Positions 1 to 64,000 of a stretch of DNA of 64,000 bases are shown in pieces. The position numbers and the translations under genes were made by a program. Every line of letters starts with the position of its first letter. Within the stretch, counting starts at the first letter, position 1. The stretch comes from Fusobacteria bacterium ZRK30 (GTDB lineage Bacteria; Fusobacteriota; Fusobacteriia; Fusobacteriales; Fusobacteriaceae), in contig CP102405.1 of the NCBI GenBank assembly GCA_024628785.1, positions 1,860,001 through 1,924,000 on the forward strand. The letters are read 5' to 3'. The notes beneath the pieces were generated by a model. The model worked only from the letters and a program-made list of their open reading frames with translations. It had not been told where the DNA came from and did not search any database.

Positions 1-26
1 GTTGCTTTTTTATTTAAAAATAAAAA

Positions 27-58
27 GAGTCTTCCACTATTTGCAAAGTGGGAGACTC
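27..58 (-). terminator. Intrinsic terminator of candidate sRNA A
   Basis: A 12-bp stem with one mismatch (GAGTCTCCCACT pairing with AGTGGAAGACTC in minus-strand sense) is followed on the minus strand by a T-rich run (CTCTTTTTATTTTTAAA). The tract lies on the minus side only, so it ends a leftward transcript. No leftward protein gene lies to its right, which is why I connect it to the non-coding transcript starting near 164. Confidence 0.7.
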
Positions 59-164
59 AGAGGAAAGTATAAGTAAATTTATTCTCTAAAATAAATCTAC
101 TAAGGAGGTTTCTATCCATCAATCCCTGGGAAGATTAATGAATATACTTTATAAAACCAACTAT
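27..164 (-). ncRNA. Candidate small RNA A with anti-SD segment
   Basis: Inferred transcript of about 140 nt between a minus-strand promoter (TTGACT, 17-nt spacer, TAAAAT at 171-199) and the terminator at 27-58. It carries an ACCTCCTTAG segment complementary to a strong Shine-Dalgarno sequence, and a short hairpin (ATTTATT/AATAAAT). The only ORF is 20 codons (about 136 to 74) with a weak ribosome site; it could be a leader peptide, but nothing recognisable follows it. I know no family match. Regulation of target mRNAs by SD pairing is inference from the segment alone. Confidence 0.4.
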
Positions 165-170
165 AAACTA

Positions 171-199
171 ATTTTAACTCAAATTAAACCTAAAGTCAA
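171..199 (-). promoter_or_regulatory. Sigma70-type promoter for candidate sRNA A
   Basis: Minus-strand TTGACT at 199-194, spacer of exactly 17 nt, TAAAAT at 176-171. The predicted start is near 164. Matches 5/6 at each hexamer. Confidence 0.5.
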
Positions 200-324
200 C
201 TTAAAAAATGAGGAATGTTAAAAAATTCTAAACCTTAATAACTATAAATTAATTTTTATGTATTTTTAAAGATATTCCATTGAATAGACCATCAATAAAA
301 AATTACGCTGTAATACCTCTATAA

Positions 325-412
325 ATATATAAGGGAGCTCCGAAAAGCTCCCTATGTGATGAAATCTCTTAGGAGAGAGTGTAGTTTAAAAAAACATCTG
401 TATTTCATCACA
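325..412 (-). ncRNA. Candidate small RNA B, closed stem plus terminator-like hairpin
   Basis: The minus strand starts, where a promoter predicts, with a perfect 11-bp closing stem (402-412 with 355-365: TGTGATGAAAT/ATTTCATCACA). It encloses a region with a CU-rich CTCTCTCCTAAGAG segment able to pair with GGAG-type ribosome sites. An 8-bp hairpin follows (332-339 with 346-353, loop of 6), then TTATATATTTAT. No ORF fits. The 3' U tract is imperfect, so the exact end is uncertain. The fold also exists on the plus strand, but only the minus strand has a well-placed promoter. Confidence 0.45.
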
Positions 413-416
413 CCAT

Positions 417-445
417 ATTGTATAAAATTTTAATACAAAAGTCAA
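417..445 (-). promoter_or_regulatory. Sigma70-type promoter for candidate sRNA B
   Basis: Minus-strand TTGACT at 445-440, 17-nt spacer, TACAAT at 422-417. It places the start within 5 to 7 nt of the closing stem of the structured element, which is the main argument that the element is a transcript and not a chance fold. Confidence 0.55.
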
Positions 446-627
446 TCATGAGACAACAACAATAGAAAAATATGACTTTAGAAGGTTAAAATAAAGCTTA
501 ATTGAAATAAACCTAAATATAATCAATTTATCAATTATCACACATTTTCTACTAAAATATTAAAGTTTGTGCTATATTATAGGCATTAAGTCTTTTTTTT
601 AGATATAAAAGTATACTGGGAGGAAAC

Positions 628-1443
628 ATGAATTACATAACTTTAAAAAATAATAAAAAATTAGCCTATATCTCTGAGGGAGAAGGAGAAGTATTAGTTT
701 TTATCCACTCATTTTTATGGGACAAGGAGATGTGGAGACCTCAAATAGATTTCTTCAAAGAGAATTTTAGATGTATCTCCATTGATTTAATGGGGCATGG
801 GGATTCTTCTAACCTCTGTGAAAACAAAGAAAATTACTCTTTGGAAGAGATTTCCAATGACATTTTAGAAGTTTTAGACAGTTTGAATATAAAAAAATAC
901 CACTACATAGGATTGTCTGTAGGAGGAATGTTAGCTCCTTATATTGCAGAAGATATTAGAGCTACCAGCATGATCATAATGGATTCATATGTAGGAGCTG
1001 AACCTTCAGAGACCCAAGAAACATATTTTCAACTATTAAATAATATAAAAAATTTACAATATATACCTGAACCTATGGCAGAACTGATATCTCCGATGTT
1101 TTTTTCCCCCAAAACAACAAAGGAAAAAAATAAATTATATTTAAATTTTCATAATCATCTATTGAACCTGCCGAAAGAAAATATAGATACCATTGTAGCT
1201 ACTGGATTTGGAATATTTGGCAGAGAAGATACTCTGAATAGATTAGAAAAAATAGATATTCCAACATTATATTTAGCTGGAGAAGTTGATATTCCTAGAC
1301 CGATGAAGGAGTCCAAAGAGATGAGAGATCTTACAAAAAACTCAAACTTTAAAATAATTGAAGGTGCAGGACATATTTCAAATTTAGAAAATCCAAACAG
1401 TGTAAACTCAATAATTCAAGAATTTTTGAATAAAGTCAAATAA
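628..1443 (+). CDS. Alpha/beta hydrolase
   Basis: A 271-residue cytoplasmic enzyme of the alpha/beta-hydrolase fold family. The catalytic triad can be read as Ser97 in GLSVGG (the nucleophile elbow), Asp221 in GEVDIP and His249 in GAGHIS; the HSFLWD segment near residue 27 supplies the oxyanion-hole region. The length is normal for the family. GGGAGGAAAC lies just upstream of the ATG. No signal peptide is present. The substrate cannot be told from sequence; the 3-oxoadipate enol-lactonase/haloperoxidase-like branch is the closest style. It stands alone, with about 600 bp of non-coding DNA before it. Confidence 0.85.
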   Translation: MNYITLKNNKKLAYISEGEGEVLVFIHSFLWDKEMWRPQIDFFKENFRCISIDLMGHGDSSNLCENKENYSLEEISNDILEVLDSLNIKKYHYIGLSVGGMLAPYIAEDIRATSMIIMDSYVGAEPSETQETYFQLLNNIKNLQYIPEPMAELISPMFFSPKTTKEKNKLYLNFHNHLLNLPKENIDTIVATGFGIFGREDTLNRLEKIDIPTLYLAGEVDIPRPMKESKEMRDLTKNSNFKIIEGAGHISNLENPNSVNSIIQEFLNKVK

Positions 1444-1615
1444 AATATAGATTTTTTTGAAAGATATAAAGGAAACCCTATAAAAAATAAGTATATTAAT
1501 TTAGAAGTTTTTTTATTTGTTGATTTAAAAAAATGTTTAAGCTGCAGTGAGAATAGAAAAAAATAATAAACTTAGATTCAGTTTTTAATTTCAATAGAAA
1601 AATGGAGGTGACCTT

Positions 1616-1837
1616 ATGATAACTATTGCTACAATTTTACTTTTGATAACTATATTATTTTTATATTTAAAAAATCAAAATAATAAAAAAGTTGAATATG
1701 TATATATAAATGAAAAGACGAAAAAATATCATTTAGAAGAATGTCCATATGCTAAAAATTTAAAGGGTGTTTCTTTAAAAGATGCAGTTAAAAATGGATA
1801 TACACCATGTAAAATATGTAATCATAATCAACTCTAA
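1616..1837 (+). CDS. Small membrane-anchored Cys/His protein
   Basis: A 73-residue protein with an N-terminal transmembrane segment (about residues 3-18) and a compact C-terminal module with His39, Cys43, Cys65 and Cys68 (HLEEC, then GYTPCKIC). This spacing resembles the small putative metal-binding module also found at the C-termini of some secreted nucleases and related to the Ada metal-binding fold. A good GGAGGTG ribosome site precedes the ATG, and a terminator follows at once. Function unknown; metal binding at the membrane surface is inference. Confidence 0.65.
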   Translation: MITIATILLLITILFLYLKNQNNKKVEYVYINEKTKKYHLEECPYAKNLKGVSLKDAVKNGYTPCKICNHNQL

Positions 1838-1851
1838 TAAAGTTTAACCCT

Positions 1852-1879
1852 AAAAGGACACTATGAATAGTGTCCTTTT
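1852..1879 (+). terminator. Intrinsic terminator after the 73-aa gene
   Basis: AAAAGGACACTAT pairs with ATAGTGTCCTTTT around a short loop; T-rich flanks on the plus strand follow. It sits 15 nt after the stop codon. Confidence 0.75.
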
Positions 1880-2025
1880 ATTTATTCATAGAATTTATTA
1901 AAGATTAACTTCTTTAAAAGAACACCTATAAAACACCATAACTTTCAGAATTAAGGGCTCTTTGATAACCTTTGCCATTACCTGAAAAATTTTATTAAAT
2001 CTTCCCTGTTAATATTTTTATAAAT

Positions 2026-2033
2026 TAAATGTA
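2026..2033 (+). repeat. IS21 target-site duplication, left copy
   Basis: TAAATGTA directly abuts the left TGT end of the IS21 element and is repeated exactly at 4326-4333 beyond the right end. Confidence 0.9.
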
Positions 2034-2158
2034 TGTAAAGGGTAATATAAAATTGACCCTTTTGAGATAAAAAAGGCAGCTAATTATTGACCCACCCTAA
2101 TATTACTCTGTACAATCTTTTTAAAGAGATGTACAGGAGGTTTGAGGTGGCAATTCAT

Positions 2159-3512
2159 ATGGATACATAAAAAAAAATTAGACGACTTCATCTAGTTGAA
2201 GGGGTTTCTATTAGAAAAATTTCTAGAGATCTTCATATTTCTAGAAACACTGTTAGAAAGTATATTAATGGAGATACAATTCCTGGAGAAAAAAGTTTTC
2301 TTCTAGAAGAAAACAAGTTATGACTAGAGAAGTCTTAGACTTTATTCAAGCTTGTATTCTTGAAGATAACGAGCATACTCATTCAAAACAGAGGCACACT
2401 GCTAATAGGGTTTGGGTTAGACTCAAAGAAGAGGCTGGGTTTCTTGGTTCATATTCTTCTGTTAAGGTTGCATTTAGAGAATTAAAAGGTAAAACAAAAG
2501 AGGTTTTTCTACCACTTACCTTTAATCCTGCGGAAGCTATGCAAATTGATTTTGGTTCAGCGCATATCTTTCTCAATGATGAAAAGCAGGAAATAAAATA
2601 TTTTTGTGCTCGGTTAGCATATAGCGCTCATATCTTTACTAAGGCCTACTTCGCAGAAAAGAAGAATGCTTTTTAGATGGGATCATCTCTGCTTTTGAAT
2701 ATTTTGGTGGTGTTCCTAGAGAAGTTCTCTTTGATAATGCCAGAGTTGCTGTATCAGAAGGCTATGGAAAACATGTAACTAAAATAACTAAAGGGTATGA
2801 AACTCTCGTTGCTCATTATGCTTTTAAACCTAAATTTTGCAATGTTAGAAGTGGAAATGAAAAAGGTTTGGTTGAAAATTTAGTAGGACTTATCAGAAGA
2901 AATACTATGGTTCCTATCCCTAGAGTTAAAAGTTTGAATGAGTTAAATATCAAAATAAAAAAGGCTTGTGATAACTACTTAGAAAATCATAAAGTTGGCG
3001 GTGAAAGCTTAAGTGTTAAACAAAAATTCCAGATTGAAGCTAATAACCTTTTAGAGCTTCCTAGCCATTCACTAGATATTTCTAAAAGAGACTATAAAAG
3101 AGTCACTAAGTTTTCAACTGTAACTTTTGAAACTAATAAATATTCATTACCCTGTGAATTAGTAGGAACTGAGGTGATTTTAAAAACTGGTCATTCAGAA
3201 ATACAATTTCTTCATAAAGGTAAAGTTGTTGCAATTCACCAGAGGATATTTAAAAAAAATAAGCATAGTTATCAATTAATTCACTATCTTAAAGCTTTAG
3301 AAAGAAAACCGCGAGCTGTATTTAATGCTGATCCAGTTATACAAAATATTCCTAAAGCAATTTTTGAAATGTATCACTCTAAAGGAGATTCAAAACTCTT
3401 TTTAGAATATCTAAGAGAAGAAGTCGGTCTTCCTAAAATCAACGACCAAATAGAAGTTCAAAGAAATAATTTAGGTAAATATGATAACTTAATTTCCCAA
3501 GAGGTGATCTAA
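2159..3512 (+). pseudogene. istA: IS21 transposase IstA, frameshifted
   Basis: The reading frame can be followed across several breaks. The helix-turn-helix start (VEGVSIRKISRDLHIS) is read after an early stop at 2168, a frame change near 2320 leads to the segment starting MTREVLDFI, and another near 2660 leads to the C-terminal half. The DDE catalytic residues are all still legible: Asp in MQIDFG, Asp in LFDNARV, Glu in KGLVENLVG. A GTG at 2147 is an alternative start. The stop overlaps the istB start (TAATG). With at least two frameshifts and one stop, no functional transposase is expected. Confidence 0.9.
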
Positions 3513-4243
3513 TGAGTGTAATTAGTGAAAAAATTAAACTTTTTTCCAAAGCTTTAAAACTATCTAGCTTCAAAGACTATCATGAGGTTCAGCGCCAAGC
3601 AATAAATTCAAAACAAGGATATGAAGAATTTCTGCTTACACTATTAGAAAAGGAAGTATAACTAGACAAGACAATAAACTTTTCAGGTTAAAGCGCGGAG
3701 CTAAATTTCCCTTTGAAAAAACGCTAGAAGAGTTTGAAGTTAAACGTCTTAGCTATTTAAAACCTTCAGTAGTAGGCGAACTCTCCAGCTGTGAGTTTAT
3801 CAAAAAAAAAAGAAAATATAATAATGATAGGGAACCCAGGAACTGGAAAGACACATTTTTCTATAGCTCTAGGACTTAAAGCTTGCAACTGTGGACATAA
3901 GGTGTACTTTACTACAGCTGCTAACTTATCAAATAAATTAGTTGAAGCGCAAGAAAATAGTAATTTAGGGAGATTCTTAAGGCAATTAGCAAGATTAGAT
4001 CTACTCATAATAGATGAGCTTTCCTACCTCTCCTTTAACAAACATCAATCAGAACTCCTATTTCAAGTGATTTCAGAAAGAAGTGAGAGGGGAAGTATTA
4101 TAATTTCTACTAATTTAGCATTTTCAGAGTGGGAAGAATTCTTCCCTGATACAATGTTAACAACAGCTTTAATAGATCGCGTAACATTTAGAGGACATAT
4201 TTTAAACATGAATGGTGACTCTTACAGGGTCTCTGCGAAATAG
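3512..4243 (+). pseudogene. istB: IS21 helper ATPase IstB, frameshifted
   Basis: Starts MSVISEKIKLFSKA in the usual overlap with istA, then breaks at a TAA near 3659 and again at a run of nine A near 3800. Past the breaks it shows the IstB AAA+ domain: Walker A GNPGTGKTH, Walker B LLIIDELSYL, and the IISTNLAFSEW sensor region. Full-length IstB is about 250 residues, and the pieces add up to about this. The A-run shift could be a slippage error, but the separate TAA makes inactivity more likely. Confidence 0.9.
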
Positions 4244-4320
4244 GCAGGGTGGGTCACTTTTTAATTACCCTTAGGTGGGTCAAAAATTAACTGCCACATG
4301 GGTCAATTCTTGATTGACAT

Positions 4321-7044
4321 TTACATAAATGTATTTTTTTCTAAATATTCTTTTATTTTTTCTATTGGTACAGGTTCACTAAAGTAATATCCCTGTATTT
4401 GATCACATTTATAAGCTTTTAAAAAATCAAACTGTTCTTTTGTTTCTACCCCTTCTGCTACAACTTTAAAACCTAAATTGTGTGCCATTAAAATTATAGT
4501 CTTAACTATGATGTTATCCTCTTCGTTAGTTGTAATCCCGTCTATAAAATCTTTATCTATCTTCAATCTATCTATTGGAAATTTTTTAAGATAACTTAAA
4601 GATGAATAACCTGTTCCAAAATCATCTATGGCTAATTTTATTTCTAAATCTTTCAATTTTAACATCGTTTCCATGTTCTTAGATACGTCATCCATTAACA
4701 TAGACTCTGTTAATTCCAGCTCTATATGTTTAAGATCTATTTTTTCTTTGTCTAAAACATCTTCAATCATCTTAGGAAGATCACTGTGTTTTATCTGGTA
4801 TCCGGAAATATTAATAGATATATATATATTTGGGTCTACTTCAACAACTTTTTTTACTTCGGAGAAAACTTTTTCTAAGATCCATCTTGTCATAGGAACT
4901 ATAAGTCCGCTGTCTTCTGCTATACTTATAAATTCATTTGGAGAAATAACTCCAAATTCAGGATTTTCCCAACGAATAAGCGCTTCACAGGAAATAATTT
5001 TTTTTGTTGCTACACTTACTTGCGGTTGGTATTCTAAGTAAAATTCATCCTCTTTCAATGCTTTTCTCATTTTATTTTCAAGATCAAGATTTTTCATAAA
5101 TTTAGAATTCATATTTTCTCTATAAAATTTATAATTATTTCTTCCAGATCTTTTAGCATAATACATTGCTGTATCGGCATTTTTAATAAGTTCATTTAAA
5201 GAGTTCCCATCTAAAGGGTAAAGGCTTACACCTATGCTGGTAGTTATAAAAAGATCTTTGCCGCCAATATTGAATGGAAATTCGAATATATTTAATATAT
5301 CCATTATTACGCTATTTAAACCATCTATAGAATCGAAAGATGGTATTAAAATTACAAATTCATCTCCACCAAATCTTGCTATAATTTCATTTTCCAATTT
5401 TGTTTTTTTTAAAGCTTTGGAGACTTTTTTTAAAAGCTCATCACCTGAAGAATGTCCTAAAGTATCATTTATGTTCTTAAATCTGTCTAAATCTAAAAAC
5501 ATAAAAGCCATCTTTATTTTATCTGGATCAGCATTTCTAACCATACTTTCTGCTTTACTATTAAAAAATTCTCTATTGGGTAAATCTGTTAATGAATCAA
5601 AGTATGCCAAATGCTGAATTTGTTTTTTTACATGTTCCTGGTTTGCAAGGTCTGAAAACATAGCTATATGATAATCAATTTTATTTTTATTCTTGTTATT
5701 TCGTATAGTTATTATATTTAACCATTCAGGTGATACTTCACCATTCTTTTTCCTATCCCAAATTTCACCTTGCCACCTTCCATTATGCTTCAAAGATTTC
5801 CACATCTCTTTATAAAACAATGGTTTATGATGATCTGAATTTAAAATTTTAGGATCATAACCTATTAAATCTTTTTTTAAATACCCGGTATTTTTTAAAA
5901 ATTTTTTGTTTACAGAAATAATTTTATTATATCTATTTGTAACTATCACACCTTCAGGTGTATTTTCTAAAATTTCAGCAAATAATTTTAATCTTTTTTC
6001 AGATTCTTCAGTTTTATCCATTAAATTACCTATCTTATTGGTGTATTTAATTTTTTTATAGACATATATGCTCCACATTAAAGTTATTGTGTTAAAAAAA
6101 ATAAAAATTATCCAATCCCATTTTATAAACTCATTTAAAAAAAATGATTTTCCCGGGATAAATTTAATTTTCCAACTTCTATTTGGAAAATCTATAAAGT
6201 TTTCAAAATAGAGATTTGAAGATTTATACAGTTCAAACCTTTTAAAATAATCCTTAGTTGTATAAATTTCAACATTTTTATTTTCTGTAGCATCATAGAT
6301 CTGAAACTCTAAATTATTTATTTTTAACAGGTCTAAAGAAGAATCTATAAAGTCATCTATTTTAAAAACTCCTGAAATAAACCCCAATACTTCTCCTTTA
6401 GAATTAAATCCTTTTTTATATACAGGACTTAAAAGAAAAAATACATCTTTTTCTTCTTCCCCTTGAATTATCCTTATTTTTGATGACCCTATTATTTTTC
6501 CAATTTTTAATGAATTTAAAATTGCTTCTGCTCTATTTTTATTAGAAAATAAATCCAACCCTAAAATAGCCTCATTTCCCCTAAAGGGTTCAATATAATA
6601 TACAGGATAATACTGCATTGATTTCCCTCTCTTTTGGACCTCGCCAGATTTTCCTATTTCAGTAAATTTAAAATTTTTATACCCCTGTTTTTGAGCTAAT
6701 CTCTCATATCTACTTCTTTCGTCACCGTTTACTAGAGGGATCCATAAAAAAGCCTGAATTTTTACATTCTCCTCTAAAAAGTAGTTTGTAAAATTTTTAA
6801 ATTGTTCCCTATCTACATTTTTAGAAGTTATAAATAATTGTTTTACAGTATTTAAAGTATCTATATTTTTACTCAACTCTGAATTAAAGATTCTCAAATA
6901 ATTCTCTCTTTCTGCTCTAAATTTATGCTGAATAAATTTATTTTCTATAATTCCAATTTCATAAAATATTAAGTAGGATAATAAAAATCCAACAAAAAGA
7001 ATAGAGTAAGATGGTATATAACTTTTATTAGTATTTGATCCCAT
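4321..7044 (-). CDS. CHASE-PAS-GGDEF-EAL cyclic-di-GMP protein, C-terminus altered by IS21
   Basis: A 907-residue inner-membrane sensor that probably makes and/or breaks cyclic-di-GMP. Order: transmembrane segment, periplasmic CHASE domain (about 65-250), second transmembrane segment near 310, PAS (about 355-475), GGDEF (RFGGDEF intact), EAL. The EAL domain keeps EALIRW at about 687, ELTES, DDFGTGYSS, LKID, AEGVE and QGYYFS, so it should be catalytic. Start chosen at 7044 because GGAGG lies 6 nt upstream; the longer reading includes the ribosome site. The last codon and stop (ATG TAA) come from the IS21 end: without the insertion the protein would end in Asn-Leu in place of Met, so function is probably kept. 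Confidence 0.92.
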   Translation of the reverse strand: MGSNTNKSYIPSYSILFVGFLLSYLIFYEIGIIENKFIQHKFRAERENYLRIFNSELSKNIDTLNTVKQLFITSKNVDREQFKNFTNYFLEENVKIQAFLWIPLVNGDERSRYERLAQKQGYKNFKFTEIGKSGEVQKRGKSMQYYPVYYIEPFRGNEAILGLDLFSNKNRAEAILNSLKIGKIIGSSKIRIIQGEEEKDVFFLLSPVYKKGFNSKGEVLGFISGVFKIDDFIDSSLDLLKINNLEFQIYDATENKNVEIYTTKDYFKRFELYKSSNLYFENFIDFPNRSWKIKFIPGKSFFLNEFIKWDWIIFIFFNTITLMWSIYVYKKIKYTNKIGNLMDKTEESEKRLKLFAEILENTPEGVIVTNRYNKIISVNKKFLKNTGYLKKDLIGYDPKILNSDHHKPLFYKEMWKSLKHNGRWQGEIWDRKKNGEVSPEWLNIITIRNNKNKNKIDYHIAMFSDLANQEHVKKQIQHLAYFDSLTDLPNREFFNSKAESMVRNADPDKIKMAFMFLDLDRFKNINDTLGHSSGDELLKKVSKALKKTKLENEIIARFGGDEFVILIPSFDSIDGLNSVIMDILNIFEFPFNIGGKDLFITTSIGVSLYPLDGNSLNELIKNADTAMYYAKRSGRNNYKFYRENMNSKFMKNLDLENKMRKALKEDEFYLEYQPQVSVATKKIISCEALIRWENPEFGVISPNEFISIAEDSGLIVPMTRWILEKVFSEVKKVVEVDPNIYISINISGYQIKHSDLPKMIEDVLDKEKIDLKHIELELTESMLMDDVSKNMETMLKLKDLEIKLAIDDFGTGYSSLSYLKKFPIDRLKIDKDFIDGITTNEEDNIIVKTIILMAHNLGFKVVAEGVETKEQFDFLKAYKCDQIQGYYFSEPVPIEKIKEYLEKNTFM
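4326..4333 (+). repeat. IS21 target-site duplication, right copy
   Basis: TAAATGTA directly abuts the right end of the IS21 element and matches 2026-2033 exactly. It also lies inside the coding sequence of the GGDEF-EAL gene, encoding part of the codons for Thr-Phe near its C-terminus. Confidence 0.9.
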
Positions 7045-7184
7045 AATAACCTCCATAGATTTCACTTAATTTGTCATCTATTTTAATAATAAAATTTTTT
7101 TCAGATCTGTTCCTTCCCTAACTCTATCTAAATTATAGTGATATAACACATTATTTCCTTTAAAAAACTTTGAATAAGCAATAT

Positions 7185-7216
7185 AAAAGGAGACAGATTT
7201 TACTGTCTCCTTTTTA
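7185..7216 (-). terminator. Terminator after the 131-aa lipoprotein
   Basis: AAAAGGAGACAG..CTGTCTCCTTTT, an inverted repeat of about 13 bp with T runs on both strands. It follows the lipoprotein stop on the minus strand and also shields the GGDEF-EAL gene from read-through. Confidence 0.75.
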
Positions 7217-7267
7217 TATTTTATATTTTTCCTCAATGGGATTTTTAGTTTATTATTAAAAAAATAT

Positions 7268-7663
7268 TTAGACCCCTAATTCTTCTACATCAATATCTAA
7301 ATACAATGCATATATCATTGGAATAAGCATCCCATATCCAAGTAGGGCTACAGACTCTCCGTCAACTCCAAAATAATATGGATCGTAACCACCTGCTGTT
7401 ACCTTCCATTGAATTAAAAGGTCTATTTTCTTTTTTGTATCAGGATTGACTAAAGTACCTTTAAATTCTACAAAATTACCTTCTTCATCTTCAAAATGTA
7501 ACCATTTTTCATTTTTGGTCACCTTATCCAATACTTTTCCAAATTCAACTTTTGGATACATATTGAGATGAGAACTTTTAACCCTTTCTATATACTCATC
7601 CTTCTTTCCACATCCAACAAATACGAAGACTATTGTTAAAATTATTAATATTTTTCTTCCCAT
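7268..7663 (-). CDS. Putative lipoprotein of unknown function
   Basis: 131 residues. N-terminal signal peptide with a lipobox ending VFVGC, so Cys18 is the likely lipidated residue; the rest is a charged globular domain of about 110 residues with no motif I recognise. The start at 7663 is chosen because GGGGGAAAG lies 7 nt before that ATG. It is a single gene with its own terminator. The C-terminal part contains hydrophobic stretches (YGMLIPMIYALYLDID) that look buried, not membrane-spanning. Confidence 0.65.
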   Translation of the reverse strand: MGRKILIILTIVFVFVGCGKKDEYIERVKSSHLNMYPKVEFGKVLDKVTKNEKWLHFEDEEGNFVEFKGTLVNPDTKKKIDLLIQWKVTAGGYDPYYFGVDGESVALLGYGMLIPMIYALYLDIDVEELGV

Positions 7664-7800
7664 TTTATCTTTCCCCCTTAACACTTTTTATTCCACTACT
7701 TCTAATTAAGATAATCGTGGATATTTTAACTTTTTTTTAGTGTTTTTGCAATAATTTTAATATTTTTTTAGTTATATGTATTACTTTAAACTTCTTATAT

Positions 7801-7833
7801 AAAAAAATGCCCAAAATATTTTGGGCATTTTTT
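7801..7833 (-). terminator. Terminator after the VOC gene
   Basis: A perfect stem AAAATGCCCAAAA/TTTTGGGCATTTT with a 2-nt centre and a T run on the minus strand, 7 nt past the stop codon. Confidence 0.8.
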
Positions 7834-7839
7834 ATTGAG

Positions 7840-8214
7840 TCAATCTTCAATATCTGCTGTTAATATTTCCAACAAATGACCGTTTAGGTCTCTAAAATAA
7901 ACTCCACGGCCACCGTAGCGATTGTTGATCTTACCATCTTTATCTGAGTATGGTCCGCTACCGAAATCAATATTATCAATTTTTATACGCTTAAATATTT
8001 TATCAAATTGTTCATCATCAACTTTAAAAGCATAATGGTTTTTAGAAAAATGATCTCGTGTGTCAAAATCTAAAGTTAATGTTGAATTAACTTTTACCAC
8101 TGCAAAGTGACCTAACTCTTTAATAAATTTAAATCCAAATATTTTTTCATAGAACTTCGCAGATTCAACATTATTTTTTGAAGGGACAATTGTATGATTT
8201 AATGTAATTTCCAT
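7840..8214 (-). CDS. VOC-family (glyoxalase/bleomycin-resistance-like) protein
   Basis: 124 residues, the usual length of a single-domain vicinal-oxygen-chelate protein. It shows the N-terminal AKFYEKIFGFKFI helix-strand pattern and the C-terminal GRGVYFRDLNGHLLEILT strand with the conserved Glu of the metal site. A ribosome site (AGGTGG) lies before the ATG. VOC members include lyases, dioxygenases and drug-binding proteins; nothing here distinguishes them. It is probably co-transcribed with the epimerase gene upstream (33 bp apart). Confidence 0.8.
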   Translation of the reverse strand: MEITLNHTIVPSKNNVESAKFYEKIFGFKFIKELGHFAVVKVNSTLTLDFDTRDHFSKNHYAFKVDDEQFDKIFKRIKIDNIDFGSGPYSDKDGKINNRYGGRGVYFRDLNGHLLEILTADIED

Positions 8215-8247
8215 ATTTCACCACCTTTTTACATCATCTGTTTATTT

Positions 8248-9231
8248 TTAAATTTTACTATTTAACATCTCAATAAACCTTTTCTCTAAAGGATAAACTT
8301 TATATTTTCCCAACAAATTATTCTCTAAACAATAATTAAAAGTTTCTACCATCCCTTCTTTAAAACTGTAATCTATAGATCCGCCTTTTTCATTGAGTTT
8401 AGAAATATCCCCATATAAATTTTCAGTTCTAAAAGGAAACCAGTCTCTCACTTTAATATTACTGTCATCTATACCTTCAATTATGGCTTTTTTCCCTACC
8501 ACTTCTTCCATAATTTTTAACATTTCTTTAAAATTCATATATTCATTTCCCGATATATTAAAAATATTATTGTTAAAATTATCATTTTTTACAGCTTTAA
8601 AGATATTATTAGCCAGATCTTTAACGTATCCAAATTGAATAATTGAATCTTTGGAAGGCACAAAAATTGGTTTTTCATCTAAAATTCGGTTAAAAAAATA
8701 AGTTTCTCTATCCAGATTATTCTCAGGTCCAAAAATATAAAAAGGTCTGAAAATAACAAAATTAGAATTATTTCTCGTGGAAAACTCTTTAAGTGTTTCT
8801 TCACATAAAAATTTATTTAGAGCGTAATTCCCCCAAATAAAATTTCCACCTATTTCGTCCTCTTCTTTTGCTGGTACTTTTTTTATATTTTGATAAACAG
8901 AAGCGCTGCTTATAAAGATATATTTTTTATACTTCCCCTTAAGAATCTCCAGAGACATTTTTATTTGCTCTGGTTCATAAGCAGATACATCGATAATGGC
9001 TTCAAATTTATGTGAGTCTAAAAGACAATGTAAATCCAAAAGGTTGTATAGATCTAAAAGAGTACATACCTCTTTCCTTTTATTTCTATCTCCCTTTAGA
9101 TGAATTGCTCCTGAAGGATTGATTCGCGTACCTCTGTTAAAGACATATACCTGATATTTTTCAGCTATTAATTTTTCACATATATGTTTTCCTAAAAATT
9201 GATTCCCACCTAAAATTAAGACTTTTTTCAT
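8248..9231 (-). CDS. NAD-dependent epimerase/dehydratase with a repeat insertion
   Basis: 327 residues, extended short-chain dehydrogenase type. The Rossmann motif GGNQFLGKH is at the N-terminus, with a Ser/Thr-Ser-Val-Tyr region (FISSASVYQN) and the YALNK catalytic Tyr-Lys pair. Typical substrates are nucleotide sugars. An odd feature is a threefold decayed hexapeptide repeat, LLDLYN-LLDLHC-LLDSHK, from residue about 58 (an 18-nt tandem repeat at about 9010-9065) lying just before the DVSAYEP strand. A GGAGGGG ribosome site precedes the ATG. Confidence 0.85.
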   Translation of the reverse strand: MKKVLILGGNQFLGKHICEKLIAEKYQVYVFNRGTRINPSGAIHLKGDRNKRKEVCTLLDLYNLLDLHCLLDSHKFEAIIDVSAYEPEQIKMSLEILKGKYKKYIFISSASVYQNIKKVPAKEEDEIGGNFIWGNYALNKFLCEETLKEFSTRNNSNFVIFRPFYIFGPENNLDRETYFFNRILDEKPIFVPSKDSIIQFGYVKDLANNIFKAVKNDNFNNNIFNISGNEYMNFKEMLKIMEEVVGKKAIIEGIDDSNIKVRDWFPFRTENLYGDISKLNEKGGSIDYSFKEGMVETFNYCLENNLLGKYKVYPLEKRFIEMLNSKI

Positions 9232-9375
9232 TTAACCCCTCCATGACTTATCTTAGACATTAAAAATAAATGATTATATTTGATTATTTTTTAATTTCCT
9301 TTTATTTGATTTACAATTTTTTATATAATATCCTTTATTTAACTATTATTAATACAGAAATATTTTTCTAATATA

Positions 9376-9404
9376 TTGTAACTTTATTTTAATTTTGCTA
9401 CAAT
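9376..9404 (+). promoter_or_regulatory. Promoter of the OmpA-family gene
   Basis: TTGTAA at 9376-9381, 17-nt spacer, TACAAT at 9399-9404, about 50 nt ahead of the start codon at 9457. Confidence 0.55.
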
Positions 9405-9456
9405 TAATTATTAAGTAAATATTAAGCAAATGCTTTCAAATACAAGGAGGAATAAT

Positions 9457-10494
9457 ATGAAAAAACTATCAATTATGCTTGCAGCCATAGCAATCAGCGG
9501 AATAACTTATGGAGCTCAATTAGAACTTAAAGGTGGCTTTGAACCTTGGAGAGAAGGTAATAATTCATACTCAAGCTTTGATAAGGGAGGAAGTTTAGGA
9601 GCAGAACTATTATTCAATGCTGAAAACAGACCTTTTGACTACGGTATTGGAATGGAATGGAAATCTGAATTTTCTGGTGGAGATGGAAACAATGTATTAG
9701 CAGAAACAAAAGCAAATGCTTTTCCTATATATTTGACTGGTAAATATGGGATTGGAGAAGATTTATTTTATTTAGTCGGTAGAGCGGGGTGGTCAATCTA
9801 TGACAATTCTAGTGCTAAAGATGGGTTCTATGGTGCTGTTGGTATAGGAAAAGAACTTGGAAACTTCACTTTAGAAGCGCTTTATGAGTCTATGGATCTA
9901 AGTGGTTCTTCTGACATGTATTCAGGTGATAGAGCTAACTTAGCTTCTATCAAATTTGGTTATAAATTTGGTGAAAACAAGAGAGACGTAATCTCAAGAG
10001 AAAAAGAAGCCGCTGCTAAAGCTGAATATGAAAAACAGCAAGCAGAAATAAAAAAATTGGAAGAAGAGAATAGGTTAGCTCAAGAAAGACAGATAGAAGA
10101 GCAAAATAGATTAGCTCAAGAAAAAGCCCTTAGGGAAACAATGCTTGATAAATACAGCTCTTTAGTAGTTACAGAAAATTACGAAACTAATAAATTAGAG
10201 TCTGATACTAATAACGAATCATTTTTTAAAAACATCGATAACGATTTAGCTGAGGAATCAGGAATACTTAAAGTGACAAGTTATACTGATAATAGAGGTT
10301 CTGAAGAATATAATAGAAACCTTTCCCAAGAAAGAGCTGATAGGGTAGCTGATAAAATTAAGGCCAACCTTAATAATGAAAATATTGAAGTTATATCTGA
10401 AGGATTAGGAGAAACTAATTTCTTAAATGATAATTCTACTCTTGAGCAAAGAAAAAATAACAGAAGAACAGAAATTAATTTTATAGCTGAATAA
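9457..10494 (+). CDS. OmpA-family outer-membrane protein
   Basis: 345 residues. Signal peptide (MKKLSIMLAAIAISGITYGA), then an eight-strand-like beta barrel (about 20-175), a long charged coiled coil (about 180-230, with repeated EEQNRLAQEK-type units) and a C-terminal OmpA-like domain that binds peptidoglycan (TDNRG and NRNLSQERADRV). The start at 9457 follows AAGGAGG; the longer reading at 9430 would spoil the signal peptide. It probably links outer membrane and cell wall. The OmpA domain looks short at its front but ends normally (NNRRTEINF). Single gene with its own promoter and terminator. Confidence 0.88.
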   Translation: MKKLSIMLAAIAISGITYGAQLELKGGFEPWREGNNSYSSFDKGGSLGAELLFNAENRPFDYGIGMEWKSEFSGGDGNNVLAETKANAFPIYLTGKYGIGEDLFYLVGRAGWSIYDNSSAKDGFYGAVGIGKELGNFTLEALYESMDLSGSSDMYSGDRANLASIKFGYKFGENKRDVISREKEAAAKAEYEKQQAEIKKLEEENRLAQERQIEEQNRLAQEKALRETMLDKYSSLVVTENYETNKLESDTNNESFFKNIDNDLAEESGILKVTSYTDNRGSEEYNRNLSQERADRVADKIKANLNNENIEVISEGLGETNFLNDNSTLEQRKNNRRTEINFIAE

Positions 10495-10504
10495 ATATAA
10501 TAAT

Positions 10505-10535
10505 AAAAACAGGATGATTCTCATCCTGTTTTTTA
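10505..10535 (+). terminator. Terminator after the OmpA gene
   Basis: AAAAACAGGATGA pairs with TCATCCTGTTTTT, followed by TTATTTT. Between here and 10801 there is only a possible TATAAT (about 10664) for the ClC gene; I see nothing else. Confidence 0.8.
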
Positions 10536-10800
10536 TTTTCATTATTTATATCTCGTCCTGCAGCTTAAAGTATAGGGTTATTTTTCTTAGAATAAAGTCT
10601 CATCCCATCTACTAATTATACCTTAAAAGTAATAAAATATCCTTAAATTACTCCTTTCATGTAGTATAATTAATATAGATAAATAATTATTGAATGTTCA
10701 TAAAATTTGAGTACTCTGAAGATCCTCTAAATACTAGTAAACCTCATGAAAAATATTGTAAAAAAAGAATACTTTCAACAATAAAAAAAGGGAGAATTAA

Positions 10801-11307
10801 ATGAAATTAGGTAATTTAAGTGAAATCGTTCAAAATAAAAATATCAGGCTGTATCTATTAAGTATTATAACTGGTATTTTGACAGGATTAGTAGTCGTAG
10901 CTTATCGCATTTCTCTAAATTTAATGACTAACCTCAGAATAAAAACTTTTTCTGAGATAGCTTCAGGTAAACTATATTTATTCGGAATAACTATAGTTGT
11001 TTTTATTTTTATTGCAATCACACTCAACAGATTAATTACTAAACATCCTATGATAAAAGGAAGTGGAATTCCACAAATAAAAGGGGTACTTCTCATGCAA
11101 TTTGAATATAGTTGGATTAAAGAACTTTTTTATAAATTCATTGGAGGTCTTCTCAGTATTGGAAGTGGCCTTTCTCTTGGAAGGGGAGGACCGTCTATCC
11201 AATTAGGATCTCAGATCGGGTATGGGATTGGAAAAATTTTTAAAGTTTCTGATAAGAATAAAAAACATCTTATAAGCAGCGGTGGGGCTGTTGCAAGTTT
11301 TGTGTAA
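10801..11307 (+). pseudogene. ClC-family chloride channel/antiporter, 3' end lost
   Basis: 168 residues remain of a protein that is usually above 400. The N-terminal transmembrane helices and two ClC ion-pathway signatures are present (GSGIPQ near residue 87 and GRGGPSIQLGSQ near 125). The frame ends GGAVASFV exactly where the IS256 inverted repeat TTTTGTGTAA begins, so the element supplies the stop codon. The second half of the channel is absent beyond the IS, so it was deleted and not merely displaced. A non-functional product is expected. Confidence 0.9.
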
Positions 11308-12777
11308 ACTCTAAAAATCAATGTAAAATTTCTATAAAATAGAGAGGTATAATTACTTTAATTATTACTTCTCCTTTTTAATATATTAGAACTTTAATTT
11401 TTGTATGTCAAGATTAGAGCCTAAAATTAGCCTCTTTGAAAAGGTATATTTTAGATTGCACTTACTTTAATCGTTCTTCAAAAAATATTTGCAATTGGGA
11501 GTGAATTATACCCCAATCTCTTCGGCGCCCAGTCCATTTCTGTGTGATATCCATTGTAATAAGATAAAGGAGCTTGAATAGACTATCATCTGAAGGAAAA
11601 ACAGATCTACTTTTACTTGGTTTTCTTAACTGTCTATTAAATCCCTCTATTGTATTAGTTGTATAAATTAGAGTCCTGATTTCTTGTGGATATTTAAAAT
11701 ATGTAGATAAGTTGGCCCAATTAGACTTCCAGGAAATAGCTATTTGTGGATATTTCTTCTTCCATTTTTCTTCAAAATTATCTAATTCAAATAGAGCAAT
11801 ATCTTCTGTATTAGCTTTATAAACTTTTTTTAGGTCTATCATCAGCTCTTTAATATCTTTGTAGGATACATATCTAGTCGTATTTCTAATTTGATGGATT
11901 ATACACTGTTGTATTTCTGTATCAGGATAAACTGCTAAGATAGCATTAGAAAAGCCTGTCAATCCATCAACACATACGATGAGAATATCATTTAAACCCC
12001 GATTTTTTAATTCATTCATTTTTAGCAGCCAGAATTTAGCACTTTCATTTTCACCAACCCACATTCCTAATACTTCTTTCATACCATCCATATTAATTCC
12101 AATGGCTATGTAGACCGCCTTTTTAACTATGCGCCCTTCGCTACGAACATTGTAATGGATAGCGTCCATAAATACTACAGCATATCTTTCTTCTAGAGGT
12201 CTATCTTGCCATTCTTTGGCAACAGGAAGTATTTTATCAGTAATTCTACTGATAGAGCTTTCAGAGACATCAAAATCATACATATCAGCAACATGGTACT
12301 TGATATCGCTAAGAGTCATCCCTTTAGCGAATAAAGATGTAACTTTTCTCTCAAACTCTTGAGTTATTGAATTTTGATTTTTTTTAATAATTTGTGGCTC
12401 AAATTCATTATCTCTATCTCTAGGAACAGAGATATCAATTATTCCAGAACTGCCCTTTAAAGATTTTTTAGAATAACCATTTCTAGAGTTATCTGTAAGT
12501 TTATTTCTATAGTCATATTTACTATAGCCAAGTTGTTCCTCTAATTCTCCTTCTAAAGCATTTTCTAGCATTTGACCCATCATCTCTCTGGCTAATGCGC
12601 CAAGATCTAAACTGTCATAACTGGGTAATTTTTTTAGATAATCCTTAATTAATTCTTTTCGCGCAAGTTCATCAGGTGATAGATCTTTGTCTCTTTTTCT
12701 CATGAAAAAAACCTCCGTTTTAGTGTGATTTTATTCTACACCAATTTGGAGGTTTACACAAAATATGAGACAGACCC
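11284..12777 (-). mobile_element. IS256-family insertion sequence
   Basis: A transposase gene flanked by inverted repeats. The right end is GGGTCTGTCTCATATTTTGTGTAAAC on the minus strand. The left shares TTTTGTGTAAAC at 11298-11309 and may extend as a degenerate copy to 11284 (9 of the next 14 bases match). No direct repeat flanks the element; instead it joins a truncated ClC gene to a truncated gene start on the other side, which implies a deletion after insertion. Confidence 0.88.
11462..12703 (-). CDS. IS256-family transposase, intact
   Basis: 413 residues, the normal length for a Mutator-type transposase. The DDE residues are in VFMDAIHYN, IVCVDGLTGF and NTIEGFNRQLRK. The N-terminal region has the family start DLSPDELARKELIKD and the GQMLENALEGELEEQLGY motif. 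There is no frame break, so this copy may still be able to move if both ends are functional. A GGAGG lies upstream of the ATG. Confidence 0.95.
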   Translation of the reverse strand: MRKRDKDLSPDELARKELIKDYLKKLPSYDSLDLGALAREMMGQMLENALEGELEEQLGYSKYDYRNKLTDNSRNGYSKKSLKGSSGIIDISVPRDRDNEFEPQIIKKNQNSITQEFERKVTSLFAKGMTLSDIKYHVADMYDFDVSESSISRITDKILPVAKEWQDRPLEERYAVVFMDAIHYNVRSEGRIVKKAVYIAIGINMDGMKEVLGMWVGENESAKFWLLKMNELKNRGLNDILIVCVDGLTGFSNAILAVYPDTEIQQCIIHQIRNTTRYVSYKDIKELMIDLKKVYKANTEDIALFELDNFEEKWKKKYPQIAISWKSNWANLSTYFKYPQEIRTLIYTTNTIEGFNRQLRKPSKSRSVFPSDDSLFKLLYLITMDITQKWTGRRRDWGIIHSQLQIFFEERLK

Positions 12778-12835
12778 TATTTATCCTATCCTTTAAATAA
12801 TGTGAATCCATCCAATTTTCATATTTCTTTTCCAT
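12778..12835 (-). pseudogene. 5' fragment of a gene cut by IS256, possibly a phospho-sugar mutase
   Basis: AAGGAG, then ATG at 12835 opens MEKKYENWMDSHYLKDRIN and runs straight into the IS256 end. The start resembles the N-termini of bacterial phosphohexomutases (a short helix with an EKYxxWL pattern), but 19 residues are too few to be sure. The remainder of the gene is missing. The following 12841-13020 holds no gene. Confidence 0.5.
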
Positions 12836-13023
12836 ATTTTTCTCCTTATTAAAATTCATTATTTTTTATTAAAATTATTTATTCTAATAAGGAATATTAT
12901 ATTGTTTTAACCATTTTCCTTCCCCCGTTATTACTTTTTGTACAGTATTTATACTTTGTAGATATCTCGCCCCGTGGCTTGTACTAGTGGTTCTAATTTC
13001 TGTCTACTCATACAACTGTACAA

Positions 13024-13437
13024 TTATAAAGAAATCTTTTGTTTTTTAAAAAAATTTGCATATTTATCATAAAAGGCTTCCTCTATAGAATCTCTCTGAA
13101 CTCTTAATCCATTATCTATAACTTTAGCTCCTAAACCTTCTATTTTTTTTATCCATTTATCCATCCATGACTCATCCCCTGAACCATAACTACCAAATAG
13201 CCCCAGTGTTTTTCCATTTAATTCATAATTAATATTATCTATAAATGTTTCCATTTCTAGACTCAGTTCTTCGTCTCCATAAGCGGCACACCCTAATATA
13301 AGAGTATCCTCTCCTTTGAGAACATTAGAATCAAAGTTATTAATATTTACTACCACTGCACCACTGAGTTTTTCTTTAAGTTTTAGTGCTACTTTTTCTG
13401 TGTTTCCTGTTTCTGTATAATATAAAATATATAACAT
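13024..13437 (-). CDS. Flavodoxin
   Basis: 137 residues: a short-chain flavodoxin, a cytoplasmic FMN electron carrier. The phosphate-binding loop is YYTETGNTEKVA at the N-terminus, and the FMN-flanking loops are seen in GCAAYGDEEL and GLFGSYGSGDESWM. The start at 13437 is preferred because the TETGN loop then sits at the usual distance and AAGGATG lies ahead. Its position beside two extracytoplasmic FMN-binding genes suggests a shared redox role, which is inference. Confidence 0.9.
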   Translation of the reverse strand: MLYILYYTETGNTEKVALKLKEKLSGAVVVNINNFDSNVLKGEDTLILGCAAYGDEELSLEMETFIDNINYELNGKTLGLFGSYGSGDESWMDKWIKKIEGLGAKVIDNGLRVQRDSIEEAFYDKYANFFKKQKISL

Positions 13438-13600
13438 TTCAATCATCCTTTATTTTTTATTTTTTTCTTCAAAATATTATAACAGATTTAATTTGAATTT
13501 TCGGTAACATTTGTTACTCTTTCAACTGATTTCTAAAAATAAAAAAGGAATAATTCTCTAATCTTTAACCCTTGTTAAGGACGCTAAAAAAATCATCTCT

Positions 13601-13960
13601 TTATTCAAAATTAACTCCTGCTTCTACAACCGCTTCTCTTACAGCTTCCTTGATCCCTTCAGAGATATACGTAGCTCCTGCAACATTATCTACTTCTAAA
13701 CTCTGATTCATAATGATCTCTGGAATCACACTGTCCATGGCTGTCTTCGCTATACCAGGAGTATCCCCATGTTTTGTTACTATAATGTTTTTAATTTCCT
13801 TTCCATCCATAGTAACCTTGACCCATACCTCGCCTAAAAACCCTTGGCCTTTCCCCTTGTATTCAGGCATAGCGGTAAACTTATCGTAAAGCACTACAAG
13901 CACTGCAATACAAGCAAATACTATTAGGATCTTCTGCCTTATACTTTCAATCCTTTTCAT
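13601..13960 (-). CDS. Membrane-anchored FMN-binding domain protein
   Basis: 119 residues: one N-terminal transmembrane helix (about 11-27) and a single FMN_bind domain facing outward. It contains DNVAGATYIS (91-100), which fits the DxxxGA[ST] motif in which ApbE attaches FMN covalently to Thr, here Thr97. The family includes RnfG/NqrC-type subunits and small extracellular electron carriers. It lies 39 bp downstream of a second FMN-binding gene and probably shares its transcript. The ribosome site AGGGGG precedes the ATG. Confidence 0.88.
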   Translation of the reverse strand: MKRIESIRQKILIVFACIAVLVVLYDKFTAMPEYKGKGQGFLGEVWVKVTMDGKEIKNIIVTKHGDTPGIAKTAMDSVIPEIIMNQSLEVDNVAGATYISEGIKEAVREAVVEAGVNFE

Positions 13961-13999
13961 TGTTAATTCCCCCTAAAAACTGTCTGAAATTTTATTTTT

Positions 14000-15037
14000 C
14001 TAAAAACGTCCTTTAATAACATCTTTTTCATCGAGAACACCGGCTTTTACCAAAGCATCCATATAAGAAGTATTTTCCCGTGACATACGTACTGTAGATC
14101 CCGCTATCCCGTCAAATGAATTTTGAACAGTTTTAGTTGCGCCGGCAGTTATATCTATTCCAAAATAATTATTTTCATTGATAGCTCCTGAATACCTCTT
14201 AGGAGACCAATCTATTAATGACTTTACTTCATTGACGTTTTTACCAATAAGATATTTTGCAACGGCATTATAGTTCCCATTCCAGCCTCCGTTGGAATGG
14301 AATCCGTATTTAGCATCCATCTTTTCAGGAACTCCGTTGTTAAACTTTACACCTAAAGCAGTTAGGACCTCAATAAGGGTTGAATTTTTATCCGTTCCCT
14401 TTAAAATCCCTCTCTTTTTAATTACATGGTTAAAAGGGTGAATTGCATATAAATTCTTCCCTTCCAGTTTAGACCAGTCTTTTGGTTTTAACATTCCACT
14501 TTTTGAAGTTTTTACCGTAGGAATTAATTCTTTATTGATAACTAGATCCTCAAATTTTGAATTAAAGTCAAAACCGGGTTTAAATTTAGTTTCTAACTGG
14601 TAACGAATAACAGCATCTACTATTGCAAGAGCCACTGTTCCATCATCATCTACTGCAACAGCATAGAATCCCATCTTATCGTTAGTTTTTATATCAAACA
14701 TGGATATACCCTTCTTGTACTCAGGACCTGGAGTAGCTTTAACAGGATCTACGGAAAATTCCACCGATACGTCAGCTTCAGGGTTATTTCTAGCTATCCA
14801 TTTTCCTTTTTTTGAAACTAAAAAGTCCATCTTTGCATCTGTAATTGTCCCATCCTTTTCCAATGTCAAGACTGTTTCAATCTTTTGTTTAGCTTCTTTT
14901 AGAGCCACACCCTTGGAGTGCCCCTTCCAGTATATCCCCTTATATGTTCCGCTATAATCCTTTTCATCTAATACTCCATATGCTGTCAGAGAAAAGATTA
15001 AGACACCTGCCCCCAATAACATTAATTTTTTTTTCAA
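14000..15037 (-). CDS. Exported protein with two flavinylation motifs (FMN_bind type)
   Basis: 345 residues from a TTG start at 15037, chosen because AGGAGGT lies 6 nt ahead and the signal peptide (KKKLMLLGAGVLIFSLTA) then begins correctly; the ATG at 15103 adds a non-signal leader. The middle has two similar mixed-fold regions I cannot assign. Near the C-terminus two ApbE-type motifs sit 14 residues apart, DITAGAT (Thr301) and DGIAGST (Thr315), so two FMN groups are possible. It probably acts in the periplasm or at the cell surface with the small FMN-binding protein encoded next. There is no ApbE gene in the window. Confidence 0.8.
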   Translation of the reverse strand: MKKKLMLLGAGVLIFSLTAYGVLDEKDYSGTYKGIYWKGHSKGVALKEAKQKIETVLTLEKDGTITDAKMDFLVSKKGKWIARNNPEADVSVEFSVDPVKATPGPEYKKGISMFDIKTNDKMGFYAVAVDDDGTVALAIVDAVIRYQLETKFKPGFDFNSKFEDLVINKELIPTVKTSKSGMLKPKDWSKLEGKNLYAIHPFNHVIKKRGILKGTDKNSTLIEVLTALGVKFNNGVPEKMDAKYGFHSNGGWNGNYNAVAKYLIGKNVNEVKSLIDWSPKRYSGAINENNYFGIDITAGATKTVQNSFDGIAGSTVRMSRENTSYMDALVKAGVLDEKDVIKGRF

Positions 15038-15397
15038 AATAATACCTCCTGTCTTTCGTTTATTTATTCGCCTTTTCATTTGACAATAAAACGATTTTAC
15101 CATAAAACATATTGTAAGTGAATAAAAAAATATTTTTATTACAAAATTTTTATAGGGAGAACAGGGGAGCTACTTATAGATCAGGCAGTGTTTATAATTT
15201 ATTGACCAGTTTTCCCTAAAAAAATATAGATCAATAAATAATAATTAATTTTAGTTAAAATGATAATTTGTTTTATTAATTAGACTATAGAATTTTAACT
15301 CTTTAATGGTAAACAAAATACTAAAAAAGAGTAGGAGAATAATTTATGCAACTATGCCTCATTCGTTTCTCATTGTTTACTGTTTTAATAAAAAAAC

Positions 15398-15426
15398 TTG
15401 CAAATATTTTAATTTCAAGATATACT
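15398..15426 (+). promoter_or_regulatory. Promoter of the porin gene
   Basis: TTGCAA at 15398-15403, 17-nt spacer, TATACT at 15421-15426. The predicted start near 15433 gives a 5' leader of about 65 nt. The rest of 15104-15397 has no gene; a 65-codon ORF there overlaps this promoter and is not supported. Confidence 0.6.
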
Positions 15427-15444
15427 TCTTTCGTAAAGTTTGTT

Positions 15445-15461
15445 CGTCAAAGTTTTTGACG
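15445..15461 (+). promoter_or_regulatory. Leader hairpin in the porin 5' UTR
   Basis: CGTCAAA-GTT-TTTGACG forms a perfect 7-bp stem about 40 nt upstream of the ribosome site AGGAGGAAAG. It may stabilise the mRNA or be a regulator target; that is inference. Confidence 0.35.
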
Positions 15462-15499
15462 ACGAATTATAAGTTAGATAGATTATTAGGAGGAAAGAA

Positions 15500-16456
15500 A
15501 TGAACAAGAGAAGAATAGCTTTATTAGCTGGATTAATGACACTGGGAATGGTATCATTTGCAATGGATGAAAATCCAGAAATGTTAAAAAAAGAGGTAAA
15601 ACCATTAAGTATTTTTAGTATCAATGACAGGGTAAGATTTGATGAAAATAGATTAGAAGTAAAAACAAATTTCCACTTCAACGAAAATAACAGATTAGAA
15701 GCGAGAATTAGAAATTACAGTAACGTAGGTAGTGGAGATCTTGGAGATACTAGAGAAAGTGGTAATACCGCAGAAGATAGAACAGAGATGAGATTAAGAT
15801 TACATACCCAAACATCTGTTGACAATATGGAAGTAAGAACAGAATTAAAAACAAATACATACGGCAGTGGAAAAGGTGGAAATAAACAATATTTCAGAGT
15901 TCAGCCAACATGGCACTTATTTACAGACGTTGAAGGATTAAGCTCATTAGTAAGAGCAGGTTTAGCGTTCCAACATTATTCACCAGATGAAGCATCTACA
16001 AAGAATGCTTATTCAATTTCAACATCATTTGAAAACTCATATACAATAAATGATTATTTAGAGATCGAAGGAAATATCTACTATGACTATACTCTAGGTG
16101 GGAAAAATACTCAAGATTATAACAATGTAAAGATAGAGGCATATGCATATGCCAACTATCCACTATATAGTGCTAATGATGTAAAAGTAGAAGCGTTATT
16201 CGAAGGTGGATTTGATCCATATTCATTCGGTGCAAGAAATTTTAATGATTTAAATGATGTAACTGGTAAAGATGTAGATGGTAAAGAATCTTATGTAATT
16301 TATGCAGAACCATCAGTTAAAGCTACTAAAACTTTAAGTGATAGGAACTCACTTTATTTACAAGCTGGATACTATGTAGAACAAAATGACGATAATTCTA
16401 CTGGTAAAGTTGATGATACAGCATTCGTAAGAGTGGGATTTAAAAGCAAGTTTTAA
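15500..16456 (+). CDS. Outer-membrane beta-barrel (porin-like) protein
   Basis: 318 residues with a clear signal peptide (MNKRRIALLAGLMTLGMVSFA) and then alternating, Tyr/Asn-rich amphipathic strands throughout, ending in the classic C-terminal aromatic strand (FVRVGFKSKF). About 12-14 strands can be guessed. It resembles small substrate-specific porins of fusobacteria, but no substrate can be assigned. It has its own promoter, leader hairpin and terminator, so it is a single, probably well-expressed gene. Confidence 0.82.
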   Translation: MNKRRIALLAGLMTLGMVSFAMDENPEMLKKEVKPLSIFSINDRVRFDENRLEVKTNFHFNENNRLEARIRNYSNVGSGDLGDTRESGNTAEDRTEMRLRLHTQTSVDNMEVRTELKTNTYGSGKGGNKQYFRVQPTWHLFTDVEGLSSLVRAGLAFQHYSPDEASTKNAYSISTSFENSYTINDYLEIEGNIYYDYTLGGKNTQDYNNVKIEAYAYANYPLYSANDVKVEALFEGGFDPYSFGARNFNDLNDVTGKDVDGKESYVIYAEPSVKATKTLSDRNSLYLQAGYYVEQNDDNSTGKVDDTAFVRVGFKSKF

Positions 16457-16496
16457 TTAAAATAATAAAAAGTACTCCTAAAATCAGGGGTATTCA

Positions 16497-16530
16497 GACT
16501 GTAGACGATTAAGTTTACAGTCTTTTTTTA
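16497..16530 (+). terminator. Terminator after the porin gene
   Basis: GACTGTAGAC pairs with GTTTACAGTC around a 6-nt loop (one G-T pair), followed by TTTTTTTA. Confidence 0.85.
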
Positions 16531-16538
16531 GTCTTTGT

Positions 16539-16697
16539 TTGCGATTATTTGACCCCTAAAGGTCAAACAAATTCATATTTGTTTGGATTAAAATGATTAA
16601 TTTATCAGGCTTTTGAAATAAAATAAAATTATGTTAGATACAATATGAATTTGCTTTTATACTTAATGATTGTTTTTATTAAAACAATCAAATAATC
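16539..16697. repeat. Large imperfect inverted repeat, possible MITE remnant
   Basis: GCGATTATTTGA near 16540 is repeated inverted as TCAAATAATCGC near 16687-16698, and inside it CAAATTCATATT near 16570 recurs inverted as AATATGAATTTG near 16642. The right arm also contains its own hairpin (GATTGTTT/AAACAATC). The arms are far apart and lie within a 560-bp gene-free stretch; the whole may be a decayed small transposable element. Confidence 0.45.
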
Positions 16698-16940
16698 GCG
16701 GACAAAATTCTAACGAAATCGAAAACAAAGTAGTAAAAAATACCAAATAAAAGGACACTAAATTCATAGTGCCTTCTAAGGCTGATTTTATTACTCTTTA
16801 AAATGAAAGTTACAAAAAAATTAAAAAGTAATATTAAAAGACGCTTATAAAGTGAGAGATCCCTAGTATAGAATAAAACAAATGATGATTTGTCTCAACA
16901 CTTTCTCATTTTTATTTATTAACATAAAAGGGTCTTTAAA

Positions 16941-16969
16941 TTGACATTTTTGATTCATAAATATATACT
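16941..16969 (+). promoter_or_regulatory. Promoter of the 201-aa lipoprotein gene
   Basis: Perfect TTGACA at 16941-16946, 17-nt spacer, TATACT at 16964-16969. Confidence 0.7.
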
Positions 16970-17021
16970 ATAATATAGTGATGAAAGTGTATCTATAGTA
17001 GATTAAAAAGGAGTAGGTGAA

Positions 17022-17627
17022 ATGAAAAAGGTTTTTGTATTGTCAATTTTAATTTTAATGATGGTTGGTTGTTCTTCCAGTAATAAGAAATTAAAAGAGT
17101 TAAATCAGTCAAGATCATTGAAGTTATCTGAGACAGTAATAATTAAAGATGACATGTTTTTTAGTGATGTACAAAGCAGCATAAGAGGCGGAATAAATAG
17201 CCTTCTAGGTGATGCTATAGCAAATGGTATGGATAATAAAAAAGAAAAATTTATTAAAACTATGGAAACCAATGATATTGACATAAAAAACATAGTGTTT
17301 GAGTCGGCAAGTGAAGAACTTAAAAAAGCAGGGATAAATAATTCCAATGATTCAGAATTTGAATTACAGTTTGTTGTTAGATTATATGGTTTTGGTCAGA
17401 GGCAAGGATTTTCTAAAGAGTTAAGACCAATAATGGTTATTGAAGCTAAAATAATCAATAGTAATAATGAAGTTGTTTTTAAGGATGTTGAAAATATAAC
17501 CACGATGAACTCGAATACTGAACATCATAAAACAGATGAATACATTGGAGATTACAATAAAATAGAAAATGCATTAAAAGGAGTATCTTCTATAGCTATA
17601 TCAAATATTATAAAAAATTTAAAATAA
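17022..17627 (+). CDS. Putative lipoprotein of unknown function
   Basis: 201 residues. Signal peptide with a lipobox ending MMVGC, so Cys17 is the likely lipidated residue, followed by a Ser-rich linker. The mature part has alternating strands and helices ending in a long helix (NALKGVSSIAISNIIKNL), with a conserved-looking FVVRLYGFGQ strand. This pattern recalls small outer-membrane lipoproteins of the LPS/curli-accessory type, but I cannot place it in a family. It has its own strong promoter and terminator. Confidence 0.75.
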   Translation: MKKVFVLSILILMMVGCSSSNKKLKELNQSRSLKLSETVIIKDDMFFSDVQSSIRGGINSLLGDAIANGMDNKKEKFIKTMETNDIDIKNIVFESASEELKKAGINNSNDSEFELQFVVRLYGFGQRQGFSKELRPIMVIEAKIINSNNEVVFKDVENITTMNSNTEHHKTDEYIGDYNKIENALKGVSSIAISNIIKNLK

Positions 17628-17716
17628 GAGTAAATAAAATGGTAAGAAAAATGCAACGTACAATTTTGTTTCTATTAATTAGATTATTAAATCTAAATTC
17701 TTGAAAAAGAATAACC

Positions 17717-17748
17717 AAAAAGTCTACCAATTAAGGTAGACTTTTTTT
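17717..17748 (+). terminator. Terminator after the 201-aa lipoprotein
   Basis: AAGTCTACC pairs with GGTAGACTT around a 6-nt loop, followed by TTTTTT. The next 240 bp (17749-17990) holds nothing I recognise. Confidence 0.85.
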
Positions 17749-17990
17749 AGTTATTTTAACATGTAATTTATTGTACATTTATTTAGTGTTTTTTCATTTT
17801 TTGTTTGTGGTCTATACTGTTTTATTGGTTCTTAGACTGTCCGCAGATACTCTTAAAACACCAAATTGGATAAACACTAATAATGCCAACGATTTATTTT
17901 TTTAAGAATATAATATAACCGAAATTATATTTAGTTTGATTATTTGCAGTAATTTTTAATTGTTCTTTTTCGGGACTCTTCCCCTTTTTT

Positions 17991-18119
17991 ATCTATAACA
18001 ACGACAAATACCAATGTGATTTAAAAAAGATGACTCCTGTAGAATACAGAAATCATCTTTTGATTGTTTAAAATTTTGCCACTCTTTTTTCTAGTGTCCT
18101 TGACAAAGGTTACAGTTTA
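17991..18119 (+). mobile_element. IS3-family remnant: 3' end of OrfB plus right terminal repeat
   Basis: In frame from 17991 to 18071 it encodes YNNDKYQCDLKKMTPVEYRN and then HLLIV-stop, the typical end of an IS150-like OrfB transposase. It is followed by the right terminal repeat (AGTGTCCTTGACAAAGG, ending ACAGTTTA). The same protein end and repeat occur at 29100-29190. The rest of the element is gone. It sits 42 bp beyond the stop of the peptide-binding gene on the other strand. Confidence 0.85.
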
Positions 18120-18161
18120 TTATCTAGGTGCCCTTTTAAGGTTTACTTTATTTATGTTGTT

Positions 18162-19769
18162 TTAATCTTCGATTGATATATTACCAAAATACCAAAAGCC
18201 TAAAGAAGCTCTTTCCCATCCTTTTACCTTTGAACCTACCATAAATTTATTTGTATAATAATATAATGGTAAACTTGCGTAATCATTTAAAAGCATATCT
18301 TCTGCTTCATGTATAAGTTTATCTCTTTTATCTCCGTTACTTTCTACTCTAATTTTTTCTAATAAAGTGTTATAGGCAGGCTTTATCCATTGAGCACTGT
18401 TTGATCCTTCTACTGATGAAAAAACTTCTAACATAGATAGAGCATCCGGGTAATCTATCGACCAGCCAAATCTTGCGACACCATTATATTCTCCTTTACC
18501 ACGAGTATTTAAAAATACAGCCCATTCTTGATTTACTAAGTTCACATCAATATTCAAATTCTTCTTCCACATCGCTTGCATTGCTTCAGCTACTGCTTTA
18601 TGATTCTCTGAAGTATTATATAGTAATTCTAATTTAGGAAAACCCTTCCCACCAGGAAAGCCTGCTTCCGCTAGATATTTTTTAGCTTTTTCTATATTTT
18701 CTCTTGTTGGAACATTCCATTTTGTTTTTTCTGCTAAAACATCTCCCTTTGAATCTTTAATTGCATTGGTTATAGGAATATAAGATTTAGCTGGAATTTC
18801 TTGACCTCTAGTAATGTTTTCTACGATAGCTTCCCTGTCGATTGCGTAAGTCAAAGCTTTTCTTACATTTATATTATCTGTGGGGTATTTATTATTATTA
18901 AAGACATAAAAATAAGTTCCTGTACCAGGTGTAATGTAAAATTCACTACTTTCAGCATTTAATTTTACTAATTCTTGGGATGGAATATTAGAAATAATGT
19001 CTACCGATTTATTTTCAAATGCTGTTAATGCTGTCGATTCATCAGATATTATAGGTGCTTCAATTTTTTCTAATTTTATATTATTGGCATTCCAATATTG
19101 TTTATTTTTAATTAATACAAATTTTTCACCAATAGAATACGATTCTAATTTAAAAGGACCATTTGATATAAATGTATTTGGATCTTTTGTCCAATTTTCT
19201 CCATATTTTTCAATAATATCTTTTCTAACAGGCAGATACGTATAAAATGCTGTTAAATCTAAGAAATATGGGGTAGGAGCATCTAATTCAACTTTTAATG
19301 TATAATCATCAATAACTTCTACACCTATATTTTCAATCTTACCATTACCATTGTAAAACTCTTCTGCTCCTTTTATGGGAAAAAATAACATAGCATATGT
19401 TGATGACGTTTCAGGTGATAATGCTCTTATCCAAGAGTATTTAAAATCATTTGCAGTTAATGGCTTTCCATCAGACCATTTAGTTTTCTTCAAATTAAAA
19501 GTATATGTTTTTTTATCTTCGCTGATTTTATAATTTTTTGTTATACCTGGTTTTAATTCACCACCAACCTCTCTAATTAGTCCTTCAAATAAATTGTTTA
19601 TTAATGCTCCTGCCACTGATTCTGAATTTAACCCCGGATCCATAAATTTTGGATCGGAAGCCATTACAAATCTTAATTTTTGTTCTGTTTCTCTAATAAC
19701 ATTTTCTTCTTTTTTACCACCGCATCCTATGATGGATAAAGTTAAAAGTAATAATATAATTTTTTTCAT
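18162..19769 (-). CDS. Peptide ABC transporter substrate-binding lipoprotein (OppA type)
   Basis: 535 residues, the size of family-5 solute-binding proteins. Lipobox ending SIIGC (Cys16). The conserved domain begins RFVMASDPKFMDPG and shows the family's KWSDGKPLTANDFKYSW motif near residue 90-105, with VRKALTYAIDREAIV later. It should bind oligopeptides outside the inner membrane and deliver them to OppBCDF. No permease or ATPase gene is nearby; it appears to be the last gene of the zinc-ribbon/C26/AGCS operon (30 bp after the symporter). AAGGAGG precedes the ATG. Confidence 0.92.
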   Translation of the reverse strand: MKKIILLLLTLSIIGCGGKKEENVIRETEQKLRFVMASDPKFMDPGLNSESVAGALINNLFEGLIREVGGELKPGITKNYKISEDKKTYTFNLKKTKWSDGKPLTANDFKYSWIRALSPETSSTYAMLFFPIKGAEEFYNGNGKIENIGVEVIDDYTLKVELDAPTPYFLDLTAFYTYLPVRKDIIEKYGENWTKDPNTFISNGPFKLESYSIGEKFVLIKNKQYWNANNIKLEKIEAPIISDESTALTAFENKSVDIISNIPSQELVKLNAESSEFYITPGTGTYFYVFNNNKYPTDNINVRKALTYAIDREAIVENITRGQEIPAKSYIPITNAIKDSKGDVLAEKTKWNVPTRENIEKAKKYLAEAGFPGGKGFPKLELLYNTSENHKAVAEAMQAMWKKNLNIDVNLVNQEWAVFLNTRGKGEYNGVARFGWSIDYPDALSMLEVFSSVEGSNSAQWIKPAYNTLLEKIRVESNGDKRDKLIHEAEDMLLNDYASLPLYYYTNKFMVGSKVKGWERASLGFWYFGNISIED

Positions 19770-19799
19770 TTCTTCCTCCTTATTTTTTATATTTTTATT

Positions 19800-21242
19800 T
19801 TATTCTTCAACAAAATTTTGATTTGTAAGGCTCTTTGTTTTATATATATATTTTTCTTTGTAATCTTTTAATAATTCAAAGAATTTACCACTCAAAATTA
19901 AAATCGTAGCAACATTAATAAACGTAGGAACCGCTGTAGTTATATCTGCTAAAAGCCATACTGTTCCTCCTGGCATACCAGAAGAAACTGCTATAACTAC
20001 CATTAAGAATCCAGGGATAGGATAGAAGATCTTAAAGAATTTTAAAATTTTATTTTTCAAGGATATATTTTTTTTCATTAAATGTCTTAAAATAATCTCA
20101 TAATAAGCATACCAACCTGAAGAGGTTGTTACTCCAAATAAAAATATTCCTGTTGCCAAAAATATCCTACTAGATGATCCCATACCAGTTTCAAATGCTG
20201 ACAAAGTTAAGGATGCTCCAGTTAATCCACTATTCCATACTCCTGACATAATTATTACAAGAGCAGTAATACTACATACTATCATGGTGTCTACAAATAC
20301 TTCAAATGCTCCCCATAAACCTTGTTTTATAGGATGATTTGTTTTTGCAGAAGCATGAATCATTGGAGAACTACCCCATCCAGCTTCATTACTAAATACA
20401 GATCTTGCAATTCCTGTCCTCATTACCGCTATAAATGCCGCACCTGTAAATCCTCCAACTGCAGCAGTACCATTAAACGCTCCTTCGAATATTAATTTAA
20501 ATGCCGCTGGAAGGGCACTTATATTAGAAAAGATTATGAATAAACCTGAACCTACATAAAATAAACACATAAAAGGGACTAATTTTCCTGCTATTTTTCC
20601 TAACCCTGAAATTCCCTTCATAATCATAATATAATTGAAAACAATATAAATAACACTGGCTGTGAGAAGATTAATTCCAAATGTAGAACTAACAGCTTCT
20701 GATACTGTGTAGTTTTGTACCGTTATAAAGAACGTCGAGAATATCCCGCCTCCAAACATAAGAGCAAAGACATACCAATATTTAAAACCTTTTTCTTCTC
20801 CAAGACCTTTTTCCATATAATAAGTAGGTCCTCCATAAGGTGAACCATTTTCATCTATATTTCTATAGTGTACTCCTAAAGTAACCTCCGCCATCTTTAT
20901 TATCATTCCTAAAGCAGCAGCAATCCATAACCAAAGTAATGCCCCTGGTCCACCTGTAGCTATAGCTGTGGCTACTCCTCCAATATTTCCGACACCAACC
21001 GATCCTCCAATTGCAGTACTTACTGCTTGGAAAGGTGTTATTATTCCTATTCCTTCTTCCTCCCCTTCGGTTTTTCTATTTTTTATAATTTTACCTATAG
21101 TCTGACTAAATATATGATTAAAGAATCTTATTTGAAAAAAACCACTTCTGAGTGTAAAGTATATTCCAGTTATAAATATAGTTAAAATTAAAGGTAAACC
21201 CCATAAAAATGAAACTAAACTTTCCATAAATGAATTTATCAT
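19800..21242 (-). CDS. Sodium/alanine (glycine) symporter, AGCS family
   Basis: 480 residues with about 10-11 transmembrane helices. Family motifs: GPGALLWLWIAAALGM and the segment GGGIFSTFF, plus the NEAGWGSSPM signature around residue 290. It imports alanine or glycine with sodium across the inner membrane. Its start codon overlaps the stop of the amidotransferase gene (ATGA) and its ribosome site GGAGG lies inside that gene, so the two are translationally coupled. Confidence 0.93.
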   Translation of the reverse strand: MINSFMESLVSFLWGLPLILTIFITGIYFTLRSGFFQIRFFNHIFSQTIGKIIKNRKTEGEEEGIGIITPFQAVSTAIGGSVGVGNIGGVATAIATGGPGALLWLWIAAALGMIIKMAEVTLGVHYRNIDENGSPYGGPTYYMEKGLGEEKGFKYWYVFALMFGGGIFSTFFITVQNYTVSEAVSSTFGINLLTASVIYIVFNYIMIMKGISGLGKIAGKLVPFMCLFYVGSGLFIIFSNISALPAAFKLIFEGAFNGTAAVGGFTGAAFIAVMRTGIARSVFSNEAGWGSSPMIHASAKTNHPIKQGLWGAFEVFVDTMIVCSITALVIIMSGVWNSGLTGASLTLSAFETGMGSSSRIFLATGIFLFGVTTSSGWYAYYEIILRHLMKKNISLKNKILKFFKIFYPIPGFLMVVIAVSSGMPGGTVWLLADITTAVPTFINVATILILSGKFFELLKDYKEKYIYKTKSLTNQNFVEE

Positions 21243-21976
21243 TGTATACCTCCTTTATTTTTTGTTACTTGTATAAATTTTTCAAAAATTTTAAGCATGT
21301 CTTTATTCCCACGGGCTGTCATCATTTCAGGATGCCATTGCACTCCTAATAGAAATCTATCCTCCTTACTCTCAATAGCTTCTATTATCCCATCGTTGGT
21401 AGTAGCAACAATTTTTAATCCGTTCCCTATTTCATCTAAGGCTTGATGATGGAATGAGTTAGTTACAAGCTGTTCTCCAAATAAATCACTTAAGATACTA
21501 TTTTTTTTGATATTGATTTTGTGGACTTTTAATTCAGGGAGATAGTCTTGAGTATGCTTGAGTATTTCTTTTGATATATTCTTTACATCCTGATGAAGTG
21601 TTCCGCCTTTAAAAACATTGATCATTTGCATACCTCTACATATACCTAGAATAGGCTTATTTGTAGCCAAATACTCTTCTAATATTATCCATTCATTTTC
21701 ATCTCTTTCAGGAGAGACAAGTTTAGTACCTTCTAAAAAATCTTGATTATAATATCTTGGATTAATATCTAGTCCACCTGACATAAGAAGTCCGTCAACA
21801 AGCTCTAATTGACTCTTAATTACCTCTCTATCATTCAATACAGGTATTACAAGAGGAATTCCACCTGCTTTAACTATTGACTCAGCATAATCAATACAAA
21901 CTGTTGTCCGGTGGTAGTGTTTTAATTCTTTTTCTTCTTCATAAGCTGATGTTATTCCAATTATAGGCTTTTTCAT
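21239..21976 (-). CDS. Class I glutamine amidotransferase, peptidase C26 (PuuD-like)
   Basis: 245 residues. The family removes gamma-linked glutamyl groups, as PuuD does from gamma-glutamyl-GABA. The triad is visible: Cys113 in GICRGMQ, His215 and Glu217 in QWHPE; the SGGLDINPRYY segment is also typical. The start at 21976 follows GGAGGGG; the longer reading lacks a site. Being coupled to an alanine/glycine symporter and near a peptide-binding protein suggests use of a gamma-glutamyl amino acid or peptide; the actual substrate is unknown. Confidence 0.9.
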   Translation of the reverse strand: MKKPIIGITSAYEEEKELKHYHRTTVCIDYAESIVKAGGIPLVIPVLNDREVIKSQLELVDGLLMSGGLDINPRYYNQDFLEGTKLVSPERDENEWIILEEYLATNKPILGICRGMQMINVFKGGTLHQDVKNISKEILKHTQDYLPELKVHKINIKKNSILSDLFGEQLVTNSFHHQALDEIGNGLKIVATTNDGIIEAIESKEDRFLLGVQWHPEMMTARGNKDMLKIFEKFIQVTKNKGGIQ

Positions 21977-21995
21977 ATTCCCCTCCAATTTTCAT

Positions 21996-22142
21996 TTAAG
22001 TAGTCCCACTTACGCCTCTTCCAAATTTCTGAATACTTTTTTTACACTTACTACATATCCTTCTATACGGGATTCCCTTTGAATCAATTTCAGTAATAAA
22101 TTTTTGCTTGCACTTTAAACAAATGACTTCTTTTTTTTCCAT
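21996..22142 (-). CDS. Zinc-ribbon microprotein
   Basis: 48 residues, with a GAGGTG ribosome site 7 nt ahead of its ATG. Two CxxC knuckles, CLKC (9-12) and CSKC (30-33), 20 residues apart, are the pattern of a small zinc ribbon; the surroundings are Lys/Arg-rich (YRRICSKCKKS). It is the first gene of the run that continues with the C26 amidotransferase 19 bp later. A nucleic-acid or protein-binding regulator is possible, but function is not shown. Confidence 0.65.
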   Translation of the reverse strand: MEKKEVICLKCKQKFITEIDSKGIPYRRICSKCKKSIQKFGRGVSGTT

Positions 22143-22285
22143 TAGTATCACCTCTTCAACATTTATGTTATTTTAAGTATTAGTGCATCACATTTTTGCT
22201 ATAAAATTTAAAAATTAATTGAAATTTAAGATCCATTTGTTATTTTTTTATACTTTCTTTTTTTTTATTTCCTTTTTTAACTTGA

Positions 22286-23340
22286 ATTGTATAATTAAAT
22301 GCAACAAAAAAAATTCATAAATATTTCCTTGGTATAATGTAAGTGCGACCAAACATTAAAGGAGTATTTATGAATCATAAACATTTTACCATTGAAGAAA
22401 GAGAAAGTATATTTAAATTTTTAGCGCAAAAAAAATCAATTAGTTTTATTGCAGCTAAATTAAAGAAAAATAGAGTTAGTATTTATAGAGAAATTAATAG
22501 AAATTCAGTTGATGGTGAGTACACTCCTAATAAAGCCCAGTTTTTATACAAAAAAAGAAAACAACTTTGTGGAAGAAAGCACAAATTAAGAGATTCGATC
22601 CTTTTGGTAGATATTCAAGAAAAGTTAGAATCAGGTTGGAGTCCAGAACAAATATCAGGAAGAGCTAAATTAGACAACCAATATTCTATTTCATTTAAAA
22701 CAATTTATAGAGCAATATATCTTGATTTTCTTACGGAGAGTACTAAATACCTTTTAACTAGAAAAGGCAAACAAAAGCCTAGAGGATTGAAAGAAACAAG
22801 GGGTAAAATCCCTAATAAAAAGATGATAGAAGAAAGGTCTGAAGAAGCGAATGATAGAAGTGAGATTGGTCATTTTGAAAGCGATACTATCGTTGGCGCA
22901 GGAAAAAAGGTGCTATGATGACTTATGTTGATAGGAAATCAAGATATCTTGTAGCGGAGCTAATGATTAATAGAAAATCAGATACTTTTAATGAGGCAAC
23001 AATAGAGAATTTTAAATATATACCTAAAGAATACATAAAAACATTTACATCGGATAACGGGAAAGAATTCTCTAAATTTAAAGAATTAGAGGAAGCATTA
23101 GGTATTAAAGCTTATTTTGCTAACCCTTATCACTCATGGGAGAGAGGAACAAATGAGAATACAAACGGTTTATTAAGGAGAACTTTCCCTAAAGGGACTA
23201 TTTTTAGTAAGATAAAGAGATGTGAATTTTATAAAGCGGTAAACAAAATTAATAATAGACCAAGGAAGTGTTTAAATTGGAAAACCCCAAAAGAAGTATT
23301 TTGGGGTGAAATTGAAAAGTGTTGCATTTAATTTGACAAC
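22286..23340 (+). mobile_element. IS30-family insertion sequence
   Basis: About 1055 bp. The ends share an inverted repeat: TTGTATAATTAAATGCAACA at the left and, inverted at the right, TTGTCAAATTAAATGCAACA. It holds one transposase split by a minus-one frame change. I could not make out a convincing target duplication, so the exact ends carry an error of a few bases. Confidence 0.85.
22370..23331 (+). CDS. IS30 transposase in two frames with an A_AAA_AAG slip site
   Basis: The start at 22370 follows AAAGGAG. The first frame (22370-22918) carries the N-terminal helix-turn-helix (HFTIEERESIFKFLAQKKSI) and the first catalytic Asp (HFESDTIVG). The second frame (22915-23331) has the other two catalytic residues (FTSDNGKEF and ERGTNENTNG). 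Together they give about 320 residues, a normal IS30 length. The frame change is minus one, and 22903-22909 is A_AAA_AAG in the zero frame, 6 nt before the stop TGA. This is either programmed frameshifting or a one-base loss in the A run; the ATGA overlap also allows reinitiation. Confidence 0.85.
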
Positions 23341-23426
23341 GTAAGTACACTTCCTTTTCTTTTTATTTAATCACCTTTTATTAATTTTCTCTGATAACAT
23401 AAAAACACATAAAAAACCTTTAATCA

Positions 23427-23440
23427 ATGTCAATTGACAT
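23427..23440. promoter_or_regulatory. 14-bp perfect palindrome in a gene-free gap
   Basis: ATGTCAATTGACAT, a perfect palindrome of operator size, about 180 bp beyond the end of the marR pseudogene. It could be a MarR or other dimeric regulator site, but no promoter is attached. Confidence 0.25.
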
Positions 23441-23618
23441 CTTGTTGTTAAACTAAGTGTCAAAATAGCTAAAATATTTAAAAAGAAGAATTCTTATTTT
23501 ATAACTAACTAACTTGATGATAGGGCTTACAAATCAAGAGTACTTAAATTAATTTACCTTTTCTAACAAATAAAATTTTACTCTATTTATAGATTTGTTT
23601 AATGGATCAATTTTATTT

Positions 23619-24092
23619 TTACTTTTCTTCTAGGTATTTAGGAGTTCTTATTCCAAAAATAAGCTTCATATTAGTCAAAATTTCAACCATCTCATTTCTA
23701 TATGTTTCATATTGAAAAATCTTTTTTTCATTGAAATTTTTTATAGTATTATCATAAATTTTTTCTATGCCTTCTTTTACTACCATTTCACCTAATTTTG
23801 TTAAATATAATGGTTTTTTTTAAAGACCACCTGTCATCTCTGACTTCTTTTCTAAATACCCCATTTTTTCTAATTTACTTACTATCTGATTAATTCTAGA
23901 TTTAGTTAATGTTGTATACTTTAAAAAATTATACTGTATTTCTCCTGGATTTTTTTCTAAATAACGTAACAAGTAATACTCATTTTGATTTACATTATAA
24001 TTTTCTACTACATTACCTAATAGTTCTTTTCCAGCCATTGAAATAATATTTGCTACTGTCAAAACATCTACAATGATTTCTTTATTTTCCAA
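23619..24092 (-). pseudogene. MarR-family regulator with an in-frame stop
   Basis: Reads as one 157-codon frame, the normal MarR length, with a single TAA at codon 91 (23820-23822). The wing lies across the stop: SEMTGGL, stop, KKPLYLTKLGEMV. The N-terminal two-thirds include the recognition helix region (TTLTKSRINQIVSKLEKMGYLEK). No frameshift is needed on either side, so a single base change (or a read-through codon) explains it. The truncated 90-residue product would lack the wing and the C-terminal dimer helix. Confidence 0.85.
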
Positions 24093-24164
24093 TTTTAATC
24101 ACCTCATTTTTTTTATATAAAAAGCTTAATTGCTTTAAAATTTCTTATTAATAGGATGTACATT

Positions 24165-24189
24165 AAAAAAGATTTTTAGGATCTTTTTT
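24165..24189 (-). terminator. Terminator of the transporter/PTS IIA-CBS operon
   Basis: AAAAAAGAT..ATCTTTTTT with a short loop, 11 nt past the transporter stop. Confidence 0.7.
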
Positions 24190-24199
24190 TCAACAATTT

Positions 24200-25474
24200 T
24201 TAAAAGTATCTAACAAGTAGATAAACATTAGCTATAACTAAAGTTTGAATAGCTATAACGATTCCAAATTTCAAGAATTTACCGAAGCTTATCTTACATC
24301 CTGCTTTATTAGCTGAGTTTATAGCTACTACATTGGTTGCCGATGCTAAGATAGTGATGTTTCCTCCCAAAAGAGATCCCATAGATAGTGCCCACCAAAG
24401 TGACATAGTATTTTCTCCTACAAAAGTAGGTAACATAAAATGAATGATCTTAGAAACCATAGCTGCATTGGCTACATTTCCTATAACAGATGTAAACAAG
24501 GCTGAAATCCAAAGTATCATGGTGGCAGCATAGTGTAAATGACCATCAGCTAATTCTAAAACTTTATCTCCTACAAGGTCTACAACTCCTGTAGCTTCTA
24601 TCCCTTGAATTAACATAAATAACCCCATAAAGAAGAATAGTGTGTCCCATTCTACATGTTTGAAAACTTCTACAGGTTCACTTTTCGTGATTAAGATTAA
24701 TGCTACTGCACCAGTAAGAGCCATTATTGCTAAACCTTTATCGATAAAGTTATTCATTAAAAATCCAAAGATAACAAGAGCAAATATAGTTGCTGATTCT
24801 CTTAATAATTTAATATCTTTTAATGATCTAGAAGCATCTAGTTCCATTACTCTAGCTTTTAGATCTCTTGATACTTTCATCTTTCGACCATACATAAAAT
24901 AAACAGTAATAATAAGTACTACCAATGAAATAATAGCAACTGGAGCTGTGTTAGCTAAGAAAGTATTAAAACCAATCTTACCTTCTACTCCTATGATAAG
25001 TTGAGTAGGGTCACCGATTAGTGTAGCTAATCCTCCTATATTTGCTGACATTATGAGGGTCATAATATATACAAATGGATCTATTTTTAGCTGGTTTGCT
25101 AATAAGATAGATACTGGAGCCATTAATAAGATAGTAGTTACATTATCTAAAAACGCTGAACATAAAGCTGTAATTACTGCAAGGAGGATAAGTAATAGAA
25201 AAGGTTCTCCCTTTACTAACTGTGCTACCTTTATTGCTAAGTATTGAAACACTCCTGTTTCTGAGATAAAATGAACTATTATCATCATCCCTACAAGTAA
25301 GAGAATTATCTCTAGTCTTGAACCGATAGCATTAAGTGCTTGGTGTTCGTTTATAATTCCTACAAGGGCCATAGAAAGACCACCTAAAAGAGTAGCTATT
25401 GGACCTGGAACTTTTTCTGTTATTATTAAATAAAATGTCGCTATAAATATAATTAAACCTATTGCTAACTGCAT
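24200..25474 (-). CDS. NhaD/ArsB-type ion transporter
   Basis: 424 residues, about 11-12 transmembrane helices, of the ion-transporter superfamily. Motifs: SAFLDNVTTILLMAPVSI near residue 105 (the conserved DN..T segment) and NIGGLATLIGDPTQLIIG near 145, with the mirrored GNVANAAMVSKI in the second half. The family includes NhaD sodium/proton antiporters, arsenite pumps and anion carriers; NhaD-like is my best guess. It starts 19 bp after a PTS IIA-CBS gene, suggesting control by phosphorylation and adenylate binding. Confidence 0.88.
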   Translation of the reverse strand: MQLAIGLIIFIATFYLIITEKVPGPIATLLGGLSMALVGIINEHQALNAIGSRLEIILLLVGMMIIVHFISETGVFQYLAIKVAQLVKGEPFLLLILLAVITALCSAFLDNVTTILLMAPVSILLANQLKIDPFVYIMTLIMSANIGGLATLIGDPTQLIIGVEGKIGFNTFLANTAPVAIISLVVLIITVYFMYGRKMKVSRDLKARVMELDASRSLKDIKLLRESATIFALVIFGFLMNNFIDKGLAIMALTGAVALILITKSEPVEVFKHVEWDTLFFFMGLFMLIQGIEATGVVDLVGDKVLELADGHLHYAATMILWISALFTSVIGNVANAAMVSKIIHFMLPTFVGENTMSLWWALSMGSLLGGNITILASATNVVAINSANKAGCKISFGKFLKFGIVIAIQTLVIANVYLLVRYF

Positions 25475-25493
25475 CTTTACTTTCCTCCTAAAC

Positions 25494-26417
25494 TTATATG
25501 TGTAAAACTTTTTTGATTATATGTGATCTTAAAATTGTTCCGTAATATTTACCATTTTCAACTACATATATTCTGGTAAAACCCTTATTTTCCATAAGGA
25601 AACACATTTCCATTATAGGCGTTTTCCTGTCTACAATTGTTGTTGTTTTCCTATAAATATCTTCAATTCTAGTTATCTTTTCATTCTTTAAGTATTCCTC
25701 AAAAGGTTCTCCTATAGTTAAGAAATCTAAATCATCCATCACCAAAGTATACTTAGGCATTCCAAATAAGATTAACTCTCTTTCTGTCATTTCACCTAAA
25801 AAAGTTCCATCAGTATCTACAACTGGAAATCCTGATTTTTCTTCTCTGATAAGTCTTCTTGCGATATCATCTAAGGTATCGTTAGGGCTTACTGGTTTTA
25901 TTGTATGATCCATAACATCTTCAGTGGTGATCTTATTTTCCACCTTTACATCGATATGATTTAATAGATCATATACCTCAGACCCTGTCTTGGCATTTTT
26001 CAATTTTTCTAAGAGGACCTTGTCTTTAACAGTTATCTTAGTGATAGAAGACATGATCTTTAAGATAACTTTACTCTTTAAAGTTTCAGCAGTGATCATA
26101 AAGAAGATTTTTACGTCATCTTGATTTCTCATATCTGCCGTATCACATTTAATAGGATTTTTCATGATACCTATAGAAACTAAGATATCGTCATATCCAT
26201 CTATCCTACCATGGGGAATAGCAATACCGCTTCCCATTGCAGTAGAGACCATAGCTTCTCTATCAAAAATAGATTTCCTTATTAGATCTACAGATTCATT
26301 AAATGTTTTATCATTTTTAGCAGTATTGTCGATCATTTGACCAATAATCTCTTCTTTCGTATTTCCCTCTAAATTTAAGTAGATACACTTAGGATTTAGA
26401 TAACTTGATAATTTCAT
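25494..26417 (-). CDS. Fused PTS IIA (fructose/Ntr type) and CBS-pair protein
   Basis: 307 residues from the ATG at 26417 (GGAGG 6 nt ahead). Residues 1-150 are a PTS EIIA type-2 domain with the phosphorylation site His69 in IAIPHGRID. Residues about 165-300 are two CBS domains (SGFPVVDTDGTFLGEMTE and RIYVVENGKYYG), which usually bind adenine nucleotides. There is no IIB or IIC domain, so the role is regulatory. It is co-transcribed with the NhaD-like transporter and probably gates or tunes it; this last step is inference. Confidence 0.9.
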   Translation of the reverse strand: MKLSSYLNPKCIYLNLEGNTKEEIIGQMIDNTAKNDKTFNESVDLIRKSIFDREAMVSTAMGSGIAIPHGRIDGYDDILVSIGIMKNPIKCDTADMRNQDDVKIFFMITAETLKSKVILKIMSSITKITVKDKVLLEKLKNAKTGSEVYDLLNHIDVKVENKITTEDVMDHTIKPVSPNDTLDDIARRLIREEKSGFPVVDTDGTFLGEMTERELILFGMPKYTLVMDDLDFLTIGEPFEEYLKNEKITRIEDIYRKTTTIVDRKTPIMEMCFLMENKGFTRIYVVENGKYYGTILRSHIIKKVLHI

Positions 26418-26520
26418 ATTAACCTCCAAATATATTTCTTTTCAAATATATAATTTTTTTATATTTTAAATAAGTTTTAATAAACTTATAAATAACTACT
26501 GTTTATTTGATCTCATATCT

Positions 26521-27585
26521 TTAGAATGATAATCCATACATAAGCTCTATTAACGCAACGGCTGCAACTACTTGTACAACGCCAATGATTAATCCATATG
26601 TTAGAGCTTTAGGTCCTTGACTAAATAAAGTACTAAATTTAACTCTCATTCCGATTCCTGCAAGTGCTATTATCTCAAATTTAGAACTTATAGAATGGAA
26701 TATATTTGAAAGATCTCCATTGAATACTCCTAAAGTTTTTAGAGTTGTAAAAATGAAAAATCCAGTGATATACCAAGGTATGTTTAATTTTTTAAATCCT
26801 CTTTTTTTAGTTTCTTCTAAAGTAGTTTCATTTACTTCAACTTCAACTTCAATTTCTACTTCTTTCTCAATCTTAGCTAACTTACTATCTTTTGCAACTT
26901 TTTTACCTAAATAACTTACTAATACTACTATGAAGATAATTCTTATTATCTTAAAGATTGTAGCTAACTGTAATACTTCATTATTAACTAATTGACCTGC
27001 ACCAATAACTTGACCTACCGATTGAAGAATACCCCCTATAAGAGCAGAAGTCATAACTGTGTCTCCATGAAATATTACTCTAGAAGTAAAAGGAAGTAAA
27101 AACATTAATACCGTTCCAACTAAGTTTACTATTGTAATAGATATTCCAAGATCATTTTGTTCAGGTTTAACAACTGGAGAAACTGCTCCGATTGCCGATG
27201 ATCCACATACTGCGTTTCCACTACCCATTAGGTATGTAAATTTCTTCTTAAATTTCATCTTTTTTCCAATCCAGACAGAAGCTGCTACAGTTATCATCAT
27301 CTGAATGATAATAAAACTTACACCTTTAACTCCAACACTGAAAACACTATAGATATTTAATGTTCCTCCTAAAAGAACTATAGAATAAGATAATAGGTTT
27401 GATTCTGAAAAAACAGATCCAGCAGCAAATTTCTCACTTTTAACTAACGTGTTTCCAAGAATAATTCCAAGTATAATTGCAAAACTGGCTCCTCCTAATT
27501 TAGGAAATATACCACCTAAAACAGTTCCAATATATGCAATAATAGAACAAACAATAAATCCTGGTATAATTTTTTTAATATTCAT
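26521..27585 (-). CDS. YeiH family (UPF0324) membrane protein, putative sulfate exporter
   Basis: 354 residues, about 10 transmembrane helices, with the family pattern GGASFAIILGIILGN early and a GSGNAVCGSSAIGA loop near 125. A cytoplasmic loop around residues 230-262 is a run of Glu/Val repeats (EKEVEIEVEVEVNET) coded by near-perfect GAAGTT hexamers, unusual for the family. The export substrate in bacteria is debated. It is a single gene with AAAGGAG before its ATG. Confidence 0.85.
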   Translation of the reverse strand: MNIKKIIPGFIVCSIIAYIGTVLGGIFPKLGGASFAIILGIILGNTLVKSEKFAAGSVFSESNLLSYSIVLLGGTLNIYSVFSVGVKGVSFIIIQMMITVAASVWIGKKMKFKKKFTYLMGSGNAVCGSSAIGAVSPVVKPEQNDLGISITIVNLVGTVLMFLLPFTSRVIFHGDTVMTSALIGGILQSVGQVIGAGQLVNNEVLQLATIFKIIRIIFIVVLVSYLGKKVAKDSKLAKIEKEVEIEVEVEVNETTLEETKKRGFKKLNIPWYITGFFIFTTLKTLGVFNGDLSNIFHSISSKFEIIALAGIGMRVKFSTLFSQGPKALTYGLIIGVVQVVAAVALIELMYGLSF

Positions 27586-27667
27586 AATCTTTCACTCCTT
27601 TTATTAATATAGCTTTATTTTAAGCTGATTTTAACGATAAGTAAAATACTAATTATTGATCTTTACA

Positions 27668-27683
27668 ATAGGCTATAACCTAT
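27668..27683. promoter_or_regulatory. Near-palindrome upstream of yeiH
   Basis: ATAGGCTATAACCTAT is symmetrical except for one base pair, with T-N-A type spacing like LysR sites; yeiH relatives are often under LysR control. It lies about 83 bp upstream of the yeiH start. No LysR gene is seen here. Confidence 0.3.
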
Positions 27684-27759
27684 GATCAAAAAAAAATAAA
27701 CCTCATTAGGACTAAAAGTACAGATGCTTCGTAAGTTCTCATAGTGATTATTTGACTAA

Positions 27760-27912
27760 CAAAACCACAAAGGTTTCTGCTCCTATGAGACTAAAAAAGG
27801 AACTGTTTATTTTAAATCTGGAAGAGATTGGAAGAAGGCAGCCACCGGATCTACTGTCTACGGCTATATAATTTATAAAGATTATAAATTTGAAAAACCC
27901 TATACTTATTAA
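27760..27912 (+). pseudogene. 50-residue C-terminal gene fragment
   Basis: An open frame with protein-like composition, without a start codon, ending FKSGRDWKKAATGSTVYGY and then a KDYKFEKPYTY tail. The Tyr/Gly/Thr-rich strand pattern resembles the C-terminus of an SH3-like or secreted domain, but I recognise no family. It is probably the left-over 3' end of a lost gene in an IS-scarred region. Confidence 0.4.
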
Positions 27913-27965
27913 GTAGGGATAATTTATGAATTATTCTAAGAAAAATACAAATTGAGGTGATTATA

Positions 27966-28181
27966 ATGGAATATACAGCAAATTTAAGAGTGGACCTGAA
28001 AGAAATAAAAATAATCAGGACATTGATAGAGGTTGAGATAAATAGTAATAAATTGTTAAAACAATTATTAAAGAAAGTACAACTTGGAGAGATCAATATT
28101 TTAGAAGACTCATTAGAAATTTTGATAAAAAAAAAGGAAGTACTAACCTTTTTAGTTAATACTTCCTTTTTATTTCTTTAA
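27966..28181 (+). CDS. Small unknown ORF overlapping a terminator
   Basis: 71 codons after a good GAGGTG ribosome site. The product is a mostly helical, Lys/Leu/Ile-rich peptide with coiled-coil-like spacing. Against it, a strong terminator (28131-28171) lies inside the final 17 codons, so part of the protein would be coded by a hairpin. Either the true gene has decayed at its 3' end, or this is a small regulatory peptide gene. No family recognised. Confidence 0.35.
   Translation: MEYTANLRVDLKEIKIIRTLIEVEINSNKLLKQLLKKVQLGEINILEDSLEILIKKKEVLTFLVNTSFLFL
28131..28171 (+). terminator. Strong terminator inside the end of the 71-codon ORF
   Basis: AAAAAGGAAGTACTAAC pairs with GTTAATACTTCCTTTTT, a 17-bp stem with one mismatch and a 7-nt loop, T-rich on both strands. 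Confidence 0.75.
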
Positions 28182-28280
28182 TTATCATAAAAATGATTTT
28201 TGCAACATTTTATCCTGTTGTGTTGTATTTATTTATATTATTGAAGTTATTTTAAACTTTTGTAATACTTCAAAAGTAAT

Positions 28281-28586
28281 TTAATAATAGCCACTTTTTA
28301 CCCATCTTTTATTTTCATCATTAGCATCATAGAATGATAATAATTCTCTGTGAGCATTGATGTAGGCCTCTTTTTTAGAATCAGCTATACATAAAGAACT
28401 CACATAAGGTGCTGCTTGTTCACTACCCTGATAGTGATGAGAACATGAATGATGATATCTTCCATATTCATCTTTTTCAATTTTTACCCCTATTCTTTGA
28501 GTATCAATATATACAATAAATTCTTCAATAAATTTATAACTTTGTACAGTTTCTTTGTCACTAAATATTTCTAAAAATTCTTTCAT
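28281..28586 (-). CDS. Conserved-looking small protein, unknown
   Basis: 101 residues with no signal peptide or membrane segment. The central part is His/Ser/Cys-rich (YHHSCSHHYQGSEQAAPY), which could bind a metal, and the C-terminal half is helical and ends in WVKSGYY. A GGGGAAG ribosome site precedes the ATG. It lies alone between an IS3 remnant and the small ORF. I cannot assign a family. Confidence 0.6.
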   Translation of the reverse strand: MKEFLEIFSDKETVQSYKFIEEFIVYIDTQRIGVKIEKDEYGRYHHSCSHHYQGSEQAAPYVSSLCIADSKKEAYINAHRELLSFYDANDENKRWVKSGYY

Positions 28587-28814
28587 TACTTCCCCCTTAC
28601 CTTATTTTTTAATAAATCCATTTTTTTGCAATAATAAGAGTTTAGCTTAAGTTTTAGTTTATTCAAAATTTAGTTTTTTTTAATTTTTATAAGATGTAAT
28701 AAAAAAGAGTATCGGAACTTCTAGGAAATTTGAATTTAAGAAAGAGATATAATAACTATTTTAGAGCTTTCATTAATGAAGTCAGCAAAATCAAACTTAA
28801 AAGGACACTCCTAA

Positions 28815-29190
28815 TTAAACTGTAACCATGAAACTGAACACACATAAAAAAGTGTCTGTTTTATGGTTTTTTGATATAATTTTTTTAATAAGAATTTAAA
28901 GGGGGAAAATATGTCCAAAAAATTATTTTCTGATAAAGAAGTCAGCAAGTTAGCTAAGAACAAAAACATTCTCAAGATTTCTAATAAATCAATTACATAC
29001 AGCTTTGAATTTAAAAAAAAATTCCTAGAAAAGTTCTTTTAACAGATATTTCTTACTTAACTTACGGGAAAGGGAAAAGAGGTTACCTTTCAACAATAAA
29101 AGATGACTCCCGTGCAATACAGGAATCATCTTTTATCAATAGCCTAACTGTACCTTTTTTTAAAGTGTCCTTGACAAAGGGTACAGTTTA
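28815..29190 (+). mobile_element. Internally deleted IS3-family element with both ends
   Basis: About 375 bp. The left end starts TAAACTGTAACC and the right end, inverted, TAAACTGTACCC. Inside are three short pieces of an IS150-like transposase in the right order: the start of OrfA (28911-29042), a piece of the OrfB catalytic core (TDISYLTYGKGKRGYLST, about 29042-29098), and the OrfB end (KMTPVQYRNHLLSIA then stop, 29100-29147). With ends intact and the core missing it has the form of a MITE that a full copy elsewhere could move. Confidence 0.85.
28911..29042 (+). pseudogene. OrfA start of the deleted IS3 element
   Basis: 43 codons after GGGGGAAAAT: MSKKLFSDKEVSKLAKNK and on to SITYSFEFKKKFLEKFF, matching the usual beginning of IS150-like OrfA helix-turn-helix proteins (normally 150 residues or more). 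It ends where the internal deletion begins. Confidence 0.8.
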
Positions 29191-29227
29191 TTTTGTTTTC
29201 CTTAAAAAGACTAACTGTATTTAAATA

Positions 29228-29250
29228 AAAAACGGCACTCAATGAGCACC
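29228..29250 (-). terminator. Terminator of the 585-aa peptide-binding gene
   Basis: Minus strand CGGTGCTC-ATT-GAGTGCCG with two G-T pairs, then TTTTTTATTT, 9 nt past the stop. Confidence 0.75.
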
Positions 29251-29258
29251 GAATTAGT

Positions 29259-31016
29259 TTACTTAAATTTAGCCTTAACTATTGCTTCTGGCATCCTCCA
29301 TAAAGGACTAGTTTCAAAGTCCACTAGATCACTTGGATAAGCATCATAATAGATATTTGTATATAATGGTACTTGTGGTATTTCTGTATTCATAACTTTC
29401 ATATACTCTCTAAATGCTTTCTTATATCGGATCTTTCCTTCTTCACTTGATGGATCTGCATATCTCATTCTATCTAATAAATCATCTGATATAGGATATC
29501 TACTAGTATTACTTGTAACTCCTTGACCAAATGGTAAGATTCTATCTGCTTTACTTGCACTATAGTCTGTTTTAATTGCATATGAAGTACTTCCTGCGAA
29601 TAAATGATATCTTCTTTCACTTGCTGGAGCACTACTGTATAAATGCTTTGATAAGATAGACCAATCTATAGCTTCAATATTAATTAACATACCAAACTCT
29701 TCCTGAATCTTCTTAGTCAATGTAAGGTTTACTGGGTCTACCCAAAAAGGTGTCATTCCAAAAGTAAGCTCTAATGGCTTATTTCTCCATAAGTATTTAT
29801 CTCCTACCTTAGTTAAATGTACATAAGCTCCATCTGTTTTCTTAGCAGCCTGATCTAATAACCTTCTTGCTTCTTTTAAGTTAGCTTGTTCATCCCAGTT
29901 ACCATCTGCATCTACAATATCATAACTCTTAAGAGTCGCTTCAAATCTACTAGGTGTTCCTAGTTTTTCATCATCATCATACATCATCCACATGTTTCTA
30001 GAGTATGGTGCATTAGTTTCGATAGCATAATCACCTATAAGTATTTGTCTGAACTTAATTCTATCTAGCATATAAGAAAATGCTTCTCTTACTTCTAATA
30101 ATTGAACAGGACCAAAGTCTGTATGGAATGTAAGTTGTCCGCCACCATGTCTTAAATAAGTATTAGTAGCTAAATGTGGATCAGACTTAACAGTATTTAT
30201 GTCTTCTTCTGAAGTTACTCCAGAGATCACATCTATTTCTCCAGCTACTAACTGATTCATTTTTGTTTCTTCAGGAACATTCTGCATTATAATAGTTTTT
30301 ATACTTGGTTTATCACCTTCATAGTTTCCTATGTAATAAGGGTTGATAACAAGCTTAACATATTGTGAAGGAACATATTCAGAGATCATATAAGGACCGT
30401 TACCAACAGGTGTATTGATATTTGCTTTAACCCATTGTTGAGGTGTTATATTATCCTTTTTGGCTCCTGCTTCTATTATATCCTTACTAAGTGTATTATA
30501 CATAAAATATCCATCTATAATGTAAAGAACATCTTTAATATAGTAAGAAACAGAATTATTTTCTTCATCAAACTCTATCCTATCTACGAACTGACTAAGT
30601 GTGCTAGTTGCACCAGTTGCATTAAGTGCTTCATTATTCATAAAGAAATCATATGTGAACTTAACATCTTTTGCAGTGAGTGGTTGACCATTAGAGAACT
30701 TTAACCCTTCTTTGATCTTAAATGTCCAAATCTCTTCAATATCCTTTTCATTAGATTTAGATTTAACTAAGCTTTCAACCATTGGTGATAAAACTCTTTC
30801 ACCAGTTGGAGTAGCTGCATATAAACCTGACCCCCAAACTAATTTTCTAATATTGTTATCATCTACAGTATTTGTCCATCCTTCATAGAAATCTCCATTA
30901 AAGTTACCTGAAGCAACAACTAGAGATCTTTCTACAGGTTTCTTTTCTCCGCTACCTCCACACCCAATTAACCCTAAACTTGTCAGGACTAACAATATTA
31001 ACATTTTCACTCTCAT
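29259..31016 (-). CDS. Peptide ABC transporter substrate-binding lipoprotein, second copy type
   Basis: 585 residues with a lipobox ending LGLIGC (Cys19). Family-5 solute-binding fold: the KFSNGQPLTAKDVKFTYDF motif near residue 110-130 and VREAFSYMLDRIKFRQ later. Only distantly similar in sequence to the other OppA-like protein in this window. No permease or ATPase genes accompany it, so it must share a transporter encoded elsewhere. It has its own promoter (31051-31078) and terminator. GGGGGGAG precedes the ATG. Confidence 0.92.
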   Translation of the reverse strand: MRVKMLILLVLTSLGLIGCGGSGEKKPVERSLVVASGNFNGDFYEGWTNTVDDNNIRKLVWGSGLYAATPTGERVLSPMVESLVKSKSNEKDIEEIWTFKIKEGLKFSNGQPLTAKDVKFTYDFFMNNEALNATGATSTLSQFVDRIEFDEENNSVSYYIKDVLYIIDGYFMYNTLSKDIIEAGAKKDNITPQQWVKANINTPVGNGPYMISEYVPSQYVKLVINPYYIGNYEGDKPSIKTIIMQNVPEETKMNQLVAGEIDVISGVTSEEDINTVKSDPHLATNTYLRHGGGQLTFHTDFGPVQLLEVREAFSYMLDRIKFRQILIGDYAIETNAPYSRNMWMMYDDDEKLGTPSRFEATLKSYDIVDADGNWDEQANLKEARRLLDQAAKKTDGAYVHLTKVGDKYLWRNKPLELTFGMTPFWVDPVNLTLTKKIQEEFGMLINIEAIDWSILSKHLYSSAPASERRYHLFAGSTSYAIKTDYSASKADRILPFGQGVTSNTSRYPISDDLLDRMRYADPSSEEGKIRYKKAFREYMKVMNTEIPQVPLYTNIYYDAYPSDLVDFETSPLWRMPEAIVKAKFK

Positions 31017-31050
31017 TTTTCTCCCCCCTATTATATTTGATCTAGTATAG

Positions 31051-31078
31051 ATAATACTATATAATACTGGGAAATCAA
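31051..31078 (-). promoter_or_regulatory. Promoter of the 585-aa peptide-binding gene
   Basis: Minus-strand TTGATT at 31078-31073, 16-nt spacer, TATTAT at 31056-31051. Confidence 0.45.
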
Positions 31079-31254
31079 ATTAATAAAAAAATAAGTTTTA
31101 TATTGTAATTCTAAGATGTATTTAATAAAAAGGGGTTGAAATGTCCCTTGAGGCTTGTCTCAAAGAAGAGCTTTTTTCTTAACGTTGTAAATCTTCATTT
31201 TCAGGACTTTTCCCCTAATATTATAGTTTTAGACTCTAAAAACTAAAAACAATC

Positions 31255-31295
31255 AAAAAAGAGCAGATGAATGAATATAGCATCTACTCTTTTTT
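31255..31295 (-). terminator. Terminator after the GIY-YIG fragment
   Basis: AAAAAAGAGCAGATG pairs with CATCTACTCTTTTTT with one mismatch; T runs on both strands. It lies 13 nt past the fragment's stop codon on the minus strand. Confidence 0.75.
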
Positions 31296-31307
31296 TTCTC
31301 AAAGTTC

Positions 31308-31529
31308 TTAATTTATGAAATAAACTCTATTAATTCTCTTTTTAAAATTATCTCTACATCTTCCAATATATTTCAATTCATCATTTACACAGAAAAAATA
31401 AATACCTTTTTTATCTAAATATTTTGAACTTTTATTCAACCCAAATTTAGTGTATTTTAAATCACCATTTGAGTTAAAAAAAGAGTTAAAGAAAGTATCA
31501 TTATTAATTTTTTCATTTCCTATTTTAAT
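31308..31529 (-). pseudogene. GIY-YIG nuclease-like fragment, 5' part lost
   Basis: A 73-codon open frame without a start codon. It contains KKGIYFFCVNDELKYIGRC, which shows the GIY and YIG halves of a GIY-YIG domain at about the right distance, followed by FKKRINR as expected for the next helix with the conserved Arg. It then stops early. The upstream part (DTFFNSFFNSNGDLKYTKFG) may be the N-terminal extension seen in some stand-alone members. No catalytic Glu region remains, so it should be inactive. Confidence 0.65.
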
Positions 31530-31743
31530 TTATTTAAAATCTAAATCTTTTTGTTAGTTAATATTTATAACTATTTTTACACCCTATTATAGGTTATTGA
31601 ATTTATACCGTTAGTTATTTTATCATTTAACTTTTTCTTTTGGGGTGACAATTGTCGTTATAAATTAATTTTGAATATTTTTAATTTCAGAATATTAAAA
31701 AAAATAGGTGAATTGTTTTATCAACAACTCACCACAATGTATT

Positions 31744-32892
31744 TTAGATAATATTTCCTTTAAAAAAGTTATGAGAAACTATTGTAACTGCACCTATAGT
31801 ATTATTTTTATGATTTAATTTGGATTTACTCAAATTAAGGTTTTTAAAAATAATAGGGAGACAAATTTTAGAAAGATTTTTTGTTAATAATTGGAAAAAA
31901 AGTTTTTTATTTTTACTAATATCTCCACCTATTATAACGTTTGAGATGTTAAATGTGTTTAGAAGATTTCCTAAGACAATTGCTAAAGAAAAAGTGGCCT
32001 CTTCTAAAATATTCAAGGCAATTTCATTACCGTTATTAATTTCAGTTAAAAAAGTGTCAAAAGTAATGTTTTCATCATTTTGCCTGGAGTTTTCTTTATA
32101 TTTTTTTAATAAATATGGATTAGCAATAACAGTTTCAAGACATCCGTATTTCCCGCATTTACATAAAATATTGTTATTCTTTACATAAGAATGACCAATT
32201 TGCCCGGCTATAAAATTATCACCTAAAAAAAGTTCGTTATTTATACAAATACCAGTAGAAATTCCATTATCTATATTGATAAAAAGAATATTTTTTAATT
32301 CACGATTGAAAATATCTTTTTCGGCAAGAGTCATAGCTCTAACATCGTTTTCGATAAAAATAGGAACATTTATTTTATTCTTGAGCAAATTTTCAAGTGG
32401 AATATCTTTCCATTGATAAAATGATGAGTAATTAATTGTTTTAGTAACTGGATTAACTTGAGCTGGTAAAACAATTCCTAAGCCTATTATGGATTTGTCT
32501 TTTGAAAATTTAAGATAAATTTTATTTATCAAAGTTACTAGTGTATCAATATTTTTATCCTCTATTTCCAAAACTATTTCTTTAAAAATTTTACCATTCA
32601 AATCATTTAGAGTTGCAATAAGACTTCCTCTTTTTATTTTAATTCCTATTATAAATTTATATTCTGGATTTAATAAAAGGTAAACTCCTTTTCTACCAAG
32701 TTTATTAGAACTTACTATTTCACTTTCTAAAATTACTTTGCTATTAATGAGTTCTTTTACAATACTAGAAACACTTCCAGCAGAGATCCCTGTACATTTT
32801 TGTAATTCTACTCTAGTTAAGTTTTTTTTATAAAGCTGAGAGAGAATGAGCCCTCTATTTATTTTTTTGAGTGAATTTAATTTTAATTTCAT
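31744..32892 (-). CDS. ROK-family transcriptional repressor (NagC/XylR type)
   Basis: 382 residues. N-terminal winged helix (about 15-70; KKNLTRVELQKCTGISAGSV) followed by an actin-like ROK domain with IGIKIKRGS, GIGIVLP-like loops and the zinc motif CKCGKYGCLE. ROK regulators sense sugars or sugar phosphates. It is divergent from the PTS IIBC gene with a 180-bp gap that holds a perfect 20-bp palindrome, so it very likely represses that operon. The inducer would be the transported sugar or its phosphate. Confidence 0.92.
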   Translation of the reverse strand: MKLKLNSLKKINRGLILSQLYKKNLTRVELQKCTGISAGSVSSIVKELINSKVILESEIVSSNKLGRKGVYLLLNPEYKFIIGIKIKRGSLIATLNDLNGKIFKEIVLEIEDKNIDTLVTLINKIYLKFSKDKSIIGLGIVLPAQVNPVTKTINYSSFYQWKDIPLENLLKNKINVPIFIENDVRAMTLAEKDIFNRELKNILFINIDNGISTGICINNELFLGDNFIAGQIGHSYVKNNNILCKCGKYGCLETVIANPYLLKKYKENSRQNDENITFDTFLTEINNGNEIALNILEEATFSLAIVLGNLLNTFNISNVIIGGDISKNKKLFFQLLTKNLSKICLPIIFKNLNLSKSKLNHKNNTIGAVTIVSHNFFKGNII

Positions 32893-32986
32893 AATACCAC
32901 CTAATTTAAATATAGATTGAATAATAATAGATCTGTTGTTATAGAGTATAAACTATAAATTTAAATTTGACTAGTAATAAAAAAAA

Positions 32987-33015
32987 TTGACAAATCTAAA
33001 AAAATAAAATATATA
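32987..33015 (+). promoter_or_regulatory. Promoter of the PTS/PHP operon
   Basis: Perfect TTGACA at 32987-32992, 17-nt spacer, TATATA at 33010-33015. The palindrome at 33032-33051 lies about 17 nt downstream of it, where a bound repressor would block transcription. Confidence 0.65.
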
Positions 33016-33031
33016 TATAATAACATAATAA

Positions 33032-33051
33032 TTATTTCAAGGTTGAAATAA
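33032..33051. promoter_or_regulatory. Operator palindrome, probable ROK repressor site
   Basis: TTATTTCAA-GG-TTGAAATAA, a perfect 9-bp inverted repeat with a 2-bp centre, between the promoter and the ribosome site of the PTS gene. NagC-type ROK sites are AT-rich palindromes built around TTTC/GAAA, and this agrees. Binding by the adjacent ROK protein is inference. Confidence 0.7.
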
Positions 33052-33072
33052 AATTGAAAAGGGGGAAAGAAA

Positions 33073-34461
33073 ATGAGTAAAAATGTGTTTTCAAAGTTAC
33101 AACTTTTAGGGAAATCTCTTATGTTACCAATAGCGGTATTGCCAGTAGCCGCTATATTACTTAGGTTTGGATCAGCCGATTTATTAGATGTTCCATTTAT
33201 AAAAGCGGCAGGAGGTTCGATATTTTCAAACTTGAGTTTATTGTTTGCAATTGGAATAGCTTTTGGAATAGCTAAAGGTAATCATGGAGCAGCAGGTTTA
33301 GCAGGAGCAATAAGTTTCTTTATAATAGAGGCAGGATCTAAGTCAATAAATGATAGTATAAAAATGGGAGTACTTTCTGGAATAATAGCTGGAATAATAG
33401 CTGGAAATATATACAATAAATTTGAAAATACTAAACTTCCAGAATGGTTAGGTTTTTTTGGTGGTCGAAGATTTGTTCAAATCATGTCAGCTTTAGTAAG
33501 TATAATAGCTTCTGGAATACTAGGTTATGGTTTCCCATTAATTCAAAAAGGAATAGATACACTAGGAATGTGGATGATAAAATCAGGAGAAATAGGTTTA
33601 TTTATATATGGAGTTTTACAAAGATTATTAATTCCTTTAGGTTTACACCATGTGCTTAATTCTATAGTTAGATTTTTGTTTGGAGAATATACAAATTCAG
33701 CAGGAGAAGTCTTTATTGGCGATCAAGTAAGATTTTTTGCAGGGGATCCTACAGCGGGAATATATATGACTGGAGCATACGTTGTAATGATGTTTGGACT
33801 TCCAGGGGCAGCTCTTGCAATGTATAAATGTGCAAAAAAAGAGAATAAAAAAATTATATTAGGAGTATTAATAAGCGTTACTTTAACTACATTTTTTACA
33901 GGTATAACAGAACCTATTGAATTTTTGTTTATGTTTTCTGCACCATTATTATTTATATTACACGCTGTATATATGGGATTGGCTTATGTGATTACAAATT
34001 CTTTAGGTATACTTCATGGATTTGGATTTTCTGCTGGATTTATAGACTACATATTAAATTTTGGATTAGCGACAAAGCCACTTTTATTGCTCCCTGTAGG
34101 CTTAGGATTTTTCCTGTTATATTATGTTTCTTTTACTTATATTATAAAAAAGTTTAATTATCAAACGTTGGGAAGAGAAGAGGTTACATTAAAAAAATCT
34201 GAAAAATTAATATCGGTAGATGAGGAAATAGATAATTTTATCTTAGCTTTAGGTGGGATAGAAAATTTTATAACTGTAGATTCTTGTATAACACGATTGA
34301 GATTAGATATGGTAAATAGAAATATTATAAATCTTGAATTACTAAAAAAATTAGGGTCTAAAGGAGTTATAAAACCTGGGCAAATGAGTGTTCAAGTAAT
34401 TTTGGGTGCAAAAGCTGAAAGAGTAGCTAATAAAATTAAAGAAAGAATAAATAAAATATAG
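33073..34461 (+). CDS. PTS EIICB permease, glucose/maltose/GlcNAc superfamily
   Basis: 462 residues: EIIC (about 1-360, 8-10 membrane helices; KLQLLGKSLMLPIAVLPVAA start and GITEPIEFLF near 275) fused to EIIB (about 385-462) with the phosphorylated Cys405 in DSCITRLRLD. There is no EIIA domain, so it must borrow a soluble IIA(Glc). It imports a hexose or hexosamine-type sugar and phosphorylates it at the inner membrane. Sequence alone does not give the sugar. First gene of the operon; GGGGGAAAG precedes the ATG. Confidence 0.93.
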   Translation: MSKNVFSKLQLLGKSLMLPIAVLPVAAILLRFGSADLLDVPFIKAAGGSIFSNLSLLFAIGIAFGIAKGNHGAAGLAGAISFFIIEAGSKSINDSIKMGVLSGIIAGIIAGNIYNKFENTKLPEWLGFFGGRRFVQIMSALVSIIASGILGYGFPLIQKGIDTLGMWMIKSGEIGLFIYGVLQRLLIPLGLHHVLNSIVRFLFGEYTNSAGEVFIGDQVRFFAGDPTAGIYMTGAYVVMMFGLPGAALAMYKCAKKENKKIILGVLISVTLTTFFTGITEPIEFLFMFSAPLLFILHAVYMGLAYVITNSLGILHGFGFSAGFIDYILNFGLATKPLLLLPVGLGFFLLYYVSFTYIIKKFNYQTLGREEVTLKKSEKLISVDEEIDNFILALGGIENFITVDSCITRLRLDMVNRNIINLELLKKLGSKGVIKPGQMSVQVILGAKAERVANKIKERINKI

Positions 34462-34471
34462 GAGTGAGAAG

Positions 34472-36010
34472 ATGAAGTTATTGTGGTGTGATTTACATGC
34501 GAATATACATTCTGAGCAATTAAAAGAAATAGATAAATGGTATAACTTTTCTAAGGAGATGACAGATTTTTGGCCAATTGCTTATTATCCATTTTATATG
34601 AGAAAGGACAGTTCAGGATTAGGTTTAGAAGATATACACAAGAAGTGTACTAGAGATTCCGATTGGGAAAAATTAAGAAAATTTGTAAATGAAAAATCCA
34701 CAAAAGACCATTTATTATTTATGGGATATGAGTGGCAGGGAGCAGGATTAGATGGAGATCATAATGTATTTTATTTAGAAAATAATGAGAATTTACATGC
34801 TCCAATGAGGTATAAAGAGTTAATAGAAAAAATTCCATTAGGGAAATCTATAGCGATTCCTCATCACCTAGCATACTCTTCAGGAAATAGAGGGAAAAAT
34901 TGGGAAACTCATAATAACGATTATTCTCCATTTGTAGAAATATATTCCTCTCATGGAAGTTCAGAAAGCGATATTACTAATATTCATATGGGAAGGCATG
35001 TTCATATGGGACCTAGAACATCAGGGAATGATGTAATGTCAGGATTAAAAAAAGGAGCTCTTGTAGGAGTTATAGCTTCAGGAGACAATCATGTAGTTCC
35101 GGCTATGTATGGGCATGGATTGATGGCGTGCTATGCTAAAGAGTATTCTAAAGAGGCAATTTTTGATGCTTTTCTTAATAGGAGGGTTTATGGTGTAACA
35201 GGTAGTAAAACGAAGTTATATTATGAAATAAATGGGAATCCAATGGGAAGTGTGGTAGAGGAGAGTAAAGAAGGCTATCAAAATAAAGTTGAAGTTGAAT
35301 GTGGAAATGCTATAGATCGAATAGAATTTATTAGAAACGGAATTATAGAGCATACATATGTTCATAATGGAACTTGGGAAGAAAAAAAATTACCAAATAA
35401 AGTAAAATTTAAATTTAAGCTTGAATTTGGTTGGGGACCAGATTTAAGAGTTTATCCAAATTTAACTACAAAAATTTGGAATGGGAAGGTAGAAACAGAT
35501 GGGGAAATTATTTCAGTAGAAAAATTATGGACCAGCCCAGGACAAAAGATATTATCTAGTAATAAAAATAATTGTTCTTTTGAGTTAACTACTAGAAAAA
35601 CTACTCAAACTGGAAAGTGGATGGGAAGTTCTGGCATACAAACAGAAGGATTTATTTTTGAAGTAGAAACTGATATTAATTCAAAAATAACATTTATGGT
35701 AGATAGAAAAAAATATGAATATAGTGTTTCAGAAATACTAGAAGGAAGTATTCTTAATGGGTTAATGGAGGAAGCTAGAGAATTAACTTTTGATACATGG
35801 GGAATAAGTGAATACTATAGATCGGATCCATTTTGGCATAATGCTTATAAATTTAAGATAAATCAAGGATTTATAGAAGAAGCATATAAAAAAGAATATA
35901 CATATGAAACAAATCTATTAAAAAGTAATAAAGACTTTTTTATGGTGAAAATACATCAAAAAAATGGTGAAATAGCTTGGTCTTCTCCAATATGGATAGA
36001 GAAAAAATAG
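34472..36010 (+). CDS. PHP-domain metallohydrolase-like protein, unknown reaction
   Basis: 512 residues, starting 10 bp after the PTS gene with its own AGGAGTG site. The first 240 residues keep the PHP-fold metal ligands in order: Asp7 and His9 (DLHAN, where the usual second His is Asn11, with His13 two further on), Glu87 (GYEW), His131/His132 (PHH), Glu156, His161 (SSHGS), Asp205 and His207 (GDNH). Residues about 260-512 are a beta-rich domain (NKVEVECGNAIDRIEFIRNG). It resembles DUF3604-type proteins. No signal peptide, so it is cytoplasmic and probably acts on the PTS product or something derived from it. Confidence 0.75.
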   Translation: MKLLWCDLHANIHSEQLKEIDKWYNFSKEMTDFWPIAYYPFYMRKDSSGLGLEDIHKKCTRDSDWEKLRKFVNEKSTKDHLLFMGYEWQGAGLDGDHNVFYLENNENLHAPMRYKELIEKIPLGKSIAIPHHLAYSSGNRGKNWETHNNDYSPFVEIYSSHGSSESDITNIHMGRHVHMGPRTSGNDVMSGLKKGALVGVIASGDNHVVPAMYGHGLMACYAKEYSKEAIFDAFLNRRVYGVTGSKTKLYYEINGNPMGSVVEESKEGYQNKVEVECGNAIDRIEFIRNGIIEHTYVHNGTWEEKKLPNKVKFKFKLEFGWGPDLRVYPNLTTKIWNGKVETDGEIISVEKLWTSPGQKILSSNKNNCSFELTTRKTTQTGKWMGSSGIQTEGFIFEVETDINSKITFMVDRKKYEYSVSEILEGSILNGLMEEARELTFDTWGISEYYRSDPFWHNAYKFKINQGFIEEAYKKEYTYETNLLKSNKDFFMVKIHQKNGEIAWSSPIWIEKK

Positions 36011-36064
36011 TACAGAAAAATTTATTAGAGGTATTGTCGAAATAATTACTTTTAAATATTATTT

Positions 36065-36097
36065 AAAAAGGTTAGAATTAATTTTAACCTTTTTTTA
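36065..36097 (+). terminator. Terminator of the PTS/PHP operon
   Basis: AAAGGTTA..TTAACCTTT with a T run, 55 nt past the PHP stop. Confidence 0.75.
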
Positions 36098-36179
36098 TCT
36101 TTCTTTAGAGAGCTCAATTACTTTCTTTTGATTAATTATTATGTTATAATGATTACAAAAATAGAAGTTGGAGGAAATT

Positions 36180-37046
36180 ATGAATAAATCAACCAAAAAA
36201 ACTAAACATTTAGGAGCACACGTTAGTGTTAGCGGAGGAGTTTTTAATGCCCCTAAAAATGCCTATGACATCGGCGGTACCGCCTTTGCAATGTTCTTAA
36301 AAAATCAAAAAAGATGGGTTGCTAAAGATTATGACGATAAGGTAATAAATAAATTTAAGGATGAGATAAAAAAATATAATTTTAACATCGATTATATCAT
36401 GCCTCATGCTGGATATCTTATAAATTTAGCTAATTCTGATCCTGAAAAATGGCAAAAATCATTGGATGCCCTGATCGATGAACTAAAAAGAGGGGAACAA
36501 TTAGGATTAAAATATGTGAATCTCCACTGTGGAAGCCATCTGGGATTGATTTCACTGGAGGAAGGCTACGATCTTATAGCTCGTGGAATCAATGAAGCTA
36601 TTAAAGCTACAGAGTACATCACTGTAGTTCTTGAAAATACAGCTGGTAAAGGAAATACAATAGGCGGAGACTTTGAGGAGTTAAAAGGAATTATAGATAG
36701 AGTAGAAAATAAAGATCGTATAGGAGTCTTGCTTGATACCTGCCATACATTTGACTATGGGTATGACTTAGCTACTGAAGAGGGATATAAAAAGACATTC
36801 GAAGAATTTGAAAACCTGATTGGATTTAAATATCTAAAGGGAATCCACCTAAACGATTCTATGTATGGATTAGCCTGTAAAAAAGACAGACATGAAAGTA
36901 TTGGAAACGGGATGTTAGGAATGGATTTCTTTAAAAGATTTATGAATGATCCTAGATTTGACAATATGCCGATTACTTTAGAAACAATAGATCAAACTAT
37001 ATGGAAAGAGGAAATAGAGCTACTATATAGTCTTATAACAGAATAA
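36180..37046 (+). CDS. nfo: Deoxyribonuclease IV (endonuclease IV)
   Basis: 288 residues, the family's normal size. It cuts DNA at abasic sites in base-excision repair. Metal ligands are readable: HVSVSGG start, HAGYLINLA, NLHCGSHLG, VVLENTAG, LLDTCHTFDYGYD, HLNDS and DRHESIGNG. The start at 36180 follows GGAGG; a 12-nt longer reading has no site of its own. Single gene with a shared terminator after it. Confidence 0.95.
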   Translation: MNKSTKKTKHLGAHVSVSGGVFNAPKNAYDIGGTAFAMFLKNQKRWVAKDYDDKVINKFKDEIKKYNFNIDYIMPHAGYLINLANSDPEKWQKSLDALIDELKRGEQLGLKYVNLHCGSHLGLISLEEGYDLIARGINEAIKATEYITVVLENTAGKGNTIGGDFEELKGIIDRVENKDRIGVLLDTCHTFDYGYDLATEEGYKKTFEEFENLIGFKYLKGIHLNDSMYGLACKKDRHESIGNGMLGMDFFKRFMNDPRFDNMPITLETIDQTIWKEEIELLYSLITE

Positions 37047-37091
37047 AAAGAAAAGAGTTTTTGCCAAGGCAAAAACTCTTTTCTTTTTATT
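37046..37091. terminator. Bidirectional terminator between nfo and iadA
   Basis: AAAAAGAAAAGAGTTTTTGCC pairs closely with GGCAAAAACTCTTTTCTTTTT around a minimal loop, with T runs on both strands. Confidence 0.85.
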
Positions 37092-37148
37092 CTCCAGAAA
37101 ATTATAAAATCTCAGATTATGTATATATGGATCTAAGATTATGTTGCT

Positions 37149-38318
37149 TTATTGTTTTTCGAAAGTTCCCTTAACTATAGCAACCTTATTTTCTACCATT
37201 ACCCTTCCTAAAGCCAGTACACCATCTATATCTAAATTTTCATCCAAGATAACCAGATCTGCATCAAAACCTTCCTCTATAAACCCTTTTCCCTTTAATT
37301 TAAATGTCGTTGCAGGATTAGAAGTAATAACCTTTATTATATCTTCTAATTTTAAATTCTCCTCTTCCATCCCTTCCTTTACAGCTTCATACAGGGTTTC
37401 ACACTTTCCTAGCTTAACCCCCTTAAAATTTCCCTCTGCATCATATTCAGGCAGACTTCCCTGCCCGTCAGATGTATAGGTAATCTGAGAAATGTCGATC
37501 CCTGCCTCCATACACAGTTTAGTGGCTTTTCCGCACTTCACCTCTCCATCGGCTAAGAATTCTGGTGTTGTAGAAGTCGTGAAATCTAAGTTACCCCCTC
37601 TTTTACCATATTTTAATGCTGCCTCAAACAGGTATGGGTTTCTATTCATATGGGTAGGCACAAATTGTTTAATCGGCAGTGCACCTTTATCAATAGCCTC
37701 TAAAAGCAGGTCTGTAACTTCATGACTATCTCCCATATGTACTCCTATGATTCCAGCCTTTCCAGATAGGATCCCTCCTAATCTTGTATCAGATGCCACT
37801 CTCAGCAGTTCATCTGATGTAGGATGAGAAGACCTGTGGTCTGCCACTGCTAACTCTCCACAGCCAATTACTTCCTCTATCAAGATGATATCATCTGTGA
37901 CCTTTCCCGTAAGAGTTCTCACAGGTATTTCATAAGATCCTGTAAGTACAAATGCAGATACTCCCTCTTCTTTAAGCCCCTTTGCCTTGGCTATTAAATT
38001 GGTCATAGTTCTTGTAGTCCCATCTGTCCCCAATACACCTATTACTGTAGTAACTCCGGCAGTAGTCATATCTGTTAACTGAATTTCAGGGGTTCTGGAT
38101 TTAAAACTTCCCTCTCCTCCCCCGCCACATATGTGTACATGGGAATCGATAAATCCTGGAACTATTTTCTTTCCTTTTAAATCAATTATCGTAGCCAAAT
38201 TTTCATCTATATCTATAGAACCCTCTATTTTTGCTATTTTGCTTCCTGCAATTAAAATATCTTTTTTACCGATATATTCCGGAGTATACACCTCTGCATT
38301 TTTTAATAACTTTATCAT
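37149..38318 (-). CDS. iadA: Isoaspartyl dipeptidase
   Basis: 389 residues from the ATG at 38318 (GGGGGAG ahead), close to the family's 390. It hydrolyses beta-aspartyl dipeptides in the cytoplasm. Amidohydrolase motifs: DSHVHICGGGGEG (metal His pair), the carboxylated-Lys region, HRSSHPT, IGVHMGDS and YTSDGQGSLPEYD (metal Asp). It follows a YfcC-type permease, and the pair would import and degrade aspartyl peptides or related amino acids. Confidence 0.93.
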   Translation of the reverse strand: MIKLLKNAEVYTPEYIGKKDILIAGSKIAKIEGSIDIDENLATIIDLKGKKIVPGFIDSHVHICGGGGEGSFKSRTPEIQLTDMTTAGVTTVIGVLGTDGTTRTMTNLIAKAKGLKEEGVSAFVLTGSYEIPVRTLTGKVTDDIILIEEVIGCGELAVADHRSSHPTSDELLRVASDTRLGGILSGKAGIIGVHMGDSHEVTDLLLEAIDKGALPIKQFVPTHMNRNPYLFEAALKYGKRGGNLDFTTSTTPEFLADGEVKCGKATKLCMEAGIDISQITYTSDGQGSLPEYDAEGNFKGVKLGKCETLYEAVKEGMEEENLKLEDIIKVITSNPATTFKLKGKGFIEEGFDADLVILDENLDIDGVLALGRVMVENKVAIVKGTFEKQ

Positions 38319-38403
38319 CTTCTCCCCCTTATCATAACTTAATTTCTTTTGATAGATCAATGTCATTTATAATTAACATTTTTTGCCTTAACTTCTTATC
38401 GAT

Positions 38404-38440
38404 AAAAAAAGCGAAAAAATCCTAAGACTTAATCGCTTTT
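38404..38440 (-). terminator. Terminator after the YfcC-type gene
   Basis: AAAAGCGA..TCGCTTTT in minus sense with a loop of about 18 nt and a T run, 6 nt past the permease stop. It probably separates yfcC from iadA. Confidence 0.55.
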
Positions 38441-38446
38441 GTTTAT

Positions 38447-39922
38447 TTACATCATTGAACCTAAAGCTAATAGTGCCATAGTCATTACTATAAATGCTAT
38501 AAATAGAGGCATTACAAATTTCAGCCACTTTGTATATGATACTCTTCCTATTGCCAGTCCACCCATTACTACTGCAGATGTAGGAGTAAGTAAGTTTAAT
38601 ACTCCTGACGCAGATTGATACCCGGTAACTACAACATTCTTTGCCAGCCCTGAAAATTCACCTAATGGAGCCATGATAGGCATAGATAGTGTAGCTAATC
38701 CAGAAGTTGAAGGAATCAAGAACGACATAGGCAGATAGAATAAGTATGAGATTATAGCAAATGCTGTAGATCCTACACCAGTTAATGCCTGCTCTCCCCA
38801 ATATAATACGGTATTTGTCATCCCACCGGCATTCATTACTATAGTTATTCCTCTAGAAATTCCTACAATAAGTGCTACTCCTAACAGGTCTCTGGCACCA
38901 TTTACAAATACAGATACAATCTCTTTTTCTTCCATTCCATATATTTTTCCAATTAACACAGATGAAACCATGAATAATACAGTCATCTCTCCAAACCACC
39001 AGTCACCAAGGGGAACCATTCCACCTAAGATACTTCCAATTACAGGTAGGTTGATAATAAAGCTGTTCATATCTTCAAATATTGTGATATTGAACTTATA
39101 AGCCCATGGGATTACTCCTAAGATCATTATTATAAAAGTCCCACCAAATATCCAGAGGATCAACGATCTTTTCCCTGTTAATTCTGGAGTTTCCTGCTCA
39201 TCTCCCCCTAAGAAATGATGTTCATTTTCTTTTTTCAGATCGTATACCAATGATTTTGTAGGATCATCCTTTACCTTTTTAGCATATCTCATAACATAAA
39301 ATATAGCAAAACCAAGTAAAACTACCATCATTAATAACCTTAATCCCAATCCATCTCCGATAGAGATCTCAGCGAATCCAGAAGCTATTCCTGTAGCAAA
39401 TGGATTTACTGTAGAGCACAGCACTCCTGTTCCTGCTCCTAACATGATTACTCCTACTGCTGTCAAGGCATCATATCCCGCCCCGATAAAAACAGGGATC
39501 AACAGTGGATAGAAAGCTATTGTTTCCTCTGCCATACCAAATGAGGTTCCTCCTGCTGCAAATATTGTCATTAGGATGGGTATCATTATCTTTTCCCTAC
39601 CCTTTAACTTTTTAATAACCTGTCCAATTCCTGCATCGATAGCACCTGTTTTCATTACTATCCCTAAGAATCCTCCGATTACTAATACAAATAATGCAAT
39701 ATCTTTCGCTTCATAGAATCCCTTTATAGGAGCATTTATTACTTCCCAGAGTGCTTGAGGATTTGACTCTACCACCTTATATGTCCCAGGAATTGGTTGT
39801 TTTGTCCCTTCTACATAAGCATATTCTCCCGCTGGAACTATCCATGTAAATACTGCCACTGCAATTATTATACTAAATAATATAGTATAAGCTGTAGGCA
39901 TCTGAAATTTTTTTTTTGCCAT
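38447..39922 (-). CDS. YfcC-family permease
   Basis: 491 residues, about 12 transmembrane helices. It begins with the family pattern AYTILFSIIIAVAVFTWIVPAGEY, has a Gly-rich loop FAAGGTSFGMAEETIAFYPLL near 125 and the mirrored LFYLPMSFLIPSTSGLATLSMP near 410. The family includes arginine/ornithine and other amino-acid or peptide carriers. Its position upstream of iadA points to aspartyl or other peptide uptake. GGAGGGAG precedes the ATG. Confidence 0.9.
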   Translation of the reverse strand: MAKKKFQMPTAYTILFSIIIAVAVFTWIVPAGEYAYVEGTKQPIPGTYKVVESNPQALWEVINAPIKGFYEAKDIALFVLVIGGFLGIVMKTGAIDAGIGQVIKKLKGREKIMIPILMTIFAAGGTSFGMAEETIAFYPLLIPVFIGAGYDALTAVGVIMLGAGTGVLCSTVNPFATGIASGFAEISIGDGLGLRLLMMVVLLGFAIFYVMRYAKKVKDDPTKSLVYDLKKENEHHFLGGDEQETPELTGKRSLILWIFGGTFIIMILGVIPWAYKFNITIFEDMNSFIINLPVIGSILGGMVPLGDWWFGEMTVLFMVSSVLIGKIYGMEEKEIVSVFVNGARDLLGVALIVGISRGITIVMNAGGMTNTVLYWGEQALTGVGSTAFAIISYLFYLPMSFLIPSTSGLATLSMPIMAPLGEFSGLAKNVVVTGYQSASGVLNLLTPTSAVVMGGLAIGRVSYTKWLKFVMPLFIAFIVMTMALLALGSMM

Positions 39923-40134
39923 CTTTTCTCCCTCCTAAATATTGTTTTTTTTATCACAAATGTTAAATAACCTTACATTAAGTATAGAATATGTGCAATG
40001 TAAAGTCAATAACTTTCTTTGTTTTTCCTTAGAATTAAAGTTTTTTCTAATTATTAACAAAAAAATAGTAAATTAAGATCAAATACTGTACAATGTATAA
40101 TCAAAATAAAAAGAAAATTTAGAAGGAGAAAAAT

Positions 40135-41529
40135 ATGAAGATAAATATGACAGAGGGAAGTATTACACGTTCTCTCTTAAAGATGGCACTCCCAGTTATG
40201 GGAACATCTTTTTTACAGATGGCCTATAACTTAATAGATATGATATGGATAGGAAAGATGGGTAGTGGCGCTGTAGCTGCCATAGGAAGTGCTGGTTTTT
40301 TCCTCTGGCTGAGTTTTGCTTTTATAAGCATCTCCCAGGTAGGAGCTCAAGTTAAGATAGCCCAATCTATTGGTGGCAAAAAACTAAAATTAGCCCAGAG
40401 CTATACTGTGAATGCTATCCAGTTAAATATAATTTTAGCCATTATTTATGGGCTAACTATGATTGTCTTCAAGGACTCTCTCATTGGTTTTTTCAGACTA
40501 GGTGATCTGACAGTTATCGATATGGCTAAAAAATACCTGGTCATTATAGGTATTGGAATGATATTTAACTTTACCAATCCTGTCCTTACAGCAATTTTCA
40601 CAGGTTATGGAGACACCAAAACACCTTTTTATATGAATGCCATAGGCTTAGTAATCAATATGATCTTAGACCCTATCCTTATATTTGGGATGATGGGATT
40701 CCCTCCTATGGGGGTAAGCGGTGCTGCCATCGCTACCGTTATAGCACAAGGATCAGTTACATTGTCATTTTTTATCTATATTAAAAAATTTAAAACCCAG
40801 GTTTCATTAAAAGGTATATCGGAGCTTCCAAAAATAAAAATTGTTCGAGATATTGCTGCTTTAGGAATTCCCGTAGGATTACAGAGTGGTTTATTTACCG
40901 GCCTTTCCATGATAATAGCCAGAATTATCGCCTTTTGGGGACCTATGGCAATAGCAGTTCAAAAAGTAGGATCTCAGGTAGAGTCTCTGTCATGGATGAC
41001 TGCCATAGGTTTCCAGGTAGCTCTATCTGCCTTTATCGGGCAAAACTATGGTGCAGACCAGCCAAAGAGAATATTAAAGGGATATAAGATATCCATGATT
41101 ATTATGGCTACAGTAGGAGTTTTAACAAGTTTTCTTTTCTATTTCGGTGCTGAAAGAATATTCAGGATCTTTATTCAGGAGGAAGAGAGTGTCAAAAATG
41201 GTGTCGAATATCTAAAAATCCTATCCTATTCCCAGCTATTTATGTGTATTGAGATATTAACTGCCGGAGCTTTTAATGGTTTAGGAAAAACCAAACCTCC
41301 ATTTTATATCACCACTTTTTTTAACATTGTAAGAATCCCCCTGGCATTGTTTCTTTCCCAAGATGGACTATTAGGATTAAATGGTGTTTGGTGGGCTATA
41401 ACTATTACTACTTTATTCAAAGGAACCTTCATGGTAGGGTGGTTCATTAAGACAACTAAAAATTGGAATTTTTTCACTGAAAAAACCCAAATAATAGATA
41501 AACAAAAAGCAGATCCTATGAACATTTAG
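40135..41529 (+). CDS. MATE-family multidrug efflux transporter
   Basis: 464 residues with 12 helices and the typical start ITRSLLKMALPVMGTSFLQMAYNLIDMIWIG, and a mirrored second half starting ALGIPVGLQSGLFTGLSMIIARI. It exports cationic compounds with sodium or proton uptake. Its last 8 codons lie in the left arm of a strong terminator. AGAAGGAG precedes the ATG. Confidence 0.93.
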   Translation: MKINMTEGSITRSLLKMALPVMGTSFLQMAYNLIDMIWIGKMGSGAVAAIGSAGFFLWLSFAFISISQVGAQVKIAQSIGGKKLKLAQSYTVNAIQLNIILAIIYGLTMIVFKDSLIGFFRLGDLTVIDMAKKYLVIIGIGMIFNFTNPVLTAIFTGYGDTKTPFYMNAIGLVINMILDPILIFGMMGFPPMGVSGAAIATVIAQGSVTLSFFIYIKKFKTQVSLKGISELPKIKIVRDIAALGIPVGLQSGLFTGLSMIIARIIAFWGPMAIAVQKVGSQVESLSWMTAIGFQVALSAFIGQNYGADQPKRILKGYKISMIIMATVGVLTSFLFYFGAERIFRIFIQEEESVKNGVEYLKILSYSQLFMCIEILTAGAFNGLGKTKPPFYITTFFNIVRIPLALFLSQDGLLGLNGVWWAITITTLFKGTFMVGWFIKTTKNWNFFTEKTQIIDKQKADPMNI

Positions 41530-41550
41530 TTCATAGAGGATCTGCTTTTT
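41504..41550. terminator. Bidirectional terminator overlapping the MATE stop
   Basis: AAAAAGCAGATCC-TATGAAC pairs with GTTCATA-GA-GGATCTGCTTTTT, about 20 bp with a 2-nt bulge. It serves both convergent genes and is partly coding for the MATE C-terminus. Confidence 0.85.
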
Positions 41551-41561
41551 AAATAACTATT

Positions 41562-42500
41562 TTATCTTCCTTCAAACACTGGTCTGAATCTTTCAAATAC
41601 CTCTTTAACAGAGATTATATCTTTTATCTTCCATACATCTTTACCGGCGAAATAAATTCCACCTTCATAATCGCCCTCATGTCCTGCAACTAATTTTTCA
41701 TTTACACAGAATGAATAATCACATTTCTTTAAACATTGAACACATTTTTCAGCTCTTTCCTGTGTTCCAGCCTTCAACCTGTCTACAAAAGGACTCACTA
41801 TCGCATTGGCAGGTAATCCGGCACATGATTGAACCTGTACTACATCACCTTTTTTTGTATTTACATACATCTCTTTAAATTCATCACTAACTTCACACTC
41901 TGTAGTAGCTATAAATCTTGTACCCATCTGTACTCCTACAGCTCCCAGGTCCAGCATTCTTTTTGCATCTTCAGGTTCTATTACTCCTCCGGCTCCAAAA
42001 ACAGGAATGTTTATAGCTTCTACTATTTCCTTTACGATATCCCAAGAATCAAGATCAGTTCCTAGATGTCCACCTGCATTTCCACCTTCAACAACAACAG
42101 CAGTAGCTCCTAATCTTTCTGATAATTTAGCAGCCTTTACAGATGATACAATTGGAAATATTGGTACATTTCTTTCCTTCCCTATTTTAAATATCCCTTT
42201 AGAAAATCCAGCACCGCAGACAATTAATTCTGCTCCTGCATCGATAGATGCATTTACTGCCTCTTCAAAATTACTTACAGCAACCATTACATTTACTCCG
42301 ATAGCTCCTGCTTTCTCTCCCATATATTCTTTTGCTTTTATAATTTCACTTTTTAACTCATCCATTCCGATAGCTGAACCTGCAATTAAGCCTATTCCAC
42401 CTTCTCTTGCCACAGCTCCTGCTAATCTTGACATCGATGCTCTAATCCCCATTCCACCCTGGATAATTGGTACTTCTATTTCTAAATTTCCTATTTTCAT
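41562..42500 (-). CDS. Nitronate monooxygenase-like FMN enzyme with a four-Cys insert
   Basis: 312 residues from the ATG at 42500 (AGGAGG ahead). TIM-barrel FMN protein of the 2-nitropropane dioxygenase/FabK superfamily: PIIQGGMGI start, VEGGNAGGHLG, PVFGAGGVI and GVQMGTRF phosphate-binding parts. Near the C-terminus it has CVQCLKKCDYSFC, four Cys that could hold an iron-sulfur cluster or zinc and are not part of classical nitronate monooxygenase or FabK. It is therefore probably a distinct subfamily; FabK (enoyl-ACP reductase) is a less likely alternative. Confidence 0.85.
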   Translation of the reverse strand: MKIGNLEIEVPIIQGGMGIRASMSRLAGAVAREGGIGLIAGSAIGMDELKSEIIKAKEYMGEKAGAIGVNVMVAVSNFEEAVNASIDAGAELIVCGAGFSKGIFKIGKERNVPIFPIVSSVKAAKLSERLGATAVVVEGGNAGGHLGTDLDSWDIVKEIVEAINIPVFGAGGVIEPEDAKRMLDLGAVGVQMGTRFIATTECEVSDEFKEMYVNTKKGDVVQVQSCAGLPANAIVSPFVDRLKAGTQERAEKCVQCLKKCDYSFCVNEKLVAGHEGDYEGGIYFAGKDVWKIKDIISVKEVFERFRPVFEGR

Positions 42501-42671
42501 AATAAATCCTCCTAAAAATTGCTTATTATATAATAACACTTGTTATTATATATTGCAACGTTTTCTAAAAATACATTTTAAAATATTAAAATTCTATATA
42601 TATCAAGGGGTACAGACGTTTTTTTTTATGTGCATCAACCATTTTTTTCATCCACAGTGTTATTTTAACCT

Positions 42672-43271
42672 TTATTGATTTTTAATGACTTCTAAATTAC
42701 TATTAGCACTAGGAGAGGTATTTATTTCATTTACTTTAAAAGATGTTGTAACTATATATTCTTTTATATGCAAATACTTCACATGAGTATCTCCATTATA
42801 AAAACTTATAGCATACTTTACCTCCTCAACTCCTTGAATCCCAGAATTAGAATTTGATTTTGTAATATACAAAGTAAAATTATTACCAATATTACCACTA
42901 CTTGTTATATTAGTTTTAAATTCTGTTGGATATGTCCCACTATTTTTTATACCATATTCAAATACATTAGGTAGTTTCAATATTTCTATTGTACGTCTCG
43001 TTCCATCATCTTTCCACTTTCCATTTTCATCTTCTTCCCTATAAAACTCTATCTTTTTTCCAACTAAATCAAAGTCAACACCATATTTCTTTCCTGTCTC
43101 TAGAGATCTCTTGGCTGCTACCCTAAAAAAATCTCCGATTTCATTCTGCACCCTTAACATACCTCTGGATTCAGCTTGTTTTTTTATGGAAAAACTTCCA
43201 ATTCCTATCAAGATTCCAATGAGAGCAATCACTATCAATAATTCTATTATCGTAAATCCTCTTTTTTTCAT
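42672..43271 (-). CDS. Type IV pilin/pseudopilin-like protein
   Basis: 199 residues from the ATG at 43271. Class III signal KKRG-FTIIELLIVIALIGILIGIG: cleavage by prepilin peptidase after Gly, with the conserved Glu5 and a hydrophobic helix. The remainder is a pilin-like beta domain ending in ANSNLEVIKNQ. Stand-alone pseudopilins work with type IV pilus or type II secretion machines, but no other pil/gsp gene is in the window. Confidence 0.85.
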   Translation of the reverse strand: MKKRGFTIIELLIVIALIGILIGIGSFSIKKQAESRGMLRVQNEIGDFFRVAAKRSLETGKKYGVDFDLVGKKIEFYREEDENGKWKDDGTRRTIEILKLPNVFEYGIKNSGTYPTEFKTNITSSGNIGNNFTLYITKSNSNSGIQGVEEVKYAISFYNGDTHVKYLHIKEYIVTTSFKVNEINTSPSANSNLEVIKNQ

Positions 43272-43348
43272 ATTTTTCTCCCCCTTGCTTAACGGCAAAC
43301 TATTACTTTATACTTACCATCTTATCATTCTTTTCCTTTAATCCAAAA

Positions 43349-43373
43349 AAAAATGGAGAGAATCTCCATTTTT
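43349..43373 (-). terminator. Terminator after tpx
   Basis: AAAAATGGAGA-GAA-TCTCCATTTTT, perfect stem with T runs on both strands, 20 nt past the tpx stop. Confidence 0.85.
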
Positions 43374-43392
43374 AATTTATTTCAGTCATTTT

Positions 43393-43896
43393 TTATACTA
43401 ATTCTTTAGCTATATCTATTGCTTTGTCATAGTTAGGATGATTTGTAATTTCTTGTACATATTCTACATGTTTTACAATCCCATCCCTGTCTATAACCAC
43501 GATACCTCTGGATAAAAGTCTTAACTCCTCCAAAACAAATCCATATTTCATTCCAAAATCTAACTCTTTATGATCTGAAAGGGTTATTGCCGAATCTACA
43601 CCTTTATTTGCACAAAATTTCCCTAAAGCAAATGGCAGATCTGCCGAAATAGTAATTACATTAATATTTCCATGCTCATAAGCTTCTGTATTAAATCTGA
43701 TTGTCTGCAATTCGCATACCGGTGTATCTACTGACGGCATAACTGAAATTACAACTACTTTTCCCTTTAATTCTTCCAAACTAAATGGGGATAAATCTGT
43801 TTTTAAAGCCGTAAAATTTGGTGCTTTTTTCCCTACTTTGATCTCATTACCTATTAATGTTAATGGATTTCCTCCAAATGTAATATTGTTACTCAA
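43393..43896 (-). CDS. tpx: Thiol peroxidase, TTG start
   Basis: 167 residues from a TTG at 43896, chosen because GGAGGTG lies 6 nt ahead and the protein then aligns with the known N-terminus of Tpx (MSNNITFGGNP). The peroxidatic Cys61 is in SVDTPVCELQ and the resolving Cys95 in KFCANKG, the same numbers as in E. coli Tpx. It reduces peroxides with thioredoxin in the cytoplasm. An ATG reading at 43911 would put the ribosome site inside the gene. Confidence 0.93.
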   Translation of the reverse strand: MSNNITFGGNPLTLIGNEIKVGKKAPNFTALKTDLSPFSLEELKGKVVVISVMPSVDTPVCELQTIRFNTEAYEHGNINVITISADLPFALGKFCANKGVDSAITLSDHKELDFGMKYGFVLEELRLLSRGIVVIDRDGIVKHVEYVQEITNHPNYDKAIDIAKELV

Positions 43897-43989
43897 TCTA
43901 AACACCTCCATATTGATATACTAAACTTTACGACAGTTTCAGGGAAAAGTCAATACTTTGGAGTTATTTTATTTTTATACTGATTATAA

Positions 43990-44712
43990 TTAACTATATA
44001 TTTCAACTTCTTCCAAATCAGGATTAAATTTATGTCCTGCCGAGATCAATCTGTTTATTTCTAATTTAGGCAAAAGGTTCCTGTATTCACTGTCGTGCAT
44101 TATAAAAAATACTTCTTTTTTTATGTATTTTTTTACAGTATCTTTAAATATCTCCCTTATTTTTTCATCTTCACATTCTACTTGGATGTTATCTAAATTT
44201 ATATCTATCTTTTTTACTATTTCAAATTCATTCATAAGAGGTTCAAATATCTCCATAAATTCATGAATGATTTGGTTAGTTTCCAAGTTATCAGCCAAAT
44301 AACCGCTTGCCCATCTCGGGAAAAGGGAAAGTTCCACAGCTTTTAACTTTATATCTGAAACCACCTTTAATTTTGAAACTTCATGAAAAATAAGTAGTTC
44401 ATAGATATAGGAATGATTTGAACTGAGTAGAAGTTCCATATCTTCATCTATATCTATCTTTTCTCCATCTAAAAATCCATCGAGATCCAAACTAGTTATA
44501 TATTTTTTTTCAGTGTCTACCTTATATTCAAAATCTCCATCTTCACTTTCTATTGTAAGTTCTCCGGACCAATTGATTTTATCTTTTTTTTCATCTAAAC
44601 GAGTCCATTCGTTAAATGATCCCTCTACTAATCTTGCAAATTCTATCTCATTAAATTTTTCTAGATCACCTTTTTTTATATCTATATCTATTTTTTTTAA
44701 TTTTATCTCCAT
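43990..44712 (-). CDS. Acidic cytoplasmic protein, unknown
   Basis: 240 residues, rich in Glu, Asp, Lys and Ile, with alternating strands and helices and no membrane segment or signal. No motif I recognise. It lies 26 bp after the PanF-type symporter and may belong to that operon. GGAGGCAGG precedes the ATG, so it is probably a true gene. Confidence 0.65.
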   Translation of the reverse strand: MEIKLKKIDIDIKKGDLEKFNEIEFARLVEGSFNEWTRLDEKKDKINWSGELTIESEDGDFEYKVDTEKKYITSLDLDGFLDGEKIDIDEDMELLLSSNHSYIYELLIFHEVSKLKVVSDIKLKAVELSLFPRWASGYLADNLETNQIIHEFMEIFEPLMNEFEIVKKIDINLDNIQVECEDEKIREIFKDTVKKYIKKEVFFIMHDSEYRNLLPKLEINRLISAGHKFNPDLEEVEIYS

Positions 44713-44738
44713 TCCTGCCTCCTAAATTTAAATCTTTT

Positions 44739-46190
44739 TTACTCAAAAAATATTGCTAAATGCTCCTCTGAACCAGGCTTTTTAAGATACGACCCTATTA
44801 CGAACACTATCCCACCTACTACTATTGTAGGTACTATTTGATGCATCCCAAAAAACTTTATTTTTAAAAGGGTCATACCGACATACACCAAAAGGCTTAT
44901 TCCCATACTTAGAAGAGCCCCTGTAGAGTTAGCTCTTTTCCAATATAACCCCAGCAGTATAGGCCACATAAATACTGCTTCCAAGCCTCCTAGAGCAAAT
45001 AAATTTAGCCAAACTATAAATTCAGGGGGGTGAAAAGCCAGTGTAAATACCATAACACCCATAATTAAAGTTGTCCATAGGGAGATCCTGCTCAATTTCT
45101 TTTCATCTCTATCCACAGCTATATAATTTATATAGATGTCTTTTACTATGGTTGAACTTGTCTGAATCAAAAGAGAATCCACTGTAGACATAATTGCAGC
45201 TAATGGTCCTCCTATGAAGACTCCTAATAGTACTGGAGATAAATTTCTAATAGCTAAGATTGGAATTACCTTATCTCCCAACTGTTCATTAGGGATAATC
45301 GCTATTCCCATAACTCCAATCAGGTGCATCATTATCATTAAAAATCCGACTACAAAGGTTCCTATAACCATGGCTCTATGGAGTGATCTGCTATCTTTAA
45401 ATCCCATACATCTTATGGTAGTCTGAGGCAGTCCCAAGAGACCTACTCCTACTAATACCCAAAACGACATGATAAAGGGCTTCGTTATAGCTCCTCCACT
45501 ACTTGGAGTGAGCAGATTGGGATCTATCTCATAGATGGTTTTCATGATGTTTCTCATCCCGCCGCCGGCTTCTTTTAAAACCCAAAACAGAATTATACTG
45601 GTTACCAGCATTATAACCCCTTGGATAGCATCAGTTATAGCTACAGTTTTAAATCCGCCAAACACAGTATAAAATATTATTGCAAATCCAAAAATAACTA
45701 AACCTACAGTGTACTCCAGTCCTGTCAAGACTTCAAATAACCTGGCTCCTCCAATAACCTGAACGACCATATAGGCCATAAAAAATAATAGGATAGCCGT
45801 AGAAGACATAATTACTACCCACTTATTTTGGTATCTTGCTCGGAGGAAATCATTTATTGTTATACCGTCAATTTTTCTGGAGATAATAGCTAATTTTTTT
45901 CCTAATATTCCCAAAGTTAAAAAAGCAGTGGGGATCTGAATAGAAGCTAACAGCACCCATCCTAAACCTAGTTTATAGGCTACTCCAGGTCCTCCTAAAA
46001 ATGAACTGGCTCCAGTATAGGTAGCAATAACAGTCATGGCCAGGACAAATCCTCCCATGCTTCTATTTCCGATAAAATATTCGTTGGTGAAATTTTTACT
46101 TTTTTTTCTTCTTGGACTATTATAATATGCTATATATAAAGTTATCCCTAAATATACCAATAGAGGTAATATTAATTTTATTTTTTCCAT
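44739..46190 (-). CDS. panF: Sodium/pantothenate-type symporter, SSS family
   Basis: 483 residues with 12-13 helices. The SSS signature region is seen in VIATYTGASSFLGGPGVAYKLG near residue 55-77, with GGFKTVAITDAIQG near 180 and GGPLAAIMSTVDSLLIQTSS near 325. PanF imports pantothenate (vitamin B5) with sodium. The assignment to pantothenate is supported by the overlapping yhdT gene upstream, its usual partner; other SSS substrates cannot be excluded. Confidence 0.87.
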   Translation of the reverse strand: MEKIKLILPLLVYLGITLYIAYYNSPRRKKSKNFTNEYFIGNRSMGGFVLAMTVIATYTGASSFLGGPGVAYKLGLGWVLLASIQIPTAFLTLGILGKKLAIISRKIDGITINDFLRARYQNKWVVIMSSTAILLFFMAYMVVQVIGGARLFEVLTGLEYTVGLVIFGFAIIFYTVFGGFKTVAITDAIQGVIMLVTSIILFWVLKEAGGGMRNIMKTIYEIDPNLLTPSSGGAITKPFIMSFWVLVGVGLLGLPQTTIRCMGFKDSRSLHRAMVIGTFVVGFLMIMMHLIGVMGIAIIPNEQLGDKVIPILAIRNLSPVLLGVFIGGPLAAIMSTVDSLLIQTSSTIVKDIYINYIAVDRDEKKLSRISLWTTLIMGVMVFTLAFHPPEFIVWLNLFALGGLEAVFMWPILLGLYWKRANSTGALLSMGISLLVYVGMTLLKIKFFGMHQIVPTIVVGGIVFVIGSYLKKPGSEEHLAIFFE

Positions 46191-46459
46191 TCTTCTCTCC
46201 CTGCATTTTTTTCATATGTTTTTAAATCTACTTCTTTAAAGAATAACTTGATAGAAACCCACAATAAAGTTGTTATCATCAAAAACCCTAAGACACAAGA
46301 ATAAAAAAACCATTCTGGTAAACCTAAGATATATTTATAATCTTTTGGATCTACTTCTCCCAATCCATATGCAAAACTATACCACCACACAAAATATATG
46401 AGGTATAGAACCACTGTTATTATCGCTTCTTTCTTTAGTTGTTTATTAATTTTCTTCAT
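46178..46459 (-). CDS. yhdT: YhdT-family small membrane protein (DUF997)
   Basis: 93 residues, two membrane helices (about 14-35 and 52-74), with the family's WWYSFAYGLG and the GLPEWFFYSCV turn. It is known mainly as the small gene preceding panF. It overlaps panF by 13 bp and the marR gene by 14 bp, so the three are one tightly coupled transcript. Confidence 0.87.
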   Translation of the reverse strand: MKKINKQLKKEAIITVVLYLIYFVWWYSFAYGLGEVDPKDYKYILGLPEWFFYSCVLGFLMITTLLWVSIKLFFKEVDLKTYEKNAGREEWKK

Positions 46460-46898
46460 CCACTTTACCCTTTCCTAATTTTTTTAATAATTCAGTTAAA
46501 ATCAATTTTTCTGTGTCTGTCAATACATCGAAGGTATTTTTTAAATTTTCAACATGGGTTCCCAAGATGTAATCCAATAGATTTAAGCCTTTAGAAGTAA
46601 TACTAATTAGTACCTGTCTTTTATCTACCTCAGACCTTTCCTTTTTTATATAACCCTCCTTTAATAGATTATTTACTACCACTGTCATTGTTCCGCCACT
46701 TGAAAATGTCTTTTCAATGATCTCTTTAATATTAAATTTTCCCTTGTGATAGAGTAAATTTAATACTGAAAATTGTGTTTCTGTTAAACCTTCCTCCTTA
46801 ATTTTTGGATATATCCTACTATTTACAGAGGAATTACACCTAGATAAAGTTACCAATAACTTCAAATTTCTCATCTCTTTCTCATCATAATTTTTCAT
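46446..46898 (-). CDS. MarR-family transcriptional regulator
   Basis: 150 residues, full length. Winged helix with NIKEIIEKTFSSGGTMTVVVNNLLKEGYIKKERSEVDKR (seen in pieces across residues 56-95) and the RQVLISITSKGL wing. It is the first gene of the yhdT-panF transcript and probably regulates it. Unlike the MarR gene near 24 kb it has no stop codon inside. Confidence 0.9.
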   Translation of the reverse strand: MKNYDEKEMRNLKLLVTLSRCNSSVNSRIYPKIKEEGLTETQFSVLNLLYHKGKFNIKEIIEKTFSSGGTMTVVVNNLLKEGYIKKERSEVDKRQVLISITSKGLNLLDYILGTHVENLKNTFDVLTDTEKLILTELLKKLGKGKVDEEN

Positions 46899-46944
46899 AG
46901 GAAAATTATACTACTAATTAGTATAAAACGCAATGTTTTCAGAC

Positions 46945-46970
46945 AAAAAGGCACCCATACAGGTGCCTTT
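46945..46970 (-). terminator. Terminator of the trkH-lpxD block
   Basis: AAAGGCACC-TGTAT-GGTGCCTTTTT in minus sense; it lies 30 nt past the lpxD stop and marks the end of the long operon. Confidence 0.85.
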
Positions 46971-46999
46971 CATGAATATTTTTTCATTATTTTGATTTT

Positions 47000-47989
47000 T
47001 TACTTTTTCTCTAATTTTTTTACCTTTTTCACCAATTCTGGTAATTTTTTTAAACTGGCTTTTATCTTTAGATGCTCTTTAACACTTACCGGTGGATTTC
47101 CAGAAAGAATTTGATTAGAAGCTATATTCCCTGATACTCCTGATTGAGCTCCTAAAACCACATTATCTCCTATCTTAATATGTCCTGCTACTCCTACCTG
47201 TCCTGCCAAAGTACAGTTGTCTCCAACCTCAGTACTTCCTGCTATTCCCACTTGAGAGATAATAAAACAATTTTTACCAATTATTCCATTATGTCCCAAC
47301 TGTACCAGGTTATCAATTTTAGTATATTCTTTTATAATTGTATCTCCAATAGCTCCTCTGTCTATGGTAGTATTGGCACCAATTTCAACATCATTTTCTA
47401 AAACTACCCTTCCTATTTGTTCTATCTTTATATTGTTTCCATCTACCTTGGTATATCCAAATCCATCAGACCCTATCACAGCACCGGGTTGTAAGATACA
47501 GTTTTTTCCTAAGCTGCAAAATTCCCTAACCACTGCATTGGGATAGATAACAGATCCTTCTCCTATCACTACATCCTGACCTATATAAGCATTCGGGTGT
47601 ATTGTTACGTCGTCACCAATCTTTGCTCCATGACCTATATAGACATTAGGGGCTATTCTTACCCTCTCTCCTATTACTGCACTGTCCTCTATCGCTTTTA
47701 TAGGAAACATCACTTCTTTTTTAAAGAACTTTAACAATATAGGCATCAATTCTCTGGGATTTTTTTCAACTACTATATATGTTTTATTAGGCAGATATTC
47801 CTCTAATTCAGGGACTACCAATACTGTTGCATCAGTTTCACCTAATTTCGTTAAAAATTTATCCTCTGCTGCAAATGTCACCTCACCCTTCTTGGCTTGA
47901 AAAAAGGGAGCAAGTCCAGTAATTTCCTGGACTTTATCCCCCTTAATTTCTCCACCAAGAAGAGCCGATAATTTTTCTAAATTATACAT
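47000..47989 (-). CDS. lpxD: UDP-3-O-acyl-glucosamine N-acyltransferase
   Basis: 329 residues. Lipid A pathway, third step: adds the amide-linked hydroxyacyl chain. N-terminal uridine-binding domain, then a left-handed beta-helix of hexapeptide repeats ([21 protein letters not shown] and on), with the active-site His in [12 protein letters not shown] and a C-terminal helical lysine-rich tail. It confirms an LPS-making outer membrane. It is 18 bp after ompH in the bam block. Confidence 0.94.
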
Positions 47990-48007
47990 AAACTCCTCCT
48001 AATATCA

Positions 48008-48496
48008 TTATAATTTTATTTTTTTTGAACTTTCTAAGACTTTTAATACATCTGCAGTTATATCTTTCCCACCGTATAATACAGCTCCCTCTTCAATAAC
48101 CATCTCATATTTATTTTTTCTCGCTACTTGTTGAACTGCTGATTTTATCTCAGTTTGTATTGATCCCATCTCTTCATACTCTAATCTTCCTAATTTTTGT
48201 TGTAATGCTTGACGTTCTTTTCCAAATTCCATCTGTTGTTTTTGGAATTTATCTTTTTCCGCAACTGTTACTTTATCACCTTTAGCATTTAATTCTTTAG
48301 CTATCTTTTCTAAATTTTTAGCTTTAACTGCTAACTGTCCCTCTAATTTTGTTTTTTCAGTTTCTAATTTTGTTTTAGCAACCTGTGTCTTTGAATAACC
48401 TTGAAACACTTTTTGTGTATTTACAGTAGCTATCTTAGCTGCAAAGATCGATACCGACATACTTATTGCCATTGCCAACGTTAACATTTTTTTCAT
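48008..48496 (-). CDS. OmpH/Skp-family periplasmic chaperone
   Basis: 162 residues from the ATG at 48496 (GGAGTG ahead). Signal peptide KKMLTLAMAISMSVSIFA, then KIATVNTQKVFQGYSKTQ and a long coiled coil (about 50-120) typical of Skp tentacles. It holds unfolded outer-membrane proteins before BamA inserts them. Located between bamA and lpxD, as in many Gram-negative genomes. Confidence 0.92.
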   Translation of the reverse strand: MKKMLTLAMAISMSVSIFAAKIATVNTQKVFQGYSKTQVAKTKLETEKTKLEGQLAVKAKNLEKIAKELNAKGDKVTVAEKDKFQKQQMEFGKERQALQQKLGRLEYEEMGSIQTEIKSAVQQVARKNKYEMVIEEGAVLYGGKDITADVLKVLESSKKIKL

Positions 48497-48528
48497 TACA
48501 CTCACTCCTATTTATTTTAATATTTTAT

Positions 48529-50595
48529 TTAAAACATCTGTCCCATGTTAAAGAAGAATTGCATCCCATTTTCTTCAGAGTCTCCTACTGGGAATCCAAA
48601 ATCAAGTCTGATAGGTCCAATTGGTGTTTTTATTCTAAGTCCCACACCTGCTGATTGTTTCATATCGTCTGGAACATTCCCTTCAGATCTGTCTACAAAC
48701 TTATCACCACTGTCTCCATGATACCAAGATCTACCGATATCATAGAAGAAAACTAGACCTAAAAATTCATTTATCTGGGTTCTATTCTCGATATTAAAAA
48801 CTAATTGATCCTGTCCTCTCAACCAACCGTACTTATACCCTCTCATAGAGTTAGCTCCACCAGAAGCATATAATTGTTGATATTTCAATGAATCGGTACC
48901 CATTCCTGCAACCATCCTGTAGGCCATGGTATTTCCTTTAAATAATCCCTGATGATATTTTCTAAGTTCTAAGGTAGCCTTAGCAAAAGCTTCATCATCG
49001 CCATTGATTCCTGAATTATCTTCATATGCACTTCCTACCTCAGTTCCAAAATAATGACCCATTTCTACACTAAATTTAGCATAGTTACCAGTTGTAGGAT
49101 CGAGATAGTTATTTCTCGTATCATATATAACTGATGGTGTCACACTGGCATAATTATAAGTTTGTGTCTTTTTCCCATCTTCATTTTCTTCTTCGACTCT
49201 CTCTAGTTTAAGTCCTAATTCAAATCTTAAGTATCTGCTGAGACCTTTACCTATTGAGATTGTACCTCCATGAATAGTACTTGCATAATGATCAAAAGTT
49301 TCACTGTCTTCATCCTCTTGTCGATACAAATTCCATCCCCATGATACAAAATCCGTGTCCTTTATCCAAGAATCTCTAAAAGATAAACTTACACTTGTAT
49401 AATCTTCCGAAGATTTTTCAAAGGTAAATCCAAAATCTTGTCCTCTCCCCTTATAGTTAGTATCTTTTATACTGATACTTCCTACCAGTCCTACTGCTGA
49501 ACCGTAAGATATTGCACCTTGAAGCATCGCTGTTCTGTCTTCATCTATAAGCATTACAACTTTTACACCATCTGGATCTCCAGGAATACTTTTATATTCA
49601 GGCTGGATATTTTTAAAAGCACCACTTCTCATTAGGTTTCTTACTGACTGATCGTAATCTTTTTGATTAAATACCTGTCCTTCTTTTACCTCTAATTCCC
49701 TTTCAATTATAAAATTTTCCGTTTTTAAAAGAGTATCATTGGATTGTCTACGAGCACCTTTTTGCTTAGTTACCATCTTTTTATACTCAACATTACGAAT
49801 AATTCCCTCAGAAAGAGTTATTACTAATTCCATATTGTTATTTATATCTATATTTATTACTTTTGCAAGAGTATACCCATCTTCATGGTATTTCTTAAGA
49901 ATTCTGTCTTTATCATCTCTCAATGTATTTATATTATAGATTTTTCCAGGTTCTGTTTGAATTAACTTAGTCAATTCCTCTGTTGAATATTTTGTATTCC
50001 CCTCGATTTTTACACCGGTTATAACCTGATTTTCTTCTAAGCTATATTGTACCGATATCCCTTCACCATATTTATATACCTCTGGGTTTACGTCTCTAAA
50101 ATGACCGGTATTAATAAGATTTCTTTGTCCTTCTAAAATCTTTGTCTTAGAAAAAAATGAACCTACTTTAATCGGTATCTGCTTCAAAATCTCTTCTCTG
50201 GAGATATGTAAATTTCCAAATATATCTATTGAGCTTATAATTAAAGATTTATCCACCTTTACCCTTTCGGACATAGGCAATATATTTTCTTTCTTTAATA
50301 GATTAGCCGCATCTTTATCCTCTTTAATTTCAATAATAAGTTTTATATTATTATTTTCTAATTTAGGATATATAGTTATATCATCGATATAGGATAAGTT
50401 TTTTATAGTTTGATAGTCTATTACCATGTTGTTCGTAGAGTATTTATCTCCTACTTTAGATTTTAAATTCCCTTTGATAACTTCCATTGGGACTTCCCGA
50501 TTTCCTTTAATATCTATACCAGATATTTCGTAATCCAGGGAAAAACTTACCAATGAAATCAAAAAGGTTAATAAAATTATTAATTGTTTTCTCAT
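48529..50595 (-). CDS. bamA: BamA outer-membrane protein assembly factor
   Basis: 688 residues: signal peptide, then four POTRA domains by my count (about 21-95, 117-187, 189-262, 263-350; E. coli has five), then a 16-strand barrel (351-688) with the family's surface loop 6 motif in MRGYK and ending in the aromatic strand FFFNMGQMF. It inserts beta-barrel proteins into the outer membrane. Overlaps the tamB stop by 4 bp (ATGA), so the two are coupled. Fewer POTRA domains than E. coli is the notable point. Confidence 0.95.
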   Translation of the reverse strand: MRKQLIILLTFLISLVSFSLDYEISGIDIKGNREVPMEVIKGNLKSKVGDKYSTNNMVIDYQTIKNLSYIDDITIYPKLENNNIKLIIEIKEDKDAANLLKKENILPMSERVKVDKSLIISSIDIFGNLHISREEILKQIPIKVGSFFSKTKILEGQRNLINTGHFRDVNPEVYKYGEGISVQYSLEENQVITGVKIEGNTKYSTEELTKLIQTEPGKIYNINTLRDDKDRILKKYHEDGYTLAKVINIDINNNMELVITLSEGIIRNVEYKKMVTKQKGARRQSNDTLLKTENFIIERELEVKEGQVFNQKDYDQSVRNLMRSGAFKNIQPEYKSIPGDPDGVKVVMLIDEDRTAMLQGAISYGSAVGLVGSISIKDTNYKGRGQDFGFTFEKSSEDYTSVSLSFRDSWIKDTDFVSWGWNLYRQEDEDSETFDHYASTIHGGTISIGKGLSRYLRFELGLKLERVEEENEDGKKTQTYNYASVTPSVIYDTRNNYLDPTTGNYAKFSVEMGHYFGTEVGSAYEDNSGINGDDEAFAKATLELRKYHQGLFKGNTMAYRMVAGMGTDSLKYQQLYASGGANSMRGYKYGWLRGQDQLVFNIENRTQINEFLGLVFFYDIGRSWYHGDSGDKFVDRSEGNVPDDMKQSAGVGLRIKTPIGPIRLDFGFPVGDSEENGMQFFFNMGQMF

Positions 50596-53500
50596 TCTTC
50601 TCCTCCAAGTAAAAATATGTTAAGTATTATCTGCTCCAAATTTTTATATTTTTTTCTCCAACTTAAGTCGATATGGTAGTTAATGAGAGTATCTCCTGTT
50701 CTTGCTCTCCCCTCTGGAATTTTACCAACTCCTCCACCCCACGACAAGTTTTTTGTTATTCTATGATCTAAAGCAAAATCATACTCAGTGACATTGTCAT
50801 AATATTTAGATGCTCCCCATCTAGCTTTAGCTTTCCAATACAGTTTATCTTTGTATATTGGATTTTCTGCATCTATCGATGCCCCTAATCCTAAAGTCCC
50901 TGTATCTTTATAAGTTCCACCTTCATATTCATACGCTACTAAATCAGATGAAATTTGAAATTTTTCTATTTTTAATACACTGGCAATTTCTGAAGATATA
51001 GGCGAAAAAAGTTTATCACTTATCTCTCTATCCAATACATCTTTCACAACTACATTAGTGTTTTTTTCATCACTTACATTATGAAAAGTCAATAACGATC
51101 CAATTTCATCCTCATTTAACCCTGAACCTGTACTCATTTGGATCTGTAAATTAGGATATTCACCACTTATATTTATATATACATCTTCATTTGCAATGGT
51201 AGAGTTTGCATTTAACACCACTATCGGATGAAAGCTCACACTTTCCGCTTCAGTTTTAATAAATTTTGCTGTAGCAGTACTCAGATAAAATAAATTGTTG
51301 TTAAGTACAATGGATCCATCATCAATACTGACCATCCCATTATAACTTATCTCTTTATTTTTTAATTTTAAATTCCCATCTATATCTAAATCTCCATATA
51401 TATTTTCAACAATGGATGTATAGGTCAACTTTGAAATCTTTAGTTTAATTGGACTTTCAGTTTTTAAGTTTATATCTATATCAATACTAGGTCCGTCATC
51501 TTCAACTGTTTTAATCTCAAAATCACTACCCAATTCTCTGGATCTCCTAATAACTTCCTTTTCTTTAATCTGAGAAGCTATATTAGAAACCTCTGTATCT
51601 TTAACATCTGGAATCCCTAAAATTTCACCGCTATTGATTATAAAATCACCAGTGACCTTATTTTTAGTAAAAACTGCGTCTGAACTTAACACTAAGTTGA
51701 TCTTATCCTGATAGGAATAATCCACCTTATCTAAAACCAAATTAAGTCTATAATCAAGTTTGGATACCTGACTATCCTGCTTTTCTATTCCCTCAAAAGC
51801 AGGGATTTTTAGATAACCTTCCATTTTAATGTCACCATTATTTATCTTGCCTTTAAAATAATCGATCTTCACAAGTTTTTTATCTAAAACCACCTGGGTA
51901 TTAACCTTATCTATGAAGATCCCATATTTTGGCATTTCAGCTGAAAGATCTTTGACTTTAAATTCCCCATAATTATTTTTAGAATTTATCTCTACATCGA
52001 TAGTAGCGATTCCCTTAATTTTATTTATGTACTCAGAGAAAGAAAATATGTTCAGAAAAGAAAGGTCTATTTCATTGGATTTGATATTTAAACTATAATC
52101 AAAATCTTTAAAATTAATTTCTCCCCGAGAAGTCAGTTTATTATTATGATAACTTAAACTCAATTCTTTTAATCTCAGCTCTTTTAAATCTCCATGGAGA
52201 TCGACCTTTAAGTTTTCAAGTTTATTTCCGTCAATAAGAATAACTTTACTATCTATATTAAGGTCATATTTTAAATCATTAAACGAACCGTCTACACTAA
52301 TATCCGTTTTTAACTTTCCACTTATATCCTGTGTTTCTGAATATTCTTTTAAGTTTTCAACATCTAAAATATCTTTAATTTTAAAAGAAAGTTTATTTTG
52401 GCTTAGATCAATCCACCCTCCTCCATTTAAAAGTTTATCCCCTTTTTCAGAAGAAATAGTAACACTGTTAATATCCATGTGACCACTTTTATCTAATTTC
52501 CCTAAGTTCCCCCCTTTATAAGTAGAGACCATCTTTAGATTCGGCAGCTTCCTCCCCCGGAGATAGACATTATCTGCAAAAGTTTTTAAAACTCCACTAA
52601 TATTATCTGGTGTTCCCCACAGGACAACTTCTCCTGTGAGACGATATTTCAAGTTCACATCTCCATAATATTCTGCCAAATTATTTTCAAGTAAATTTAC
52701 CTTTAATCTAAAGTTTTTCGAGGAAACATTGTAATATCCACCGATATTATTTTCACCGACTTTAAATTCATCAAAGTATATTTTTTGATCATAAAATCGT
52801 ATTCCTCCCTTTAAATATATCTTTGGTAAATTCTCATATTGAACCCAGGCATTGGTCGAATAAAGTTTAATTTTTAAATCTTTTGTTTGACCCTTTAAAC
52901 TTCCATCAACATCTTCCAGATCCATCTTGAACCCATACTTTTCTAGTAATTTTATCTTATTTTCTTTTATTCCCCTTATTTTATAATCAAAATCTAAGGT
53001 TTGATTAATTATATTATAGTCACCTACAATTGTCAAAAGATTATTTCTGAGTTCTGAGACCTTAAAAACATCATTACTATAATTTAATCCTACCTTAAAG
53101 TCTTTAAATTCAACGTTATCGTAGGATACCTCTCCCAAATAACCATCGAAGTCTGCACCGACTTTTCCGTTATTAACCACTCTCAGTCTTCCACGGATAT
53201 CCTTGTAGGAGACACCATATCTACCGCTCTTACTCTCTACATTAGAGATTAAAGAAAATTTTTCTTTTTCTCCTATAAAAGTACCATCAAAATCTATTCC
53301 TGTTTCCAAGTCATCAACAGATATAAAATTTTCAATCTTTAAATTTTTTCCTGTATAATCAAAATTATAGGAGAGATCATCTATATTTAAATAACCATTA
53401 GCAGATAAGTGCAGCTCATTGTAGAATAAATTTATCTTGTTAAAGTAGATCCTGTTGCCATTGTTAGTAAAATTTAAAGCTAAGGACCTCAGTGAATCTT

Positions 53501-55040
53501 TTCCCTTTATCTCCACTTCTCCCTGGCCTAAAAGCAGATCTTTATTAGCATAATCATAGATCACTTTAACATTGTTTTTGGTGGAATAATATTCACCATT
53601 ATATTTTATCTCTACATCTTTAGTTCCTATACTGGAAATCCCGAATATTTGTCTGTTCAGATCTATCTCCCCACCTATCTTCAATATATCTGAATAGAGG
53701 GTATAATCAATTTTCTCAGTATTTAGATCATATTTAAAATTACCATTTAACTCTTTTAATTTTAAAGGGCTCTTCCTATTTAAAATACTGAAGTTCAGGT
53801 CTAAAATATCTTCGTCGTAGGATCCGTTCAGCAAGGTGTACCCCTCACTCCCATCATAATTCATAAAAAATCTCAAATCTTTTAATCTTACCTGATCTCC
53901 AGACAAAACTATACTTCCCTTAAGATCTTTTACCTCTGCACCTTTAATATTCAAAGTATCTAATCTCAGATAGTTGTCCAAAGTTAAGTTGAAATCCTTA
54001 TCAAAATTAAATTTTAACCTTAGATATGAAACGTTGAAATCTCCCAGGTCATCCAATTTTTTCTTCAGGGTATCATCGAATAAGGTTACTTTTTTAATAT
54101 CTTCTTTATTCAAATCACTGGCCGTTATATTCATCTCTACATTATCCGGGAGATATTCTAAGGAAAATTCAACATTTTTCTCCTCCATCTTACCATCTAA
54201 TTTTAATTTTATCCTCTCACCTAAAAAATCCACTCCTCCATGGATATCCGTTGCCACCCCATCATATGCACTAGTTTTAAAACTGGCTTTGGATAGGTAA
54301 GCATCTCCCCACAAACCATCACTATCTATGGTTAAGTCCAGATCTGCTTTTCCTCCTAAGTAGTTTGTATATTCATCTACATAGGCATACTGCATTAGGT
54401 CTTGATCAATATCCCCATTTTTTAATTTAATGGTCATAGAGTATTCTTTTTCATAGTTAGTGAAGGAATAATCAACCATCTCATCACCTTCAGTATTATA
54501 AAACCTCAGGTCGATTCCATGGGTATCATCAAAACTGACATATCCGTCTACATTATTTACAAACTTATTTATAGGTTTTTCATAATAATTGTCCTGAAAC
54601 AACAGCTTTCCATTAGTTACTGTAATAATATCTATAGGTACTCCTGCTTTTCCAGGGCTTCCAGTAGCAAAAATATCCACTATGTTTACATCTCTATTTT
54701 TATCTACTGCAATATATAGATATGGATTTTCAGCACTGATCTCTGTAATTTTCCCCCTCAGGAGGTCTTTTATAGAGTATCGCAGGATAAGCTTAGGAGC
54801 ATAGAGTACAGTTACCCCCTTATCGTCTTTTAAGACTGCATCATCTACAACAATGAGACCAAATGTGGAAAGATCAGAGGTTGTATGGGATATATCAGCT
54901 AAAAAATACTTTAAAGAGATATCTACCATTTTATCAAAGTTATCCCTGACAGTAATGTACAATGGAACAGTTATCAACATTAAAACCAGTACCGAGGAAG
55001 CAATGAAGCTTTTTCGGTATTTCATGATAAGTTTTTTCAT
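50592..55040 (-). CDS. tamB: TamB-family (DUF490) translocation/lipid-transfer protein
   Basis: 1482 residues. One N-terminal signal anchor (about 10-30), then a very long beta-rich taco-like region of repeated amphipathic strands, and the C-terminal TamB domain (about 1150-1482; e.g. VVLNANSTIANEDVYINISGEYPN, GASIDAENPIYKDKL). It spans the periplasm and helps move phospholipids or assemble outer-membrane proteins. Its position directly before bamA, without a TamA gene, suggests it may work with BamA here. Confidence 0.93.
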   Translation of the reverse strand: MKKLIMKYRKSFIASSVLVLMLITVPLYITVRDNFDKMVDISLKYFLADISHTTSDLSTFGLIVVDDAVLKDDKGVTVLYAPKLILRYSIKDLLRGKITEISAENPYLYIAVDKNRDVNIVDIFATGSPGKAGVPIDIITVTNGKLLFQDNYYEKPINKFVNNVDGYVSFDDTHGIDLRFYNTEGDEMVDYSFTNYEKEYSMTIKLKNGDIDQDLMQYAYVDEYTNYLGGKADLDLTIDSDGLWGDAYLSKASFKTSAYDGVATDIHGGVDFLGERIKLKLDGKMEEKNVEFSLEYLPDNVEMNITASDLNKEDIKKVTLFDDTLKKKLDDLGDFNVSYLRLKFNFDKDFNLTLDNYLRLDTLNIKGAEVKDLKGSIVLSGDQVRLKDLRFFMNYDGSEGYTLLNGSYDEDILDLNFSILNRKSPLKLKELNGNFKYDLNTEKIDYTLYSDILKIGGEIDLNRQIFGISSIGTKDVEIKYNGEYYSTKNNVKVIYDYANKDLLLGQGEVEIKGKDSLRSLALNFTNNGNRIYFNKINLFYNELHLSANGYLNIDDLSYNFDYTGKNLKIENFISVDDLETGIDFDGTFIGEKEKFSLISNVESKSGRYGVSYKDIRGRLRVVNNGKVGADFDGYLGEVSYDNVEFKDFKVGLNYSNDVFKVSELRNNLLTIVGDYNIINQTLDFDYKIRGIKENKIKLLEKYGFKMDLEDVDGSLKGQTKDLKIKLYSTNAWVQYENLPKIYLKGGIRFYDQKIYFDEFKVGENNIGGYYNVSSKNFRLKVNLLENNLAEYYGDVNLKYRLTGEVVLWGTPDNISGVLKTFADNVYLRGRKLPNLKMVSTYKGGNLGKLDKSGHMDINSVTISSEKGDKLLNGGGWIDLSQNKLSFKIKDILDVENLKEYSETQDISGKLKTDISVDGSFNDLKYDLNIDSKVILIDGNKLENLKVDLHGDLKELRLKELSLSYHNNKLTSRGEINFKDFDYSLNIKSNEIDLSFLNIFSFSEYINKIKGIATIDVEINSKNNYGEFKVKDLSAEMPKYGIFIDKVNTQVVLDKKLVKIDYFKGKINNGDIKMEGYLKIPAFEGIEKQDSQVSKLDYRLNLVLDKVDYSYQDKINLVLSSDAVFTKNKVTGDFIINSGEILGIPDVKDTEVSNIASQIKEKEVIRRSRELGSDFEIKTVEDDGPSIDIDINLKTESPIKLKISKLTYTSIVENIYGDLDIDGNLKLKNKEISYNGMVSIDDGSIVLNNNLFYLSTATAKFIKTEAESVSFHPIVVLNANSTIANEDVYINISGEYPNLQIQMSTGSGLNEDEIGSLLTFHNVSDEKNTNVVVKDVLDREISDKLFSPISSEIASVLKIEKFQISSDLVAYEYEGGTYKDTGTLGLGASIDAENPIYKDKLYWKAKARWGASKYYDNVTEYDFALDHRITKNLSWGGGVGKIPEGRARTGDTLINYHIDLSWRKKYKNLEQIILNIFLLGGEE

Positions 55041-55146
55041 AGCTTCCCCCTTTTTTTATTTAAAATTCAAAAGTTCTTAACTCTTTCATCAGTAACAACC
55101 TCTATTTTTTTGTTGGCTCGTATCTGGAATTTTTTAATTCCGACTA

Positions 55147-55851
55147 TTATAGTGGTCTTTTAAGTGGTATTCCTGCTCTTCTTGGATATTTCCTGTCAGT
55201 CTCCTCCATTTTTTTTATTTCAAATATATATCTTGCATCTCCACAAAATGGTAATTTTAATTCATCTACTTTTACTATTTCACTGTTTAATATTTCAAAT
55301 GCATTTTTCGAGTATTCCAACTCCTCCTGATAGTCCATTTTTTGGGCTAAAAATGTAGCCCCGACCTTTAGAAAGGGAACCATATATTCCAGTATCACAT
55401 TAAACTTTGATACTCCCCTGCATAACCCAAGGTCATAAGTTTCTCTCTTATTTTCCAGTTTTATATAATCTTCCGCTCTCATATTTACCACTTCTACATT
55501 GGATAGATTTAATTTTTCTGCCACCATCTCTAAAAAATTTGTTTTTTTACTTACAGAATCCATCAGAGTGAAGTTTATATCAGGATTGGCAATGGCTAAT
55601 ACCATCCCAGGAAACCCTGCTCCTGTTCCTATATCCATAGCTTTTTTAACACCAAAAGGTATCTTAGTTTGCAGTAATAAAGAATCTAAAAAATGTTTTT
55701 CATACATAGTTTTTTCATCTCTGATAGCTGTTAAGTTGGTGTGTTTGTTGGTCTCTAACAATAAGTTCCCATACTCTAATAACATATCTACTGTAGCTTC
55801 ATCTAATTCCAGTCCTATTTTTTTTAGTCCTTCATAAAAAAATTCTTTCAT
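55147..55851 (-). CDS. rsmG: 16S rRNA (guanine-527 N7) methyltransferase
   Basis: 234 residues from the ATG at 55851; AGAGGTG lies in the end of mnmG just ahead, and the upstream GTG (55863) would place this site inside the gene. SAM-binding motif AMDIGTGAGFPGMVLAI and the catalytic-region VVNMRAEDY are present. It methylates 16S rRNA in the decoding region. It follows mnmG with a single base between stop and start, the classic gidA-gidB pair. Confidence 0.95.
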   Translation of the reverse strand: MKEFFYEGLKKIGLELDEATVDMLLEYGNLLLETNKHTNLTAIRDEKTMYEKHFLDSLLLQTKIPFGVKKAMDIGTGAGFPGMVLAIANPDINFTLMDSVSKKTNFLEMVAEKLNLSNVEVVNMRAEDYIKLENKRETYDLGLCRGVSKFNVILEYMVPFLKVGATFLAQKMDYQEELEYSKNAFEILNSEIVKVDELKLPFCGDARYIFEIKKMEETDRKYPRRAGIPLKRPL

Positions 55852-55852
55852 C

Positions 55853-57742
55853 TTATTTGTCACCTCTTATCTTTAAAACCATAAGTAATACAGATATATC
55901 TGCCGGGGATACACCAGATATCCTAGAAGCCTGCCCTATATTTAAAGGTTTTTTCTCTATTAATTTTTCCTTGGCTTCACCAGTTATTCCGCTAACTACA
56001 TCATAATCGAAATCTTTAGGAATTAATCTTTCTTCCAGTGCTTTATGCTTTTCTATCATCTTTAATGATTTTTTTATATACCCGTCATATTTAACCTGAA
56101 CCTCTACCTGGTATTCAGTATCCTCAGGATATTCTCCTAATTCAAATCCATCTATAATTTCAGCGATATATTTAATATCTTTATAATCTAATCTAGGTCT
56201 TTTCAATAGTTCTAACAAGGTAGTTCCTGATTTCAGGTCCCCACTATTTTTCTTGATCAACACCTCTGCAATTCTTTTGTTACTAGATCCTAAATTTAAA
56301 GATAATTTTTCAATGATCTCTAAAACATCTTTTTTCTTCTTTTCTACTAAGTTATAAGTCGCTTCATCTAATAATCCTGCTTCGTAACCTATTTTAGAAA
56401 GTCTAAGATCAGCGTTATCCTCTCTTAGAAGAAGTCTGTATTCACTTCTAGCAGTAAACATTCTATATGGTTCATTGGTTCCCTTAGTTACCAGATCATC
56501 TACTAAGGTTCCTAGGTATGAGTCTGCTCTATCCAATATGATAGGCTCTTTACCCTGTAATTTTCTAGCTGCATTCATCCCGGCTAAAAGTCCCTGCCCG
56601 GCAGCTTCTTCATACCCAGAAGTTCCATTGATTTGTCCTGCTAAAAATAGATTTTCTACTTTTTTAGTCTCTAAACTATATTGTAATTCTTCAGGCAACA
56701 CATAATCATACTCTATGGCATAGGCATATCTCATGATCTTTGCCTCTTCTAATCCATAGATATTTTTTACCATCTTCTCTTGAACTTCTGCAGGAAGTGA
56801 AGTTGAAAATCCACTTATATATACTTCATTGGTTCCATAACCCTCTTTTTCTAAAAACAGATGATGTTTTTCCTTCTCCTGGTATCTAAATACCTTATCT
56901 TCGATAGACGGGCAATATCTCGGCCCTGTTCCCTCGATAGTTCCGTTAAATAGAGGTGACTTAGATTTGTTTTTAGTTATTACATTGTGTACATCTGGGT
57001 TTGTATATGTTACATAACACGGGATTTGCTCCCTTCCTTCCACATCTTCATTCAAAGTTCTATTGGAAAACTTTAAAAGTTGTTCAAAATTCCCCGGCTG
57101 CTCCTCTAACCTGTCAAAGTTCATACTTCTAAAATCAATTCTTGGAGGAGTTCCTGTCTTAAATCTTCCCAACTCTAATCCTGCTTTTTTTAGTGATAGA
57201 GGCAGTTCATTTGACGGTAATTCTCCCATCCTTCCACCTTGAAACTTTTTATCTCCAATATGGATAAGACCTCTCATAAACGTTCCTGCCGCTATGATAA
57301 CTGTCTTAGCTGAGTAAGTTACTCCTTCTTGAGTTTTTATACCTACAACTTTATTATCCTCTACTACCAGCTCAGTTACCATTCCCTGGATAGAATCTAA
57401 ATTTTCTGTATTCTCTATAGTTTTTTTCATCTCCATATGATAACTCTGCTTATCGGCCTGAGCCCGGAGAGATCTTACCGCTGGTCCTTTCTTTGTATTT
57501 AAAACTCTTATTTGTACAAAAGTTTTGTCGATATTTCTCCCCATCTCTCCACCGAGAGCATCTATCTCCTTTACCAAATGAGATTTGGCAGGCCCTCCGA
57601 TAGACGGATTACAAGACATTACTCCTATATTATCCAAAGTTATACTAAATATCGCTGTTTTCATTCCCATTCTTGCAGATGCTAAGGCTGCTTCACAACC
57701 TGCATGTCCTGCTCCTACTACTATTACATCAAATTCATGCAT
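55853..57742 (-). CDS. mnmG: tRNA U34 carboxymethylaminomethyl modification enzyme
   Basis: 629 residues, equal to E. coli MnmG. FAD motif [19 protein letters not shown] at the N-terminus, [26 protein letters not shown] loop, and the C-terminal helical domain that docks MnmE. It modifies wobble uridine with MnmE. Good ribosome site before the ATG. Confidence 0.96.
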
Positions 57743-57757
57743 TATTTTTCTCCTTAT

Positions 57758-58417
57758 TTACTTTAAATTTTCTAATTCTCTGGCTGTTTTAGAATCAGTG
57801 ATAACCAAGAGTGTATCACCTTTTTCAATAACACTTGTTGCTCTAGGGCTTGAATTCAGTTCTCCATTACTTTTTTTTATGCCCACTATATTTATATTAT
57901 ATGAATCTCTTACAGCTAATTCCATTAAATTTTTCCCCAGAAATGATGGAGGAGCTTTAAACTCTACTAATAAAAAATCTTTTGAAAATCTCATATGCTC
58001 CATCATGTTAGGCTCCATAGCCAGCATAGCTATCCTATGTCCCATATATTCTTCCGGGTATATCACCTCATCGGCACCTATTTTTTTCAGTACTTTCCCG
58101 TGACTCTTACTGACTGCCTTGGCTATAATTTTTTTAACACCTAATTCCTTCAAATTTAAAGTTGTCATGATGCTTGCCTGAATATTACTTCCTATTCCTA
58201 TAAAGGCTATATCAAAATTACTGGCACCTATCTCCTTCAATGCGTTTTCATCGGTAGCATCAAGTATCAGGGCATTATCCACTAGATTATTATTTATAGC
58301 TTCCTGGACCAACTCCTCATTTGTATCTATTGCCAGGACCTCACTATCAGCTTCATAGAGTGTCTGTGCAATGCTCGATCCAAACCTCCCTAGTCCTATA
58401 ACTAAATAGTTCTTCAT
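57758..58417 (-). CDS. trkA: Potassium uptake regulator TrkA/KtrA
   Basis: 219 residues: one RCK_N domain with the NAD-binding start NYLVIGLGRFGSSIAQTL and one RCK_C domain. The size is that of KtrA (single unit), not of the double E. coli TrkA. It binds nucleotide and gates the membrane subunit encoded 36 bp upstream. Confidence 0.93.
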   Translation of the reverse strand: MKNYLVIGLGRFGSSIAQTLYEADSEVLAIDTNEELVQEAINNNLVDNALILDATDENALKEIGASNFDIAFIGIGSNIQASIMTTLNLKELGVKKIIAKAVSKSHGKVLKKIGADEVIYPEEYMGHRIAMLAMEPNMMEHMRFSKDFLLVEFKAPPSFLGKNLMELAVRDSYNINIVGIKKSNGELNSSPRATSVIEKGDTLLVITDSKTARELENLK

Positions 58418-58452
58418 TTTTATCTCAACTCCTAGATTTTTTCTAAATTAAT

Positions 58453-59868
58453 TTACCCTATAAGTATATTTTCCTGTGGATATTTATAGGACCTAACTTT
58501 AATTTTTTCACTGAATGCCAGCATAAATGTAAGGGGTCCTACTCTTCCTATCAGCATAGTTAAAATTAATAATATCCTTCCGAACACATTCAGGTCTGCT
58601 GTTATTCCCTGGGATACTCCTACAGTTGCAAAAGCTGACATAACTTCAAAGATAACCTTATCTAAAGTTAGGTTACTGGTATGTACCACAGCATTTCCAT
58701 GTACAGATCCTTGTAAGACAGCATCTGCCAGATCTTTTATAGAGGTCATCTCATTGGTCATCAATATCAAAAATACTACCACAGTAATATATATTAAAGA
58801 TATTATTAAGATAGCCATAGCCCTGTGTAAAACTTCCCATGGAACACGCCTGTTGGATACAACAAGATCCTTTTCATTTCTCACAACTACCATTACATAA
58901 AACATTATTATCCCAAAAGTTGTAGTTTTTAATCCTCCACCTGTAGAACCAGGTGAAGCTCCTATAAACATCAAAATTAAGAATAAAAACAGTGTTGAAG
59001 GTCTCAAATTCTCCATTGGAATGGAGTTAAATCCAGCTGTTCTGGTAGTTACACTTTGAAAAAAAGAATTAGTCAATGCATCTATTATCCCCATGTTCCC
59101 GATGGTTCCCGGGTTACTTCTTTCAAATACAAAAAACACTATAGTCCCACTCAAAGTTAAGAAAAGACTGATAGAAATAGCTAATTTAGAAGTTAAATTA
59201 TATGTTTTTTTACCTGTCTTATAGTAGTTTATAGTAGAGTTAATAACTGCAAATCCAATTCCACCTAAAGATATTAAGATTGCAATGGTCAGGGTCACTG
59301 TCATATTACCAGAATACCTGACTACACTGTCTGAAAAAAGTGAGAATCCGGCATTACAAAATGCAGATACTGAATGAAATATTCCATATATCATAGCTTT
59401 TTTTAATGGCATGGTACTGGCAAACCCAAAGGTCAAAAAGACAGCTCCTATGATCTCTATCCCTATTACTATCAACACGATCCGCTTTAAAAACTTTATT
59501 ACTCCTCCAATGGTGTAGGTATTGAGGTCCTCCTTTAATATTTTTCTCTCCTGGTAACTTATTTGTTTCCCTATCAAGGTAAAAACTAATGTTGAAAAAG
59601 TCATTATTCCAAGTCCGCCTAATTGGATCAATATCAATATTATCGATTTCCCAAAGGGACTGAAAACCATACTTACATCAACCAATGAGAGGCCTGTCAC
59701 TGAAACTGCAGATGTAGCTGTAAATAATGCCGTCAAAATACTTATATCCTGACCTTCTTTTACTGCAATGGGCAGTGAAAGAAAAAATGTACCTATAAGT
59801 ATTATAACTATAAATGACATCACTAAAATCTTAGACGGTAGTATCCTTCTAAAAGATATTTTTTTCAT
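58453..59868 (-). CDS. trkH: Potassium uptake permease TrkH/KtrB
   Basis: 471 residues with four M1-P-M2 repeats. Selectivity-filter-like loops are seen in SAVSVTGLS, SAFCNAGFS, TRTAGFNS and the GNAVVHTSN/FATVGVSQGI region. It imports K+ with Na+ or H+. First gene of the long block. AGGAGGAAAAG precedes the ATG. Confidence 0.93.
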   Translation of the reverse strand: MKKISFRRILPSKILVMSFIVIILIGTFFLSLPIAVKEGQDISILTALFTATSAVSVTGLSLVDVSMVFSPFGKSIILILIQLGGLGIMTFSTLVFTLIGKQISYQERKILKEDLNTYTIGGVIKFLKRIVLIVIGIEIIGAVFLTFGFASTMPLKKAMIYGIFHSVSAFCNAGFSLFSDSVVRYSGNMTVTLTIAILISLGGIGFAVINSTINYYKTGKKTYNLTSKLAISISLFLTLSGTIVFFVFERSNPGTIGNMGIIDALTNSFFQSVTTRTAGFNSIPMENLRPSTLFLFLILMFIGASPGSTGGGLKTTTFGIIMFYVMVVVRNEKDLVVSNRRVPWEVLHRAMAILIISLIYITVVVFLILMTNEMTSIKDLADAVLQGSVHGNAVVHTSNLTLDKVIFEVMSAFATVGVSQGITADLNVFGRILLILTMLIGRVGPLTFMLAFSEKIKVRSYKYPQENILIG

Positions 59869-60003
59869 CTTTTCCTCCTAACTATTTGTTCTAACCTATT
59901 GTTCTTTTATTTATATTTTTTTGGACTCTAACTTAATTATTATACCTAATTTTTCCCCTCCTTTCAAGGAATACTATTATTTAAGGTAGGTTTTTTAACC
60001 ATA

Positions 60004-60035
60004 AAAAAAAGAATCCCTTAAAAAGAGATTCTTTT
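60004..60035 (-). terminator. Terminator after pepT
   Basis: AAAAGAATCTC..GGGATTCTTTTTT in minus sense, followed by more T; it lies 30 nt past the pepT stop. Confidence 0.75.
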
Positions 60036-60063
60036 AGGTAGTTATTTGATATAATTATTTTTT

Positions 60064-61284
60064 TTATCTTTTTGCAACATTTTCACTGATCTTCACTATT
60101 ACTTCAACAGCTCTTTCCATAGATGAAACAGGTATATATTCATACTGCCCATGGAAATTATGACCCCCTGTAAATATATTAGGGCATGGCAGTCCCATAT
60201 AAGATAATCTAGCTCCATCTGTTCCACCTCTAACAGGTTTTATAACAGGTTCTATTCCCAACTCAATCATAGAATCACGGGCTATGTCAAAGACTTCCAT
60301 CTTTTCTTCTATCTTTTCCTTCATATTGTAATAACTGTCAGTAAGTTCTAACTCAATAACATTGTTATATTTTTTATTCAATAGTTCTACAGCCTGACCT
60401 ATAAATTCTTTTTTCTCCAGGAATTTTTCCATATCATGATCTCTGATAATATAATCTAACTTTGCACCGGATATATCCCCACTCATCTCACATAACATAT
60501 AAAACCCTTCATATCCTTCGGTGAATTCAGGACGCTGGTTTACCGGTAATAAATTATGAAGTTCCATTCCTATTTGAAGGGCATTGACTAACTGATCTTT
60601 AGCAGTCCCTGGATGCACACTTCTACCTGTTATTTTTATCTTAGCACTTGCAGCATTGAAGTTTTCATATTCTACCTCTCCCAATCTACCACCATCGATA
60701 GTATAGGCAAATTCAGCTCCAAATTTTTCCACATCAAATAAATTTGCTCCTCTTCCTATCTCCTCATCAGGTGTAAATCCTATTCTGATCTTTCCATGTT
60801 TTATCTCAGGATGATCCATCAAATATTCCATAGCTGTTAATATTTCAGCAATACCAGCCTTGTCATCTGCTCCTAAAAGAGTAGTCCCGTCAGTAGTAAT
60901 AAGAGTCTCACCTATATATGAATCCAGCTCCTTAAAATCATTAGGAGACAGAACTATGTTTTTTTCCTCATTTAATACTATATCCCCGCCATTGTAATCT
61001 ACAAATTTAGGTTTTATATCTTTTCCTGAAAATGCAGGTGCAGTATCCATATGTGCTACAAAACCAAAAGTCGGGATGTCTTTATCGGTATTACTAGGCA
61101 GAGTTGCCATTAAATATCCATTTTCATCCAATGTTACTTCTTCTAGTCCCAATCCAATCATCTCATCTTTTAAAAAGACAGCCAGTTTCAATTGCTTTTC
61201 TGTACTCGGGCATGTTGCTGAGTTTTCATCTGATTCTGTATCAAATTTCACATAATTTATAAATCTTTCTACTAGTTTTGACAT
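60064..61284 (-). CDS. pepT: Peptidase T (aminotripeptidase)
   Basis: 406 residues from the ATG at 61284 (GGGGGATAT ahead; E. coli 408). M20 zinc peptidase: VAHMDTAPAFSG, LLGADDKAGIAEI, TPDEEIGRGA and the C-terminal HNFHGQYEYIP metal ligands. It removes the first residue of tripeptides in the cytoplasm, the final step of peptide use. Confidence 0.95.
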   Translation of the reverse strand: MSKLVERFINYVKFDTESDENSATCPSTEKQLKLAVFLKDEMIGLGLEEVTLDENGYLMATLPSNTDKDIPTFGFVAHMDTAPAFSGKDIKPKFVDYNGGDIVLNEEKNIVLSPNDFKELDSYIGETLITTDGTTLLGADDKAGIAEILTAMEYLMDHPEIKHGKIRIGFTPDEEIGRGANLFDVEKFGAEFAYTIDGGRLGEVEYENFNAASAKIKITGRSVHPGTAKDQLVNALQIGMELHNLLPVNQRPEFTEGYEGFYMLCEMSGDISGAKLDYIIRDHDMEKFLEKKEFIGQAVELLNKKYNNVIELELTDSYYNMKEKIEEKMEVFDIARDSMIELGIEPVIKPVRGGTDGARLSYMGLPCPNIFTGGHNFHGQYEYIPVSSMERAVEVIVKISENVAKR

Positions 61285-61390
61285 TTTTATATCCCCCATT
61301 TTTTTCATTTTTTCTATAATCTAATATAGTCAGTATAAAATATACCACATTTATACGAAATTTATACCTAAATAAGCAAATAAATTAAGA

Positions 61391-61915
61391 TTATTTCCAA
61401 TTTATAGTTATAAGTTTACCCTTAAATTTAATATTTTTATATTCCCTGTCCAATATTTCTATAAAATCATACTTATCTAAGACATAATCCTTGTTGTTTA
61501 AATTAAAGGTTGATCCATTATCCAGAGAGAATATAAAGGTATTTTCATCGGTAAATAAATTATTTTTACCGCAAATTTTATTTACATTGACCTCTATATT
61601 TAGAGGATTCCATATCAAATTAAAGTCTAAAACTTGTTTTTCATTTTCAGATCTTATCTCATCCTTCCCGTCAAAGAAAAAAGTATCATCTTCATAAAGA
61701 TCTATGATTTTATTTTTTCTGGTCAATCTCACTTTATTCTCAAGTATTATTAAGATCCTCTTATATCCTGAGAAATCTGAAAATTTACTGGATCCAGGTT
61801 CTATAGATGCACTGGATATTCTTATATTAAAATCTTTCATATCTCTATAGAGTTCCTTTGTGATCCCGCCGCTCCATCTATTCCCTGCTGTCTCCTCTAG
61901 ATTCTTTTTTTTCAT
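61391..61915 (-). CDS. hutD: HutD-family protein
   Basis: 174 residues from the ATG at 61915. The HutD pattern is clear: GNRWSGGITKEL at the start, IRISSASIEPGSSKFSDFSGYKR and VLDFNLIWNPLNIEV. It is a cupin-fold protein that in pseudomonads limits histidine-utilisation gene expression. No other hut gene is within the window, so it is either separated from its pathway or does something else here. Confidence 0.85.
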   Translation of the reverse strand: MKKKNLEETAGNRWSGGITKELYRDMKDFNIRISSASIEPGSSKFSDFSGYKRILIILENKVRLTRKNKIIDLYEDDTFFFDGKDEIRSENEKQVLDFNLIWNPLNIEVNVNKICGKNNLFTDENTFIFSLDNGSTFNLNNKDYVLDKYDFIEILDREYKNIKFKGKLITINWK

Positions 61916-61944
61916 AAACAACTCCTCTAAAATTAAATATCTGT

Positions 61945-62811
61945 CTATTTAAATTTTGAAATGCATATTCCTCCTAAGACTAAAAACATCCCCACTGCCC
62001 CGCTGACAGTTATTACCTCATTTAAAAATAATGTACCGATTATTGCTGTTGTAGGTATCTCAACCAAACTGATGATACTGGCTTTTACCACAGGAATATA
62101 GTTTATTGCTTTTAAAAATAAGAAAAATGCAATTCCTGTAGGTAACAGACCCAATAAAAGAGAGGTAGCTATTATATGGTTGTCGCTGTATTCTGACACT
62201 AAATTTCCAAAATCACAGAATGCAAATACCACTATAGCTCCTATACCAAAAGCATATGAAGTTATTACCTCACTGTCATATTTCCCTTCTAATTTTTTAC
62301 TGAATATAGGAAACAAACCATAGGTTATCCCTGACAAAATACCAAAACCAATTCCAACTACATCAAAATTTACTTTTTTTATATCTCCGTTAACTATTAC
62401 AAATATACATCCGATCAGAGTAACAGCCAGCGAAATTAAATTAAATTTTGTAAGTTTTTCCTTGAAGACAAAGCTTGAAAATATCATTGTAAATAAAGGA
62501 CCTGTACAAATCAATAATGTAGCTACTATAGATCCTGATATATTCACAGCGTTATAATAAAATATATTTGTACAGGCCTGGGTTATTACTCCAATAATCA
62601 ATATATATACAAACCCTTTTTTATCTATTTTTAACTTTTCTTTCCCTTTTTTGCATAAAAAAATAGCCGTCAATAAAAAACCAAAAAACAACCTATTGAA
62701 CGCTATCTCATAGGGGGTTAATCCCAGACTTCCCAAAACTACTCCTAACCCTCCCATTGTTGCCCAAATTACACCTGCTAGTAAGGCAAAAAAACAGCCT
62801 TTTCTTTCCAT
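61945..62811 (-). CDS. EamA/DMT-family transporter
   Basis: 288 residues with 10 helices in two EamA repeats (start GCFFALLAGVIWATMGGLG and second repeat around 150). The family exports or exchanges amino acids and other metabolites. Being 29 bp before the HutD gene suggests they share a transcript. The substrate is unknown. Confidence 0.88.
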   Translation of the reverse strand: MERKGCFFALLAGVIWATMGGLGVVLGSLGLTPYEIAFNRLFFGFLLTAIFLCKKGKEKLKIDKKGFVYILIIGVITQACTNIFYYNAVNISGSIVATLLICTGPLFTMIFSSFVFKEKLTKFNLISLAVTLIGCIFVIVNGDIKKVNFDVVGIGFGILSGITYGLFPIFSKKLEGKYDSEVITSYAFGIGAIVVFAFCDFGNLVSEYSDNHIIATSLLLGLLPTGIAFFLFLKAINYIPVVKASIISLVEIPTTAIIGTLFLNEVITVSGAVGMFLVLGGICISKFK

Positions 62812-63239
62812 GATTATCCCCTCCTTTTTATACCCGAATAGTACTCCAAAGTTATAAAATAAGCAACCTATTTTTTACTTATTTTTCATCTTTTTTTCGA
62901 CCTATTTATAGGGTGAATAATCACTGCTTTTCTACCCTTTATTTTCAATATGACAATGGAGGTTTCTCTTCATTTTTAACAGCTGATATACAATGTTTCC
63001 TATATGAATTTTTAAAATAAAATTACAACTTTTTATTTCTCATAATATATAATCTTTATTTATTTCTCATTTTAATTTTCTTGAGAGGTTCACATTTAAA
63101 ATTGATTCTATTTTTAGATTTAATTTTAGTATTTGTGAAATTTTCATCAGAAGTAAGAGTTTATTCAAATAAATTAGTAAATAAATACTCTTTGGAGTAT
63201 AATCATCTTAAAAACTACATATTCAACAGGGAGTGAGTC
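62812..63239. other. 428-bp intergenic region
   Basis: No ORF with a ribosome site and no RNA I recognise. At its right end TATAAT (63198-63203) overlaps a small hairpin (ATACTC-TTTG-GAGTAT) and may be the promoter of the next gene; no good -35 box is seen. Confidence 0.5.
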
Positions 63240-63977
63240 ATGCTAAAAGAGATTAATTTTACCTTTAACAACTATATGAAAGCATTTAAATTCATAGGCC
63301 AGAACAAACTAAAAAAGTTTTATCTTATTCCGGGAATCATCAACATAATCCTCATAGCTATATTTTATTTCTTGAGCAGATTTATTGGAGGGACTTTGGT
63401 AGAGTTTGCAGGTAAACTTTTAGGAGGAGACCTAAACTCGTTTATTCAGTTTATTTTAAAATTTATTATCTATCTGACAATTTTTGCTATCTATTATCTA
63501 GTTTATAAAACATTGATTTTAATTGTTCTTTCCCCATTTTTAAGTTATATATCAGAAAGAACTGAATCAATTCTTACAGGGAAGGAGTTTAACTTCAGCT
63601 TTAAAGATAATTTATACTTTATCAAAAGAGGTATAGTTGTTACGGTGAAGTCATTTTTAAGGGAATTTGTAATGACCTGTATCATCCTGCTTTTATTCTT
63701 TATTCCCCTTGTAAATACTGCTATCCCGGTATTGTTATTTATGGTACAGTCGTATTACATTGGATTTTCATTTATCGACTATACTCTGGAGCGGCATGAT
63801 TTTGAGACAGGAACAACTATTATTCGTAAAAACTATCTATTTTTCCTGATCAACGGAGGGCTGTTTACAATATTGCTCTTTATTCCCCTCATAGGAGTAT
63901 TTATAGCACCCTTAGCCACAGTAGTTGCTACAACAACGGGAACATTAGAATTGATTGAGGAGAATAAAAAGGGCTGA
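63240..63977 (+). CDS. EI24/CysZ-like integral membrane protein
   Basis: 245 residues with about 5-6 membrane helices and the EI24-domain pattern: NKLKKFYLIPGIINIIL, a LIVLSPFLSYISERTE turn and the second half (SFIDYTLERHDFETG). CysZ imports sulfate, but many family members have unknown roles, and no sulfur genes are near. GGGAGTGAG precedes the ATG. A partial terminator (GGGCT..AGCCCC) starts at the window end. Confidence 0.8.
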   Translation: MLKEINFTFNNYMKAFKFIGQNKLKKFYLIPGIINIILIAIFYFLSRFIGGTLVEFAGKLLGGDLNSFIQFILKFIIYLTIFAIYYLVYKTLILIVLSPFLSYISERTESILTGKEFNFSFKDNLYFIKRGIVVTVKSFLREFVMTCIILLLFFIPLVNTAIPVLLFMVQSYYIGFSFIDYTLERHDFETGTTIIRKNYLFFLINGGLFTILLFIPLIGVFIAPLATVVATTTGTLELIEENKKG

Positions 63978-64000
63978 TTTTCTTTCTAAGCCCCCTAAAA

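Follow-up and report, generated by a model that had tools for sequence, protein, structure and literature searches.

The locus described here lies in the window, that is, the whole 64,000-nucleotide stretch of DNA that was analysed, which comes from a 3.6-Mb genome of the Fusobacteriota. A ROK gene and, divergent from it, a PTS operon were predicted, with the following features:

31744..32892, minus strand: NagC/Mlc-like repressor of the ROK family, transcribed away from the operon (Pfam ROK, E 6.8e-49; a MarR-type HTH is also matched)
32987..33015, plus strand: promoter-like site TTGACA, 17 bp, TATATA (read from the sequence)
33032..33051, plus strand: operator candidate TTATTTCAA-GG-TTGAAATAA (9+2+9), a palindrome with a core identical upstream of the operon of genome G033
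33073..34461, plus strand: PTS EIICB of the glucose superfamily (PTS_EIIC, E 1.7e-64; PTS_EIIB, E 1.7e-8)
34472..36010, plus strand: PHP-type protein (DUF3604-like), 512 aa, no leader peptide seen; proposed sulfamidase of N-sulfoglucosamine (GlcNS) 6-phosphate
36065..36094, plus strand: terminator-like hairpin, 13-bp stem and T run (z -2.3)

This anatomy, with 10 bp between the EIICB gene and the PHP ORF and a terminator at the end, agrees with the preliminary description and is borne out by the ORFs, the profile matches and the hairpin. No third gene lies between the PHP ORF and the hairpin. The hairpin was not in the output of a simple terminator scan, which missed it because the stem is poor in G-C pairs. 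The preliminary description also spoke of a strong promoter and of a perfect 20-bp palindrome, and both statements need some correction. The -35 hexamer TTGACA (32987-32992) is perfect, but TATATA, found 17 bp further on (33010-33015), agrees at four of six positions; TATAAT is present, but at a spacing of 23 bp from TTGACA, and promoter-like sites show no statistical excess over shuffles. The palindrome is present, but it actually consists of 9-bp arms flanking a non-palindromic GG. It stands above chance: when the intergenic region is shuffled, such arms holding a G or C turn up in 0.7% of cases. The 18-bp core of the palindrome, TATTTCAAGGTTGAAATA, is identical at the homologous place in G033, which belongs to another genus. 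A whole-genome search found no second copy of the operator palindrome, and a phospho-glycosidase encoded elsewhere under its control, an alternative raised earlier, is rejected on this ground.

The GlcNAc porter is the nearest match of the window EIICB. The protein scores 533.2 bits on the GlcNAc PTS profile (TIGR01998), below the curated cut-off of 553.2, and no EIIA domain was found in it. The genome's own nagE scores 634.6 bits on the same profile and is encoded elsewhere in a separate nagE-nagB-nagA set. This separate set and the score under the cut-off rule out that the window PTS is the GlcNAc porter. NagB is present in all 13 PHP-positive genomes tested. In the phylogenetic tree, the EIICBs linked to PHP genes form two clades, both apart from nagE of the window genome. 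The clade of the window, G033, G014 and Cetobacterium somerae comes without a sulfatase, and that of genera g25 and g5 with one. The divergent repressor is a member of the ROK superfamily, and its best NCBIfam matches are NagC (183 bits) and Mlc (177 bits), under the respective cut-offs of 650 and 530.

The product of the second gene matches Pfam DUF3604, a PHP-type metallohydrolase family, with 26.8 bits (cut-off 20.4) over only about 90 aligned residues, and the PHP assignment is based on this match together with motifs. Compared with the PHP metal-ligand motifs (DxHxH, E, H, E, H, DxH), the protein has D7xH9, E87, H131/H132, E156, H161 and D205xH207. The second His of the DxHxH motif is Asn11 in the window family, where His13 is invariant. 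The FGly S1 sulfatase domain (PF00884) is absent from the protein in profile search. The CehA/McbA profile (NF038032, cut-off 80 bits) does not match the window protein, and relatives in Maledivibacter (30.6 bits) and Bacteroides finegoldii (57.3 bits) match it under the cut-off. When 18-19 proteins were aligned, 34 columns (counted in 18 sequences) proved invariant from the window family through B. finegoldii and Clostridia to haloarchaea, including D7, H9, E87, D96, H131, H132, Y135, R140, W144, E156, S159, H161, G162, M179-R182, S203 and D205. Sequence searches of the PDB, whether started from individual proteins or from a profile of the family, gave no meaningful match and no family member with a solved structure, and the structure predicted from an alignment of the window protein and two relatives is poor (pLDDT 51). 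The viral contigs searched for PHP relatives yielded one marginal match only.

A close form of the PHP protein is present in 12 of 98 Fusobacteriota genomes, the window genome included. The spread is patchy, with the gene found in one of the eight species of the window genus examined. Close relatives were also identified in the Firmicutes Maledivibacter (two copies) and Gemmiger, and a C. somerae plasmid encodes a relative with 52% identity (tblastn of plasmid records). The 16 loci of close relatives (44-72% identity) are arranged as follows:

Window and G033: ROK / EIICB-PHP
G037: ROK / EIICB-PHP, as far as the short contig shows
G014 and C. somerae: RpiR / EIICB-PHP, in G014 with a TIM-barrel gene some 400 bp beyond
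Genus g25 (G088-G090): EIICB-PHP-sulfatase-ROK-TauE
Genus g5 (G019, G026-G029): GntR / EIICB-NanE-PHP-sulfatase
Maledivibacter locus 1: LevR-like regulator, mannose-type PTS genes, sulfatase-PHP-sulfatase
Maledivibacter locus 2: RpiR, GH4-PHP-EIIBC (sucrose type)-sulfatase; divergent ROK-like regulator and anSME
Gemmiger: LacI-PHP-TetR; the 6.5-kb contig carries no PTS

A PTS is encoded at 15 of the 16 loci, and at least four PTS types are paired with PHP (two EIICB clades, a mannose type and a sucrose type). The conserved adjacency that the preliminary description proposed to look for is thus found repeatedly, and the variety of PTS types argues that the PHP protein acts on a PTS-imported compound. 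The pairing of a PTS with a PHP enzyme only, also claimed earlier, holds in part of the family only; elsewhere in it, a sulfatase, a NanE-like epimerase or a GH4 enzyme joins the pair. At the window, G033/G037 and Cetobacterium loci, PHP is the sole clear sugar-modifying enzyme linked to the PTS and therefore should suffice there. The NanE-like epimerase of genus g5 has kept its catalytic residues, as judged by eye in the alignment.

An FGly-type sulfatase is encoded in the same operon at 10 of the 16 loci. These linked sulfatases combine PF00884 with an SGSH_C domain, have an intact CxPxR motif and lack a leader peptide; among solved structures they come closest to an exo-L-galactose-6-sulfatase, S1_8 sulfatases and human SGSH, and their subfamily is not settled. 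Eight Fusobacteriota genomes carry a sulfatase of the linked type, all of them among the 12 PHP-positive genomes of the 98 (Fisher p 3e-9, uncorrected for kinship). A true anSME adjoins Maledivibacter locus 2 (495.9 bits, cut-off 441), and TauE-type permeases, one of them profile-confirmed, adjoin sulfatases in g25, G019 and a Ula-type locus. In the window genome, a sulfatase on another contig (C5) is nearest to L-galactose/GlcNAc-6-sulfatases, and no heparinase II/III C-domain (PF07940) was found.

A full-length relative of the PHP protein was identified in B. finegoldii (27.9% identity over 512 aa, E 1e-30; tblastn of plasmid records), in the gene order SusC-SusD-SGBP (DUF4995)-PL12 (HepC)-sulfatase-PHP-ROK-MFS-PL15 (DUF4962). 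In the heparin/heparan sulfate (HS) PUL of Bacteroides thetaiotaomicron, BT4655 is flanked on one side by BT4656, an S1_11 sulfatase, and on the other by BT4654, a predicted kinase (PMC9067506). By PUL position alone, in agreement with this published order, the B. finegoldii PHP gene is the counterpart of BT4655, and all comparisons with the BT4655 type made here use this positional counterpart, not the BT4655 sequence. Deletion of BT4655 cuts growth on heparin by about half and on HS by about a quarter, leaves growth on desulfated heparin unaffected, and leaves GlcNS in the medium (PMC10154612). The review in question describes BT4655 as "a novel sulfatase family" that lacks biochemical characterisation and is absent from SulfAtlas (PMC10154612), and BT4655 is not predicted to be FGly dependent (PMC11980591). 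The window protein shares full-length homology and the invariant residues with the BT4655 type. In the tree, the window family (A) and the BT4655 type (B) form separate clades on long branches with 100/100 support, and at 28% identity the reaction may have changed between them; given these separate clades, transfer of the BT4655 reaction to the window family is plausible but not secure. Type B members in Clostridia adjoin Gfo/Idh/MocA, TIM-barrel or URO-D-like genes, so the family does not serve GlcNS alone. In the vicinity of a haloarchaeal member are genes for a sulfatase, for Gfo/Idh oxidoreductases and for a formylglycine-generating enzyme.

We propose, with about even confidence, that the operon may serve to import a sulfated amino sugar, most likely free GlcNS, and to strip off its sulfate, and that the PHP protein would be a metal-dependent sulfamidase. 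The group removed is most likely the glucosamine N-sulfate, because the same PHP family occupies the position of BT4655 and adjoins sulfatases in most PTS loci. The earlier view of the PHP enzyme as the first step on the PTS product is still the best reading, but the group is probably a sulfate and not an ordinary ester, phosphodiester or lactone. The PTS phosphorylates O6, so its substrate cannot be 6-sulfated (PMC5430744); an N-sulfate is compatible with phosphorylation at this position.

In the proposed pathway, free GlcNS would be released from heparin or HS by other organisms. The ROK protein would repress the operon from the 9+2+9 operator, and a sugar or sugar phosphate ligand would free the operator. 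The EIICB would import GlcNS and phosphorylate its O6, which is free in this sugar, to give GlcNS-6-P. The cytoplasmic PHP protein would cleave the N-S bond of GlcNS-6-P to yield GlcN-6-P and sulfate, as BT4655 genetics, homology and gene neighbourhood suggest, and catalysis would involve metal and the conserved D-x-H, E, HH, E, H and D residues. NagB, whose gene is present elsewhere, would feed GlcN-6-P into glycolysis. In other lineages the added FGly sulfatase probably serves a second, O-linked sulfate, and sulfate may exit via a TauE/SafE permease; going by its domains, the SGSH_C sulfatase of these lineages could itself be the sulfamidase. With no heparinase II/III in its genome, the window organism would have to scavenge the substrate, and degradation of heparin by this genome itself is unsupported, PF07940 being absent. 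The NanE-like epimerase of genus g5 and the GH4 enzyme are left without explanation by the GlcNS reading.

A real, if fairly unlikely, possibility is that the PHP protein is a sulfatase in the same type of pathway but acts at another position or on another sugar, such as 3-O-sulfo-GlcNAc/GlcN-6-P or a sulfated ManNAc or galactosamine phosphate. Its pairing with EIICBs of two clades, with a mannose-type PTS and with a sucrose-type PTS plus GH4 would fit such a role, as would the NanE-like epimerase of g5 and the sulfatases close by, but phenotype evidence exists for a single member (BT4655, by position), and there the group removed is an N-sulfate. We consider it unlikely that the PHP protein removes a non-sulfate group (acyl, phosphodiester or carbamate, with CehA/McbA-like chemistry) and that FGly sulfatases do all the desulfation. 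PHP precedents are indeed phosphoesterases and carbamate hydrolases, the CehA/McbA profile matches relatives weakly, and an SGSH_C sulfatase stands at part of the loci; the window-type loci, however, are without a sulfatase, the BT4655 deletion leaves GlcNS unused, and the linked-type sulfatase never occurs in Fusobacteriota genomes that lack the PHP gene. A phosphatase limiting sugar-phosphate stress, or a regulator, with no step on the sugar's group, is highly improbable: PHP proteins include phosphatases, and nagA and nagB offer a carbon path even without PHP, but PHP is a constant partner of varied PTS types and sulfatases with a conserved active site, and a phosphatase would undo the energy spent by the PTS. 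Accidental linkage of a GlcNAc-like sugar PTS with an unrelated DUF3604 neighbour, which the presence in one of eight species of the genus might suggest, is hardly credible, since chance adjacency is ruled out by conservation of the neighbourhood at 15 of 16 loci in several genera, two phyla and four PTS types.

A PTS for an N-sulfated amino sugar, joined to a PHP-fold sulfamidase acting on the sugar phosphate, would represent a new class of desulfating enzyme coupled to group translocation. Such a class would span at least two phyla of bacteria and have relatives in haloarchaea as well as in the heparin loci of Bacteroides; we regard this wider reading as evenly balanced. The searched literature contains no PTS-coupled PHP sulfamidase; the desulfating family is already known from BT4655 genetics. 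No literature on PTS import of GlcNS or on PHP-type sulfatases, heparin included, was found in a search that reached few subscription papers, and a single paper there mentions DUF3604. What seems to be new is the PHP-type nature of the family and the existence of a cytoplasmic branch coupled to a PTS. The enzyme that removes the glucosamine N-sulfate of heparin in the main gut Bacteroides pathway has so far been placed by genetics only, and the present locus ties the uncharacterised BT4655 family both to PTS operons of other phyla and to a PHP-type fold. If the proposal is true, the short list of folds known to hydrolyse sulfates or sulfamates would gain one more, and a sulfated sugar would be added to the PTS substrates, among which C6-blocked sugars are excluded and N-sulfated ones chemically allowed. 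The proteins are small, soluble and cytoplasmic with a defined predicted substrate, so the question is directly testable.

Several known systems resemble the locus in part. Relatives of the window protein match CehA/McbA weakly over the PHP core, under the NCBIfam cut-off, and known CehA/McbA members hydrolyse carbaryl and similar substrates. The streptococcal GAG PTS cluster (PTS, UGL) has PTS import of GAG breakdown products in common with the locus and may be similar to the mannose-type PTS at Maledivibacter locus 1, but it handles unsulfated unsaturated disaccharides cut by GH88 and has no PHP (PMC5430744). NagE-NagA-NagB with NagC (ROK) shares a GlcNAc-porter-like EIICB, a ROK protein and, on the present proposal, hydrolysis of the C2-amino substituent followed by NagB; the hydrolase there is the amidohydrolase NagA and here a PHP enzyme, in a genome with its own nagE-nagB-nagA. 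The S1_8 N-sulfoglucosamine sulfohydrolases (Pedobacter heparinus Phep_2826, human SGSH) carry out the reaction proposed here, N-S cleavage of GlcNS, with an FGly alkaline-phosphatase-fold sulfatase, whereas the PHP protein has no sulfatase domain. BT4655 is like the window protein in its PHP-type family (via the B. finegoldii counterpart), its heparin glucosamine context and its lack of predicted FGly dependence. Its B. finegoldii counterpart has a Tat/lipoprotein-like leader, suggesting export, and precedes a ROK kinase, whereas the window protein is leaderless and PTS-coupled, has DLHxNxH in place of DLHNH, and would act on the 6-phosphate.

The PHP gene was found in only one of the eight species examined of the window genome's genus (the other members are G055-G061), so the PTS-PHP operon is accessory and may have been gained horizontally. 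Within genus g5, the PHP gene of G028 (L028, C1:2377635-2379151) is broken across two frames, and its flanking genes appear intact.

The following features lie past the operon or elsewhere in the same genome (G000):
Window 36168-37046, endonuclease IV gene, adjoining the next pair
Window 37149-39922, (-) strand, IadA-like isoaspartyl dipeptidase and YfcC-like permease
Contig C5 (92 kb), C5:16000-52900, L057 and L094, sulfated-polysaccharide island

The dipeptidase and permease have no relation to the PTS-PHP finding. The C5 gene set, read as such an island, includes EIICB and NanE, anSME, LacI, an ABC lipoprotein transporter, a beta-helix protein, a glycyl-radical enzyme with its activase, and sulfatases, one of which matches L-galactose-6-sulfatase (E 1e-138).

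In two genus g25 genomes, a second SGSH-like sulfatase adjoins two permeases, one of TauE type and the other an ascorbate-type (Ula-like) PTS permease (L091, G090 C1:122000-141900; L092, G088 C38). UlaD/E/F-like enzymes and another sulfatase are encoded further along in G090, the only one of the two contigs extending that far. These two loci, from which the PHP gene is absent, appear to form a PTS pathway for some sulfated compound resembling ascorbate.

Clostridial PHP genes of the BT4655 type, a clade apart from the window family, adjoin genes for Gfo/Idh/MocA oxidoreductases, TIM-barrel proteins or URO-D-like proteins, and in some cases a sulfatase (L043-L047, L067); these neighbourhoods suggest a second sulfated-sugar pathway.
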